A stretch of DNA of 64,000 bases from Gari tellinella (Eukaryota; Mollusca; Bivalvia; Cardiida; Psammobiidae): contig OV277856.1 in assembly GCA_922989275.2 (NCBI GenBank), positions 88,803,038-88,867,037 on the forward strand, in the 5' to 3' direction. Positions 1 through 64,000 of this stretch are shown here, piece by piece (position 1 is the stretch's first letter; every line of letters begins with the position of its first letter). The position numbers were made by a program, and so were the translations under genes. The notes under the pieces are model-generated. The model was not told where the DNA came from. It did no database searches and worked only from the letters and a program-made list of their open reading frames with translations.

Positions 1-682
1 AATCCATGTTTATTTTTGAAATATTGGTATGCTGAACTATGTTCGAACTAACACGAGTATGATTTATCGAGTATTGACTGTGCTAAAAATGGATCATCTT
101 TTTAGAGGTTGCTTAACTTTTACCATGCTAGCGGTGGATATATCCTACAGTGATTACCTGTGCAAACAGTTTGGATCCTGATGAGAGGCTGCTTAACGTC
201 GCGTCTTGTCAGGATCCAAACTGTTTGACACTATGACGAGGTTGTTTTGAAAAGAAATTTTGAAAATTCTAATTTTAGAACAGTAGCAGACGACAATTGT
301 TGCAGGTGTAAAAATCAACCAGCATGCAAAGATTTAATACAGGATTGACTGTATTTTTATTTTTTTTGATTGACTGTATGATGAAAATAAAGTAAAAACT
401 TGATTCTACGAACTCGCATTACTTCGAACATACCCATATTTCAAAGTTAAAACGTGGCTTAGCCACGTTTTAACTTTGAAATACGGGTATGTTTGACTTA
501 AACAAGATCGATTTATCAAAATTCAACTTACATATACTGGAAACTCGATTTAAGTGAGTTGGTAGTATTGAGTTTTGACTGTATGTACAAATGTATGTGC
601 TATGAAAGATTTTGATAACAATAATCATTATGCAAAGCATTTGATTTTACTGAATTCTAAGAATTTAAATGTATATATGTAT
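1..682. repeat. Intergenic with two palindromic hairpins
   Basis: A hairpin at about 161-229 has arms built on CAAACAGTTTGGATCCTGA and belongs to a family also found near 3180, 3764, 5087, 10960, 23945 and 45890. A second, almost perfect palindrome lies at 428-494 (arms around CATACCC.TATTTCAAAG). No gene is visible. Confidence 0.6.
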
Positions 683-686
683 TAAC

Positions 687-928
687 TCATTGAGCCCTAG
701 TGATGCATATATGCGTCATTTACCAATTGTGTACATGTGACGAGTACAATTGTCCTATACAAACAGTGAACTCCCTGATCAGAGGGCTCCTGCAGGAGCC
801 CTCTGATCAGGGACTTTACTGTTTGGCATTTTGCTATTTATTACAAAAAGCAACCCTAAATAGTCTTAAATGGACCAACCTTTATTGCAAACTGGAATTG
901 TCCATTGGAAGTTTCAGGGGATAATGAG
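687..928. mobile_element. TTAA-flanked MITE (CTCATTGAGCCC family)
   Basis: A 242 bp element flanked by TTAA at 683-686 and 929-932. Terminal inverted repeats are CTCATTGAGCCCTAG and its imperfect complement GGGATAATGAG. The centre (about 760-826) is a long perfect hairpin around CTGATCAGAGGGCTCCTG. TTAA duplication is typical of piggyBac-type mobilisation (family knowledge). Related partial copies lie near 9557-9733, 31905-32020 and 37430-37550. Confidence 0.72.
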
Positions 929-939
929 TTAACAAGAGC

Positions 940-1590
940 ACGGCAAACAGGGCAATAACTCTGAAATGACACATCTCAGAGTAACATGCTTTGTTTTAAT
1001 GAGTTGCCTTTTTGATACTGAACAAGTTTTCAAAGTTTCAAGTTTATACCTTTCATAGTTATTGAGAAATTTCTTTTACAATTTTTCTATTATAAAGTCA
1101 AAGCAAGGGCAATAACTCTGGAATGACAAATCCCAGGGTAACCTGTCTTGTTGTAATGAGTTGGCTTTTTGATACTTAACAAGTATTTTAAGTTTCAAGT
1201 TAACACCTTTCATAGTTGCTTACATGTAGATATTTCAATTTACAAATTTTTAGCAAATATAACAAGGGCAAGAACTCTGGAATCATTGGAATGACAAATC
1301 CCAGGGTTACATGCCTTGTTGAAATGAGTTGCACTTTTGATACTAAATAACTATTCAAAGTTTCAAGTTTATACCTTTGATAATGTACTTAGATATTTCA
1401 ATTTACAAATTTTAAGTAAATAACACAAGGGCAATAACTTTGGAATGACAAATCCCAGGGTTACCTGCCTTGTTGTAATGAGTTGCCCTTTTGATAATGA
1501 ACAAGTAATTCAAGTTTCAAATGGATACCTTTGATAGTTATTGAGAAATATTTTCTTACAAAAACCTTAACCAAAGCAGAAGCAGACGAC
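940..1590. repeat. Tandem array, about 160 bp unit, four copies
   Basis: The phrase GGGCAATAACTCTGGAATGA recurs at about 951, 1108, 1267 and 1429, each followed by a similar 140 bp including TTTCAAGTTTATACC. The unit resembles HINE core repeats, but no HINE ends are visible next to it. Confidence 0.75.
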
Positions 1591-2564
1591 ACTAGCTTTA
1601 CTTTTCGAAAAAGTCAAGCTAATAAACGAAATAAATAAAGTTACCTTATGAATCAGTTGGTGTTTGTTCTAGTATTAATACAATTTTTTGTGTCAATGGG
1701 AGTGTTGGTGCGTTTGAGGTGGCTCATTGCTGCAATCCTTCTATCCGTATAATCCATTGTTTTTAGCTCACCTGAGCCAAAGGCTAAAGGTGAGCTATTG
1801 GGATGGCCCTGTGTCCGGCATCGTCCGTCGTGGTTAACAATTGCTTCAAATGACATCTCCTCCTATACCGCTTGACAGAATTCAACCAAACTTTACAGAC
1901 ATATTCCTTGGGTCAAGCTCTTTCAAATTTGTTCAAAGAATTAAAAACAATGCAGAACTCTGGTTGCCATGGCAACTAAAGTAAAAAAATAAAGAAATCT
2001 TAAACAATCTTCTTGTCAAAATCTGCAAGGGCCAGAGCTGAGATATTTGGCACATAGCATCATCTACAGGTCCTCTATCAAGTTTGTTCAAATTATGCCC
2101 CTGGGGTCAAAATTGGCCCCGCCCCGGGGTTCACAGTTTTACATAGAGTTATATAGTGAAATTTTCAAACGTCTTCTTCTCTGAAACTAATATGGCCACT
2201 GCCAGAGCTTTAATATGCATAACTAGGTCACAGGAGCTAAAAATAGATTTTTTTCAATGAAAACTGAAAAAATCTTCTTGCCTGAAACTACAAGGGCCAG
2301 AGCTTACATATTTGGCACATAGCATCGCCTACGGGTCCTCTATCAAGTTTGTTCAAATTATGCCCCTGGGGTCAAAGTTTTACAAAGAGTTATATAGTGA
2401 AATTTTCAAACGTCTTCTTCTATGAAACTAATATGGCCAGGGCTTTGATATTTGGCATGGTGACACTTCTAGATGTTCTTTACTAAAATTGTCCAAATGG
2501 TTTTGGTCGGTTGCATAACTAGGTCACAGGAGCTAAAAATAGATTTTTTTCAATGAAAACTTAA

Positions 2565-4310
2565 ACAAGAGGGCCATGGCCCTTAATTCGCTCACCTGAG
2601 GACATTGAAGTTTGTACCTAAGTTGACTGGGCAAGACAACATTTTAATATAACTATAAATGGAGTTATCTTCCAGACAAGAAAACATGACAAAAGTGAAT
2701 TTTGTTGCCAAGCTTATGACCCTTATCCATGACACATCCTCTTATCAAGCTATTTCCATTTCCAATAAATGATAATTATTTCACTAGCGTCAACAGAACT
2801 GGAATTATTTTCCTGACAATAAAATATGACAAAGGGGAAAAACTAAATATTGCTGCCCTTGTGCATGGCATTTTCTCTCATCAGTTTCTTTCCATACATA
2901 AAATTTCATTACAATAGCATCAGTAGAACTGAAGTTGTCTTCTTGACAAGAAAATATCACAAAGGGAAATAACTCAAAAAACAATGATGTCAGAGTTATG
3001 GCCTTTGCAAACGGCACTTCCTCTCATCAGGCTCTTTCCAAATAGGCAATTTCATTTTACCCATTACCCCATAGCATGTTTCTAATTTTGAAAATAGGTG
3101 GCCACCTAAAGCAGGTTGAAAGTAAAGCAGAATGTGTCTTAACCCTTAGCCTGCCACTCACGACTATAGCTTTATATGCAAACAGCTTGGATCCGGATTA
3201 GACGCCGAGTAACTCGGCGTCTCATCCGGATCCAAGCTGTTTGACACTCGGACAACATTTTCAGCAATTTTGAGCAACTTTGAAGCACTTTGAAACTTGA
3301 AGCAGACGAGAAATATAGCAGACGACAATTTATTTGGCGGGCTAAGGGTTAATGCACACTTTGCTTTACTTTTGCATCTTACATTTTCATGACTGTTTAA
3401 AGTGGAATTATTGAAAAGACATACAGATAACTCTGACAAAACCAATATTAAACATATGTATAAATATGGCATAAGACATAATTACATAACTGTCAGTGGA
3501 TCACTTCCAGATCCTGTTTCTCTAAGTATGAATCAGACTGAACCATATCTAAACTTTAGCAGACAACATGTTCAGCTGATCATGACCAGTTCTGTGATAC
3601 CCACTACCAGTTCAGAGTTGCATAATATTTGACCTCAGTGGCTAGAACGCTTGGGCTTACCCTTACCAGACTGAAATGATGTCTGCTTAAAACCTACTGT
3701 ATGTGAAAAGTGTACAAAAAAACAATTTAGAAAATGTTAAGTTGGTAAATGAGTGGCAAATAGGTTGGATCCAGATTAGATGTAGCATTATGATTATGTT
3801 GCATCTGATCTGGATCCAAAATGTTTGCAAATATTGGCTATTTGCCCATAGTATATTAAGGGTAACTCAGGTAAATACAGTTCTGCCTAAATCAAAAATA
3901 CTGTAAAACCTGCCTAGAGCAGCACTTAAACTGTGCAGGGTGGTGTCAAATGTGACCCTAGGGATTTCATTTTAACAAACTATAGATAGATCCACCAGGA
4001 GATTCTACTGTACAAATATCAAAGCTTAGGGCCTAGTAGTTTTGGGCAAGAAGATTTTTTAAAGATTTTTGCTTTTTTGCTTTTTCAAGCAGAGTTTGTG
4101 CTTTTTTTCCTTTTTTTTGAACAACTTCTGTAGAGAAGCATCCAAGGAACATCATAAGCAGTTTGAACTCTCCCTACAATCGGCGGGTTTCAGTAGAGAT
4201 GTCGTTTGAAGTAAAAGTGAACGGACAGACGGACAGACGGACAGACGTACTACGGACGGTGAGCGGTCACAATAGCTCACCTTGAGCCTTTGGCTCAGGT
4301 GAGCTAAAAA
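2565..4310 (+). mobile_element. HINE-like element B, left arm of inverted repeat
   Basis: It starts AACAAGAGGGCCATGGCCC followed by subterminal GCTCACCTG, and ends with the hairpin GCTCACCTTGAGCC..GGCTCAGGTGAGC then CTAAAAA. It contains a TTAA MITE at 3143-3348 and a GGATCC-type hairpin near 3764-3830. It is the inverted partner of 4616-6531 and very similar to it. Confidence 0.75.
3143..3348. mobile_element. TTAA-flanked MITE (CCCTTAGCCTGCC family)
   Basis: A 206 bp element with TTAA at 3139-3142 and 3349-3352, ends CCCTTAGCCTGCCA and GGCGGGCTAAGGG, and an inner hairpin at about 3180-3243 (GGATCCGGATTAGACGCCGA arm). The matching place in the right arm has a single TTAA and no insert, so the target duplication is directly shown. 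Confidence 0.88.
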
Positions 4311-4615
4311 CCCTTCTAGTCTGAAACTACAAGGGCCAGATCTTAGATATATGGCACATAGCATCGCCTGCAGATCCTCTATCAAGTTTGTTCAAATTAT
4401 GCCCCTGGGGTCAAAATTGGCCCGGCCCGGGGGTCGCTGTTTTACATAGAGTTATATAGAGAAAATTTCAAACGTCTTCTTCTCTGACACTAATATGGCC
4501 AGAGCTCTGATATTTAGCATGGCGACACTTTTAAATATCCTTTACATATTTTGTTCAAATGGTTCCGGTCTGTTGCATATCTAGGTCAGTCCTGGACATA
4601 AATCATTATCTCCAT

Positions 4616-6531
4616 TTTTAGCTCACCTGAGCCAAAGGCTCAAGGTGAGCTATTGTGACCGCTCACCGTCCGTAGTACGTCTGTCCGTTCACATTTACTT
4701 CAAACGACATCTCCTCTGAAACCCGCCGATTGTAGGGAGAGTTCAAACTGCTCATGATGTTCCTTGGATGCTTCTCTACAGAAGTTGTTCAAAAAAAAGG
4801 AAAAAAAGCACAAACTCTGCTTGAAAAAGCAAAAAAGCAAAAATCTTTAAAAAATCTTCTTGCCCAAAACTACTAGGCCCTAAGCTTTGATATTTGTACA
4901 GTAGAATCTCCTGGTGGATCCCTCTATAGTTTGTTAAAATGAAATCCCTAGGGTCACATTTGACACCACCCTGCACAGTTTAAGTGCTGCTCTAGGCAGG
5001 TTTTACAGTATTTTTGATTTAGGCAGAACTGTATTTACCTGAGTTACCCTTAATATACTATGGGCAAATAACCAATATTTGCAAACAGTTTGGATCCAGA
5101 TCAGATGCAACATAATGCTGCATCTAATCTGGATCCAAACTATTTGCCACTCATTTACCAACTTAACATTTTCTAAAAAAAAAAAAAGTACATTTTTTAC
5201 ACACAGAAGGTATTTAGCAGACATCATTTCAGTGGTAAGGGTAAGCCACCAGCAGCAGTGCTGCTAATGCTACAGTACTCTTGCATAATAGTTGACCTCA
5301 GTGATCAGGCCAACAGAACTGAACATGTTGTCTGCTAAAGTTTAGAAATGGTTCAGTCTTCTTCATACTTAGAGAAACAGGATCTGGAAGTGATCCACTG
5401 ACAGTTATGTAATTATGTCTTATGCCATATTTATACATATGTTTAATATTGGTTTTGTCACAGTTATCTGCATGTTTTGTCATTTTTTCTTGTCCAGGAT
5501 TCAACCCTTTCCCCCAATAAATACTGACGTTTGTTAACCCATTACCCCATAAATGTGCATTTTTAGGCCTTTGATTTATTCCTCCACTTAAGAAAATAAT
5601 CCCCCTTTAACCCTTTCCCCCATAGCATATCTCTAGTATTGAATGTAGGTGTCCACTTAAAACAGGTTGAAAGTAAAGCAGAATGCGCTTTAAGCGCATT
5701 CTGCTTTACTTTCAGCCTGCTTTAAGCTATCATCTGCTAGAATATAGAAAATATTTTGTATTATACATATTTATGAATGTGTAAATTGGAACTACAATGT
5801 ATTTTCTTCAGAGCAAGAATAAACTGAATGCGCTAAAAGGCGCTTCTATGGGGGAAAGGGTTAAACAGTCATGAAAATGTAAGATGTGAAATAAGTTTCT
5901 ATATCCTAGTAGATGGTAGCTTAAAGCAATTTGAAAGTAAAGCAAAGTGTGCATTAAGACCCATTCTGCTTTACTTTCAACCTGCTTTAGGTGGCCACCT
6001 ATTTTCAAAACTAGAAACAGGCTATGGGGTAATGGGTAAAATGAAATTGCCTATTTGGAAAGAGCCTAATGAGAGGAAGTGCCATTTGCAAAGGCCATAA
6101 CTCTGACATCATTGTTTTTTTAGTTATTTCCCTTTGTCATATTTTCTTGTCAAGAAGACAACTCCAGTTCTACTGATGCTATTGTAATGAAATTTTATGT
6201 ATGGAAAGAAACTGATGAGAGAAAATGCCATGCATAAGGGCAGCAATATTTTGTTTTCCCCTTTGTCATATTTTATTGTCAGGAAAATAACTCCAGTTCT
6301 GCTGACGCTAGTGAAATAATTATCATTTACCGGAAATGGAAATAGCTTGATAAGAGGATGTGTCATGGATAAGGGTCATAAGCTTGGCAACAAAATTCAC
6401 TTTTGTCATGTTTTCTTGTCCGGAAGATAACTCCATTTATAGCTATATTAAAATGTTGTCTTGCCCAGTCAACTTAGGTACAAACTTCAATGTCCTCAGG
6501 TGAGTTAATTTAGGGCCATGGCCCTCTTGTT
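4616..6531 (-). mobile_element. HINE-like element B, right arm of inverted repeat
   Basis: Same element as 2565-4310 in reverse: hairpin end at 4616-4655, GGGCCATGGCCCTCTTGT end at 6513-6530. It lacks the MITE of the left arm but has its own TTAA MITE (5611-5860) and about 100 bp more around 5500-5600. Confidence 0.75.
5611..5860. mobile_element. TTAA-flanked palindromic MITE (CCCTTTCCCCCATAG family)
   Basis: A 250 bp element with TTAA at 5607-5610 and 5861-5864 and ends CCCTTTCCCCCATAG and CTATGGGGGAAAGGG. The centre is a long perfect palindrome, AAAGTAAAGCAGAATGCGC followed by its complement. The left arm has one TTAA at the same place (near 3398) and no insert. Confidence 0.88.
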
Positions 6532-6682
6532 TCAGCTATTCTCAAGTGAGCGAAATATGCCCCATGGGGCTCTTGTTCTACAAGATGTGTAACACGTGTT
6601 TGTGAAGCACTATGTCCCCTAATGTTAGGGCTGCCATTTCTCCGGATTTTTCCTAAATCTTCAATTTTTTTTCTTGTACATG

Positions 6683-7228
6683 GTAGCTTAAAGCAGGTTC
6701 AAAGTAAAGCAGAATGCGCCTTAAGGCGCATTCTGCTTTACTTCTAGTCTGCTTTTAGCAGCCACGTGTCAAAAAAACTAGAAACAGACGATGGGGTAAA
6801 AGTATGATTTGTAAAATCGCAAATTTGGAAATCTTAGGATTTTTCGTGTCAACTTATGGAAGCCCTGTAATGTTTGATCTCTGTTACTATTGCTAGAAGC
6901 TAAGAACTATGAAGCATAAAAGTGGAGACATTGTGAGGTGGTACTGTTGAATAGTTTTATTCATTCATAAGGTCAATTGCCCAACAGTACATTTGTATAC
7001 ACTTGTATACTTGTATAGCAAGTGGGGACTCCCTTTATCCCATAGTTATTTCCAGTATTGTTGCTAAACCCCATAAATACACCTTTTATGCATCTGATTT
7101 ATCCCTCCACTGAAGAAAATACAGTCATGTATATATATCATTAGAAATATTTTCTGCTTTACTTTCAATCTGCTTTAAGTGGTCAACTATCTTCAAAACT
7201 AGAAACAGGCTATAGGGTAATGGGTTAA
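6683..7228. repeat. Relic copies of the palindromic TTAA MITE
   Basis: The palindrome AAAGTAAAGCAGAATGCGCC is at about 6700-6740 with a decayed right end near 6795. A second degraded copy runs about 7060-7224 and ends GGCTATAGGGTAATGGGTTAA. Confidence 0.65.
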
Positions 7229-7229
7229 A

Positions 7230-7447
7230 GCAGGCTCTCACACTCATTCACTCACTAGGTGCTGTTGTCTAGTGGTAGGACAAGGTCAAGAAGTCAATAG
7301 AGATCAAGCAATCACTAAAATTGTTGACAATAGACATTCAAGGATCACAAAAGCTCACCCTAAGCTTTGCTCAGGTTGAGTTAAAATGGACTAGATACAT
7401 GTATAACGAGAAACTGGTTAATTTCTGTTTACAGTTTCAAGGGTCAT
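7230..7447 (+). repeat. Short HINE 3'-end relic
   Basis: A decayed terminal hairpin AGCTCACCCTAAGC..TCAGGTTGAG lies at about 7349-7381, after a GACAATAGACATTC-type segment. No gene. Confidence 0.45.
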
Positions 7448-7450
7448 TAA

Positions 7451-7683
7451 CCCATACCCCATAAATACGCCTTTGATTTATTCCTTCACTGGAGGAAATA
7501 TTTTAAATTTATACAATCATGTATATATATCTTAAGAAATATTTTATATATTCTAGCAGATGGTAGCTTAAAGCAGACTGAAAGTAAAGCAGACTGGGCC
7601 TTAATGTATATTCTGCTTTACTTTCAACCTGCTTTAAGTGGTCACCTGACTTCAATACTAGAAACAGGCTATGGGGTAAAGGG
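7451..7683. mobile_element. Palindromic TTAA MITE, complete copy
   Basis: TTAA at 7447-7450 and 7684-7687; ends CCCATACCCCATAAATACGCC and GGCTATGGGGTAAAGGG; central palindrome of the AAAGTAAAGCAGACTGGG type. Confidence 0.8.
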
Positions 7684-7829
7684 TTAAGAAATAAAGAAAT
7701 CCTTAATGAACATAAATTACAATTTATTTGGTATCACAAATAACAATTATTTCAACATGCTTTTAAATCTGGTACTGGTACTTAAGACAATTTTGCTTAC
7801 TAGAGTTTTTTGTACAAGACAGTGTTTAA

Positions 7830-8010
7830 CCCTTTACTCCATAACCTATGTCTAGTTTTGAAGATAGTTTACCACTTAAAGCAGGTTGAAAGTAAAGTAG
7901 AATGCTTTACATTCAACCTGCTTTAAGCTATAATCTGCTAGGATATAAAAAATATTTCTACGATACATGAGCATGAAATATATTAAGATACATTCTGCTT
8001 TAATTTTTTT
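7830..8010. mobile_element. Palindromic TTAA MITE, partial copy
   Basis: TTAA at 7826-7829 then CCCTTTACTCCATAACC, with an internal palindrome around GTAGAATGCTTTAC. The right end is not clear. Confidence 0.6.
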
Positions 8011-8220
8011 GTCTGTACCAATTGTTGTCCATTTCTTTTTAAAAATAGAATCTTCAAAATTTCTTTTCAAAACAGGGTCAGAGAGTCATAGAACAGTTTG
8101 CCTAAGGTGGCATCTCATTGCAAAGGTTTACATGATTTCACCACCAGGGCCCGGATGCATGACAGGTAGTTAGAGCCTACCTGTATACTAAAGCACTAGC
8201 TGTTAGTTAATCCTGTAGTA

Positions 8221-9354
8221 AACAAGGGCCACTATGGCCCTAAATCGCTCACCTGGTAACCATGTAACCATGTACACCGTGTGACCTAGTTTTTGACCTG
8301 GCATGACACACATTCGAACTTGGCCTAGATTTCATTGAGGCAATCATATTGATGAAGTTTCATGAAGATCCAATGAAATTTGTAGCCTCTAGAGTGTTAA
8401 CGAGGTTTTTCGATGATTTGACCTTGTGACCTAGTTTTTGACCGGACATGACCCACATTCGAACTTGGCCTAGATTTCATTAAGGCAATCATATTGATGA
8501 AGTTTCATGAAGATCAAATGAAATTTGTAGCCTCTAGAGTGTTAACAAGGTTTTTCGATAATTTGACCTAGTGACCTAGTTTTTGACCAGACATGACCCA
8601 CATTCGAACTTGACCTAGATTTCATTGAGGCAAACATTTTTATGAAGTTTCATGAAGATCCAATGAAATTTGTAGTCTCTAGAGTGTTAACAAGGTTTTT
8701 CGAAGATTTGACCTAGTGACCTAGTTTTTGACTGGACATGACCCACATTCGAACTTGGCCTAGATTTCATTGAGGCAATCATATTGATGAAGTTTCATGA
8801 AGATCAAATGAAATTTGTAGCATCTAGAGTGTTAACAAGGTTTTTCGATAATTTGACCTAGTGACCTAGTTTTTGACCAGACATGACCCACATTCGAACT
8901 TGACCTAGATTTCATTGAGGCAAACATTTTGATGAAGTTTCATGAAGATCCAATGAAATTTGTAGTCTCTAGAGTGTTAACAAGGTTTTTCGAAGATTTG
9001 ACCTAGTGACCTAGTTTTTGACCGGACATGACACACATTCGAACTTGGCCTAGATTTCATTGAGGCAATCATATTGATGAAGTTTCATGAAGATCCAATG
9101 AAATTTGTAGCCTCTAGAGTGTTAACAAAGTTTTTAGATAATTTGACCTAGTGACCTAGTTTTTGACCGGACATGACCCACATTCGAACTTGGCCTAGAT
9201 TTCATTGAGGCAAACATTGTGACCAAGTTTCATCAATATCCAATTAGATTTGAACCTGGTAGAGTGTTAACAAACAATTGTGGACGGACGGACAGACGAC
9301 GGACATCCAGCGATCCTAAAAGCTCACCTTGGCACTACGTGCCAGGTGAGCTAA
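8221..9354 (+). mobile_element. HINE-like element C with 145-bp core repeats
   Basis: It starts AACAAGGGCCACTATGGCCC with GCTCACCTGG, and ends AGCTCACCTTGGCACTACGTG then CCAGGTGAGCTAA. The core has about 6.5 tandem units. The landmark TTTTTCGA recurs at 8411, 8556, 8701, 8846, 8991 and 9136, exactly 145 bp apart each time. A GGACGGACGGACAGACGACG run precedes the hairpin, as in the other HINEs here. Confidence 0.85.
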
Positions 9355-9556
9355 AAAACAATATTTAACTCTCAGCGAGGGATTTAGCTTACAGCTAGGC
9401 ACTAACTACATGTATGTGTCATGCACCCAGGCCCTGGACGTCGCGATATGACTGAACTGTAAAAGCATGATTCAACAAATGAGTTTGGAATTGGGTCTCT
9501 AACTTCATTTCAGGGGTCCAGATGGTGTCTGGGGTACAATTGAGTCTCTATCCCTC

Positions 9557-9733
9557 GACTTATTGAACCCTAGTAACAAGTAAACTAGTCCCTTATTTAC
9601 AGTAACTGTTGTCCTATGCAGACAGTGAAGACCCAGGTCACAGTATAAAACAACTCTTAATTAAAAATTGAAAGTAAACAGTCTAAAATAGAAATGGAAT
9701 TGTCCATTTGAAGTCTCAGAGATCAATGAGATA
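9557..9733. repeat. Decayed copy of the CTCATTGAGCCC MITE
   Basis: It reads CTTATTGAACCCTAGTAAC at the left and TCAGAGATCAATGAGATAAC at the right, with a deleted centre. Similar to 687-928. Confidence 0.5.
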
Positions 9734-9735
9734 AC

Positions 9736-10060
9736 AATCCTGTTTTATTACCCTTACAGTCTGAGGTCATAAATACAACTTTTTACACTTTTAAATAATC
9801 CCTCCACAGAAGAAAACAGTTCCACTTCAACAGCCATGAGTATGTATTATAAGAAGTATTTTCTATATTCTAGCAGATTGTAGCTTAAAGCAGGTTGAAA
9901 GTAAAGCCTTGATGCACATTCTGCTTTACTTTCAACCTGCTTTAAGTAGCCACATATGATCAAAACTAGAAACAGGCTATGGGTTAACAAGAGTAGACCC
10001 AGATCAGAGGGCTCCTAACTAAAAGGAGTACTCTGATCAGGGTATGCACTGTTTATCATA
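9736..10060. repeat. Palindromic TTAA MITE copy plus a GATCAGAGGGCTCC hairpin
   Basis: The MITE ends GGCTATGGG with TTAA at 9984-9987 and has the usual palindrome at about 9886-9945. A separate hairpin (GACCCAGATCAGAGGGCTCC arm) follows at about 9991-10055. Confidence 0.65.
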
Positions 10061-10134
10061 CTTATGAATATTATGGAAAACAACCCCTTAGAGGCAAAGT
10101 AAACTGGTAATTTATCATAAAATATATAATACAG

Positions 10135-10250
10135 TAAAACCTCTCTAAACCGGACACTAATTCGCACAGAAGGTAGACCAAAGGTAACAACTTAATGCAG
10201 GATAACTGTAAGAAATCCCGTCTTACTGTTATCCTGCATTAAGCTGCCAC
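10135..10250. repeat. CAGTAAAACCTCTCTAAACC repeat with hairpin
   Basis: This looks like one end of a mariner-type MITE (CAGTAAAACCTCTCTAAACC) followed by an imperfect hairpin around CTTAATGCAGGATAACTG. The other end was not seen. Confidence 0.45.
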
Positions 10251-10273
10251 CTGCATGTAATAACTTCATTTAA

Positions 10274-10509
10274 CCCATTACTGCAAAAATATGCCTTTTT
10301 ACCCCTTTAGTTTATTCCTCCGCTGAAGAAAATAGTTCTCATTTATATAGTCATGAATATGTATCATAAGAAATAATTTCTTTATTCTAGAGGATGGTAG
10401 TTTAAAGCAGGTTGAAAGTAAAGCAGAATGTGCCTTATGGCACATTCTGCTTTACTTTCAACCTGCTTTAAGTGGTCACCTGTCTTCAAGGCTAGAAACA
10501 AGCTATGGG
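10274..10509. mobile_element. Palindromic TTAA MITE, complete copy
   Basis: TTAA at 10270-10273 and 10510-10513; the inner perfect palindrome AAAGTAAAGCAGAATGTGCC is at about 10409-10472. Confidence 0.75.
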
Positions 10510-10513
10510 TTAA

Positions 10514-11112
10514 AGAGCAAAAATGTTGTTTCATGCATGTGTGTTCAGAGAGATTTCACAAGCTAAAGAGCAAAACTGTTTCATGCATGTGCTGTCCAGA
10601 GAGGTTTCACTGTATATGGAAATTCAGCATTTAAATGGTTAATAACACTTTCATACAACATAACATTTCTTTCATTTTCCCTGTGTTCATGAATCATATA
10701 TCACAAGCTTTCCATATCACAAGCTTCACTCAACATCTTGAAATCAAGTCTTTGCATCTTTCTCCAAATCTGCATACCCTAATATTGTCCAGCTTTCTTT
10801 CCTCATGAGGTTGCTGAAATTATACAAAACAGAATCCAGATAGCCATAATACGGTAGTTCCAATACTAACATCCTTATTTCTCCACCAAATCCTATAATG
10901 TGACTACTCATTAGAATCGTCTCTTTGGCTCACTTCAGGCAATCGACTGAACCATATTAATCTTTGAAAACGGCCTGATTCAGATGAAACACCGGGTAAC
11001 ATGGAGTCTCATCAAGATCCAAATTGTTTGACACTCTAACCCTGTTTTGAAAAGAATTTTAGAAAATTCTATCTTTATGCCCCAAGAATCTATGATTTCA
11101 GGGGCATATAGT
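10514..11112. other. Non-coding stretch; decayed GGATCC-type hairpin at 10960-11095
   Basis: No gene seen. A short direct repeat (GTTTCATGCATGTG) lies at 10530 and 10578. From 10960 a decayed copy of the CAAACAGTTTGGATCC hairpin family is visible. Confidence 0.5.
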
Positions 11113-12145
11113 ATTTTAGCTCACCTGGCACAAAGTGCCAAGGTGAGCTATTTTGATCGTGCTGTGTCCGTCGTCGTCCGTCCGTTGTCAACAAATTTTT
11201 TAAACGACATCTTCTCCTAAACTACTGTAAGGATTTTTACCAAACTTGGCAGGAATGATCCTTATATGGTCCTCTTTGAAAGTTGTTAAAAAAGTTCCGG
11301 TCGATTGCATATCTAGGTCACGGGAGCAAAAAATAGATCGTTTCAATAAAAACTTAAAAAATCTTCTTGTCTGAAACCACAATACCCTGAGCTTAGATAT
11401 TTGGCACAAAGCATCATCTACAGGTCTTCTTTCAAAGTTGTTCAAAATATGTCCCTAGGGTAAAAAATGCCCCTGCCCAAGGGGTCACAAATTTACATAG
11501 AGTTATATAGTGAAATATTCAAACATCATCTTCTCTGAAACTAATATCATGGCCAGAGCTTTGATATTTGGCATGGTGACACTTCTAGAGGACCTTAACC
11601 AATATTGTTCAAACTGTCCGGGTCAATTGTATATCTAGGTCACAGGATCTAAAAATAGATTTTTTTCAATTAAAACTAAAATCTTCTTGACTGCATCATA
11701 ATGAAGCCACACTGTACCCTGAGCTTAGCAATTTGACACAAACCATCAACTGCAGGTCCTCTATCAAGATTGTTCAAATTATGTCCCTTGGTCAAAAATG
11801 ACACTGCCCTGGGGGTCACCAATTTACTAATAGAGTTATATAGTGAAATCTTCAAACAGCTTCTTCTCTGAAACTAATATGGCCAGAGCTTTGATATTTG
11901 GCATGGTGTCACTTCTAGAGAACCTTTACCAATATTGTTCAAAGTGTTCCGGTCCGTTGCATATCTAGGTCACAGGAGCTAAAATAGATTCTTTCAATGA
12001 ATCCTTCAAAAATTCTTGTCATACACTACAGTACCCTGAGCTTAGAAGTTTGGCACACAGCATCATCTGCTCAGCTTTCTAAGATATTTTACATTTACAT
12101 CAACTGTTCCAGGTGAGCGATTTAGGGCCGTATACGGCTCTTGTT
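11113..12145 (-). mobile_element. HINE-like element D
   Basis: It starts TTAGCTCACCTGGCACAAAG then TGCCAAGGTGAGCTA, followed by a GTCCGTCGTCGTCCGTCCG run, and ends AGGTGAGCGATTTAGGGCCG then TATACGGCTCTTGTTT. The core units share GATATTTGGCATGGTGACAC and ATATCTAGGTCACAGGA steps with element A. Confidence 0.8.
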
Positions 12146-12360
12146 TCCTATCTGTTGGTTTGTTTGTCCGTCCATCTGTGCCAAAAACCTTAATCTTGGC
12201 TATACCTCTTGCATTTTTGCACCTGGGCCTTTTATACTTGGCATGTTTCTTCCTTGTGTCAAGACCTTCCCAACCATAGAACCTCCTTGATTTTGACCTT
12301 TGACCTACTTTTGTAAAAAATGTTTAAATGGCTGTAACATTTGCACCAGTAGGCCTAGGT

Positions 12361-13604
12361 ATTTAGCTCACCTGAGCTTGAGCTAGCTCAGTGTGAGCTT
12401 TTGCAATCCTTGAATGTCCGACGACAGTCGTCCGTCATTGGTCATGAACAATTTTAGTGTTTACACTCTAGAGGCCACAATTTTTATCTAATCTTACTCA
12501 AACTTGCTCATATTGTATATTACCATAAGAGTTCAAATGAGTTTGATTATGGTTGAAATCTGACCAATAGGTCAAGAGTTATTTACCCTTGAATTGCTGA
12601 AAATGCCATATTTAACGGTGTTTACATTCTAGAGGCCACAATTTTAATGGATTCTTTCTCAAACTTGCTCAGATTGTACATGACTATGAGAGTACAACCG
12701 AGTTCGATTTTGGTTGAAATCGGACCTATAGCCATAATAGGTCAAGAGTTATCTACCCTTGAATTGCTGAAAATGCCATATTTAACAGTGTTGACATCCT
12801 AGAGGCCACAATTTTTATCCAAGCTTTCTCAAACTTGCTCAGATTGTATATTACCATAAGAGTTTGATTATGGTTGAAATTGGACCGATAGGTCAAGAGT
12901 TATTTACCCTTGAATTGCTGAAAATGCCATATTTAACGGTGTTTACACTCTAGAGGCCACAATTTTTATCCAAAATTTCCCAAACTTGCTCAGATTGTAT
13001 ATTACCATAAGAGTTTGATTATGGTTGAAATTGGACCGATAGGTCAAGAGTTATTTACCCTTGAATTGCTGAAAATGCCATATTTAACGGTGTTTACACT
13101 CTAGAGGCCACAATTTTATCCAAAATTTCCCAAACTTGCTCAGATTGTATATGACTACAAGGTCTCATATGAGTTCGAAAATGGTTGAAATCGGACCAAT
13201 TGGTCAAGAGTTATCTGCCCTTGATGTGTTGAAAATGTCATATCTAACAGTGTTTACACTCTTAATGCATCTACAGTTTTCAATTGATTTTGATTATACT
13301 TGCACACAATGTATATAGCTATAAGTTCTCAAAGGAGTGCAATTATGTTGAAATCTGATCTTTGTTGCAAGAGTTATCTGTCCTTGATATACTTTGAAAT
13401 GCTAGTAAAGGCTTCATTTCAGTATTGTTTAGGCTCTAGTTATCTACCCTTAATGTACTCTACTATACTACAATAGGTCATATTCCAATATTGTTTACAT
13501 GCTTTTCTACAAATTTGAATGGATTTAGATTAAAACGGGTGAAATCAAAGGTAAAGCTATCAGGCTTCATTACAACAGGTGAGCGAAATCAGGCCCTCTT
13601 GTTC
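12361..13604 (-). mobile_element. HINE-like element E nested in array G
   Basis: It starts TTTAGCTCACCTGAGCTTGA and ends ACAGGTGAGCGAAATCAGGC then CCTCTTGTTC. The core has about seven units of 150-165 bp, each with CTCTAGAGGCCACAAT and CAGATTGTATAT. It sits inside a G unit between AGTAGGCCTAGG and CATATTTTGTATG. Confidence 0.8.
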
Positions 13605-13690
13605 ATATTTTGTATGTATATTTCTTGTGTCAAGACCTTTCCAACCATACCAACGTTTTTGACCATGTGACTATGACCTTGGACCTATTT

Positions 13691-14913
13691 AACAAGAGGG
13701 CCTGAAGGCCCTGATATCACTCACCATTTGTAATGAAGCCTGATAGCTTTACCTTTGAATTTCACCCGTTTTATTCTAAATCCATTCAAGTTTGTCAACC
13801 TATTGTAGTATAGTAGAGTACATCAAAGGCAGATAACTAGTGCCTAAACAATACTGAAATGAAGCCTTTTTCTAGCATTTCAAAGTATATCAAGGGCAGG
13901 TAACTGTTGCCACAATGATTACATTTCAACAATAATTGCACTCCTTCCAGAATGTATAGCTACATCCTTTGTGTACAAGTATAATCAAAATCCATTGAAA
14001 ACTGTAGTTGCAGGAGTGTAAACGCTGTAAAATATGGCATTTTCAGCAATTCAAAGGTAGATATCTCTTGATCTATTTGTCCAATTCCAACCATAATCAC
14101 CCTTTTTCATACTCTTATGGTCATATACAATCTGGGCAAGTTTGAGAGAACTTGGATAAATATTGTGGCCTCTAGAGTGTAAACACTGTTAAATATTATC
14201 ATTTACAGCAATTCAAAGGTAGATCACTTTTGATCTATTGATCAGATTACAACCATAATTGAACTCATCCAAAGTCTTATGGCAATATACAATCTGAGTA
14301 AGTTTGAGGAAGATTGGATAAATTTTTTGACCTCTAGAGTGTAAACATCGTTAAATATGGCATTTTCAGCAATTCAAAGGTAGATAACGCTCGACCTATA
14401 AGTCTGATTTCAACCATAATCAAACTCATTTGAACTGTTATAGTCATTTACAATCTGAGCAGGTTTGAGATAGATTGGATAAAAATTGTGGCCTCTAGAG
14501 TGTAAACACTGTTAAATATGGCATTTTCAGCAATTCAAAGGTAAATAACTCTTGATCTATTTGTCTGATTTCAACCATAATCGAACTCATCCAAACTCTT
14601 ATGGTCATATACAATCTGGGCAAGTTTTAGAAAAATTGGATAAATACTGTGGCCTCTAGAGTGTAAACACTGTTAAATATGGCATTTTCAGCAGTTCAAA
14701 GGTAGATAACTCATGACCTATTTGTCCGATTTCAACCATAGTCGAACTCATCCGAACTCTTATGGCAATATACCATCTGAGCAAGTTTGAGAAAGATTGG
14801 ATAAATAGTGTGGCCTCTAGAGTGTAAACACTAAATTTGTTGACGCCCGGACGACGCACGACGGACAATCAAGGATTGCAATAGCTCACCCTGAGCTAGC
14901 TCAGGTGAGCTAA
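13691..14913 (+). mobile_element. HINE-like element F nested in array G
   Basis: Same family as E in the other orientation: start AACAAGAGGGCCTGAAGGCC, end AGCTCACCCTGAGCTAGCTC then AGGTGAGCTAAT. The core repeats are the complement of those in E. It interrupts the G unit at GACCTATTTAA / TAAAACTTTAACC; the intact form is seen at about 15198. Confidence 0.8.
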
Positions 14914-15720
14914 TAAAACTTTAACCAAAAACCTTAACCTTGGCTATAACTCTTGCATTTTTGCACCTGGGCCTTTTATACTTAGCATGTGTTTTCCCTG
15001 TGTCAAGACCTTTCCAACCATACAGACCTTTTTTACCTCGTGACCTTGACCTTTGACCTACTTTTGTAAAAATCTTTAAATTACTATAACATTTGCACTA
15101 GTAGGCCTATGGCTTTCATATATTGCCCGTATATTTCTTGTGTCAATACCTTGCCGACCATACCAATGTTTTTGACCATGTGACCTTGACCTTTGGTCTA
15201 TTTAATCAAACTTTAACCAAAAACCTTAACCTTGGCTAAACATCATGCATTTTTGCACCTGGGTCTTTTATACTTGGCATGTATCTTCCCTGTGTCAAGA
15301 CCTTTCCAACCATACAAACCTTTTGGACCTTGTGACCTTGACCTACTTTTGTTAAAATCTTTAAATGGCTATAACATTTTACCAGTAGGCCTACAGCTTT
15401 CATATTTTGTATGTATATTTCTTGTGTCAATACCTTTCCAATAATACCAACATTTTTGCCATTGTGACCTTGACCTTTGACCTACTTTTTATAAATCTCT
15501 ATATGCCTATAACATTTGAACCAGTAGGCCTAGAGCTTCCATACTTTGTATGTACATTGTATCTTTCTTGTGTTAAGACTTCTCCAACCATGCTAATGTT
15601 TCATTTACCATGCGACCTTGACTTTTTACCTACTTTTGCAAATAAGCATTACATTACAGAACATAATGCTGGCTGGGGGCATTTGTGTTTCATAAACTAC
15701 TTTTAATCTGATCTTACCCA

Positions 15721-16010
15721 AATTTTCTGAAAATGTTTGTTGACATAAAATGGAGACCAAGTTCGATAACCAGCGGTGCCAATTCATGCTAGGCCCTTTG
15801 GAGTTATGGCCCTTGAATTCCTCAAAATATGGTGCTTTTTTGGCGCTCCACTACAGTTTCCGCTCTCTAACTTGTACATTTTACATTTGATAGTCTTGAT
15901 TCCCATCCCTGTACCATCAGGGGCATTCGTGTAACTGGGACACGCTCTTGTTAGAACAGCAGCAGAGACTCTTTTTACAGACAAAAAATTTACCCAGCAT
16001 ACATAGAGTT
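15721..16010. other. Non-coding, end of a decayed repeat unit
   Basis: Phrases such as TTATGGCCCTTGAATTCCTC and TCCGCTCTCTAACTTG suggest an old tandem-repeat element. No gene and no clear boundary. Confidence 0.4.
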
Positions 16011-16014
16011 AACC

Positions 16015-16137
16015 CATTACCCCATAAATACGCCTTTAATTTATTCTTCCACTGAAGAACATAGCTCCACTATATACAGTCATGAATATGCATCAAGAAA
16101 AATATTCACTATATCCAAGCAGAAGATAGCTTAAGGT
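16015..16137. repeat. Left half of a palindromic TTAA MITE
   Basis: TTAA at 16011-16014 followed by CCCATTACCCCATAAATACG, broken off in the middle of the palindrome at AGCTTAAG. A matching right half (CAGAAACAGGCTATGGAG) lies at 18733-18755. The two may be one MITE opened by the insertion of HINE H and its flanks. Confidence 0.5.
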
Positions 16138-16180
16138 GTCATTATACCTTTAAAACTGCAAAACTAGTGTTTTTAACATT

Positions 16181-18064
16181 TTTAGCTCGCCGGACTGTGT
16201 CCAAGAGCTAATGTTGTCACCCAGTTGTTGGCGTCAGCGTTCCCGTTTGCGTTAGCAGTATCATGAAAATGTTTATAACTCCTATGTTCATTGAGATATT
16301 GATTTCATATTTGGTGTGTGTGTGTATATGGACAAGACCTTTCATGCACACAAAAAGTTCACCCCCTTGACCTTGAACTTAGGGCCTGCATTTAGTTTTC
16401 AAAATCTGTGTTTAGGTTTTGAAAAATATAACTCCTATGTTCATTGAGATATTTCTTTAATATTTGGCATGCATATGTATATGGACAATACCTGATCATG
16501 CATACAAAAAAATTCAGTCAAGTGACCTTGACCTTGAACTTCGTGCCCGTGTTTTAAGTTTTGAAATCTGTGCTTAGGTTTCAAAAAATGCTTATAACTC
16601 CTATTTCCATTGAGATAATGATTTCATATTTGGTATGTGTGTGTATATGGCGGTAGTGGCCCAATGGTTAACACCTTGGACTACGGTACCAGGGGTCGTG
16701 AGTTCGATCCCCCGCCGGACCAGCGGTCTGAATAGGGGATTTTTCTGAATCCCCGATGATGTACAGGAATGTTCTTGAGCAAGGCGTGTACCGCGAATTG
16801 CTCCTCTCCACCCAGGGGTTAAAATGGGTACCTGTGAAGGGTCTGAGTCGGTACTGCGGCTGCATTTGACTGCGCCATATGTTAGCAGTGCTCATAGGCA
16901 AGATGGCTCGATGATCAGGGGAGTATATGTACAGTCGGCTGAGCGGTCATTCGGACTGAAAGTAGACTTTAATTTGGTATATTACTTTTATATGGACAAG
17001 ACCTTTCATGCACACAAAAAGTTTGACCCCTGTGACCTTGACCTTCAACTTAGGCCCTGCAGTTAGGTTTCAAAATCTGTGTTGCCTATAACTCCTATGT
17101 TCATTACGATATTTCTTTCATATTTGGCATGCATGTGTATATGGACAAAACCTGATCATGCATACAACATTTTTCAGCCAAGTGACCTTGACCCTGAACT
17201 TAAGGTTTTGTAATTTGAGTTTAGGTTTCGGAAAATGCCTAAAACTCCTATTTCCATTGCGATATTGCTTTCATATTTGGTATGTGTGTGTATATGGACA
17301 CGACCTTTCCATGCACACAAAAAGTTTGATCCCTGTGACCTTGACTTTGAACTAAGGGCCTGTGTTTAGGTTTTGAAATCTGTGTTTAGGTTTTGAAAAA
17401 TGCCTATAACTCCTATGTTCATGGAGATATTCCTTTAATATTTGGCATGCATATGTATATGGACAATACCCAATCATGCATACAACATGCATGCATTTCA
17501 ACCAAGTGATCTTGGCCTTGAAATTAGGGCCCGCGTTTAGGTTTTGAAATCTGTGTTTAGATAATGCTTATTAATCCTATTTCCATTGAGATATTGCTTT
17601 CATATCTGGTATGCATGTGCATATGGACAAGACCGTATATGCAAACAAATATTTTTATCTCAGTGTCCCTGATCTTGAAGTTAGGGCCCACATTTAAGTT
17701 TCAAAATCTGCGTTTAGGTTTCTCAAAATGCGTATAATTCCTATGTTCATTGAAAGATTCCTTTCGTATACGGTATGCATATGTATATGGGTAAGACCTT
17801 TCCGTGCATTAAAAAAGTTTGACCCAGTGACCTTGACCTTGAACTTAGGGCCCATGTTAAGGTTTCGAAAAATACTTATAATTCCTATATAGATGTCCCT
17901 TGCGGTATTACTCTAATATTTGGTTTGTACATGTATATGTATATGGACAATACCTTTCCATGCACACAAAAAAGTTGACCTCTGTGACCTTGACCTCTGA
18001 GTCTGCTTTTAAGTCTCTAAATGTGCCAAAGGCGAGCTTTGTTGTCTCTCTGACAACTCTTGTT
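16181..18064 (-). mobile_element. HINE-like element H (GCTCGCC variant) with a SINE inside
   Basis: It starts TTTAGCTCGCCGGACTGTGT. The other end has GGCGAGCTTTGTTG, a small hairpin (GTTGTCTCTCTGACAAC) and TCTTGTT. The subterminal repeats are GCTCGCC/GGCGAGC instead of GCTCACC/GGTGAGC, changed at both ends. The core units, about 155-160 bp, share ATAACTCCTATGTTCATTGA, TATATGGACAAGACC and GTGACCTTGACCTTGAACTT. A SINE interrupts one unit at 16651. Confidence 0.75.
16651..16988 (+). mobile_element. tRNA-derived SINE
   Basis: A 338 bp insertion flanked by the 7-bp direct repeat TATATGG (16644-16650 and 16989-16995). Its head holds a Pol III A box (TGGCCCAATGG, 16657-16667) and B box (AGTTCGATCC, about 16701-16710), as in tRNA-derived SINEs. 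The unrelated body follows. The surrounding HINE unit is restored when the insert is removed. Confidence 0.8.
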
Positions 18065-18934
18065 GCAGATTCATTTCTAATCACTGAAATTCTGTTCTAC
18101 AAATTAGCGAAATTTTCCTCATCAATGAAACGCTCATTGACCAATAAACCATGTACGCCTCAAAAGCACTCAGTAGTCTAGTCACTTGACTAGATCAGAG
18201 GTGTGCTCCATAATTATGTTGTCACGTGATTTATTGATTTTCCATGTTAAAATTAATATTGTTACATGATTGGTATTTTATATTGTGGGTGGAGCTAAGG
18301 AAAAACGCTTATGATAGCTGTGTCTTCTTACTGGTTGAAATTAATTGGAGCTGGGTTAAACACCATGGGTATTCAGAATCAGCCAGACAGTCAAAGGGAC
18401 ACGCTTACCAGTTAATTGTCATTTACGGCGTTTAAATATTTAAAAGACGAGGCATTTTGGAACATGCATAACTTTCACAGTTGGATATGGATTTTCATGC
18501 GGTTTAAAGCAGATAAAAGGATATGATGATCATGAGGGAACAATTAATGTCTAAGATTTTTTATAAGTTGCTCTAGTGGACCACAGCAATGCATTACGTA
18601 ATAGAATGTTGACTTTAAACGGTAAAACAACTTTGATGTTATATAAAAAAAGTTTGAAAGCGTAAGCAACTATACATGTATCAAAAAAATGAGACAAGCC
18701 ACAAGGATCCCTTGATATGTTAATGAACCTATCTTCAATACCAGAAACAGGCTATGGAGTTAATAAATGTTTTTAACATAATAGAGAAAGGAGTCTGCCT
18801 CATACAGAACGAACTGGTAGCTGCTAAACAGCCTTAGTAAAATAAAGATAAATGCTAAGTTTTAATTTAGTTTAACCTAGATGCATATATGGAGAAACTA
18901 ATATCAATCAAGAAAAACAACAAAATATATTTAC
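18065..18934. other. Stretch below COX19 exon 2 without recognised gene
   Basis: It may hold the rest of the COX19 intron or its last exon, but I could not find a fitting exon. A MITE right half is at 18733-18755. Nothing else is recognisable. Confidence 0.4.
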
Positions 18935-19046
18935 TTGTTCATTCTGCACTCTAAATAGGTCTTTGAAACTTCTCTGCAAAGAGTGTTTTCTCCTTGATAA
19001 ATGGTTAAACATTTCATATACTTTTTCATTTCTTCCTTGCAATCAC
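18935..19046 (-). CDS. COX19: COX19 exon 2 (twin CX9C domain)
   Basis: This exon carries the functional helical hairpin of COX19. It reads GDCKEEMKKYMKC, then a 10-residue loop, then CREVSKTYLEC and RMN. Both CX9C motifs have exactly nine residues between cysteines and the inter-helix loop has the family length. These cysteines normally form the two disulphides made by the MIA40 import pathway. The acceptor on the minus strand is a pyrimidine-rich tract ending TTTCAG directly before the first base. The exon ends ATGAACAA followed by a donor-like GTAAAT. Read through, the same bases give AAG TAA, so a premature stop is the alternative. I prefer the donor because COX19 proteins continue past this point; exon 3 was not recognised below 18935. 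Confidence 0.92.
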
Positions 19047-19319
19047 CTGAAATGAGAAAATATAATGATGGAGTTGATTCTAACTGAATACTATTGTAGG
19101 CCTTTATGACCTTTCCTTTACCCCATAGCAATTTGGCACTCTAGCATTGTTTAAATGTTGCATACCGGTACTTGATTTTCTTTTATATTATTTGTATCAA
19201 AGTCTTTAAATCTGGTAGCTTTAAAGCAACCTCACAACTAAATGGTGTATTTGCAAAATCAAAAGAAAATACTTAAATAAAAGCAAATGTGTAGCATTAT
19301 TGTGCATCTGGCATTAATT

Positions 19320-19664
19320 AACCCATTAAGCCATACTGACTCATATTGATGCTTTGCGCAATATTCTCATACTGACTCATTATCAGTTTAAAACATCCTC
19401 ACGAAAAGTCATCGAATCTTCGTTTTTTAGAAATTTTCCATCACTTTTATTTCTCTGTTGTGAAATGGAGTGAATCGATTTCAACTCAATTGAAACCATT
19501 CACCCATGCGCAAGCACAAACAGAAACGAATACCGTATTCTCCATCGCTATAGACTGAAAAAGTTAAAAATTGATCGCCATAAATTGAATAGCCCCCTCA
19601 TCTCAATTGATTTTCCTTCCCCGCATGCTGGGTCCTGGGTTCGAATCCCATCAGGGCTAAAAAA
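19320..19664 (+). repeat. tRNA-like relic with shared 5' module
   Basis: The 3' end (about 19588-19661) keeps a T arm (GGGTTCGAATCCC) and an acceptor-like pairing TAGCCC/GGGCTA, with the middle of a tRNA lost. Upstream sequence (CGAATCTTCGTTTTTTAG, ATACCGTATTCTCCATCGC) is shared in reverse with 43625-43930 and 47393-47640. Not a working tRNA gene. Confidence 0.5.
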
Positions 19665-20276
19665 ACAAGAGGGCCATGGCCCTTAATTCGCTCACCAGCG
19701 GTCATTGTGCCTTAGCGTAATAGACAAGACAACATTTTAATATAGCTGTAAATGGAATTATCTTCCAGACAAAAAACCCATGACAAATTGGAATAACTTA
19801 AAAAAATATTGTTGGCAGAGTTATGGCCCTTATCCATGACACTTCTTCTTATCAAGCTACATGTATTTCCATATGATTATTTATTGCCCATTCTGCTTTA
19901 CTTTCAACCTGCTTTAAGTTATCATCTACTAAGATATAGATACCATTTCTTACATCTTACATTTTTATGACTGTATAAAGAGGAATTATTCTCTTTAGAG
20001 GAGGAATAAATTAAATGTGTAAAAAGGCATATGTATGGGGTAATGGGTTAACATCAGTAGAACTGGAGTTATCTCAAAGACAAGAAAATATGACACTGAG
20101 AAATAACTCAAAAATGACATTGACCTTTGCAGAACATGACCTAAGTTATAAAGTTTCTAACTTTAACAAAGTTATGGCTAAGATTAAAGTTGTGGACTGA
20201 CAGACAAACAAATTGACAAACAGACAAAAAAAAGCAGACAGACAAAAACAATATGCCCCCAACTGCAGGGGCATAA
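19665..20276 (+). mobile_element. HINE-like element I, truncated, with a MITE inside
   Basis: It begins AACAAGAGGGCCATGGCCC then GCTCACC, as in element B. The core runs to about 19885, where part of a palindromic TTAA MITE follows, ending TATGGGGTAATGGG with TTAA near 20050. The rest ends in GACAGACAAA-type simple sequence at about 20276. Confidence 0.65.
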
Positions 20277-20409
20277 AAAATGTAGCAGACAACTCCATAT
20301 GCTACTGTTATAGTGAACCTCAGCTGACCTGAGTTCAGTTATGTAACTCTGCCAGTAGGAAATGTAGCTAGGGTCTAACTCTTATAATGCTGAATTGCTG
20401 TCTGCTATA

Positions 20410-20953
20410 CATATATTGAATGTGAATTATGACCTAGATATACAACTGACCAGAACCATTTGAACAAAATAGGTAAAGGACATTTAGAAGTGTCACCATG
20501 CCAAATATCAAAGCTCTGGTCATATCAGTGTCAGAGAAGAAGACATTTGAAATTTTCACTATATAACTCTATGTAAAACTGTGACCCCCGGGGCGGGGCC
20601 AATTTTGACCCCAGGGGCATAATTTGAACAAACTTGATAGAGGACCTGTAGGTGATGCTATGTGCCAAATATCTAAGCTCTGGCCCTTGTAGTTTTTTAC
20701 AAGAAGATTTTTTAAGATTTCCTTATTTTTTCACTTTGGTTGCCATGGCAACCAGAGTTCTGCATTGTTTTTAATTCTTTGAACAAATCTGAAAGAGCTT
20801 GACCCAAGGAACATTTCTGTAAAGTTTGGTTGAAATCTGTTCAGCGGTATAGGAGGAGATGTCATTTGAAGTAATTGTTAACGACGACGGACGACGACGG
20901 ACATAGGGCCATCCCAATAGCTCACCTTGAGCCTTTGGCTCAGGTGAGCTAAA
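20410..20953 (+). mobile_element. HINE-like element J, 5' truncated
   Basis: Core units as in element A (AGGACCTGTAGGTGATGC, GACCCCAGGGGCATAATTTG), a GACGACGGACGACGACGGAC run and the terminal hairpin AGCTCACCTTGAGCC..GGCTCAGGTGAGCTAA. Confidence 0.75.
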
Positions 20954-20959
20954 AAGAGA

Positions 20960-21450
20960 TGTGTTGGTGCGACACGGATGCCCCCCAGCGGCACCAATTT
21001 GTACAATGAAGATCTGAACATGGTGGCATAACTCATGATTTATTATTTTCTTATGATTTATTATTTTACTCTGTCAAGATTTAATTAATCAAAACCAAAT
21101 GCAAACTTGACCTGTGTATTCTCATTATGTACCTACATCTGAAATAATGGTTCAAAATGTCAATGTATGACAGATAAGGAGCTGAAACCACACATTTTCG
21201 AAATCCAAATGGCATAATTCTGTCAAACTTATTGCACGGAACGCAAAATCGAACTTGACATGCATATTGCCATGATGTGTCTACCTGTATATACCAAAAT
21301 TCAAATCAAAATTTATGTCAATGCAGGACTTGAGATAATAAACAGAAACCACAAATTGTCCGAAATTTTCTAAATCCATCATGACCATGGGCCATAACTC
21401 TGTCAAAATTTATTGCACGGAACCCAAATTCGAACATTAGCTGTGTATTG
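20960..21450. repeat. Decayed tandem repeat, about 155 bp
   Basis: The phrases CATAACTCTGTCAAAATTTA and TTGCACGGAAC..AATTCGAAC recur near 21230 and 21410. No ends visible. Confidence 0.5.
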
Positions 21451-22256
21451 CCTAGTCCAAATTATTTAGACGTGTCGCTTGCTCTTTTTCATCATTCCTC
21501 TTTTGTAAGCTTCAACGTCTAAAAGTTATTGGCTAAATCCCTAACGCATTTTCTACCTGAATCGATTTTCGTCATTTATCTTAGTTCATAGAGAATATGG
21601 GTTTCATTTGATACGCTAAAGTTTTATACTGTTTACTGCCTAAAATCCATGTCACTCACCTATCTATAGGTCAATAACGCTTACAGTAATATTCCCAGTC
21701 GAACAGTCTTCAAAAAGTCTGCCATGTTTGTGATGACTTCATACGGCTACGACAATTATACAAATTCATTTGAACGAAATAGCTTAAGAATGGAGGGGGA
21801 ATTGTAATGGTGGATTTCGTTTAAATAATTAGTTTGTGAACCAACTTCCGGTTGACGTCATATGCAAATTAAGGGAATTCCCTAATAATAGGCATGGGTT
21901 ACTGATGAAATGGGAAGGAGTGATTCAAATCAGATAAAGAAACACAAAATGTGAGTACCGTAAATGATTTTGTGGCAAAATATGTTTGAAAGTGTCATTT
22001 TATAGGACTGAAGTGAATTATGAGCTCAAACACACCTAATTTGTTCAATATGTCTCTTGAACCATTCCACTGTGGTTTTTCGTCGTAACCATGCGTCCAT
22101 TTTAGACGTTGCATATACCAGAAACTGAAAACTGTTAAATATCACAAAAGTAATGGGAAATGTTGATATTAGTATGTGCGACGGCTTTCTATGAAGGACT
22201 ATGTATTGCCATGATATGTTGATATATATCAAATTTTAAGTCAAAAGTACGGGTGC

Positions 22257-22844
22257 TGGTGAATTCGCCTAGAGACGAACTCGCCTACAATTAGATATAA
22301 TATAGTAACCTAAATGGTGAATTCGCCTAGAAAGCAATTATATAGTGATTGTATTTCACACCTTGTAGTTCAGGTGTATCTACCGTTTACAAGTAGATAA
22401 AATAAAAATATTTGTGGAGGATCAATTTATATTGTTGTTTTCTTATCCAGATATTTTTTTTAACAAAATCAAAGATCAGTGTAGCCCCTAATCACTACAC
22501 CCAGGTTTGACAACCTGTTTGAAAGGGGTACTGCCAACGTAGAATACATCATTTATCATCTATTTCTCTGTTTCTTTTGAAATTAAAGTTGTAAATTGTA
22601 AGTAAAAATTCCGCTTGCACAGGTCTACATAAAAACTATTAACACCTGCATATATGATGATCAGGGGCTACACTTAACATCCCATCTTAGGAAACACTAC
22701 CTGAAAACAAGATTTGTTATGTTATTAATACCTTACAATAGGTGCGAAATACAATCACTATCATAATTGCTTTCTAGGCGAATTCACCATTTGGTTTACT
22801 ATATATCTAATTGTAGGCGAGTTCGTCTCTAGGCGAATTCACCA
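22257..22844. mobile_element. 588-bp MITE with about 105-bp terminal inverted repeats
   Basis: Both ends read TGGTGAATTCGCCTAGAGAC (complement at the right) and match for about 105 bp, including a second GGTGAATTCGCCTAGAAAGC inside each arm. CAAAAGTAC flanks both sides (near 22242 and 22851), a possible 9-bp target duplication that would place the true ends slightly outside. The centre is not coding. Confidence 0.8.
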
Positions 22845-23467
22845 TAAACCAAAAGTACAAGTGACCAAACGATTGTGAATGTGATCCAAATAGATATGTA
22901 AATTACGAAACTAACTCCTATCAAGATATAACATCCCTACAAGATTATCGCCAATAATATGGCGACACTTCTTACCCGTCGTGTAAAAGCCTTTATAGGA
23001 CTCTACGACGATTTACAGTCAAAACGCCCCCATTTTGGTCAAAACGCCCCCATATGCTGGTCAAAACGCCCCCATATTTTTTTTCAGAACGCCCCCAAAC
23101 CAAAACGAGTTGAATCTACTACATATAGGCATTCATATGTGTTCTATGGTAATGTAATCAAAGTTTATGACCATATTTAAGTATTTTTATCATTTATTAC
23201 TCCAAAAGATCAAACATATGTATAATTATACCTATCATAACCCTGTGTAACACATCTGGACATCAACCCCTATAAAAAGATGTTGCGTGGCCCTGAACCC
23301 AAAATTATTTCCAAATTATAGTATGATGTATATTTTATCATTTTTTCCCCAAATAAGTTGTAATAATAGATGTAGACATTTATCCAAGTAACAAAACTTG
23401 TTAAAAACAAAATTTCCTCTCTAGCCAACTTACAGGAGACATCTCACCTAGATTTCACACCTTTGGT

Positions 23468-23698
23468 AATCACATAATGAGTTTACACACATGCCGCTTA
23501 AATAGCATCTGCTTAAGAACATAACATAATTTTATTCAGATTCGGAATCACATAAAGAGTTTGCACACGTGCCGCTAATAGCACCTGCTTAAGAACAGAA
23601 CATAATTTTATTCAGATTCGGAATCATATAAAGAGTTTGCACACGTGCCGCTAATAGCACCTGCTTAAGAACAGAACATAATTTTATTCTGATTCGTA
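23468..23698. repeat. Three tandem copies of a 77-bp unit
   Basis: Units start AATCACATAA at 23468, 23546 and 23622. The last two are almost identical (AGTTTGCACACGTGCCGC). Confidence 0.85.
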
Positions 23699-24080
23699 CA
23701 AAGTGGATCTACAGTTACTACACCAGCTTAGGCACATATAAATAGTCATATAAAGTAGATTAAAAGATCCGCCACATCATCTTATATATTATAAGCTTGG
23801 CGTGTTGAGCGGTCACCCAATGGATAATTAGAGCCACATAATCATTTTCTTTAATAAAAGAAAGAGATTCTTTATTCAAATTTAATATTTACAGCATTAG
23901 TTTATTTACTTAACCTCTTCACTGCCTTTTCCCGAGTGCCATTTTTAATTGTAAACAGCTTGGATCCTGGTCAGACGCCGCACAACACGGCATCTGATCA
24001 GGATCCAAACTGTTTGACACTTTATTCAAGTCAAACACCTGCAATTGAGAAATAAAAGCAGACACCAATTGTTACAAATG

Positions 24081-27000
24081 GCATGGAGGAATTATACCCT
24101 GGAGAAGTATCCGGCCGGCTCGCGATTTATCGTGTCGTCCAAAATCGGTCAATCAGCGGCGCTCGCTGGCGGCTAGAAAACAATGTTTTTCCGAAAGTTA
24201 GGTGTTAATAGAAATGCTTTTAATGTCATCTTTTCGTTATAAATTTTAATACAGATGTTTTATTAGACAATAATCTTACGCGTAGTACAAAATTTGAGGC
24301 GATAGCTTATAAATTGTTAGTTAAGTGAGGTTTTGAAAATGAGAGAAAAACGTATTTTTTCGTTTACCTACGAAGTTTGGTGTTTAATAGAAATGCTTTT
24401 AATGTCATCTTTTCATTATAAATTTTAATACAGATGTTTTATTAGACAATGATCTTACGCGTAGTACAAAATTTGAGGCGATAGCTTATAAATTGTTAGT
24501 AAAGTGAGGTTTTGAAAATGAGAGAAAAACGTATTTTTTCGTTTACCTACAAAGTTTGGTGTTAATAGAAATGCTTTTAATGTCATCTTTTCGTTATAAA
24601 TTTTAATACAGATGTTTTATTAGACCATGATCTTACGCGTAGTACAAAATTTAAGGCGATAGCTTATAAATTGTTAGTATAGTGAGGTTTTGAAAATGAA
24701 AGAAAAACGTATTTTTTTCGTTTACCTACGAAGCTTGTGTGTGTCTATATTTCTCTGCCACTGTCTGTTTGCCTCTTGTCTGTCTCTCTGTCTGTCTGTT
24801 TTTCTCTTATCTCTGTCTGTCAGTCTCTCGCTTCTTCTTTTCTGTCTCCATATTTCTGTATGAATGTCTGTCTGTTTGTCTCTCTCTCTGATGATCCTCA
24901 TGCGGAGAAAAGGTAAAATGTGTCATAAAGAGCTTAATTTGACAAGAGACCCAGAGGGTCACATTTCGCTCACCTGAGGACATTGTACCATAGAATCTGA
25001 CTGGGCAAGACAACATTTTGATATAGCTATGACCCAGGTGCCATAATTTGATCTTGGTAGAGGACCACAATGCAAAGTTACATGTCACAGATATTAATGA
25101 TCTGGACCTTACGGTTTAAGAGAAGAAGATTTTTTAAGGTTTTCCTATAAAAACTGATAAGCCCCTGGGTGGGACCAATTTTGACCCAGGTGTCATAATT
25201 TGAACACACTTGGTAGGGAACCACAAGGCAAAGCTATATGTCAAATATTAAAGATCTGGGCCTTACAGTTTCAGAGTAGAAGATTCTCAAAGGTTTTCCT
25301 ATATTGTCTATGTAAAACTGATAAGCCCCGGGGCGGGGCCAAATTTGATCAAGGGGTCATAATTTGAACAATCTTGGTAGAGTACCATAGGGCAAAGCTA
25401 CATGTCAAATATAAATGATCTTGGCCTTACAGTTTCAGAGAAGAAGATTTTTAAAGGTTTTCCTATTAAAAACTAATACGCCCGAGGGCATGGCAATTTT
25501 TGGCCTTGGGTCATAATTTGAACAGTCTTGGTAGAGGACCACAAGGCAAAGCTATATGTCAAATATTAAAGATCTAGGCCATACAGTTTAAGAGAAGACA
25601 ATTTTTAAAGGGTTTCCCATATAAGTCTATGTAAAACTGATAAGCCCCGGGGCGGGGCCAATTTTGACCCAGGGGTTATAATTTGAACAGTTTTGGTAGA
25701 GGTCTATAAGGCAAAGCTACATGTTAAATATAAATGATCTAGGCCTTACAGTTTCAGAGAAGAAGATTTTTAAAGGTTTTCCTATGAAAAACTGATAAGC
25801 CCGAGGGCGGGGCCATTTTTGGCCCGGGGGTCATTATTTGAACAATCTTCGTAGAGGACCACAAGGCAAAGCTATATGGCGAATATTAAAGATCTGGGCC
25901 TTACAGTTTCAGAGAAGAAGATTTTTAAAGGTTTTCCTATATAAGTCTATGTAAAACTGATAAGCCCCGGGGCGGGGCCAATTTTGACCCGGGGTCATAA
26001 TTTGAACATTCTTGGACGAGGACCATATGGCAAAGCTACATGTCAAATATTAATGATCTAGGCCATACAGTTTCTGAGGAGAAGATTTTTAAAGGTTTTC
26101 CTAAGAAAAACTGATAAGCCCCAGGGCGGGGCCATTTTTGACCCCAGGGTCAAACTTTGAACAATCTTGGTAGAAGATCATTAGGTTATGATACATACCA
26201 AATATCAAAGGTCTGGGCCTTTAGGTTTCTGAGAAGAAGATTTTTTAAGATTTTCTTATGCATTAAAAGTTGTCTATACGGTCATGTTAGAAAATCTAGT
26301 CCCACAGCAAGGGGAATAGTTCTAGCCAAAAACTTTGACCAAGATTTCGTTCCCCCTTGTCACTGATGCTTCTGATAAAGTTTGGTTGAAATCGGGTTAG
26401 TGGTTTCAGAGGAGATGTTGTTTGAAAATGTGGACGGACGACGTACGACGTACTACGGACGCCGGACGGAATGGGATCACAATAGTCATCCTGAGCCTAT
26501 GGCTCAGGTGAGCTAAAAAAGGGGTAAACTATATTTCAAGAGACATACTCTATGAATCCGACATTTTTGCAGCCTGGTCTGGATTACAACTGTTTGGCAA
26601 TTGCAATAGTCATCATGTTACTGGTATTCAGTAATGAGAGGGTTAATCCAGTCATCAACCAAACCAGGTGCATTGATGTTGGGTTTTTTTTCTTGGTTTT
26701 TTTTCAATTCAATTCTATTATCTTTATTTTTTGTGATTTGTATAATATATAAAAATCATGCGGTTACAGAAGTCAAAAACACATGTTCAAGTTACACGCA
26801 CGGGTAGCATTGATCTTTTTTATTAAAGAGGAAACCCCCTGGTGTCCAATTCCCTAACATGCACTTCATAGATAATCGGCATGTTCAAGAAGCATGGACT
26901 TCATGCTGGGAGAGTTTTATGACGCTTATAAATGGCCTGCTAATTGTGTAGGGTTACGTAATGTGTCACATTCCTTTGTGATGTGTAATATGGTAGACAT

Positions 27001-27836
27001 GTAGTTTACAGATGAATAGCCCTAGTTCATTATTTAACCACAATTTCTTGATGATTTTATTCTTAAATAAACGTCTATTACCTTTGTAGGTCATCATTAC
27101 TTTTTTCGCTTCAAGAAAACCCCTGGTATTTTTACAACCGAAAGATAAGTGTCACGGCTTTATATCAAGACCTTTTTTTAATATATATATATATATATAT
27201 ATATTGGACGAAAATTATGGATTAAATTCAAGTTTTTGAAATGGGACGTTGTATTTATTTCGCGATCGCCTGCTCTCGTTTATCGACTATTTCATTTGGC
27301 AATCGCTCTTTAACTCGCCATAAAATTTGTTGATTTCAAGAAAAAAACACTGGCATTTTCTACAACTGAAAGAAAAATATCTTAGCTGTCCTTAAAGACC
27401 ATTGTTATGGAAATTGGCCTAAAATTGAGGATTTTATGAAAGGTTTTGTAACAGGGCGTGATATATTTTTGAGCGAGCGCTTGCTCCCTTTTATCGGCAA
27501 ATTTATTTGGTAACCGCTCTTTAACTCGCCATAAAAATGATCAATGTAAAAATTAGATTATGTTATTTTCACAAGTGAAAGATAAATATCTTAGCCTTTT
27601 TTTAAGATCATTATAATGAAAATCGGGTAAAAATTAAGGATTTTATGTAACTTAAACTAACAGTAGGTAACCATTCAACACGATAAAAAACGCGATAGCC
27701 CGCTATCGGCGTACCGGTGCAGTTGAATTATCGATCGATTAAGCGTTATCGCGCATACAGGTATTGGACGACAACATTTTCGGGAAAATGCAGATTTGTG
27801 TATATGATTCTTCTCCAGGGTATAATTCCTCCATGC
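24081..27836. mobile_element. Inner TIR element of about 3.75 kb
   Basis: The ends GCATGGAGGAATTATACCCT (24081) and its complement (to 27836) match for about 26 bp. Inside are three ~182-bp tandem units (24195-24727, with CTTACGCGTAGTACAAAATT), a TCTG/CT-rich microsatellite (24738-24900), HINE K, an AT-rich stretch with (TA)n at 27178-27203, and three ~190-bp units with CTCTTTAACTCGCCATAAAA (about 27030-27650). No transposase recognised. Confidence 0.6.
24940..26518 (+). mobile_element. HINE-like element K
   Basis: It starts GACAAGAGACCCAGAGGGTC with TTCGCTCACCTGAGG and ends CCTGAGCCTATGGCTCAGGT then GAGCTAAAAAA. The core has about nine units of ~160 bp with AAGCCCCGGGGCGGGGCCAA, GGTCATAATTTGAAC and TACAGTTTCAGAGAAGAAGA. 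The units alternate, giving a 316-323 bp dimer period. Confidence 0.8.
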
Positions 27837-28866
27837 AAATGGACGACACCTGACCTGAAATCAATGATTGTTTTTAAAGGAATAAACACTCATGTACTGG
27901 TCTCACACTTCACACCTTTGGTAATCACTTCAGCAAACACGTGGCGATAATTAACAATACACAGTAGAAAAAGTATACGGTTGTTAAAAAATGAAGTTAT
28001 GAAATATGGAGATGGAATTAAACTTTAAAGCCTTTATACTGTTTCTATTTTTAAAGATCAGGTGACAACTTTTATTGCAGTAAATACTCATGTATTTATT
28101 AACGGCTAACTATGTCCGGGAAATTGAAATCACCTTAAAAATATATGAAAATAGCAATTACCGATTAATAGTCGTATAAAAAGCAAATAAAAGTTCATAA
28201 TTATATATTTTATATAGCATAAACAATAATAATATATATATTTATATATAAATGGGGGCGTTTTGACTATGGGTTGGGGGCGTTTTTACCAATTTGTGGG
28301 GGCGTTTTGACTTGGGGCGTTTTGACCTGCAACCCTCTACGACGTATTGGTCGTATTCGAATCAGGGCAACTATCGCGTTAGTTGGAATATTTGTCAACA
28401 AGTTCTATTCGAATCACGACTTGATGTTTTCCGTTGACAAAATGTTGTCAAACACTGAAATCGAGCGTTGATTTAGTCACGTGACCACGTTTATACCACG
28501 TGATTAGTGTCTCTAGATAAAACAAACATAAAGACCCTCTCAATTAATCGATTGGATCCAGATCACATGGCATTATGTGCGTATATAAAAATTGGGAGCA
28601 TTACGACTGTTTTAACGGGTGTTTGATTCATTTCCATTCGTCCGGAAGTACAAAGTTTTCGTTGACTACAATTTCTATTCGAGTCGGGCCAAAATCGTTG
28701 ACATCAGTAAATCTTCGCGCGTTTGCTCCGCCCACTTTTCGTTGACCACAAACTCGATGATTCGAATACCACCATTGAGATATCTGAAATTTTTAGTCGC
28801 GAAAACTGATAACATACTGCAATTTCAGAGTTGCTTCATAATGATCAAACATTTAATGGGATTTAC

Positions 28867-28957
28867 CGTCATGGTCGAGTGGGAAACTTCCTTTGTCTGG
28901 CGGTTTTAATTTAGGTCTGGCAGATAGCTGTGTAGAAGACGTTTGGATTCCAGACAT
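28867..28957 (-). CDS. COX19: COX19 exon 1 (start codon to first donor)
   Basis: This is the first coding exon of a COX19-family protein, a small twin-CX9C factor of the mitochondrial intermembrane space needed for cytochrome c oxidase (complex IV) assembly. The ATG at 28957 opens 30 codons beginning MSGIQTSSTQL and ending in the family signature KPPDKGSFPLDHDG. The glycine codon is split: the exon ends GACG and is followed by the donor GTAAAT at 28866-28861. Exon 2 resumes with GT after a CAG acceptor, so the phases agree (1 nt carried over). Signature, donor and matching acceptor together make the call firm although the exon is only 91 nt. The promoter should lie just above 28957; no TATA box is obvious there. 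Confidence 0.93.
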
Positions 28958-29236
28958 GTTAACTGTTGACAACTGAGGTCAGATTCTACCAAAAGTACCG
29001 CACTTGCAAGATTAACCTATAACACGGACCATTCGGGCGCTCGCTAGATCACAGGTGCCGGACGCATGCTGTGAAGTACTAGATCTATAAAAACATTTTT
29101 TCAAATGAGCTTTTGGTCAGAATATGGTGTTTGGTCATAGAAAAGGACGTTTTCATGGTTTTATGCCCTTTATTTGTGTTTTGAGGTGTCATATTGGGGC
29201 AAAGAATGCGTCTGGCACCTGTGCTCGCTATATTTG
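28958..29236. repeat. COX19 upstream region and a half foldback copy
   Basis: 29095-29225 matches one arm of the foldback element at 45413-45737 (GAGCTTTTGGTCAGAATATG, GGGGCAAAG.ATGCGTCTGGC). It sits within 140-270 bp of the COX19 start. Confidence 0.6.
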
Positions 29237-29616
29237 GGTCTTCCAAAGGTAGATAACTCTTGACCTATTATTCCGATTTCAACCATAGTCGAACTCATCT
29301 GAACCATTATGGTCATATACAATCTGAGCAAGTTTGAGAAAGATTGGCTAAATATTGTGGCCTCTAGAGTGTAAACACGGTTAAATATAGCATTTTCAGC
29401 AATTCAAAGGTAGATAACTCTTGACCTATTGGTCCAATTTCAACCGTGATCAAAGTGATCCGAAACTTTTATGGTAATATACAATCTGAGCAAGTTTGAG
29501 GAAGATTGGATAAATATTGTGGCCTCTAGAGTGTAAACACCAGAATTGTTGACGACAGACGCCGGAATATTCAAAGATTGCAAAAGCTCACCCTGAGCTA
29601 GCTCAGGTGAGCTAAT
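29237..29616 (+). mobile_element. HINE-like element L, 3' fragment
   Basis: Two core units of the E/F family (TGGCCTCTAGAGTGTAAACA) and the terminal hairpin AGCTCACCCTGAGCTAGCTC then AGGTGAGCTAAT. Confidence 0.75.
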
Positions 29617-29641
29617 AAAACATATTTTCGATTTAACTTAC

Positions 29642-30036
29642 GGGCTGTGAAGTCCGAATGTACTCTTGAGTAGTTTTCCTTGCATTACCATGAACACACG
29701 TATCATCTGAAGGGTAAGTGCCTAAATACTCTGCCAAAGCCAAACGTAATATTTCTGAGGAATATCCTGGCAGAGTTTCAAAGCATGAGATTCTCTTTTT
29801 GAATTTTTTGTCTCTTTTCAGCGTGGCATAATTACCTTTTCAAGATAACTAGATTTCTTTCGTCAGGCTGCGGGTCAAACGGGACAAATTTACGTTTTAT
29901 TTCCTCGCAAAAACTCTCCGTTCTTTTTTACACATGAAATTAAACTGCCGTCTTCGTTCTTTATAAAAAAAAAATGTCGTATTGGTTGAAGTGGTTTTTG
30001 AGTCCCAAACACCACAGTCATCCCAAAAACCCATCC
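29642..30036 (-). pseudogene. Unrecognised coding-like region, 3' part, ending at a splice donor
   Basis: On the minus strand this region reads like protein in three joined frames. The first segment includes FWDDCGVWDSKTTSTNTT and KERRRQFNFMCKKERR. The second includes KRKFVPFDPQPDERNLVILK. The third includes KFKKRISCFETLPGY, LRLALAEYLGTYPSDDTCVH and ARKTTQEYIRTSQP, and ends at a canonical donor (GTAAGTT at 29641-29635). The frame changes lie near 29900 and 29850, and homopolymer runs are nearby, so they could be assembly errors or true decay. I do not recognise the family. The HGNARKT..EYIRT pattern reminds me of repeated transposon-associated or MULE-like proteins, but this is weak. It continues on the other side of the HINE at 30042-31293. 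Confidence 0.5.
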
Positions 30037-30041
30037 TTTTT

Positions 30042-31293
30042 ATCTCACCTGGCACGAAGTGCCAAGGTGAGCTTATGTGATAGTCCTGTGTCCGTCGTCG
30101 TCGTCGTCCGCCGTGCGTCGTCAACTTTTTCTTTTAAGATCTTCTTCTTGGAAACTACTGGGTCAATTTCATTAAAACTTTATAGGATTGTTCCTTGTTG
30201 GGTACTCTCTCAGATTTCTTGAAATATAGGTCATCCAATTGAAATTGTAGTTGCCATGGCAACCAATTGAAAAAACTTTAAGAATCTTCTTGTCAAAAAC
30301 TACTTGTCTGAATTGAAAATAATTTTACCCAAATTAGCCATTTGTGACCCTCTATCAGATTTCTTAAAATAATGTTTCTATCTTAAAAAACATGGCCGCT
30401 AGTGGGTGGGGCAGAATTTCCATATATGGCTTTATAGTGAAAACTTTAAAAATCTTCTTGTCTGAAACCACTGATCCAATTTGAAAATAATTTCACACAA
30501 ATGATCCATTGGTGACCCTCTACCATATTTCTCAAAATAAGTTTGATATCTTAAAAAACATGGCCGCCAGACAGTGGGTGTGGCACCTTTTCCTTATGAT
30601 ACTGTATAGTAAAAAAATTAAAAATCTTCTTCTGTGAAACTGCTGGTCCAAATTGAAAATAATTTCACACAAATGATCCATGGGTGGCCCTCTACCAGAT
30701 TTCTTAAAATAATTTTGATATCTTAAAAAACATAGCCGCCAGTGGGTGGGACAGGTTTTCCTTATGATACTGTATAGTAAAAACTTTAAAAATCTTCTTC
30801 TGTGAAACTGCTGGTCCAAATTGAAAATAATTTCACACAAATGATCCATGGGTGGCCCTCTACCAGATTTCTTAAAATAATTTTGATATCTTAAAAAACA
30901 TGGCCGCCAGTGGGTGGGACAGGTTTTCCTTATGATACTGTATAGTAAAAACTTTAAAAATCTTCTTCTCTGAAACTACTGGTCCAAATTGAAAATAATT
31001 TTACACAAATGGTCAATTGAAGACCCGCTACCAGATTTATTAAAATCATTTTGTTATCTTAAAAAACACGGCCGACAGTGGGTGGGGCAAGTTTTCCTTA
31101 TATTTCTGTATAGATCAACTTTAACAACATGGGTGACCCTTTGTCTGTTTTCTTCAAATAATCTTCCTAGCTCAAACAACATGGCCACCAGTGGGTGGGG
31201 TGAATAAGTGAAAACTTAATAATTACTGGTCCATTACCATGACCATAATCATGGGTACCAGGTGAGCGATTTAGTGCCGCATTCGGCTCTTGT
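30042..31293 (-). mobile_element. HINE-like element M, inserted in a coding-like region
   Basis: It starts TCTCACCTGGCACGAAGTGC then CAAGGTGAGCT and a GTCCGTCGTCGTCGTCGTCC run, and ends AGGTGAGCGATTTAGTGCCG then CATTCGGCTCTTGTT. The core units, ~125-190 bp, share AACATGGCCGCCAGTGGGTG and AAATCTTCTTCTGTGAAACT. Two adjacent units (30590-30900) are nearly identical. Confidence 0.8.
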
Positions 31294-31294
31294 T

Positions 31295-31560
31295 ATTGCG
31301 ACTTGCGCTCTATGTTTTTTGAATTGTCAAAAACGAAACAAATATTTTCTTTCTTTTGCCTTGGGATGTCTGTCAAAACATAGTCCGCTTTTGAGATTTT
31401 TGAAAGAATTTCGTCTGTATCCAAAAACTTATTCTTTAATTAAAAAAAACAACTGGTGCGGTCTGGCCAAGATTCTCAGTAGATTCGTAGCTGATCGCAT
31501 CAGATGTTTGTGCAGATAAACAGTCGGACTCGGACAGGAGATCGCAGGGCTCAGGTTCAG
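31295..31560 (-). pseudogene. Unrecognised coding-like region, 5' part
   Basis: This is the upstream half of the split region. On the minus strand, 31435-31295 reads NKFLDTDEILSKISKADYVL, TDIPRQKKENICFVFDNSKN and IERKSQ, after a good acceptor (a T-rich tract ending AATTAAAG). Further upstream (to about 31560) another frame gives an acidic, Ser-rich stretch with EPEPCDLLSESDCLSAQTSD and YESTENLGQTAP. The reading frame reaches the edge of the HINE at 31293 and resumes beyond its other end with KRMGFWDDCGVW, so the HINE looks like an insertion into a coding exon. Family unknown; a multi-copy transposon protein is possible. Confidence 0.42.
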
Positions 31561-31589
31561 AAATTTCGACGACAGACACGGATCCAAAG

Positions 31590-31790
31590 TGCCCATCTGT
31601 GGTGTTTACTTCTGTCTCTCTCCCTATCTCTCTCCGATTGTGTATGTCTGTGAATCTGCCTGTTTGTCTGTCCGTCGACCAGCACACCGTCTCTTCCGCC
31701 TCTCTCTCCAGCTCCATTCTCTCTCTCTTTCCCACTATCGCTCTCTCTCTCTCTCTCTCTTATGTGTTTGCTGTTACTGAATACAAATAG
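31590..31790. repeat. CT/TCTG-rich microsatellite
   Basis: A TCTGTCTCTC-type tract ending in an uninterrupted (CT)n at about 31739-31761. Open frames through it are artefacts of the repeat. Confidence 0.85.
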
Positions 31791-32151
31791 TAATTGAAAT
31801 GGTGAAATCTGACTGCCAGTTGTTAATCAATAGAAATACTGAACTGTCATTTTACTGTACTTTATGTCATAACTCAATACTCACGCCCTTTCACGCCTTC
31901 AACACATTAAGCCCTGGCAACGATTATACTTGTCAATAATAAAGTACCTGTTTAGAGTAAACAGTGCACATAGATCCAGAGGTTCCGATCACGGTCTACA
32001 CTGTTTGTCAACTAGATTTCAATAGTGAAAACACCAACCGGAAATACACATAAATGAACTAAATTGAACTAAACAGAATTTTTATTGAAAGAAAAAAGTT
32101 CCTGTTGACACAGTCATGAATATACAACATAAGAAGTTGTTCCTATACCTA
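31791..32151. other. Non-coding; decayed MITE at about 31905-32020
   Basis: ACATTAAGCCCTGGCAACG and AAACAGTGCACATAGATCCAG recall the CTCATTGAGCCC MITE. No gene seen. Confidence 0.4.
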
Positions 32152-32352
32152 TTAACCTCTCTGTTACGACCACTAAATTGTGTCAATAATTAGGTTTTTA
32201 TGACAGAGGACTGCGTAAAACGGAGTGACGATAAAACTGAAAGCTCCTTTAGGAGCTTTCTGTTTTATCGCCATCATGCTTGAAGTTGTCACTTGTCTTT
32301 AAACCAATCCATTAGCCTTTGTTTTAGTGGTCGTAATAGTAAGGTTTTACTG
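32152..32352. mobile_element. Mariner-type MITE with hairpin
   Basis: Inverted ends ACCTCTCTGTTACGACCACT and its complement AGTGGTCGTAATAGTAAGGT then TTTACTGTA. The inner hairpin is AAAACTGAAAGCTCCTTTAG and complement. A larger copy lies at 43087-44086. Confidence 0.7.
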
Positions 32353-32492
32353 TATATCTTTGCATATCTCTTTGCTTAAAGCAGGCAGAAAATAGAGCAG
32401 AGTGTTTCAAATGTTTTTATTTCTTTAAGCATCTCAAAGTCTACCCTTACTACAAATGTACTGAAAATGATTAGTTATCAGCAATAAATTAG

Positions 32493-32800
32493 TCACACGT
32501 AAAAGTAGAAGTAAGAAATCGAAATCCTTTTTGGAAATTGTCTGCACGGGTACGTGTACGTGTTGTTACTAGTACTAGTACCCGTACAAGTAAGACATCG
32601 AAACCTCTGTAATGATGGTTTGGTTTTAGAGTTTCCCATATGAACATGAAAGTATTCAGGTACGTTAACCTTTTCTGTGTGAAACAGTATGACCTCAGTT
32701 TTGTCAGTGTTCAGCTTCAACATACATGTAGTCTGGTGCATCCATGAGACGAAATGCCTTTTAGACATCCTTCGAAGTTGTATCTATGTATTCTGCCGCA
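32493..32800 (-). pseudogene. LINE reverse transcriptase fragment
   Basis: The minus strand reads CMLKLNTDKTEVILFHTEK. The LKLN.DKTEV motif lies after the catalytic palm in reverse transcriptases of CR1/L2/Jockey-type LINEs. It is out of order relative to the C-terminal fragment beside it (32800-33371), so it comes from another copy or a rearrangement. Confidence 0.7.
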
Positions 32801-33371
32801 CACAATCACGGGTAATTTCGGGTCGTGCGCGTCTGAGCCAGTTAGTAGAGTTAAGAACAGTGTCAATGATAAGGGTTAAAGATGAAACAAAGTTAAGAAT
32901 GTTAAAAAACAAGAGTAAAAACAGGATAAAAACATCATTACTGGACTTACGGCTTAAATGATTGTACATCTGTAAGGAGATAAAATAGTATTTATAATAC
33001 ATGTAGTCTGCCACAGTTTGAACCTGATTGAAACTCATAGAGTGACATAATCTAAATAAACGAATGTTTCTGTGTAAGTAAGCTGGGAATGGGCCAGCCA
33101 CTAACCCATAAACAATCTTATAAAAAAGATATAGTCTTGCATCTGAACGACGCTGCTCCAAGTACTTCCATCCTAGTTTCATTATCATATCGGAGACACT
33201 TGCATGCCTTGAATACTCACATAAGATCCAACGGATCTTTGTACGATTTCAATTTTGTCAATGTTGGATCCCACACCGTACAAGCATACTCCAGTTGAGG
33301 ACGAACAAGGGTTTGATAAGCACGCTCCCTGAGTGTGGATCTAATATTTATCTTTTAAGAAACCCTAGCCG
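32800..33371 (-). pseudogene. CR1/Jockey-like LINE, C-terminal part after insertion
   Basis: The minus strand reads LRERAYQTLVRPQLEYACTV (about 33330-33270), then after decay LGWKYLEQRRSDARLYLFYK and MSFNQVQTVADY. This is the C-terminal region following the reverse transcriptase in CR1/Jockey-like LINEs. The 5' continuation is at 38498-38590, on the other side of the 5.1-kb TIR element. Confidence 0.75.
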
Positions 33372-34473
33372 ATGTAACGAAGTATTTTGACCCCCATCGA
33401 AAAGTGACCCCCGGTCAAAATTCGACGTCGTAGAATGACCTCCCATCATCGACGACCCCCCCCCCCCCCCCCCCCCAATCGTCGAATTATGACCCCCTCT
33501 GTCGAAATATGACCCCTTTAAAATCCTTGATATTTTGTTTAAAGTCAGTTTTGCATATGCTAAAGTTGTTTTAAACCTAACTAAGTTTTGGGTGAATAAA
33601 TTATATTGATTGAATTATAAGTGTGTCCGCCTATCAACCTTATTGGTATCGAACCCAGAACCGTTTACCCTTTTACAAGTATACCTTTACGATCTACCAA
33701 TTACTCTTGTTCGATTGTTGATTTTATTTCGACGTAGCAGGCTGAGTAAACCCCAATCATACATGCACCACGTCTCCGAGAAAGCGTATGATCAGAATTT
33801 TAAATACGCTCGTATTGACATTCATTCCAAGAAATCTTCCTTTCTTGCCGCGGTTTCTTTGGTTTAACCAACTACCCCACAGCCTTTTTCTATCTTTAAA
33901 GACAGATGACCACTTAGAGCAGGTTAAAAGTAAAACAGATTGCGCATTCTGCTATACTTCAGCCTGCTTTAAGGTACACTTTGCTAGGATATAGAAAATA
34001 TTTTCTTATGGTATATATCCATGACTGTATAAATTTGATCTATTATCTCCAGTAGAGGAATAAAAAGATCAAAGGCGTAAAATTCGTATTTATTAGGTAA
34101 TGTCTGAACATATTTTCATAGAGGATGTTTTGATTTGTCGGAACTTATCCCTTTTGTCAAGAAATAAGAAGAATGCAGGTCGGTTGTTTTGAGTGGGTTT
34201 TGTTGTCTTTTGTCAACACTTGCAATGTTGTGCGTTTATACCATGTTCAGTGTAAAGTTAATTGCATTTACTAAACAAACAAGCAAACAAGCAAACAAAA
34301 AGCGATCAAAATCGGAAGCTGTGCTATGTTGCCTCATTGCACATCACACCATTCAGTGTCGTAGAAAGACTCCGGTCATTATTCTAGGTCGTATTTTGAC
34401 ACCCCGGCCATTATTCGATATTATAGTTTGACTCGCCGGTCATTATTCGATATATTATAATATATTATTATTC

Positions 34474-36007
34474 GGTAGATAAAACGAAAATAGTTATTTT
34501 CAGGAAAGGAGGAAGACTAAGTCAGGATCACACGTGGACATATGCTGGAAGACAAATTGATATCGTTAATAGCTTTAATTATTTGGGGTTAGTTTTAACA
34601 TGTGGGGGTTCATTCATGCAGGCAACTAATACATTATCTGGGAAGGGACTGAGAGCTATGCATGCCTTATTTGGCATAACAAGGGAAATTATAGTACCGG
34701 TTGATATTATGTGCAATTTGTTTGATGCCTATGTACTTTCAGTTTTGAATTATAGTTGTGAAGTCTGGGGATTTATGAAAGCTGATAACATTGAAAGGGT
34801 ACATCGAAAATTTTGCAAATGGTTATTGAATGTAAAAGTATCAACAAACTCTCTACCATTATATGCTGAGTTAGGTCGTTTCCCATTATATATTTGTAGA
34901 CATGTCAGAATAATAAAATTCTGGTTAAAGTTTTATACGTTTAAATATGATAATTGCATTCTTAAATACATTATTGACAGTCAGAGAAGAGAAATTGAGA
35001 CAGAAATGGGCATTATTAACTGGTCTTGCAAAGTAAAGGATTTGTTATGCAATTCGGGCATAATGGGTGTATTGTTTGTGTTGCGTTTCCTGCTTGAGTC
35101 TTCTTTCGTATTTATTCGCAGATGTCTGGACCTTTCCAGAATCTGTCAGTTTAAATAAATTCATACCTGTGTTGAAATCACGACTAAAGGACATTGACAT
35201 TACGAATTGGCATACCTCTGTAAATAACAGTACATCATTGTATATGTTTAAAGAACTGAAAATAAATTACCAGCGCTCTAGTTATCTAGGTGCACTTGAT
35301 AAAGCCAAATATAGAAATACAATAGCAAAAATTAGACTATCTTCACATAAGCTTTTAATTGAAACAGGTCGACATAGAAATATAGCAAGAAATTAAAGAA
35401 TATGTCCGGTATGTGTATTAAACGACATAGAAGACGAGTATCACTTTATCTTAATTTGTTCGAGATATGAAGATTTGAGAAAACAATATATTCCTAGATA
35501 CTACCGACAAAGACCGAACATGTTTAAATTCAATGAACTTCTTAACACTTCCAAAAAAGCCTTCTTAACCAAATTAGCAATATACTGTATTAAGAGTTTT
35601 AAATTAAGAGACAACTTATTAAACGCATAGGAGAAACTACTTATTTTTGAAGTAGAAAAGTACATGTTTAACTGCCATTATGTTGTTTGTTAAATATGGT
35701 GATAAACTATTTTTTGTTTTAAAATGCTCTTTTGTTTTTTCAAAATTGTTAGTAGTACTACTATTCACAATTTTGATAAAAAACAAAAGAGAATGTCCTA
35801 ATGACAAAAGAAATTACTCGAAACTTACCTATACTATTAAGTACTGAAATATTCCGAGATTAACACTCTCACAGTTTTTCACTGTTTTTCATGTGGTAAA
35901 CATGATATGTTGATTATTTTCAACGCATGCAATGTTTATGTGTATGTATGTATGGTGATGAACTGTTATGCTTAAACCAAAATAAAATATTCTGTTCTGT
36001 TCTGTTC
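34474..36007 (+). pseudogene. LINE 3' fragment with 8-bp target duplication
   Basis: A 5'-truncated LINE insertion flanked by TATTATTC (34466-34473 and 36008-36015). It begins inside the reverse transcriptase (DKTKIVIFRKGGRLSQ), continues FNYLGLVL and LFDAYVLSVLNYSCEVWGF, and ends with a zinc-knuckle-like tail ICPVCVLNDIEDEYHFILIC. One frame change lies near 35090 and one in-frame TAA at 35394-35396 (expected Glu codon); the last stop is TAG at 35628-35630. The 3' end is (TTCTG)n. Not active. Confidence 0.82.
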
Positions 36008-38220
36008 TATTATTCTCGATGTCGTAGAATGACTCCCCGGTCATTATTCGATGTCGTAGAGTGACCCACGGTCATTATTCGATGTCGTAGAATGACTCCC
36101 CCGTTCGTTTTTCAATGTCATAGAATAAAGCCATCGGTCATTATTCTATGTCGTAGAATGACTCCCCCGTAAATTATTCGATGCAGTAGAATGACGCCAA
36201 GGGTCATATTATGATGTCGTTTAATAATCTAATCTCTCCAGGGTTTATATGTTATATGTTAGAAGTACATGTACTCTTCTAGTACTTCTACCATTCTCCG
36301 ATCTCGTAGAATGATGCTCGGAAATAATTCGATGTCAAATGTATTAAACAAGTCATGATCTGTTCGACAAACGCGAGTTTACATTGCAAATGCTACTTCA
36401 GGTTACAGTGAAAACATTTATGCAATACTAGACCTTTCATGGCCAAATTAATAGTTGGCGTTGGTAAAACAAAAAAGTTTGAGTGTTATGCTAAAATGAA
36501 AGTGTGGATTAAGTGTTTAGATGCAGTAAGCATGTGTTACTCTCATTTGCTTATATTCTGTTTAGGTTCTAAATTGAGTCATGACGCTCGTTTTTCACAT
36601 GTCACACGCTTTTTGCTCGTAAGCTAAGTCGGGTCAGAAATTTTAGGTTTAGCGACAGATAACGTCATTGAAATGGTTGCTAGAAAACCAATCATATATT
36701 TACGATGAACTTTTGATAATTCGATATATTTTATAGACCTTTATGAGCTCGAGATATCAGTATTTGATGACTAGAAGGGCCCCATGTTATATCACAGAAT
36801 GCCACTTCATGTCACGATCAATGTTCGATGTCAATATTTGATGCCTCCCTGTCATTCATTATTCGACGTCGTAGAATAAACCCGCTATAGTCGGTGTCAG
36901 CTCCTTGAGGGTTAATTTATGTCACATTGTCGAAAATATGTGTTATCTAAATAAAAATCATTAGCTACTCGTATTGTCATTATTAGGTTATTTTGTTTTG
37001 TACAATGTACTATAAACAACCTAATAAATTTCCATAAAGGCAAATGTCACTATGTTTCTCCTGCGACACAATATAAGAGAACTAATGTCATTAAAATGGA
37101 TGTAAGTATTACATACCTTCTAAATCGGGGTATTGTTTCACTCGTTCAGCTCTATTCGTATCGAATTACCCTGATAGGCTGTAAACTACGTTCATACAAA
37201 AACTCATAATCTATAACGAAGAGATGCAATTTATATAAACTGCATTTTCAAATGGCGCGCTTAATGTAAATTTGAATTTTGACATGTTTATCATTTAAAT
37301 TTTAGGTATCTTTCAAGTCATTTGCCCATGGACTAGTTTCGATTATACATCAAGTCAATTTTCTACTAGTTAGGGTTATTTTATACGATATATTACAAAA
37401 CTGACATATACTGCAAACCCATATAAAAGGATTCTTTTAGGAACAGTCTGATCTGGGTCTACATTGTTTGCGAAGGCCTAGTGTACGATTCTCATGTACA
37501 TGGTTTGTGAATGACTAGTATACTCGTTGTTAGGGTCCAATGGGTTAAACTGCGCCTCTTAATTGGTAGGGAAGGGGGAGTCATTTTTCGATGGGGGTCA
37601 AAGTTTTTCAGGGGGGTCAAAATACTTCATGTGGGGGTCATAGTACTATATTTACATTCACCCTGTAAAGTCTTTATGTAATCCTATTAAAAATTTGCGG
37701 TACATCCGCCGATGAACCTACACTTCGGAACTGGTTTTAGCCAGTTCGGATTTCGCCCGTGCTATTCGTGGACTTCTTCAAATAGACTACATCGGGCACT
37801 TCACACTAAGCTCCCATTGGTCGACGGTCATATGACACTAGCGGAGTGATACAGACCCATAGGTCGTTGCCATCGCGTTGCTATGTGTATAAATGGGTTA
37901 AGAAAACAACCGCGACCTGTATTTTTAGAATGTGCTTTGGCAATAGATATTCAAGTTGCACTGTTATTTGTTTGCCTTGTAAGTCTTTTCCATTCACAGA
38001 GAGAAAGTTTACTGGAAAAAATGCTGAATTTTTAATACAGTTAGAGTACATGTAGTTGGGACTACTTTCTCACCATATTTAGAAACTGGAATGGCTATTA
38101 CATCGACATTACATCTATCAAACCTCTTTGACCGGTATATGATAAATTCTTATACAGAAAAACAAATCTGGCCAATAAACACATTAAATTGGCAAGACAG
38201 AAAATATAAATATAAATATA

Positions 38221-38355
38221 AGGAATAAACAACATCTCTTTGCCGCTCATGACGGTATGACTACATTAGCTTCGGTGGGTAAATTTAACGAAAACGCCCT
38301 GCGAAGCTAATGTAGTCATACCGTCATGAACTTCAAAAATATGTTGTTTATTCCT
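38221..38355. mobile_element. Foldback element
   Basis: The arms AGGAATAAACAACAT and CTCATGACGGTATGACTACA are repeated in reverse at the right end (about 38303-38356) around a short centre. Confidence 0.75.
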
Positions 38356-38497
38356 ATAATGACCGGGGGGTCAACTTTCGACGTCGTATTCTGACCGGGG
38401 GTCTTTGTTTGACATCGAAAAATGACCGGGGTCATTAAACGTCGTCGAATTTTGACCGGGGGTCATTTTTCGATGGGGGTCAGTATACTTCGTTACA

Positions 38498-38590
38498 CCG
38501 GCGATCTGTTGAGGTAGTAATGTGGTCAACACTTGCATTCCACAAGCTGTCCGAGATGTCGACACCTAGAACACTACTCATAAAGAACTG
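38498..38590 (-). pseudogene. CR1/Jockey-like LINE, part before insertion
   Basis: The minus strand reads VLGVDISDSLWNASVDHITT then STDR, the segment that normally precedes RLGFLKRN in this LINE group. The missing part lies at 33371 and below. Further upstream (above 38590) the similarity ends. Confidence 0.75.
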
Positions 38591-38888
38591 TGAAGAGAGC
38601 GAATGGGGGACACATGCGGTATTGACGAGTCAATTTCCACAGTCAATTTTGATTTCAGATAACTGGGGGTGATCTTTTATTCCGTGCTATCATTCATAAA
38701 CCGCTTACCAGATACAAATCGTCCTTTGGCAGTTACATGTAGTTCAGTATCGATTATTCTTCATTCCTACCCAAAACTATTGAACATAAACACGACATCT
38801 TTCCCATAATCATCTTCAAAGTTTACCCTGCGTTTCTTTATCCCTTCAGTATAGTTGCTACGACGCGGAATTATCTATATCACGTGCA
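38591..38888. other. Non-coding stretch
   Basis: No gene or repeat recognised between the LINE fragment and the foldback element. Confidence 0.4.
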
Positions 38889-39070
38889 GACACCTCCGCG
38901 ACGTTGAAAAACAACAAAATGCTTAATAATCAAGTGCCGTACTATATTGGGTGCAAATAGGAGTTAAAATATAAACTACATTTTAACCAATCAAACTACC
39001 TCTTTCATCCCATTAAGTACGGCACTTAATCATTAAGAATTGTGTTGTTTTCGACGTCGCGTGGTGTCCG
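38889..39070. mobile_element. Foldback element with about 52-bp arms
   Basis: The left arm ACACCTCCGCGACGTTGAAA..AAGTGCCGTACT is matched in reverse by AGTACGGCACTTAATCATTA..GTCGCGTGGTGT. Confidence 0.8.
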
Positions 39071-39089
39071 CAGGCGGTATGTTGTTTTT

Positions 39090-42000
39090 AAAATATTTTA
39101 TTTCTCGATATACATACACAAACAAATACAAATAACAAAATGACACATATCTGTTTAGTACCTATTAGTTCTAAATTAATGTATTTTCTGTCTGTTTATG
39201 TACAACAAGGAATCATTTATATATAGTCAGAAAAGAAGAGTAGCGAAAGAGAGAAGAGCAGAAAGTTTGAGATAGAAGAAAGTTTCACTCTTTAGTTTGC
39301 CGTCGATTTGTTAATATTAAAGGTTCAACTGTATTTTGTCCCGTTTTCCGTTATGTTGTTCTACTTTATTGCTGTTGCTATCATTCGTTCTATGTTTTCA
39401 ACATGTTTCAGATATTTTATAAAATTTTGGAATAAAGGAATCGTTTTTGCATATTTATTTTTATAAATGAAATATTTTACGTAAATCAGTATGGTGTTTA
39501 ATAAAGTTGAGAAACTACTCCAATTGGTATGTCCAAATGATATTAGCATGTAGTTTAATTTTATATTTAATTGTTTATCGTTTAGGTATACCTCTAGGTT
39601 AGTCCACAGTGCTCTGGAATATTGACACTCCCAGAATAGGTGTTTGTTTGATTCTATGTGCATGGCACAGAAGTCACACAAGCTTGAATTTTCTAGGTTG
39701 CATTTGTACTGGAATTTGTTGTTTGGTATAATTCGCATTATATATTTATATTGAAAAGCTCGTATTTTTGTATCGATTACGGCTTTGAATGGTACGCTGT
39801 GCACACTTTTCCAGTTGATGTGTGTGTTTTCCTCTTTCCATTTAATATGAGGTTTTATTATGCTTTTTTTGTATTCCTTTATCATTTTATTGTACAGAAA
39901 TTTATTATTACTCTTGGGCTTTTGGACTTGTATTAAAATTTCCCGTATTTCATTATCAGTTATGTTGTCTGTTTTGAGCTTTTGTTTCCATAGTTTCGGT
40001 ATGCTTTCTAATAAAGTTAAGTATTATAGGAAATCTGAGTTTTGAAGAGAGTATTTTTTTTTTAAAACCTGAAAGGTGTAGAATGACTTGAATCTATTAT
40101 CAAAAATGTTTTCTATGTTTTTGATATCTTTTGAGTACCATTCATTATAAAATAAGGTGTTATTACTTTTTTTTCTTTTTTTCTTTTTTTTTTTATAAAT
40201 GAGTTATTCCATAATATCCGGTTTTTTCATATGTTCTGGTTTACTGTCGAAATTTATATTTGACCATACCTGTATTATATCTTTCAAAAATTTTGGTAAA
40301 GAGTTGTATTGCGGTTTTGTAGAGTCTGTTTCGTTTATATTACATTAAAATATCAATTTCCCACCCATTTTGCATAATTTGTTGATATGGATGTGTTTCC
40401 AATCGCCATCATTTTCATTATTTGTTAATCGCTTCACCCACCCAGCTTTAATTGCTGTTGAAGTCTATCATTTTTAGTCCTCCGTTTTCGTAATTTTGTA
40501 TGATTGTTTTTCGGTTTATTTTGTCTGGTTTGCTTTCCCATAAATAATCATAAATATATTAATTTATAACATTAATTAGCTCTGATGTGGGACTTTCTAA
40601 AACTGTGAGCGGGTATATTAGTTTTGGAAGAGCAAATGTTTTAATTACAGTTATTTTACCAATAATTGATAAGTTATGTTTCTTCCAATTTTTTTAAGCA
40701 ATTTGAAAATTCCTGTATTTTTTATATTAAGTTTAACTTGTGATATTTGCTTCCGTTTGAAAAGGCAATTCCTAATGTATTAGATCCTTCTGATGTCCAC
40801 GTAAATTCACCTTTTGTATTAAAAGTTTCAGTTGAGTTTTTTAGTGAACCTGATCATAAAATAACCGATTTTTTATTGTTTAATTTAAGCCCAGATATTT
40901 TACTTAAAGTATTAGGTTGTTTTATTAGAGCTGCAAAATGTTTTAAATGACCCATCCATCATAAAGGTTGCATCATCTGCAAATGCTGTATATTTCATTT
41001 CTCTGTTATACATCATTATGCCTTTTATATTATTATCAGCTTTTACAGACATATATAAAACTTCTATAGCCAGTATAAATATATACGGTGATAGCGGGTA
41101 TCCCTGTCTTACTCCTCTTTTTATGTCGAAACATTCTGACATATATATCCATTATTAACAACACAACTTTGCGTATCATGGTAGAACAGTCTAATCCAGT
41201 TTATAAAAGAGTCGACAAAGTTAAAATGTGCCAGAATTTCAAACATAAAGTTATGATCTATACTATCAAATGCTTTTTAAAAATCTGCGAAAAATATAAG
41301 CCCTGTTTTGTCATCATCATTTAGATACTCTATTACTTCAAAAAATGTTCTATGTTCTCTTCAATATACCTCCATTTTAAAAATCCTGTTTGATTATTGT
41401 TGATAACATTATGTAAAACCTTTTTCATTCTATTTGCTAATGTTTTTGTGGCCATTTTATAGTCAGTATTAAGTAAACTTATTGGTCTCCAATTAGCTAA
41501 TAATGGTAAATCTTTGTTTGTTTTTGGCAGAAGGGTAATTATACCTTGTTTCTGCATAGTTGTTGAATTATTATTTTGATAAAAGTAGTTATACGTAATA
41601 TGATTTGATTGTATTCCAGAATATTTTATAAAATTCAACTGTTATTTCATCCGAACCTGGGCTTTTGCCATTATTCATTTCGTTCAAAGCGTTAGAACAT
41701 TCTGTTTCAGTAATTAAACCTTCACATGCTTTTTTTTCTATTTCGTTTAAAACAGTTTCACATGTTTTATTTAGTTTAAACATATTTATTGCCAGAAGTA
41801 CATATGATTACAATTATACATGCTAACGTTATTATACAATTCTTAGGAAAAGGATTGAAACGAAAGAATAAACTTATTGAGTTTCTCTCCTTAGAAAATA
41901 TATCATCGTTCTGCAATGCAATATCTTTACTATATAATTTCTTATAGAATAACTTAGTTTCTTCTAAAATTTCCGCAGAGTCAGTTACTTCTCCAGAATT

Positions 42001-42450
42001 ATTTCGTTTTATGATTTTATTTTCAAATCTTTTCTTTTCTAAATTGCTAAAGTACTTTTTCAGTTGCATTTATATTTTTTACTATCTCTTTTATTGAAGT
42101 GTACAAAATGGTTTCATTTCTTATAGTTTCTTTGATTAGTTCCCACAACGTATTAGGGTTTGCCTCTTTATTAGTGTCTGCAATATCTTGAATTGAACGT
42201 TTTATCCCATCCTGACAGTCTTTTTCGAGGATAACACTATTGTTTTATTTAAAAATTCCTGGCCCTCTTGGTTGAATACCCAATTTTATATTCAAATATA
42301 TTAACGAATGATCTGATCGTAACCCAGTTGTAATTTTACATTGTGTTATTGAATTCACTATATTGTTTGAAACAAGAAAAAAAATCTAGTCTACAAAATA
42401 TTGTTGGTTTATTGTTAGAGTGCCATGTATATTGTTCTGTTTCTAGGGCA
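39090..42450 (-). pseudogene. Tx1/L1-like LINE, 5' truncated and decayed
   Basis: Read on the minus strand, pieces follow in the correct order. Endonuclease C-terminus: YTWHSNNKPTIFCRLDFF and LRSDHSLIYLN (42450-42240). Linker: FSNLEKKRFENKII (42050). Reverse transcriptase: MNNGKSPGSDEITVEFYK, KQGIITLLPKTNKDL, NWRPISLLNTDYKM, QTGFLKWRYIEENI and, after a gap, GVRQGYPLSPYIFILAIEV and YTAFADDATFMMD, whose ADD is the catalytic pair (near 40975). Thumb and tail: FYNEWYSKDIKNIE, and the C-terminal zinc finger CDFCAMHIESNKHLFWECQ (39650-39720). Many frameshifts; the 5' end stops at the foldback element at 42457. Confidence 0.85.
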
Positions 42451-42456
42451 ACTAGG

Positions 42457-42638
42457 TATTACGATAAAATGTTTTGCTACGACAACTTATATGGGTATTA
42501 TAAAAAATTTGTATCGCTACGAAGGCAACTTTGTTTTCGTAGACAAACAGTTCTCACTGTATACACTGACTTCGTAGCAATACAAATCTGTTATAATACC
42601 TATATAAGTTGTCGTAGCAATACAGTTTGATGATAATA
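42457..42638. mobile_element. Foldback element with about 70-bp arms
   Basis: Arms include TTGCTACGACAACTTATAT and TTGTATCGCTACGAAG, repeated in reverse on the right side. It sits exactly where the LINE stops. Confidence 0.8.
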
Positions 42639-42699
42639 CGTAGTTAGCCCCCGTGATATATACATGCATATATAGTTATATACCGGTATATAAGTTCTT

Positions 42700-43086
42700 G
42701 GATGAGATAAGATATGGATCAAAGAGGACATTTGCGGGTTATCTGCCCTTGGTGTACTCAGCTACACTAGAATAGATCATATATATTCCATTTTTTTAAC
42801 ACTGTAGTGGCTACAAATTTGATTACGATTAAACTTGTACAAACAATATAAGGCAGTAGGTTGTCAAATAAGTTTGACCATGAGTTAAATCGAAGAGATG
42901 AGTCAAGAGTTATCTGCCATTGATGTGTTGAAAGCGTCACATTTGCCAGCGTACACTTACACTCTAGCGGCTATATTTTAGATAAGCTAAAAAAAGCAAT
43001 GTTTACACTCTAACAGTGTCTGCAAATTGAAATGTTTTTTTTATCAAAATTTACGAATTACATGTATTTCTATAGAATACAATGTG
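42700..43086 (-). repeat. Decayed E-type HINE, first part
   Basis: Core phrases GAGTTATCTGCC.TTGATGTG and GTTTACACTCTAACAG match the E/F family. The element is broken at 43087 by a mariner-type MITE and its end lies at about 44100-44218. Confidence 0.55.
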
Positions 43087-44086
43087 CAGTAAAACCTCTC
43101 TATTACGACCACTAAATATTTTTAATTACCATGCGTTGAAGGCAGAATACTGCTTAAAGACTTTTCCTCAGTCCATTGAGGGACCACCAGCCCATTGTTC
43201 TGGAGGTGTCAATGTAACTGTCAAACCACGCGCAACTCAATCTCAGTTTATCTGGTGAGATCCAGATTATACTAATGCTCTAGTGATTTTCAGTGGTTAT
43301 TTCTAACCAAACTATCAAATATAAAGGTCGTGTCTCACATGGGAAGCTCCATACTTTTTGCAAGGAAATTGTCTAGCAAGGTGTTATGATCAAAAGGTCG
43401 TCAGGAGATGTCTTTAAAGTAAGGTGGACATAAAACAGAAAGCTCCTTTTAGGAGATTTCTGTTTTATGTTCACTTGGCTTTAACGAGGCTCGCAACCGG
43501 ATCAAGCATTAAAAATAGTAATTTGTAAATATATGTCAAATGCTTATATAAATGGGTAAAATTTAGTTTAGGATAATAAATTCTGTTAAAAAATGCATCC
43601 CCCCCCCCCAAAAAAAGAGAAGAGGCTCTGGTGGGATTCGAACCCGTGACCATCCATGCGGAGACAAAAATGAAAAATGAGGCATCGTCTTTACGCCCTC
43701 AGCTACGGACGCTCTCTATATATATGGTAGCGAATTAACGTACTTCAATGATAGCTATTAATAGAACATTATTCGGCTCGGGTTTATGTCTGACCCCGTG
43801 TAGAGAAGCAACAACAACAACTATACCGTTAGCTAACGCTATGGAAAAACGATGGACAATATCTAAAAAACTAAGATTCGGTGACGATTCTTGAGACGTT
43901 TTTTGGACTGATCATATTTTTTTAATGTCAAAAACCAAATAATGCCACAAATTTGCTTTTATTTGAGTATTTTATTTTATTTTGACAAGAACACCATCCG
44001 GTTGCGAGTCCCTTTAAGCTGTCACCTCTCTTTTAAGCAGTCAATTAGCATTATTTTTAGTGGTCGTAAAAGAGAGGTTTTTACTG
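43087..44086. mobile_element. Mariner-type MITE, 1 kb, enlarged by insertion
   Basis: Inverted ends CAGTAAAACCTCTCTATTAC then GACCACTAAA and complement TTTAGTGGTCGTAAAAGAGA then GGTTTTTACTG. The hairpin ACAGAAAGCTCCTTTTAGGA lies at about 43433-43470, as in 32152-32352. The extra length comes from the tRNA-like relic at 43625-43930. Confidence 0.7.
43625..43930 (-). repeat. tRNA-like relic with shared 5' module
   Basis: On the minus strand it has an A-box-like GTAGCTGAGGGCG and a B box GGGTTCGAATCCC (43632-43646). The variable-arm piece TCTCCGCATGGA recalls tRNA-Leu. T stem and acceptor do not pair well, so it is not a working tRNA. The sequence upstream (CCGAATCTTAGTTTTTTAGA, GGTCAGACATAAACCCGA) is shared with the relics at 19320 and 47393. 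Confidence 0.5.
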
Positions 44087-44099
44087 TATATACATATTT

Positions 44100-44218
44100 A
44101 ATTATATATGTGTGTGTGTGTGGCTAGATGAGTTTGATTATGGGTGAACCACAAAGATAAACTTATCAGGTTCAAAATACCCAGGTGAGTCAAAGCAGAT
44201 TCACGGTGTCCCTCTTGT
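44100..44218 (-). repeat. Decayed E-type HINE, end part
   Basis: GAGTTTGATTATGGGTGAA, then CAGGTGAGTCAAAGCAGATT and CCCTCTTGTTTG, the usual non-hairpin end. It continues the fragment at 42700-43086. Confidence 0.5.
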
Positions 44219-45078
44219 TTGAAGTTGCGGCATTGTTGAACACACTCTGAAATTGTGCACCCGTGATTGCGGTTTAATTCTCCATTTGAAATAATTTGGC
44301 AACAACAATGTGTCTGAAGCCATCTCTTATTCATGTGTATATAAACTTAAAGAACCCATTCAAACGTGATGTTGATGGTACATGTATTAAAACATTGACC
44401 TCTGGAACTTTTAATGAGACATTCCAGTTTCCAATTTTCTAAAACGACGAGTTTGATAAATCTAATAAATTATTAACACGAATGTTATATTCTTTTTATA
44501 ACATAACCTAGAAAAGTTATTTATCGCAGTCTTTGAGGTCAAGTGAATGCTAAGCGAGATATAAGTAGATCTATACAGGAAAAAAGTTGTTCCAAATTAA
44601 CGTTCACTAGCATAATGTTTATGTTATTATATGTATTAATAAGCACTTTCATGTAGATCTAATATTGATTAATTACACCAACAATCTATAAATTGAATCT
44701 ACATGATGGAAAGAAGACGTTGGAAATTGAACGCATAGAACGCATTTTAATGAGGTCACAAGTAACGACGTCGTGGCGTACCTCATTTGCATAGTCATTT
44801 AACTAGTTATATATGACATTTAAACAACGGGTGTTATTCAACGCTCACGCCGTCTGTTATGTTATAAAACTTGTTTAATGCAGGATTATTAGATAGATAT
44901 AAAAGCATATGCGACAAGAAGCTCCTTTGCATGTAGTGATATCGCTGCTTATCTTACTGGTTACAAGAATGACTGAATGAAGAAACGCAAAATGAAGATC
45001 GTGAGTGCATAAAACTATGCATTTATTTCAGAATCAGGGTTGACAGTGTCAACGTCTGAGATCCAATTGTGCACAATG
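44219..45078. other. Region downstream of lectin copy 1, no repeat recognised
   Basis: Includes the likely 3' UTR of the lectin exon close to 45078. Nothing else is recognisable. Confidence 0.4.
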
Positions 45079-45320
45079 TTACGACCTCTCGCAAACGAAC
45101 ATGTGGTTGTTGCTACATGTAGTATCATGCAAATGATGATGCGCTCCGCCATACATGATTACACAATCTTCGTCATGTCCCTGATAAGTGTAGTCCGGCT
45201 GATTCCTTCCCTTGTCCCAGTCGACATGGGTATCAAACTTCTGACCATTCTCCCAATAGTAGACATTGTTCCTGTAGAGATCTTGACCGCCGATCCAAAA
45301 CGTTTCAGAGTGGCCAGAGT
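45079..45320 (-). CDS. C-type lectin, last coding exon, copy 1
   Basis: This exon encodes the C-terminal half of a C-type lectin domain. In order it shows FWIGG, YYWENGQKFD, WDKGRNQPD, EDCV and the terminal CSNNHMFVCERS before TAA at 45079-45081. WIGG and the spaced cysteines are family hallmarks. QPD occupies the calcium and sugar-binding loop and usually marks galactose-type ligands (family knowledge). The acceptor is a T-rich tract ending GATGTTAG immediately before the exon, leaving a 2-nt partial codon. The N-terminal half of the domain, including any signal peptide, must lie on an upstream exon that I did not find. The exon is intact and nearly identical in layout to the copy at 47935-48176. 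Secretion and an immune or feeding role are inference. Confidence 0.88.
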
Positions 45321-45412
45321 CTAACATCACAAAGAAGAAACGAAATGAGCCATTTCACAAAATAATATATTTACAATTAATGCATAAATCAAGCAGCTTC
45401 CTGCTTAACTCC

Positions 45413-45737
45413 ACAGGTGCTAGACGCATGCTTTGCCCCAATATGACACCTCAAAACACAAATAAAGGGCATAAAACCATGAAAACGTCCTTTTCTATGA
45501 CCAAGCACCATATTCTGACCAAAAGCTCATACTTTTTTTTGTTTATAGTATATACCTTAGATATATTCTTACCTTAGGTATATACTATAAAAAAAATTGT
45601 TTTTTTTTAAAATGAGCTTTTGGTCAGAATATGGTGTTTGGTCAGAGAAAAGGACGTTTTCATGGTTTATGCCCTTTATTTGTGTTTTGAGCTGTCATAT
45701 TGGGGCAAAGCATGCGTCTGGCACCTGTGCTTTACTC
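45413..45737. mobile_element. Foldback element with about 120-bp arms
   Basis: The arm CACAGGTGCTAGACGCATGC ... GGTCAGAATATGG is matched in reverse from 45613 to 45737. The centre is a smaller inverted repeat TATAGTATATACCTTAGATA and complement. One arm alone also lies at 29095-29225. Confidence 0.82.
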
Positions 45738-45892
45738 CCAGCCTGTTTTGAGATTCCACCTGTCTTGTACCTTTTACCGTCAAGTTTAACCCTTGTGCAG
45801 ACACAATATCGTCTGACAAATGTGTGTAATTATATGCACTATTCAATATTTTTGAAGTTCTGACTGAAGAAATATTGACACGATTGACAAAC

Positions 45893-46390
45893 AGTTTGGA
45901 TCCTGATCAGACGCTGTGCTATAAATGCCACAGGGATCCGACACGATTGATTTTTGAGGGAAAAAACGTCAGAATGTATATAGAGAGACAAGGGGTACAG
46001 TCGATCGTCAGTATATTCTCACCTATCTCGACAACACTGGGCATATCATGAATAAATATTGACGAACCGACACTTTTGTTGCATTTCTGTCTAGCTTATA
46101 CAATAACCTTCCATAGAAATATAACATAAAACCAACTGTAAGCATGCACTTTCAACGGTAACTAATTTTACTCACAGACATCAACGAATTTGGAAAACGG
46201 GACAGGGGTTCGTCCACAGCCGACACAGCATTGACCACTACTGTACGCTTGTTTAGGCGGTATTATCGAGCATGTTACTGACAATCAGTTGTACCCTTTG
46301 TCTCTATATATACCTTCTGACGATTTTTCCCTTCAAAAATCGATCGTTTCGGATCCGTGGGATATATGCGGCGTCTAATCAGGACACCGG
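45893..46390. mobile_element. GGATCC hairpin MITE opened by an inverted-repeat insert
   Basis: AAACAGTTTGGATCCTGATC then AGACGCTGTG starts at 45893, and the closing arm GCGGCGTCTAATCAGGA is only at about 46368-46384. Between them, 45938-46365 has its own long inverted ends (GATCCGACACGATTGATTTT and complement). Confidence 0.65.
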
Positions 46391-46616
46391 CAGCTTACAA
46401 AGTTGACTAAAATTTCTATGGCGATAAAGTGTTCAAGATTTTTTATTTAGTAATGTAAACACATAGTGTTTATTACGTTAGGATAATCTTGATAATTTAA
46501 TCCCAAGTCACATGTAGAAATCTGAACCAGCAGATATTGTACGTTATACTTTACACTTATATGTATCCAATGCACACATCGAAATCACAAGCAAATGAGG
46601 CTAAGCTCTAAACGTG

Positions 46617-47095
46617 TACAGTCCATTCTCATTAGGTTTAAACCAAAACAATGTTTCAGTTTTATTGACGATGTTTCAGTTTTATTGACAATTAGCATAC
46701 ATCGATGCATTTAGGCATGTATATAAACATATAAGTTTAACTCTTTCAAAACCATGAACCTGTTTAAAAACTGTTAGCAAACAGTGTATACCCAGCTAAG
46801 AGGGCTTTAGGTGCCATCTTTACTAATTTAGACCAGTATTTATTAAACTACCCAGAGTTCAAAGTAGATAAGTTCATGTTTTGGTTACTAAAATGATCCA
46901 CAAGGGAACATAATAACCCAAAATAATTACTTAGTGTTGAAAGAGTTAATGTGACCAAGACAGCACCATCAAAGTTGTTGTTTTTCTTTACACAAATGAA
47001 CATAACATTAACTTTAATAATTTTTAAGTAGAGTGCAACATTTGCAAACAATTTACTTTCACCAAGCAAACAAAACAGCACAAAACATAATTATC
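46617..47095. repeat. Dispersed repeat, copy 1
   Basis: Phrases CAGTTTTATTGACAATTAGC, AACATAACATTAAC and ACTTTCACCAAGCAAACAAA recur in order at 61790-62010. Function unknown. Confidence 0.55.
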
Positions 47096-47392
47096 AAACA
47101 AAATCTAGTTTCCGTTTATTCAACGAGCAGTATGCTTCCAGGGACGGAACCTTAATACTACTACTTTAACGCATCGAAATACTTAATTGTAGTATTTGAT
47201 AATGGCATCTTCGTTTGAATGCTTCTGATAAATTATTTCCAAATTTGGATAGATGTACATGTAGTTCTTTATACTGTCAATTTGCGCAAAAGGAATAAAT
47301 TCATGAACACTTGGTTTGTTGAATAGAATGACTTTATAACAATATGACGTAGATCTATATCATCACATACAAGTAAAACACGATACCCTTCT

Positions 47393-47640
47393 AGGCCGTG
47401 CATATCACGCCTTACCGACTAAGCTAACCGGGATATTCAACTAACGGCGATCGATTTAACCTACGTCAGTATATAGCGATGGAGAATACGGTATTTGTTC
47501 CGGTTTATGCCTGCCCCTGCGCAAACGATTTGAACGTTTGCAATGGAATCAAGAGATTCAATTGAAAAAGCGATGTATGGACACTATCCGGAAAACTAAG
47601 ATGTTTTTACACTGATCGTTTTTTAAAATGCCAGATACAC
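47393..47640 (-). repeat. tRNA-like relic with shared 5' module
   Basis: The minus strand has the tRNA D-arm-like GTTAGCTTAGTCGGTAAGGC without a good B box. Upstream ATACCGTATTCTCCATCGCT is identical to a stretch in the relic at 19320. Confidence 0.45.
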
Positions 47641-47934
47641 GATACTACTACACATTTGATTTTATTTGATTATATTTGAGTAATTTCTTTATTTTTGCAA
47701 AACCCTTACAATGTATATCCTGATCAGAGGATTCCCGAAGAAGCCTGTTGTACTGTTTTTCATTTTGAAATATATTGTGAAAATCAATTTAAAAAATAAA
47801 AAAGGACCTTCACCTATTTGAAAGTGGAATTATTAAAACACGGATGAATGAGTAAAAATAAATATGAAAAAACAAAACGATCGCATTGCTTATCCATTTA
47901 TTTCAGAGAGAGGATTGACAGTATCAACGTAATG

Positions 47935-48176
47935 TTACGACCTCTCGCAAATGAACATGTTGTGGTTGTTACATAAAGTATCATGCAAATGATGCTCCGA
48001 TCCTCCATACATCACTACACAATCTTCGTCATGTCCTTTATTAGTGATGTCCGGTTGATTCATTCCCTTGTCCCAGTCGACATGGCTATCAAACTTCTGA
48101 CCATTCTCCCAATAGAAGACATTGTTCCTGTAGAGATCATGACCGCCGATCCAAAAGTTTGCAGAGTGACGGTTGT
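47935..48176 (-). CDS. C-type lectin, last coding exon, copy 2
   Basis: This is a paralogue of the exon at 45079-45320: same length (242 nt), same acceptor phase, same stop context. It reads FWIGGHDLYRNNVFYWEN, then WDKGMNQPD, EDCVVMYGG and CNNHNMFICERS before TAA at 47935-47937. All core residues (WIGG, QPD, three cysteines) are kept, and substitutions are scattered (for example HDLY against QDLY, ITNKG against YTYQG), as expected for two expressed paralogues. The acceptor on the minus strand is TTCTTCTTTAACTTTTAAG. Only 2.6 kb separates the two copies, so the lectin gene was tandemly duplicated. Upstream exons of this copy were not seen up to about 50 kb. Confidence 0.87.
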
Positions 48177-49061
48177 CTTAAAAGTTAAAGAAGAACGAAA
48201 TGAGCACTAGAAAATAGAAATACTATACCATTTCTCAAAATATTTTATTTACGGTTTAAATATGTTGTTTAAACCAATGAGCTAACTGCTTTACTTTCAG
48301 CCTGTTATAAGAGTCCGCCTGACTTTAACCCTACCATCAACAAGTTTACCCATCTGTTTTTCACCTTTCACAGACAAAATATCATCTTATAAATTTTGTT
48401 GTGTGCAATTATAATTAAATTATGCAAATTTCAAAATTTTGAAGTTCTGACTGAATAAATATTGATACGAGTGTCAAACAGAAACATTACACCACCTTTG
48501 ACTTAACCAGTAACTAAACTTATCAAAAACTAACAATATTAAAGAAAGGACTATTAGGTTCTAAGATATAACTCTTAACCAACCTCTTAATACACTTAAG
48601 TGACTAGAAAAAAAACTTAATACAGTTGGCAAGCTAACTATATAGCTTAAGTATACATGGGTAAAAGTTAAAACTCTGTGATTTCAAAATTGTGTGAAGT
48701 AATCATGTTTACTTCTGACTTAAATTTCTTAAAATTATCAGTATTTCTTTCAACTCTGACCCATGTGGCTTAACCAATCTAAACTCTAAATCTATACATA
48801 CACAGGGTGCACCCTGGACATTTTTTTCTTGCGCCAGCACTTTTGCTAAGTGAGAAAAGTTTGCGCCAAAATTGGATTTTTGGAGCCATTTTTGAGCCAG
48901 ATTGGAATCGTCAATTATGCTAATGATATTTCACTCCTAATACTGTAGTATGATAAGTATCCAACTTTTGTTCTACAAAAGTTTTACATTTCATCCTGTC
49001 TACCTTAATCAATTGTTTATTTAATTGTTGGACGATTGCGTCCTACAACGTTCATGGAAGT
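48177..49061. other. Upstream of lectin copy 2, non-coding
   Basis: Probable intron. A decayed MITE scrap (TTTACTTTCAGCCTGTTATA) is at about 48290. Nothing else is seen. Confidence 0.4.
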
Positions 49062-49065
49062 TTAA

Positions 49066-49200
49066 CCCACTACCCCATAAATATGCCTTTTTATGCCTCG
49101 GATTTATTCTCCACTAAAGAAATCGTCCAACTTTATACTTAAAGCAGGCTGAAAGTACTCACCTGTCTTCAAAAATAGAAACAGGCTATGGGGTAAAGCG
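49066..49200. mobile_element. Palindromic TTAA MITE, internally deleted copy
   Basis: TTAA at 49062-49065 and 49201-49204; ends CCCACTACCCCATAAATATG and GGCTATGGGGTAAAGCG; the central palindrome is lost. 135 bp. Confidence 0.75.
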
Positions 49201-49204
49201 TTAA

Positions 49205-50048
49205 AAGGCAAGTGTACTGCAGAAATGGGACTGGGTAGCATGTCTTTACAATGTGCACAAGCCTTATTAGGTTTTTCACATTTCCTTTTGTCTTTACCTT
49301 TCTGACTTTAAATCTAAAAATCTTCTAAAAGAAACTCTTGCTATTGGTTGAATATAAACAGTGCACGTTTTTACTATTACAGATTTTACTATTACAGATT
49401 CGTAATAATAAAGGCATTATTCTTTTGACACAAACCATTTCATTTAGCCTAAAATATTCCTAAATCATGATTTTTAATTAGAGGACTGAAGCATAGATAA
49501 AGTGATTCTAACTATTGTGGGGTTCTTATGATTCACAAGAAATTTACTTCTTTTCAGTACTGAGCAATTATCTCACAAATGTTAGTATACCAATTACAAA
49601 ATATTTCACCCCATAGGAGCCTCACTTAAATCCTTTGATCTAGTGATATATGTTCATTTCAATGTCAGTTATGACGTCATTGATACAATATGTGAAGCTA
49701 CTGGCGGACATTTTTTTAAGTGATGTGAATGTAACACTGTGGGTTAATATTCAAACAGTATTACATGGGGACATTAATAATCGCTGTTTGGGGTGAGTGC
49801 TAAATTTAGTACATGTAATTATATCTCCTTTAGTTTACAATATACAATTTTAAAATTGATTGGAAAGCTTTTAGAAGCATGATCATGGTGATCTTCGGCC
49901 TAGCCTTTCCTTATTATCTAGAGACAAAAACACATTGTGTAAATAATGCTTACATGCTTGATTCTGCCCTTATTGCAAAACAGTACTACACAAACATAAC
50001 ACAGGGCAGGTCACGGTCATCGACTTTGAATTTATACAACATGTACAC
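49205..50048. other. Non-coding stretch
   Basis: No gene or recognised repeat. Confidence 0.4.
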
Positions 50049-50216
50049 TGTCAGGGACTGAAATGATAATCTGTATTTCGTATCAAACACAGCATAGCAG
50101 TCGGCTTTCTAGTAGTTTCAGCTAATTCTTTAGCAGCTTCTTTGTAAATAGTTGTAAAGTTGTATGCAATGAATTAATGAAAACATAATGTTTCATCTTA
50201 AGTGGGGGGGGGGGGG

Positions 50217-51454
50217 TGTCAGGGACTGAAATTATAATCTGTATTTCGTATCAAACAGAGCATAGCAGTCGGCTTTCTATTTCGTTTGTAAAGATAAACA
50301 AAGTTAAACACTGGTCAAGGACCAGTCTCAGATCCCTAATTGTCTGATAAACCGTGCAGTTAACTGTTAAACTTTTGCGGGGCAAGCTAGAATGTCTTTG
50401 AGTCTAATTGGCGCTGACAGGGTAAATGGGATTATTCTCTAGCTCCAGCGTACTAATCTGAAATTTGTTTATGGTTCAGGGAGATATGAGCGAGAACTGA
50501 GTCTGGATATTGTATTGATATCAATTTCTGTGTAATATTTGTATGCATGTGTGAGTGTGAGAACAGAAAAAGGAAAGACACCAGTGAGAGCAGACGACGA
50601 TTGTTAAAGTCTGAAAGAATATAAGTTAAGGACGTAGAATTGTGTGGAAGAGCCTGAGAGGAAACTAGGAAGAGAAAACGAATGGGGTATGTTTTGTTGC
50701 TTTTGAAACCTATCTTCATCTTACTTAAAATTGTTAAAAATGTGTCAACTGTATGATTTAACGTTAGCAGTAGGACAGCTCTTGTATGTTAAAAGTATGG
50801 ATGCTTTAAAGAAAGTTCATTAAAGGTTACAGTTTATGATTAAGCTTTCATTTTATTACTTTAGGTTATAGCGTTTATAACTTTTTTCTGAGATACCTGA
50901 ATACTTATGTTTATGAATACTTAAACCAGGGGAAAGATAAGGCAAATGGTAAAATAGTCCCTTTTAAATCTAATTGTAGATCTCATTTACGGGGGGGGGG
51001 GGGGGGGGGGGGGGGCTAAAGAAGCAAAGTACATAGAAGTATATACATAAAGTCTAAGGACCGGGCATCCTCATCGAAGGACTTTGGCGGCCACATTGTG
51101 GAGCTTAGCGTTGTACCGGTTTAGACAGAGGTTGGCAGGCAGGCTAAAGGTGTCGAATAGATTTGTGGAGAATGGTGGAGAGTGCATTAAACCTTTAACT
51201 TTAAGACAGTTTTGGAAACCAAAGACGTTAAGAGAAACATCAAGGAACTGTGAACCAAATTAATGAAATCAGTGTTATATGTTTTGCTTTAGGACTGTTT
51301 AAGCTAAATTTGCATGCTGTTAGACAATTAGTTATGTTTAGTTAGTTTTAAACCAAAATTAAAGATACATTTTGTAAACCACATTGCAGCATTTGTTGTT
51401 TGCATAAACCCCTTTTTAAGTCTTTCGCTACATTGTTAACGACATCGTGACATA
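50217..51454 (-). repeat. Probable 3' LTR of the Gypsy element
   Basis: It starts directly after the end of the pol frame (stop at 51471) and has matching termini TGTCA and TGACA. It contains an uninterrupted G run (+ strand) at 50991-51015. The terminal phrase TGTCAGGGACTGAAAT is repeated at 50049, 168 bp away, after a run of G at 50204-50216. No second LTR is in the window, so the call rests on position and termini. Confidence 0.5.
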
Positions 51455-51470
51455 CACATTATGTATGTAT

Positions 51471-52936
51471 TCACTTGGTGACGTAGTCCTTGTTCACCTT
51501 CGGTTTGACTGGACGTCCACTCCTTGTTATTACTGGTCCTGCGTCTTTAGAATTGGGGCTTGTATCGGTATTTGACCCTGTGCTTGGCACCGGAGTGTCA
51601 CGGTGTCCATGAACACTAGAATTTTGCACCGGGTTATCACGGTATCCATGTGCATTTCCTCTTGACTCGTTATTAGCACACTCATCTCTCACTAGCGAAT
51701 CGTGGATATTTACCCTAGTATGCACTCGCGAACTATGATCCCCACTATTAACACTCGCGCGCAACATGTGATCCTCATCAGATCCTCATCGGATTGCAAA
51801 CGCGGAGTAAGTTGTAGATGTCTCCGCTTTCTTCTGTAACTACCCATTGGAGTTTTCACGATGTAAGATCTCATAAGGTCTAGGTCTCCGTCAGTGACCA
51901 CGCCTTTGGTCACCCAGGTCTTGTCGATTACCGTTTTTATCCTCACACTGTCTCCCGGTTGAAGCGTTGACAGCGGTTTGGTTGTCGATACCAGATCAAA
52001 GTTGATTCTGGTTCTCTCCTTGTATCTGGAGTCCTGTAAACGCATTTCATCCCTCTCAAGCCAATCTTGAGTCAATGCAGAGGGCATAATAGGCAAGAGT
52101 GTTCTAACTTTCCTGCCAATCATCATTTCTGCAGGAGAAAGTCTTGTAGCTTCAATTGGCGTAGCTCTAGATTGCATAAGTGATCCAAACACATCTTCTT
52201 GCTGTAAGATACGTTTTGCAATTTTCACAGCACTCTCAGCCTCTCCATTAGACTTAGGATAATACGGACTAGAGAAAGTTTGTCTGAAATTGTATTCTTC
52301 AGCAAATGTATGGAATTGTTCTGAACTGAATTGTAGACCATTATCCGACACAAACTCTTCTGGGATTCCCCAGCGTGAAAATATGTTTTTCAATTTTCCT
52401 ATCACTTGGTTACTAGTCAAGTTCTGATGATAAGCTATTTCGATAAAACGCGAATAATAGTCTGTGACAACTAAATAGTGTTTTTCTCTAGTTCGCACAC
52501 ATCAGCCCCGATCTTCTGCCAAGGTCGGCTTGGTAATTTGCTGATTTTTAGCGATTCACTCTGTTGTGATGGTCTGTGTTTCTGGCAAAACTCACAATTT
52601 CCAACCTTCTGCTTAATGTCTCTAGCTATCCCCGGTCACCACACAGTTGCTTGGGCTCTAGCATGGCATTTGTTAAGCCCTATGTGTCCCTGATGTATAC
52701 TGTCTAGCACTTCAGATTGAATAGATTCTGGGATCACTATTCTATCCTTGAGTGACAGACAGCTCAATTCTAGGCGCAAACATATCTTTCAGTTCTGGCG
52801 GTACAGCATTCATGTAGTTTGGCCATTCGAGGCGCGTATAGTTCATGGCTTCTTGCAGAATCTCATCTTTCTCTGTAACTCTATGAATTTTCTCTAATCT
52901 CGAGTCTGAAATTGGACATAGATTGTCCACTGACAC
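51471..52936 (-). pseudogene. Gypsy integrase and C-terminal tail
   Basis: The zinc-binding part (HQGHIGLNKCH and CEFCQKH, about 52700-52590) is broken by a TGA after TVW. The catalytic core has VTDYYSRFIE, VSDNGLQFSS and KSNGEAESAVKIAK, the D, D and E of integrases (52470-52240). A GDSVRIKT segment, as in the C-terminal domain, and a hydrophilic tail (ITRSGRPVKPKVNKDYVTK) follow. It joins host DNA during insertion in working relatives; here it is not intact. Confidence 0.85.
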
Positions 52937-54415
52937 TTAAAACACTCTATTTCATCAACAAATTTGTATATATCTGTGCTAACAGAACTTCTTCTGGACA
53001 ATGTATCTGGAACTATTATTTTTTTCCCTGGAACATGTTCTGCTTTCAGGCTGAATCCCCTGAGTCTCATTAACATCCTTTGACATCTCAGTGGAGAATT
53101 ATTTAAGTCTTGAGAGTTTAGGAGGGGCACTAATGGTTTATGAGCTGTAAGTAACCTGATGTATCTAGTAAATACGAAAAAGACTATGAAAAAGACTCTA
53201 CTGATATAGCGAAAAAATTTCACACGCCCTCAAAGATGCTAAGCATTCCTTTTCAGTATGTGCGTATTTCTCTTCAGCACTTGTCAGTTTGCGAGAACAG
53301 AATGCTACCGGCTTTAGCACTCAATCAACTTTCTGAAATAAAACTCCTCTCAGCCCATAGCTACTAGCATCTGCACTTCTTGAGGTCATAAATGTCAAAC
53401 TTGACGCGTCTGATATCAGTCGTTTCACTTCGTTGAACGCGAGTTCTTGTGCATAATCCCTTTGTCACACATTTGACTCTTTTAAGAGATCTGTCATTGG
53501 TTGAATTACACTTGTCAAGTTTGGTCTAACGCGACCTAGATAGTTCGTCATGCCCACTACTCTACGTACCTCTTTCACATTTGTAGGCGGAGCCATGCCC
53601 CGGATTGCTGAAATTCTTTCAGAGCTAGGTTGAATTCCCTTTTCAGAAATTATGTGTCCAGAGTATTCAATTTTGTCTTTGCGGAATTTACACTTGTTGG
53701 ATTTCAACTTTAATCCAAAATCATGAATTCTTTCTTATGCAGCTTTCAAGTGTTCATCGTGGACTTTGTCATTTTCCCAATGCATCAAAATGTCATCTAT
53801 AATCACTTCCACACCTTTCAAACCACTTTATAGCTCTGACATTTTCCTTTGGAAGATTTCTGGAGCGGAGGTCATTCCGAATGGGGCGCGCCTGAAACAA
53901 TACCGACCACGTCGCGTAATGAATGTGGTCAGCCCACAGCTATCTTGATCCAATGGAATGTGGTAAAATCCACTAGAAGCATCAAGTTTCGAGAACACAT
54001 TCGACCCTTTCAACTCTCGTGCAATGTCATCAAGATTTGGTAACATATAATGCCCTCGCTTTACAGAGTCGTTCAGTTTTTTCAGATCAACACAGATTCT
54101 TATTTTACCATTATATTTGAGCATAGTAACCATAGGAGCACAGTAGTCAGTTGATTCTGTCACTTTTTCAATAATCCCTTCTTTTTTTATTCCTTTTAAT
54201 TCCAATTCTACTTTTTCCAGCAAGAGAAATGGAACCCTGCGTGCTCTAGTAGGACAAGTACGGCTGCGCATCATCTTTTAATGTAATTGTCACTGGTTCA
54301 CAATTAACTAGTCCAAATGATCCGAATACACCTTGATCAAATTCAATTCTGTCAATTTTATGTATCAATCTGAATAATAGTCTGCCTACGGATCGAAAAT
54401 AAGGCTCTGGAAAAT
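52937..54415 (-). pseudogene. Gypsy reverse transcriptase and RNase H
   Basis: Reverse transcriptase motifs in order: GIIEKVTESTDYCAPM, GKIRICVDLKKLNDSVK, VFSKLDASSGFYHIPL, TFITRRGRYCFRRAPFGMTS and the catalytic IIDDIL (about 53790). The connection domain follows (YSGHIISEKGIQPS). RNase H keeps TSRSADASSYGLRGVLF (about 53370) and EHVPGKKIIVPDTLSR (53000). Several stops and frame changes. Most similar by eye to the K02A2.6-type Gypsy group. Confidence 0.87.
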
Positions 54416-57400
54416 GGGTCTCATGGCATGTCGTGTAGACGGGCAACATCCACTTGATTTATATTCAGCATATGTATACGAACAATTCTAGGGGGGATGT
54501 AAAGTTCTTAGGCGCGTATTAAGGTCAGAAATAGGTCAAAGGTCATTGGGTGCAGATTTTTGCATACCATAATATAAATCTAACTTTATTTACATTTCAA
54601 ATATATCAAATGAACTATTATTGGTTACAATTAGTTCACAAATGTCTGTACTTGCTAAATATTATCAAAAAAGTAAAATATTACTGTCAATGTCCTTTTC
54701 CAGGGGCAATAACTCTGATTTTCCTCATTCTTTTTTATATTTTTATAGTTATTTTTTCGTTATTTTTGTCTGTTTTCTTATAACATCAAATTATTTTTAT
54801 GTTTCTTTACACCTTTGACATAAAGTAACAATTCTAAATGCAAATGGAAGTAAATATTACAGCCAATGTCCTTTTCCAGGGGCAATAACTCTGAATTTTC
54901 TCTTTCTATTTCATTTTTTATGGGAATTTGTTTTCGTTATTTTTTTTGACTGTTTTCTTATAACATCAAACTTTTGTATGTTTCTTTACACCTTTGACAT
55001 GAAGCAACGATTCAATATGCAAATAAAAGTAAAAATTACAGTCAATGCTCTATTCAAGGGGCAATAACTCTGTTTTTTCTGTTCCATATCTCCTTTTTAA
55101 TAGGAATTATGATAATTAATTGTTATGCTATTTGCAATCACTCATAGATAACCTAAAAAACTTTAATTTATTGAATGTATAATTGGTCTTAAATCTAGAA
55201 ATAGAATTTTCGTGACAGAAAAAACAATTATAAGTCACAAACAAGGGCGATTACTCTTAAAGTCAGCCAGTAAATCACGTATTCTGTTCATTTCTGCTAT
55301 AATAGCTGGGCACATTAGAGAAAAAATCATAAACTTGATATACAATCATCAAAGTAGGTTTGCATAATATACTGATAGGGCCTTTCTTTCAACAAAAAGC
55401 CCTTTTGCACCGTAAACATTCAAAATGGCCGCCATTTTTCAAGATGGCCGCCATTTTCGGTTCTCATATACCATTTCTCTTCTAACATTTGACATGTATG
55501 ACCAAATTTTATACTTTTGGTGTTGAAATATATGTTTTTAAGCATTGGCAAGGTAATCAAGAAAATTTTAAATTGATTTGAAGCTTACTTTAATGCATAA
55601 TGACCAATGTTTGAAAAAGAAACGTGTTTGCTTTAAGATGACCGTTATCTTTTGCACTAATGATTAATTTCGTTTCTTAAATTTTCTCATACATGACCAT
55701 TAGTCAAACTTTCGGAGTCAAATATAGTGTTAAAAATCACAAATTTTGTTATTGTATATTTATTAAAGAACTTGTTTAATTGGGTATTGACTTACTTTTG
55801 GCAAATACATATACATTGTATATATATATATATGTATATATATATGGTTTATGAATAGTAAAGTAGTAAATCCTGTTTGTTGTTGTATTATTGCTTATGA
55901 TGTGTGTATATATTCATTGTCATATTCACAAATTTATTAATCTGAACAAAAGCGGCAACATCGAAAATACAGGCATCTGTCACTGCAATCAGTTTTCTTT
56001 AGCGCATACGCTTAATCTTCGCAACTATATGTATATCTATATCCAATAAATAACAGCCTAGTCTAATGTATCAGCAATATAGTTCCTTCATTCACACTCT
56101 ACTGGACACTTATATTATTTTGCGTAATGCCACAAAACACAAGCTATTTAGTATGCAAATATTTTCGTGTGTTTAAACAAAGCTGCTTGGCTTGTAGGAA
56201 TTGCGAAGTAAGGTTTTTGCCACTATCAGGCAAACACGTCCAGTCCAACACAATAATTGCATTAAAAAAAATACAACTTATCTAATGGCTTGTCATACAT
56301 AGCAATCGCAATGTTTTCAAGACTTTACTGTTTCTACATTTTAACTAATAGTAAATAAACAATAAATTGTAAATGTAAAATATTTTCTATGAAATGCATT
56401 CGATGTGGTCCATGCAGCCTTTTCTCTTTCCATATGAAAACCATCTAATACGAATTAACAGAACACGAAATATAATACGTTGATTGTGTATGTTCAGATC
56501 TCACAGGGTCAATTAACAAAAATAATAACTTCATTACGGGAAACCAGCTCAAGTTTGATTGTTGTACAAAGGAAACCAACTCTTTCTGTATACCAAGATC
56601 TTTTAGCAAAGGTAATTCTAAGCCCTTGCTGCACTGGACGGTTTGTTAGATGTATTTTGTATTTCGACAAGTGAAAAATCGAAAGACGCATCCAATGCTG
56701 TCGACCAATTTGTTGAGACAGCGTTAAAGGATGCTGAAACATAAGACATTAGCCATATTTTGTTGGACGCGATGTGATTGCAGAACCCTCTCATTGGTTT
56801 AGGACTTAACAAATTATTGATTCAAGGAGTGCAACACCGACTATTTGCTCCACCCAAAATACAAAGTCAAAGACATTAGCAAGTATTTATAGAGACACGA
56901 GATCAGACAAGCAACAAGTATCGAAACAGATAATACCTGACCTTATTAAAGCTCGAGAAAGAGCTCAAGGATGTCAGACATTCGGAGAGTATGCTCAAGA
57001 ATTTGTTCAGTCGGTATATTCCCATTTCACAGGCACACCTACTCGCATTGATGTCACATTTGATACCTTGGGAGCAGGTCTATCAAAGCTGCCACTGGAA
57101 AAAATCACAGGTCCAGAAGACCCACTACCTGGACCCACTACCGCATGTCAGAGAGCCATACCTTGTGCTCGACGAGAAGTAGAAATACATGTACATTGCC
57201 GAGTTTCTATCATCTGAATGACACATTATTACCACAAGGGTTGCTTGTTGTAGCAGATGGAACGTTCGTAGGCGTTATAAATGCAAAGTCATATAGCTTC
57301 CATGCTGATAAGTTGTCGGTCGATCATAAAGAAGCTGACAATAGAATGATATTCCATGCTAAGGATGCTGTTGCAAGCGGGTTTGATCGTCTGATTGTTA

Positions 57401-60053
57401 TATGCAGGGACACAGACGTAATACTGTTGATGCTTTGTAGGAAATGACGTGTTAATATGGATGTTATCCGGTACAGCAAAGCAAAGGGGATGATTCCTTG
57501 TTAACAAAATATATGAGGCACTCAAGGTCGACAAAACATCATAGGTTTCCATACCTTAACTGGTAGTGGTATATAGACACTTGCTGGTATAGGCAACTCA
57601 TGAAAGTCAAGACAGCCTTGGACCCCATACACACACACTAATTATGTATCACCCCCAATTGGATAAGAAATCCCTCTATCCCAATGGCATACATGCAACT
57701 CGCGTCTTGCTATTGCAAGACAAAGTAATAGCAAGACAAAGTGCAGCTCGGCAAAATGTGCTTGCTATAAAAGCCAACAAGTATGCATGTATGAATGTGG
57801 TTGTGAGGCAACACACTGTGTAACTCAGATTAATTGGTAGCATACGTCTTTATAAGAATCCCCACATTCTCACTTTTGCTAGACGCGTCATTATAAACTG
57901 AATGTATGTAGATCGATGATCTGATTGTTTCATAACGAAGCATAATGCATGGCTTAGTACATCCAATTGGTGATGAAAGTTCTGTAAAGTTATTCGCAAG
58001 TTTGGTCAAATGATACCACGAGTGTATGGTTTGTGATTGTTCTTCTTCGTTCAAATATCTCTAAAAGGATATTGATATTGTAAATGTTCATTTGTAAAAC
58101 TGTATGTTAAAGTATGTGAATAATTATACAGAATGTTTACATCTAATGCATTTGGTATGTGTTAAAATTACACGTATACAGGCTGTAAAGCACACTTCCC
58201 GTCACAAAATTGTAAATACACCATGTTTTAGCCAGATACATAGTAATAACCCTTGGATTTGTCACAAAACCAACGATAACATTTTATAGAAATTCGAACC
58301 TAGCATAGTCATCCATTATGTATGTTCATGTCAATACAGTGTTCCTAAGAAAGTAATACTTAATATAATGATACTTTCCCCAAAGTGAATTTAAGAGAAA
58401 CTCATTTGGCATCGCACATAATCCAATCTTTTGGCTTTTTATATATCGGGGTTGTCTGTATGTATACCCTAAAACGCATATTTCAGTGATGAATTTCTAT
58501 AGTGAATTACTGCTTCATGTCAATAGTGTTTATATACATGTACATAAAGTAGTTTGATTTTATAAGAAAACAGACGATAAATAATAAACAAACAAACAAA
58601 AAAACATAAAAAAGAAAGAGAAAACACCAGAGTTATTGCCTATAAAGAAAGAACAATGACTGTAAGATTACATTTGATTTGATTATTTAATTGCTGTTTT
58701 TATTAAAATATACTAGGTAAACCCAAACAAATTCGATATTATAAGAAAACAGTCAAAAATAACGCAAACAATTCTCATTAATAATTGTTTAATTTGACTC
58801 ATTTTAAAAATGATTTTACAAACTTACTATAACAATTTTATAATCTTGGTAATAATATTGAAAGAATTTCCATGTTTCCATGCATCTCAATATTGTATCA
58901 TTTTTATTGTGAATGTAGTTATTTGTCTTTCTCGCTTTGTAGGTACATTGATATAATTTCATGTGAGGCGCTTTTGAACGCACAACTCCTGTGTGAAAAG
59001 AGCGCTATATAAATCGGGTATAATAATAATAATAATTAAATATAAAATAGGAATGGAAAAACAAGAGTTATTGCCCCTGGAAAAGAGCACTGACAGTAAT
59101 ATTAACTATTATTTGCATATTGAACTGCTCCTTTATGTCAAAAGTGTAAACAAACATAAAACATTATAAGAAAACAGTACAAAAAAACGAAAACTAATTC
59201 CCATTTAAAATTAAATATGGAACTGAAAGATCAGAATTATTGCCCCTGGAATAGAGCATTGACTATAATATTTACTTTTATTTGCATATTGAACTGCTCA
59301 TTTGTGTCAAAAGTGTAAACAAACATAAACACATTATAAGAAAACAGTCAAAAAATAACGAAAACAAATTCCTATTAAAAAAGAGATATGGAAAAGAAAA
59401 AACAGAGTTATTGCTCCTGGAATAGAGCATTGACTGTAATTTTTACTTTTATTTGCATATTGAATCGTTGCTTTATGTCAAAGGTGTAAAGAAACATTCA
59501 AAAGTTTGATGTTATAAGAAAACAGTCAAAAAATAACGACAACAAATTCCCATAAAAAATAAAAGAGAAAGAGAAAAATCAGAGTTATTGCCCCTGGAAA
59601 AGGACATTGGCTGTAATATTTACTTCCATTTGCATTTAGAATTGTTACTTTATGTGAAAGGTGTAAAGAAACATAAAAATAATTTGATGTTATAAGAACA
59701 CAGACAAAAATAACGAAAAAATAACTTTAAAAATATAAAAAAAGAATGAGGAAAATCAGAGTTATTGCCCCTGGAAAAGGACATTGACAGTAATATTTTA
59801 CTTTTTTGATAATATTTAGTAAGTACAGACATTTGTGAACTAATTGTAACCAATAATAGTTCATTTGATATATTTGAAATGTAAATAAAGTTAGGTTTAT
59901 ATTATGGTATGCAAAAATCTGCACCCGTCGACCTTTGACCTCATTTCTGACCTTAATTTGAACTTTTCGACTTTACATCCCCCCTAGAATTTCTAAGATA
60001 TGTTCACTGAACACGAATCAGGTGGATGTAACCCGTCTACACGACATGCCATG
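54416..60053. mobile_element. 5.6-kb element with long inverted terminal repeats
   Basis: The ends TCATGGCATGTCGTGTAGAC and complement are followed by several hundred bp of matching inverted sequence (TAGGGGGGATGTAAAGT, GGGTGCAGATTTTTGCATAC). Each arm carries tandem units of about 178 bp with GGGGCAATAACTCTG: three on the left (54702, 54879, 55058) and about six on the right (58634-59761). GGGTC stands on both sides (5 bp). Inside, 56480-57840 holds a decayed gene on the plus strand. No transposase of a known superfamily was recognised. Confidence 0.8.
56660..57840 (+). pseudogene. Decayed gene inside the 5.6-kb element, Cys-rich C-terminus
   Basis: Pieces in order: KSKDASNAVDQFVETALKD (56680), PDLIKARERAQGCQTFGEYA and SVYSHFTGTPTRIDVTFD (56940-57065), DHKEADNRMIFHAKDAVASG and RDTDVILLM (57320-57440), LIWMLSGTAKQRG (57450), and a final frame from 57727 to the TAG at 57838 with CSSAKCACYKSQQVC and ECGCEATHC. 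From memory, the EAD-R--HA and DTDV steps, then W..SGT.KQR and a CXC-type tail, recur in uncharacterised multi-copy proteins of bivalves and cnidarians; a nuclease fold is possible but unproven. Many stops and frame changes. It lies near the centre of the element, so it may be cargo or the element's own gene. Confidence 0.55.
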
Positions 60054-60059
60054 AGGGGT

Positions 60060-60560
60060 CAAAAACGGTCAAAATGTTGGTAGACTATAAGGGGAGATCC
60101 TTTGAAAGCACAGAAACCAAAGCAAATACTGAAAATTGCAGACTCGGTTTAATTGAGTCTGTTCATGAGCAATACTGAAATATGCAACCAGCTTAAGCGG
60201 AATTGAACTTTCAACTGTAAATGCGCTGAAATCAATGATACCAAAGGACCAGAAAGTATAACAACACTGAGAATGAAGTACGGGGCGACTAACCCCATTT
60301 GTTCTGCAACAGCGCGTCCTAACAGATTGTTACCTGTGGCTCCTTTAATAACATAGATTAGGAAACCATACCACTGTCCTTTGTGCTTTGTTTCAGCTCT
60401 GAACATTCCCACACAATCCAGTTTACCACCAGGTCCTAATAGAGGTGATCGTGACGGCATGCGATCTGGTTTACGGTTAAGCTTATTGAAAGTTTCATAG
60501 CTCATAACAGATGTGTCAGCTCCCGAGTCTATTTATAATATCACCACTTTTCCATGGAGT
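60060..60560 (-). pseudogene. Gypsy protease region
   Basis: The minus strand has DSGADTSVMSYETFNKL, the catalytic D(S/T)GA of retroviral-type aspartic proteases, then GATGNNLLGRAVAEQMGL, the usual I-G-R segment downstream. An in-frame stop stands just before the catalytic Asp, and later frames are broken. The region ends at the inserted 5.6-kb element. Confidence 0.85.
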
Positions 60561-61045
60561 CAACGCTCCATGGAGGTGATGTCATTTGCAATTTGTTACT
60601 GAGCCTAAGAATACTGGATCTCCATCTGGTTCTTCACTGTGCTTAACCACATGAAGATTCTTCTTTTTCTTACAACACACACCAAAATGATTAAATCCAT
60701 GACAGTTTCTGCACTTCTTATTGTATGCAAAACATTTTCCCTGTGTGTGGTGAAGATTACATTTGCTACACCTATTTTCAGTTGTTTGGCGACTAACCTG
60801 ACTGAAATGTGTGTCCATGTGGTTTCTTTCTGTAGCTATGCTGATAGCGATGCTTATTTGCATGCTGTGGCGATTTATGAACGGTATCGAATTGTCTAGA
60901 GGACGCCTGGTCTTTTAATTTTGCCTTTACAAACTCGTTTTGTCTAGCCATTTCCACTGCTTTGTTTAAATCCAGATCTGATTTCAATTGCATTCTTTAT
61001 GATAGTGCCAATTACCAGCCTGTCTCTGATTTCCTCATTTTTCCT
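60561..61045 (-). pseudogene. Gypsy gag C-terminus with zinc knuckles
   Basis: The minus strand has LKSDLDLNKAVEMARQNE (gag linker), then two Cys/His knuckles CSKCNLHHTQGKC and CRNCHGFNHFGVCC (about 60700-60770), which bind RNA in intact relatives. The N-terminal part is absent because the element is cut at 61045. Confidence 0.8.
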
Positions 61046-61740
61046 CATTGGCCATATCAGTATCAGAGAAAATGTTTGCAATTTCACTATATCACTGTAA
61101 TATTATGTAATTTTGTGACCCCAGGGACGGGGTCATTTTTTACCCCAAGGACATAATAGGAACAATCTTGATAGAGGACCTTGACATGATGCTTTTTGCT
61201 AAACATTTAAGCTGTAGTTACTGAGGTTTCAGACAATAAGGTTTTAAGTTGTCATTGAAAGATATCTGTTTTAGCCACCGCGATCTAGATATGCAATGTT
61301 CCAGAACCATTTGAAAATTATTGGTAAAGTACCTCTAGAAGTGTCACCATACCAAATAGCAAAGCTCTGGCAAAATTAACTTCAGAGAAGATGATGTTTG
61401 AAGAACTCCCTATACAACTCTATGTAAATGTCTGACCATCGGGGCGGGGTCATTTTTTACCCCAGGGACATAATTTGAATAATCTTGATAGAACACATGT
61501 AGAGTTGTGCCAAATATCCAAGCTCAGGGTACTGTGGTTGCAGACAAGAATATTGTTAAAGCTTTTTTTAAACGATCTATTTTTAGATCCTGTGACCGAG
61601 ACATGCAACGGGTCAGATCTATTCGAACAACCTTTGAAGAGGATTATATAAGTATTATTCCTGCCAAGTTTTGTTAAAATCAATATAGTAGTTTAGGAGG
61701 TAATGTCGTTTTAAAAAAGTGTTGACGACGAACGGGCGAA
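61046..61740 (+). mobile_element. HINE fragment (D type)
   Basis: Core units with CCATATCAG..CAGAGAA, GACCCCAGGGACGGGGTCAT and TGTTCAAG-type steps, ending in a GACGACGAACGGGCGAAC run near 61722. The terminal hairpin is missing. Confidence 0.6.
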
Positions 61741-61789
61741 CGTACGGCAGCTAAAACGCATGCGACTGAACTCTACACGTGTAAGTAAC

Positions 61790-62340
61790 AGTAAGTTCAT
61801 TCCATTCATAGCAGTTTTAAACCAAATTTATGTTCCAGTTTTATTGACAATCGATATACATCGATATATTTGAACATGTACATAAACATATTCACTATGA
61901 CTAAGACAGCCATAACAAAGCACCTGTATGTTCTTTTCATAAATGAATACAACATTAACTATGTAGTGTAGAACATTTGCAGACAATAAACTTTCACCAA
62001 GCATACAAAAATGTACTATGTCTCCTTGGCGCTATACGACCTATTTTGTGCCAGTGCAGTAAAACCAAACTCATCCATCTTATATTGATATGGGGAGATG
62101 TATTGTTTTTGATAAATCTGTCTATCCGTCTGTATGTCACACATTGTGTCTGGAAGATAGCCCCAACTAATGCCTGTGCAATAAATTGCATGTAAGGAAA
62201 TAGCTTGATAAGAGGAAGTGCTATTTAGAAAGGGCCATAACTCTGGCATAACTTTTGGAATGATTCCTCTTTTCATATTGTTTTTGTCCTGAAGATAATC
62301 CCAGTTCTGCTGATGCTAATGAAAAAGAATTGCATATATT
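61790..62340. repeat. Dispersed repeat copy 2 and a B-type HINE scrap
   Basis: 61790-62010 matches 46617-47095 in order. 62190-62330 matches the core of element B (AAATAGCTTGATAAGAGGA, CTGAAGATAA.TCCAGTTCTGC). Confidence 0.5.
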
Positions 62341-62735
62341 GAAAGAGGTGACAACTTAACCTGTGGAATCTCGGCACGCGTCTTTTACAAACAGTGTACC
62401 TGTGAATGTGTTTTTACCACATTGAACCCTGGAAACAAGTATACGCGACCTTTATAAACAGTTACCTGTGAAGAGGTCACACGTATTTTCACAGTATGTA
62501 AACTCCAGTGCATCCACTCCGGGAGCTGCGATCGATCAGCGAAGCGAGATATTTCACCGACATTTTCTCTCACGGATAGATGAAGGCCACTTTGATGAGT
62601 AAGTTTGCAATAACTTAACACGCTAGCTTATATATGAAATATACAATATACGATGACAAAACAGTTTAAAACATTCAACACACCTGTGCACATCTTCCTG
62701 CAATGTTGTGATAAATCAATTCAGATGATAATATG
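62341..62735. other. Non-coding stretch
   Basis: No gene or repeat recognised. Confidence 0.4.
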
Positions 62736-63089
62736 TGCTAAATATCTTAGCTCAGGGTACTGAGGTTTCAGACAAGAAGGTTTTTAAAGTTTTACTGAAA
62801 GGATCTATATTTAGCTCCTATAAGCTATATGTAGATGTGCAACGGACCGGAACCATTTGAAAAGAATGGTAAAGTACGTATCTCTAGTTTCACCATACCA
62901 AGTATCACAGCTCTGGCCATATCAGCTTCAGAGAAGACGTTTGAAATTTCACTACATAACTATATGTAATTTTGTGACCCCAGGGACATAATTTGAACAA
63001 TCTTGATAGAGGATATTTACATGATGCTTTGTGCTAAATATCTAAGCTACAATTACTGTGGTTTCAGACAAGAAGATTTTAAGTCTTTT
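62736..63089 (+). mobile_element. HINE fragment (D type)
   Basis: Core phrases TATCTTAGCTCAGGGTACTG, GGACCGGAACCATTTGAAAA and GACCCCAGGGACATAATTTG, with no ends. The next LINE starts inside it. Confidence 0.6.
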
Positions 63090-64000
63090 AATCTCAAATG
63101 ATATTGATGCAATGGCCGTCACTGAGACCCGGCTTGGTTGTGCTGCAGATAAACCATCCACTGCAAATGGTCTAAATATTACAGTATTTCTTTATTGATA
63201 AACAAGTCATCATTGATGGGGATTTAAACCTTCATCTTGATATCTCAAATGATAGGAACACTGTCAATTTTGCCAGTACAACTGAATAATTTGGTTTTTA
63301 ACAGCATGTCAAAGAAGCTACTCGTGTCGTGGGACACACTCTTGATGTTGTTATCACAAGAGAAAATTAAGACTGTGTGTCAAGTATCAAAGTCACAGTC
63401 CCTGGACTATCTGACAGTAGTGGCAAAATCTCTCGAGACCGTTTCCCTGTGTCTTTCAGAGAAAAGTCAGAAAAACCTCCACCCATCAGAAAAACTGTTT
63501 CATTTCGAAAGCTTAGGGATATTAATGTCGAATCGTTTAAAAGCGATATCCTCAACTCAGATTCAATGAAAAAAATTCTGAAAATGACAGATATTGACGA
63601 AATTGTCAGTGTACATACACAAGAATTTACATCACTGAGCAATAAGCATGCACCATTGTGCACTAAGACCATAACTCTCAGGTACACCCAGGAACTTCAC
63701 GATGTAAACTATTTAAGGCATAAGCTAGAACGAAAGTGGAAATTATCCAAACTCACAATTGAACATCAACTGTATCGAGCGCAGTGTGCTAAGGTTAACA
63801 AAGTTGCAAAATGAAAGGTCACTTTTTACACAGAAAAAGTAGACTTCTGTAAACGGGACTCGAATAGTCTTTTCAACGTTGCTAAGCATCTCTTTGTGAA
63901 AGTGAAATCGCACTGCCAAAAAACCTTTCCTCAAAACAACTTGCGCATGATTTCAGCGACTTTTTTATTAAAAAGTAGACAAAATACGCACAGGTATTGC
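63090..64000 (+). pseudogene. CR1/Jockey-like LINE, endonuclease end and linker, runs off window
   Basis: Plus-strand pieces in order: AMAVTETRLGC (endonuclease start, 63110), a jump by internal deletion, then GDLNLHLDISNDRNTVNFAS, QHVKEATRVVGHTLDVVITR and VTVPGLSDSSGKISRDRFPV (63215-63455), and the linker RKTVSFRKLRDINVESFKSD and SLSNKHAPLCTKTITLRY (63500-63690). Stops and shifts occur at 63199, 63286 and 63370. The reverse transcriptase would lie beyond 64000. Confidence 0.8.

What the first reader, a model, noticed from the sequence alone, without database searches (positions are those of the whole stretch)
33369..38500. 5.1-kb TIR element whose removal restores a LINE reading frame
LINE sequence on the minus strand ends ...ITTSTDR at 38501 and resumes at 33371. 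With the element and one CCG removed, the codons read on as R-L-G-F-L-K-R, as expected for this LINE family. This fixes the insertion to the base: a 3-bp CCG duplication and ends TGTAACGAAGTAT. The ends carry spaced GACCCC/GGTCATT..TCGACGTCGTAGAATGA arrays, an architecture like that of the 23011-28334 element with a different motif.
Basis: partly seen in the sequence, partly recalled or inferred. Interest (0 to 1): 0.75.

Follow-up and report, generated by a model that had tools for sequence, protein, structure and literature searches.

The report
Ginger1-type jumping DNA inside a LINE
A 5.1-kb stretch is an old copy of a common, protein-less jumping element that inserts at CCGG and landed inside the remains of another mobile element; the kind is known, though its evenly spaced binding-site-like arrays and its end-to-end copies are unusual.

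Summary
The element is real: 33373-38497 (5,125 bp), identical 13-bp ends TGTAACGAAGTAT, 68-bp inverted repeats 91% identical. It sits in a 5'-truncated, already broken LINE. Removing the element plus 4 bp gives a gapless join, supported by 102 of 108 LINE proteins and by empty genomic copies of that LINE. The duplication is 4 bp, not 3: CCGG, with the left copy now CCGA. In this 1.6-Gb genome exact CCGG+end occurs 1,427 times; 16 of 18 copies read at both ends have CCGG/CCGG. Typical copies are about 3.25 kb and, in 7 checked, without long frames. The window copy is longer through a nested LINE-like insert (1,534 bp) and a 709-bp insert, and looks like a mosaic of two subfamilies. TGTNR ends, 4-bp CCGG target, TIR and element length match the published Ginger1 description, so this is most likely a non-autonomous Ginger1-type family; no autonomous partner was identified. 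A palindromic motif repeats every 31.5 bp (three helical turns) at the ends and inside, perhaps as transposase sites. In a junction search, 32 of 40 scored places span two element ends lying next to each other. The 23011-28334 element has a 10-bp flanking repeat and looks like a different kind.

The parts
33369..33372 (+). left target-site duplication, CCGA (ancestral CCGG)
   Evidence: CCGG in 27 of 30 left flanks of fetched copies (window included)
33373..33440 (+). left terminal inverted repeat, starts TGTAACGAAGTAT
33388..33520 (+). left subterminal motif array (GACCCCC / GGTCAAAATTCGACGTCGTAGAATGAC) with a poly-C tract at 33456-33476
33373..34451 (+). left part of the element, 95.4% identical to genomic copy L031
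34351..34473 (+). internal motif array, first part
34474..36007 (+). nested 5'-truncated LINE-like insertion (1,534 bp), flanked by TATTATTC (34466-34473 / 36008-36015); breaks the internal array
   Evidence: not matched by any of the 20 family copies compared; LINE nature is inferred (no Pfam match)
36008..36316 (+). internal motif array, second part
36114..37649 (+). right part, 90.8% identical to subfamily copy L039; pieces of it are 65-77% to the common subfamily
37650..38358 (+). second nested insertion (709 bp), absent from L039 and not matched by the other copies compared; holds the 59-nt-arm hairpin 38221-38355
38359..38497 (-). right subterminal array and right terminal inverted repeat (38430-38497); 89-93% to most compared copies
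38498..38501 (+). right target-site duplication, CCGG
   Evidence: exact CCGG-end site at G000:C1:88841522
38498..38570 (-). host LINE relic, upstream piece (ends ...ITTSTDR)
   Evidence: DNA homology to this extent
33066..33372 (-). host LINE relic, downstream piece (starts RLGFLKR, frameshifted further on); outer limit from the protein query

Best explanation
It is a non-autonomous DNA transposon of the Ginger1 type. A Gypsy-integrase-like Ginger1 transposase made elsewhere in the genome binds the ends, with the 31-bp palindromic arrays as likely binding sites. It joins the TGT...ACA ends to a CCGG target with a 4-bp stagger, and repair leaves a CCGG duplication. This copy landed in a LINE relic and was later hit by a LINE-like insert and by a 709-bp element. 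Shown: the ends, the inverted repeats, the 4-bp CCGG duplication in many copies, empty sites, a large family, and no long frame in the copies checked. Inferred: the class of the transposase, the binding-site role of the arrays, and cut-and-paste rather than copy-out movement.
For: Published Ginger1 features: 5' TGTNR, 4-bp TSD CCGG (75%) or CCGT/ACGG (24%), TIR about 40-270 bp, full length about 2.6-7 kb (PMC2836005, section 5 and passages). Here: ends TGTAA/TTACA, TIR 68 bp. Left flanks are CCGG in 27 of 30 fetched copies, and 16 of 18 copies read at both ends have CCGG/CCGG. 1,427 exact CCGGTGTAACGAAGTAT sites in the genome against 0 for the reversed control. On contig C1, 91 of 98 ends found with VNNN+20-mer are preceded by CCGG (flanks with T at -4 are left out by the pattern). 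On C1, 39 facing pairs less than 12 kb apart (78 of 96 sites) have median length 3,246 bp. LINE insertions that join cleanly: the window copy, L009/L038 (351-aa frame) and L018/L047 (513-aa frame). Longest stop-to-stop frame in 7 typical copies 101 aa. Array spacing averages 31.47 bp over 132 spacings.
Against: No autonomous copy or transposase with these ends was found. The H2C2 search scored 150 of 1,700 candidates, 92 of the 150 in frames of 1,000 aa or more, taken to be Gypsy; 35 lie in frames of 500-999 aa and were not read, so a partner may be among them. The Ulp1 search did not complete. Two of 18 copies (L039, L041) lack a matching CCGG pair, and 2 of 20 fetched copies (L032, L046) showed no right end in about 9.8 kb. 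L039, the nearest relative of the window copy's right part, is one of the two misfits. The paper passages that I read do not describe 31-bp arrays for Ginger1.
Confidence: 0.88

Rival explanations
1. A transposon with a 3-bp duplication (CCG) and end ATGTAACG; it would point to a superfamily with 3-bp duplications such as CACTA (recalled) or Zator (3 bp).
For: The window copy alone shows only CCG shared between its two flanks, and the empty site is the same under both readings.
Against: 16 of 18 copies have an identical 4-bp CCGG on both sides; the left CCGA differs by one base; the extra A is not mirrored at the right end.
Confidence: 0.03
2. A non-autonomous element moved by another integrase-like transposase (an IS481EU- or IS3EU/GingerRoot-like or unclassified 4-bp-TSD lineage) that happens to prefer CCGG.
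For: IS481EU also has TGT...ACA ends in part of its families and often 4-bp duplications (PMC10045372 passages); no transposase has been linked to this family.
Against: CCGG/CCGT specificity is reported for Ginger1. In the passages read, IS481EU is described from parabasalids, with longer duplications common.
Confidence: 0.08
3. An inverted pair of solo LTRs or another recombination product rather than a transposon.
For: TGTNR termini are also those of Gypsy LTRs.
Against: Inward-facing ends about 3.2 kb apart recur along C1 (39 pairs), with CCGG duplications and empty sites.
Confidence: 0.01

Closest known systems
Ginger1 DNA transposons (PMC2836005; section 5 and passages read)
   Same: TGTNR ends, 4-bp CCGG duplication, TIR length, element length
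   Different: No long frame in the copies checked here; 31-bp palindromic arrays at the ends and inside, not mentioned in the parts read
Ginger2/TDD
   Same: TGTNR ends, 4- or 5-bp duplications
   Different: Ginger2 prefers AT-rich RTATAY targets; here the target is CCGG
IS481EU (PMC10045372; passages read)
   Same: TGT...ACA ends in part of the families, 4-bp duplications in part of the copies
   Different: Described there from parabasalids, with about 15- and 25-bp duplications also common; not seen here
Bacterial IS30/IS3-type elements (recalled, no call)
   Same: Element ends next to other ends with a target-length spacer
   Different: Prokaryotic; a mechanism shared with this family was not tested

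Membership tests
Ginger1 | 5' end TGTNR | tested here: met
   TGTAA at both ends; 13 bp identical
Ginger1 | 4-bp duplication, CCGG or CCGT/ACGG | tested here: met
   16 of 18 copies CCGG/CCGG; 91 of 98 ends on C1 with non-T at -4 preceded by CCGG; window copy CCGA/CCGG
Ginger1 | TIR about 40-270 bp, full length about 2.6-7 kb | tested here: met
   68-bp TIR; median 3,246 bp on C1; window copy 5,125 bp with two nested inserts
Ginger1 | Gypsy-integrase-like transposase (YPYY, H2C2, DDE, GPY/F), usually with OTU or Ulp1 | tested here: inconclusive
   No frame over 101 aa in 7 typical copies.
Ginger2 | AT-rich RTATAY target | tested here: not met
   CCGG target
3-bp-TSD superfamilies (CACTA recalled; Zator) | 3-bp duplication | tested here: not met
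   4 bp in 16 of 18 copies
IS481EU | duplications of discrete lengths (about 4, 15 or 25 bp) | tested here: inconclusive
   Only 4-bp duplications seen in the 16 matching copies, which some IS481EU families also show; longer ones were not sought in L039 and L041

The most novel reading that the evidence does not exclude
This Ginger1-type family carries transposase sites as palindromes spaced three helical turns apart, at both ends and in an internal array, and its transpososome favours CCGG sites that already flank a family member. That would build strings of elements (head-to-tail, head-to-head, tail-to-tail) separated by one 4-bp spacer. The internal array would also serve as a recombination point that makes mosaic copies such as this one.
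Probability: 0.3. Interest if true: 0.5.

Novelty: new member of a known kind. Interest (0 to 1): 0.35.

Why it matters
It corrects a 3-bp to a 4-bp CCGG duplication and so turns an unclassified element into a likely Ginger1-type family with 1,427 exact CCGG-end sites in one genome; the 2010 table gives only lower bounds per family, the highest being more than 100. If the end-to-end joining is real self-targeting, it gives a natural system to study how integrase-type transposases choose targets. The helically phased arrays are a concrete, testable model for end recognition.

Tried and rejected
Rejected: a 3-bp duplication; relation to the 23011-28334 element (10-bp repeat CTCTACGACG, spacing 20-22 bp); an internal extra end at about 37657, which I first suspected and which lies at the edge of a nested insert; L034 (8,934 bp) as an autonomous copy, since it is a family copy with a nested element of about 5.6 kb; the two ends on C16 8.9 kb apart as one element; the OTU locus on C8 as a likely partner (read in part only). 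Led nowhere: Pfam on three window ORFs, Rfam, a viral-contig scan for the end (0 hits). The literature searches (listings) brought up, beyond PMC2836005, no paper whose title or abstract start told of such arrays; this does not show that none exists. The excess of end-to-end joins is a rough estimate: the exact genome-wide count (pattern with a 4-bp gap) did not complete.
Full report
1. What is there. The window holds two perfect copies of TGTAACGAAGTAT, facing inward, at 33373-33385 and 38485-38497; with up to 3 mismatches the 13-mer is not enriched in the window (35 found, 26.8 expected). They start an inverted repeat of 68 bp and 91% identity. Outside the ends the + strand reads CCGA (33369-33372) and CCGG (38498-38501). 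The element proper is thus 33373-38497, 5,125 bp. The array motif TTCGAYGTCGTAGAATGAC with up to 3 mismatches is found 11 times in the window, each time inside the element, with 0.01 expected.

2. The LINE join. On the minus strand the flanks belong to one LINE relic. A protein read across the join (frameshifts bridged) found 235 relatives, of which 120 were listed. In an alignment of those 120, 108 had enough residues over the junction to count; 102 of the 108 have the same number of residues as the joined reading, 3 have one fewer, 2 have one or two more, 1 is far shorter. The joined residue is R where relatives have T (73) or S (26 of 120), so it is not the family norm. A 180-nt DNA query of the joined flanks gave 40 scored matches (102 candidates). 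Two are the halves of the window locus (75-180 and 1-77). The other 38 all span the junction, at 73-79% identity; some rows look like duplicates of each other. Two of them, fetched and aligned, show no gap at the junction; they read CGCACG and CGTACC where the joined window reads CGCCGG, so the LINE copy had changed there before the insertion. The LINE was dead anyway: truncated at its 5' side, a stop directly after LGFLKR, and a change of frame afterwards; beside the junction the window copy lacks 3 nt upstream and 7 nt downstream.

3. Three or four base pairs. The window alone cannot decide. The genome can. A left-end search scored 41 matches among 1,112 candidates and gave thirty loci, the window among them: 27 of 30 have CCGG before the end; the others are the window (CCGA), TCCG and GCCG. 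Twenty of these copies were fetched over 10 kb. A right end was found in 18 (not in L032, L046); internal look-alikes ending CTTCCTTACC and further ends downstream were set aside by hand. Of the 18, 16 have CCGG on both sides; L039 and L041 do not. Around CCGG the preferred target reads TG-CCGG-CA (T 18, G 20 of 29 on the left; C 11, A 11 of 18 on the right). Genome-wide, CCGGTGTAACGAAGTAT occurs 1,427 times exactly, with 0 for the reversed control. On contig C1, 91 of 98 ends with non-T at position -4 are preceded by CCGG. On C1, 78 of 96 sites form 39 facing pairs under 12 kb with median element length 3,246 bp; 18 sites stay unpaired.

4. More empty-site tests. Joining the flanks of 17 copies (the 18th was lost to a script error) gave two frames that read as LINE: L009/L038 (351 aa...FFPRTV|PAWNSLP...) and L018/L047 (513 aa...NKAAGPDMMP|ARVLKEL...). 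A third frame of 146 aa (L006/L035) was not interpreted; the other 14 gave at most 88 aa. The spacing FFPRT-3-WN agrees with 4 of 4 LINE relatives that hold this motif, out of 120 searched. That the second stretch is a usual RT motif is recalled, not tested.

5. The family. Of the 18 copies, 14 are 3.2-3.5 kb long; the others are 2,714, 3,005, 3,763 and 8,934 bp. In a comparison of 21 elements, 17 have a median identity of 90-95% to the rest; the window copy (86.9), L039 (82.6) and two tandem partners, L040b (81.9) and L048b (83.1), lie lower, and the last two are 95% alike. No stop-to-stop frame exceeds 101 aa in the 7 copies checked. The window copy looks like a mosaic: its left 1.08 kb is 95.4% identical to L031 but 84% to L039; its right part is 90.8% identical to L039 (36114-37649), while pieces of it are 65-77% to the common subfamily; the terminal 139 bp are close to all (89-93%) and say nothing. 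The change of affinity falls in the internal array. Only one copy of the second subfamily (L039) was seen, so the mosaic rests on one comparison. The window copy carries a nested LINE-like insert (34474-36007, flanked by TATTATTC) and a 709-bp insert (37650-38358) with the hairpin 38221-38355. L034 has a different nested element of about 5.6 kb.

6. The arrays. In 21 elements, 132 neighbouring units less than 45 bp apart are spaced 31.47 bp on average, 116 of the 132 at 31 or 32. That is three turns of B-DNA (10.5 bp per turn, recalled). A unit is an imperfect palindrome (22 of 28 positions; 4 of 20,000 letter shuffles do as well). Repeated, phased, symmetric sites at both ends suggest protein binding, most simply by the transposase; this is inference.

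7. End-to-end copies. L040 and L048 show two elements sharing one CCGG, head-to-tail. An 84-nt junction query gave 40 places out of 883 candidates, of which 32 match at least 72 bp across both ends, one 67 bp and seven only about 50 bp, that is one end (counted by eye from the table). Eight were read at 160 bp: one is head-to-head (L053), one tail-to-tail (L058), one head-to-tail (L054); L055 and L060 are unclear on one side; the three on C7 (L056, L057, L059) were not parsed by the script and show CCCC in place of CCGG as printed, and may be local duplicates. The other 24 of the 32 were not read in that call. CCGG occurs 1.16 times per kb in the window, about 1.85 million sites if that holds for the genome; in the fetched 10-kb loci it is 2.54 per kb. 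With an assumed 750-1,500 elements, random choice among CCGG sites would give roughly 0.3-1.2 such joins at the first rate and fewer at the second (N squared over S). The observed number is higher, but clustering of insertions, copies with decayed ends and later duplication are not accounted for, and the extra elements in L036, L047 and L018 warn that insertions cluster or that copies are more numerous than assumed. Self-targeting is a possibility, not a result.

8. What it is. Ginger1 elements have TGTNR ends, 4-bp CCGG (75%) or CCGT/ACGG (24%) duplications, TIRs of about 40-270 bp and lengths of 2.6-7 kb (PMC2836005; section 5 and passages read). The features of ends, target and length that can be tested on a non-autonomous copy are met. 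The defining transposase was not found: the H2C2 profile scored 150 of 1,700 candidates, 92 of the 150 in frames of at least 1,000 aa, taken to be Gypsy, and 35 in frames of 500-999 aa that were not read; OTU matched 42 places, at one of which the only frame of 150 aa or more in the 1.3 kb read has finger-like motifs before OTU (judged by eye); the Ulp1 search did not complete. I therefore call it a Ginger1-type non-autonomous family, with formal membership open until a partner is seen. A bivalve survey lists 98 Ginger elements (PMC10294476, passages) and an oyster satellite study labels one satellite Ginger1-like (PMC8268682, passages); neither describes this family in the passages read.

9. 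The neighbouring element 23011-28334. It is flanked by CTCTACGACG on both sides (23001-23010 / 28335-28344), its outermost bases match poorly, and the core TCAAAACG on its left side is spaced 20 and 22 bp. A 10-bp duplication does not fit Ginger1, so on present evidence the likeness is one of style; other copies of that element were not sought.

Noticed in passing
23001-28344: Second element with 10-bp flanking repeat CTCTACGACG and TCAAAACGCCCCC arrays spaced 20-22 bp on the left side; by eye it also holds repeated inner blocks. Not Ginger1-like.
   Followed up: partly
33854-34111: Part of the element interior matches more than ten other places in the window at about 68-89% (for example 7466-7699, 10311-10512); an older repeat seems to be built into the family.
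   Followed up: no
38221-38355: 59-nt-arm hairpin, probably a small inverted-repeat element, within the 709-bp insert.
   Followed up: no
L036 and L047 (10-kb loci): Second family copies in inverted orientation lie a few kb from the first, suggesting clustered insertions.
   Followed up: partly
L034:541-6129: A nested element of about 5.6 kb with inverted repeats of about 690 bp and a 154-aa frame inside a family copy.
   Followed up: no
L056, L057, L059 (contig C7, 84.44-84.52 Mb): Three similar end-to-end junctions with CCCC rather than CCGG between the ends, as printed, within 83 kb; probably local duplication.
   Followed up: partly
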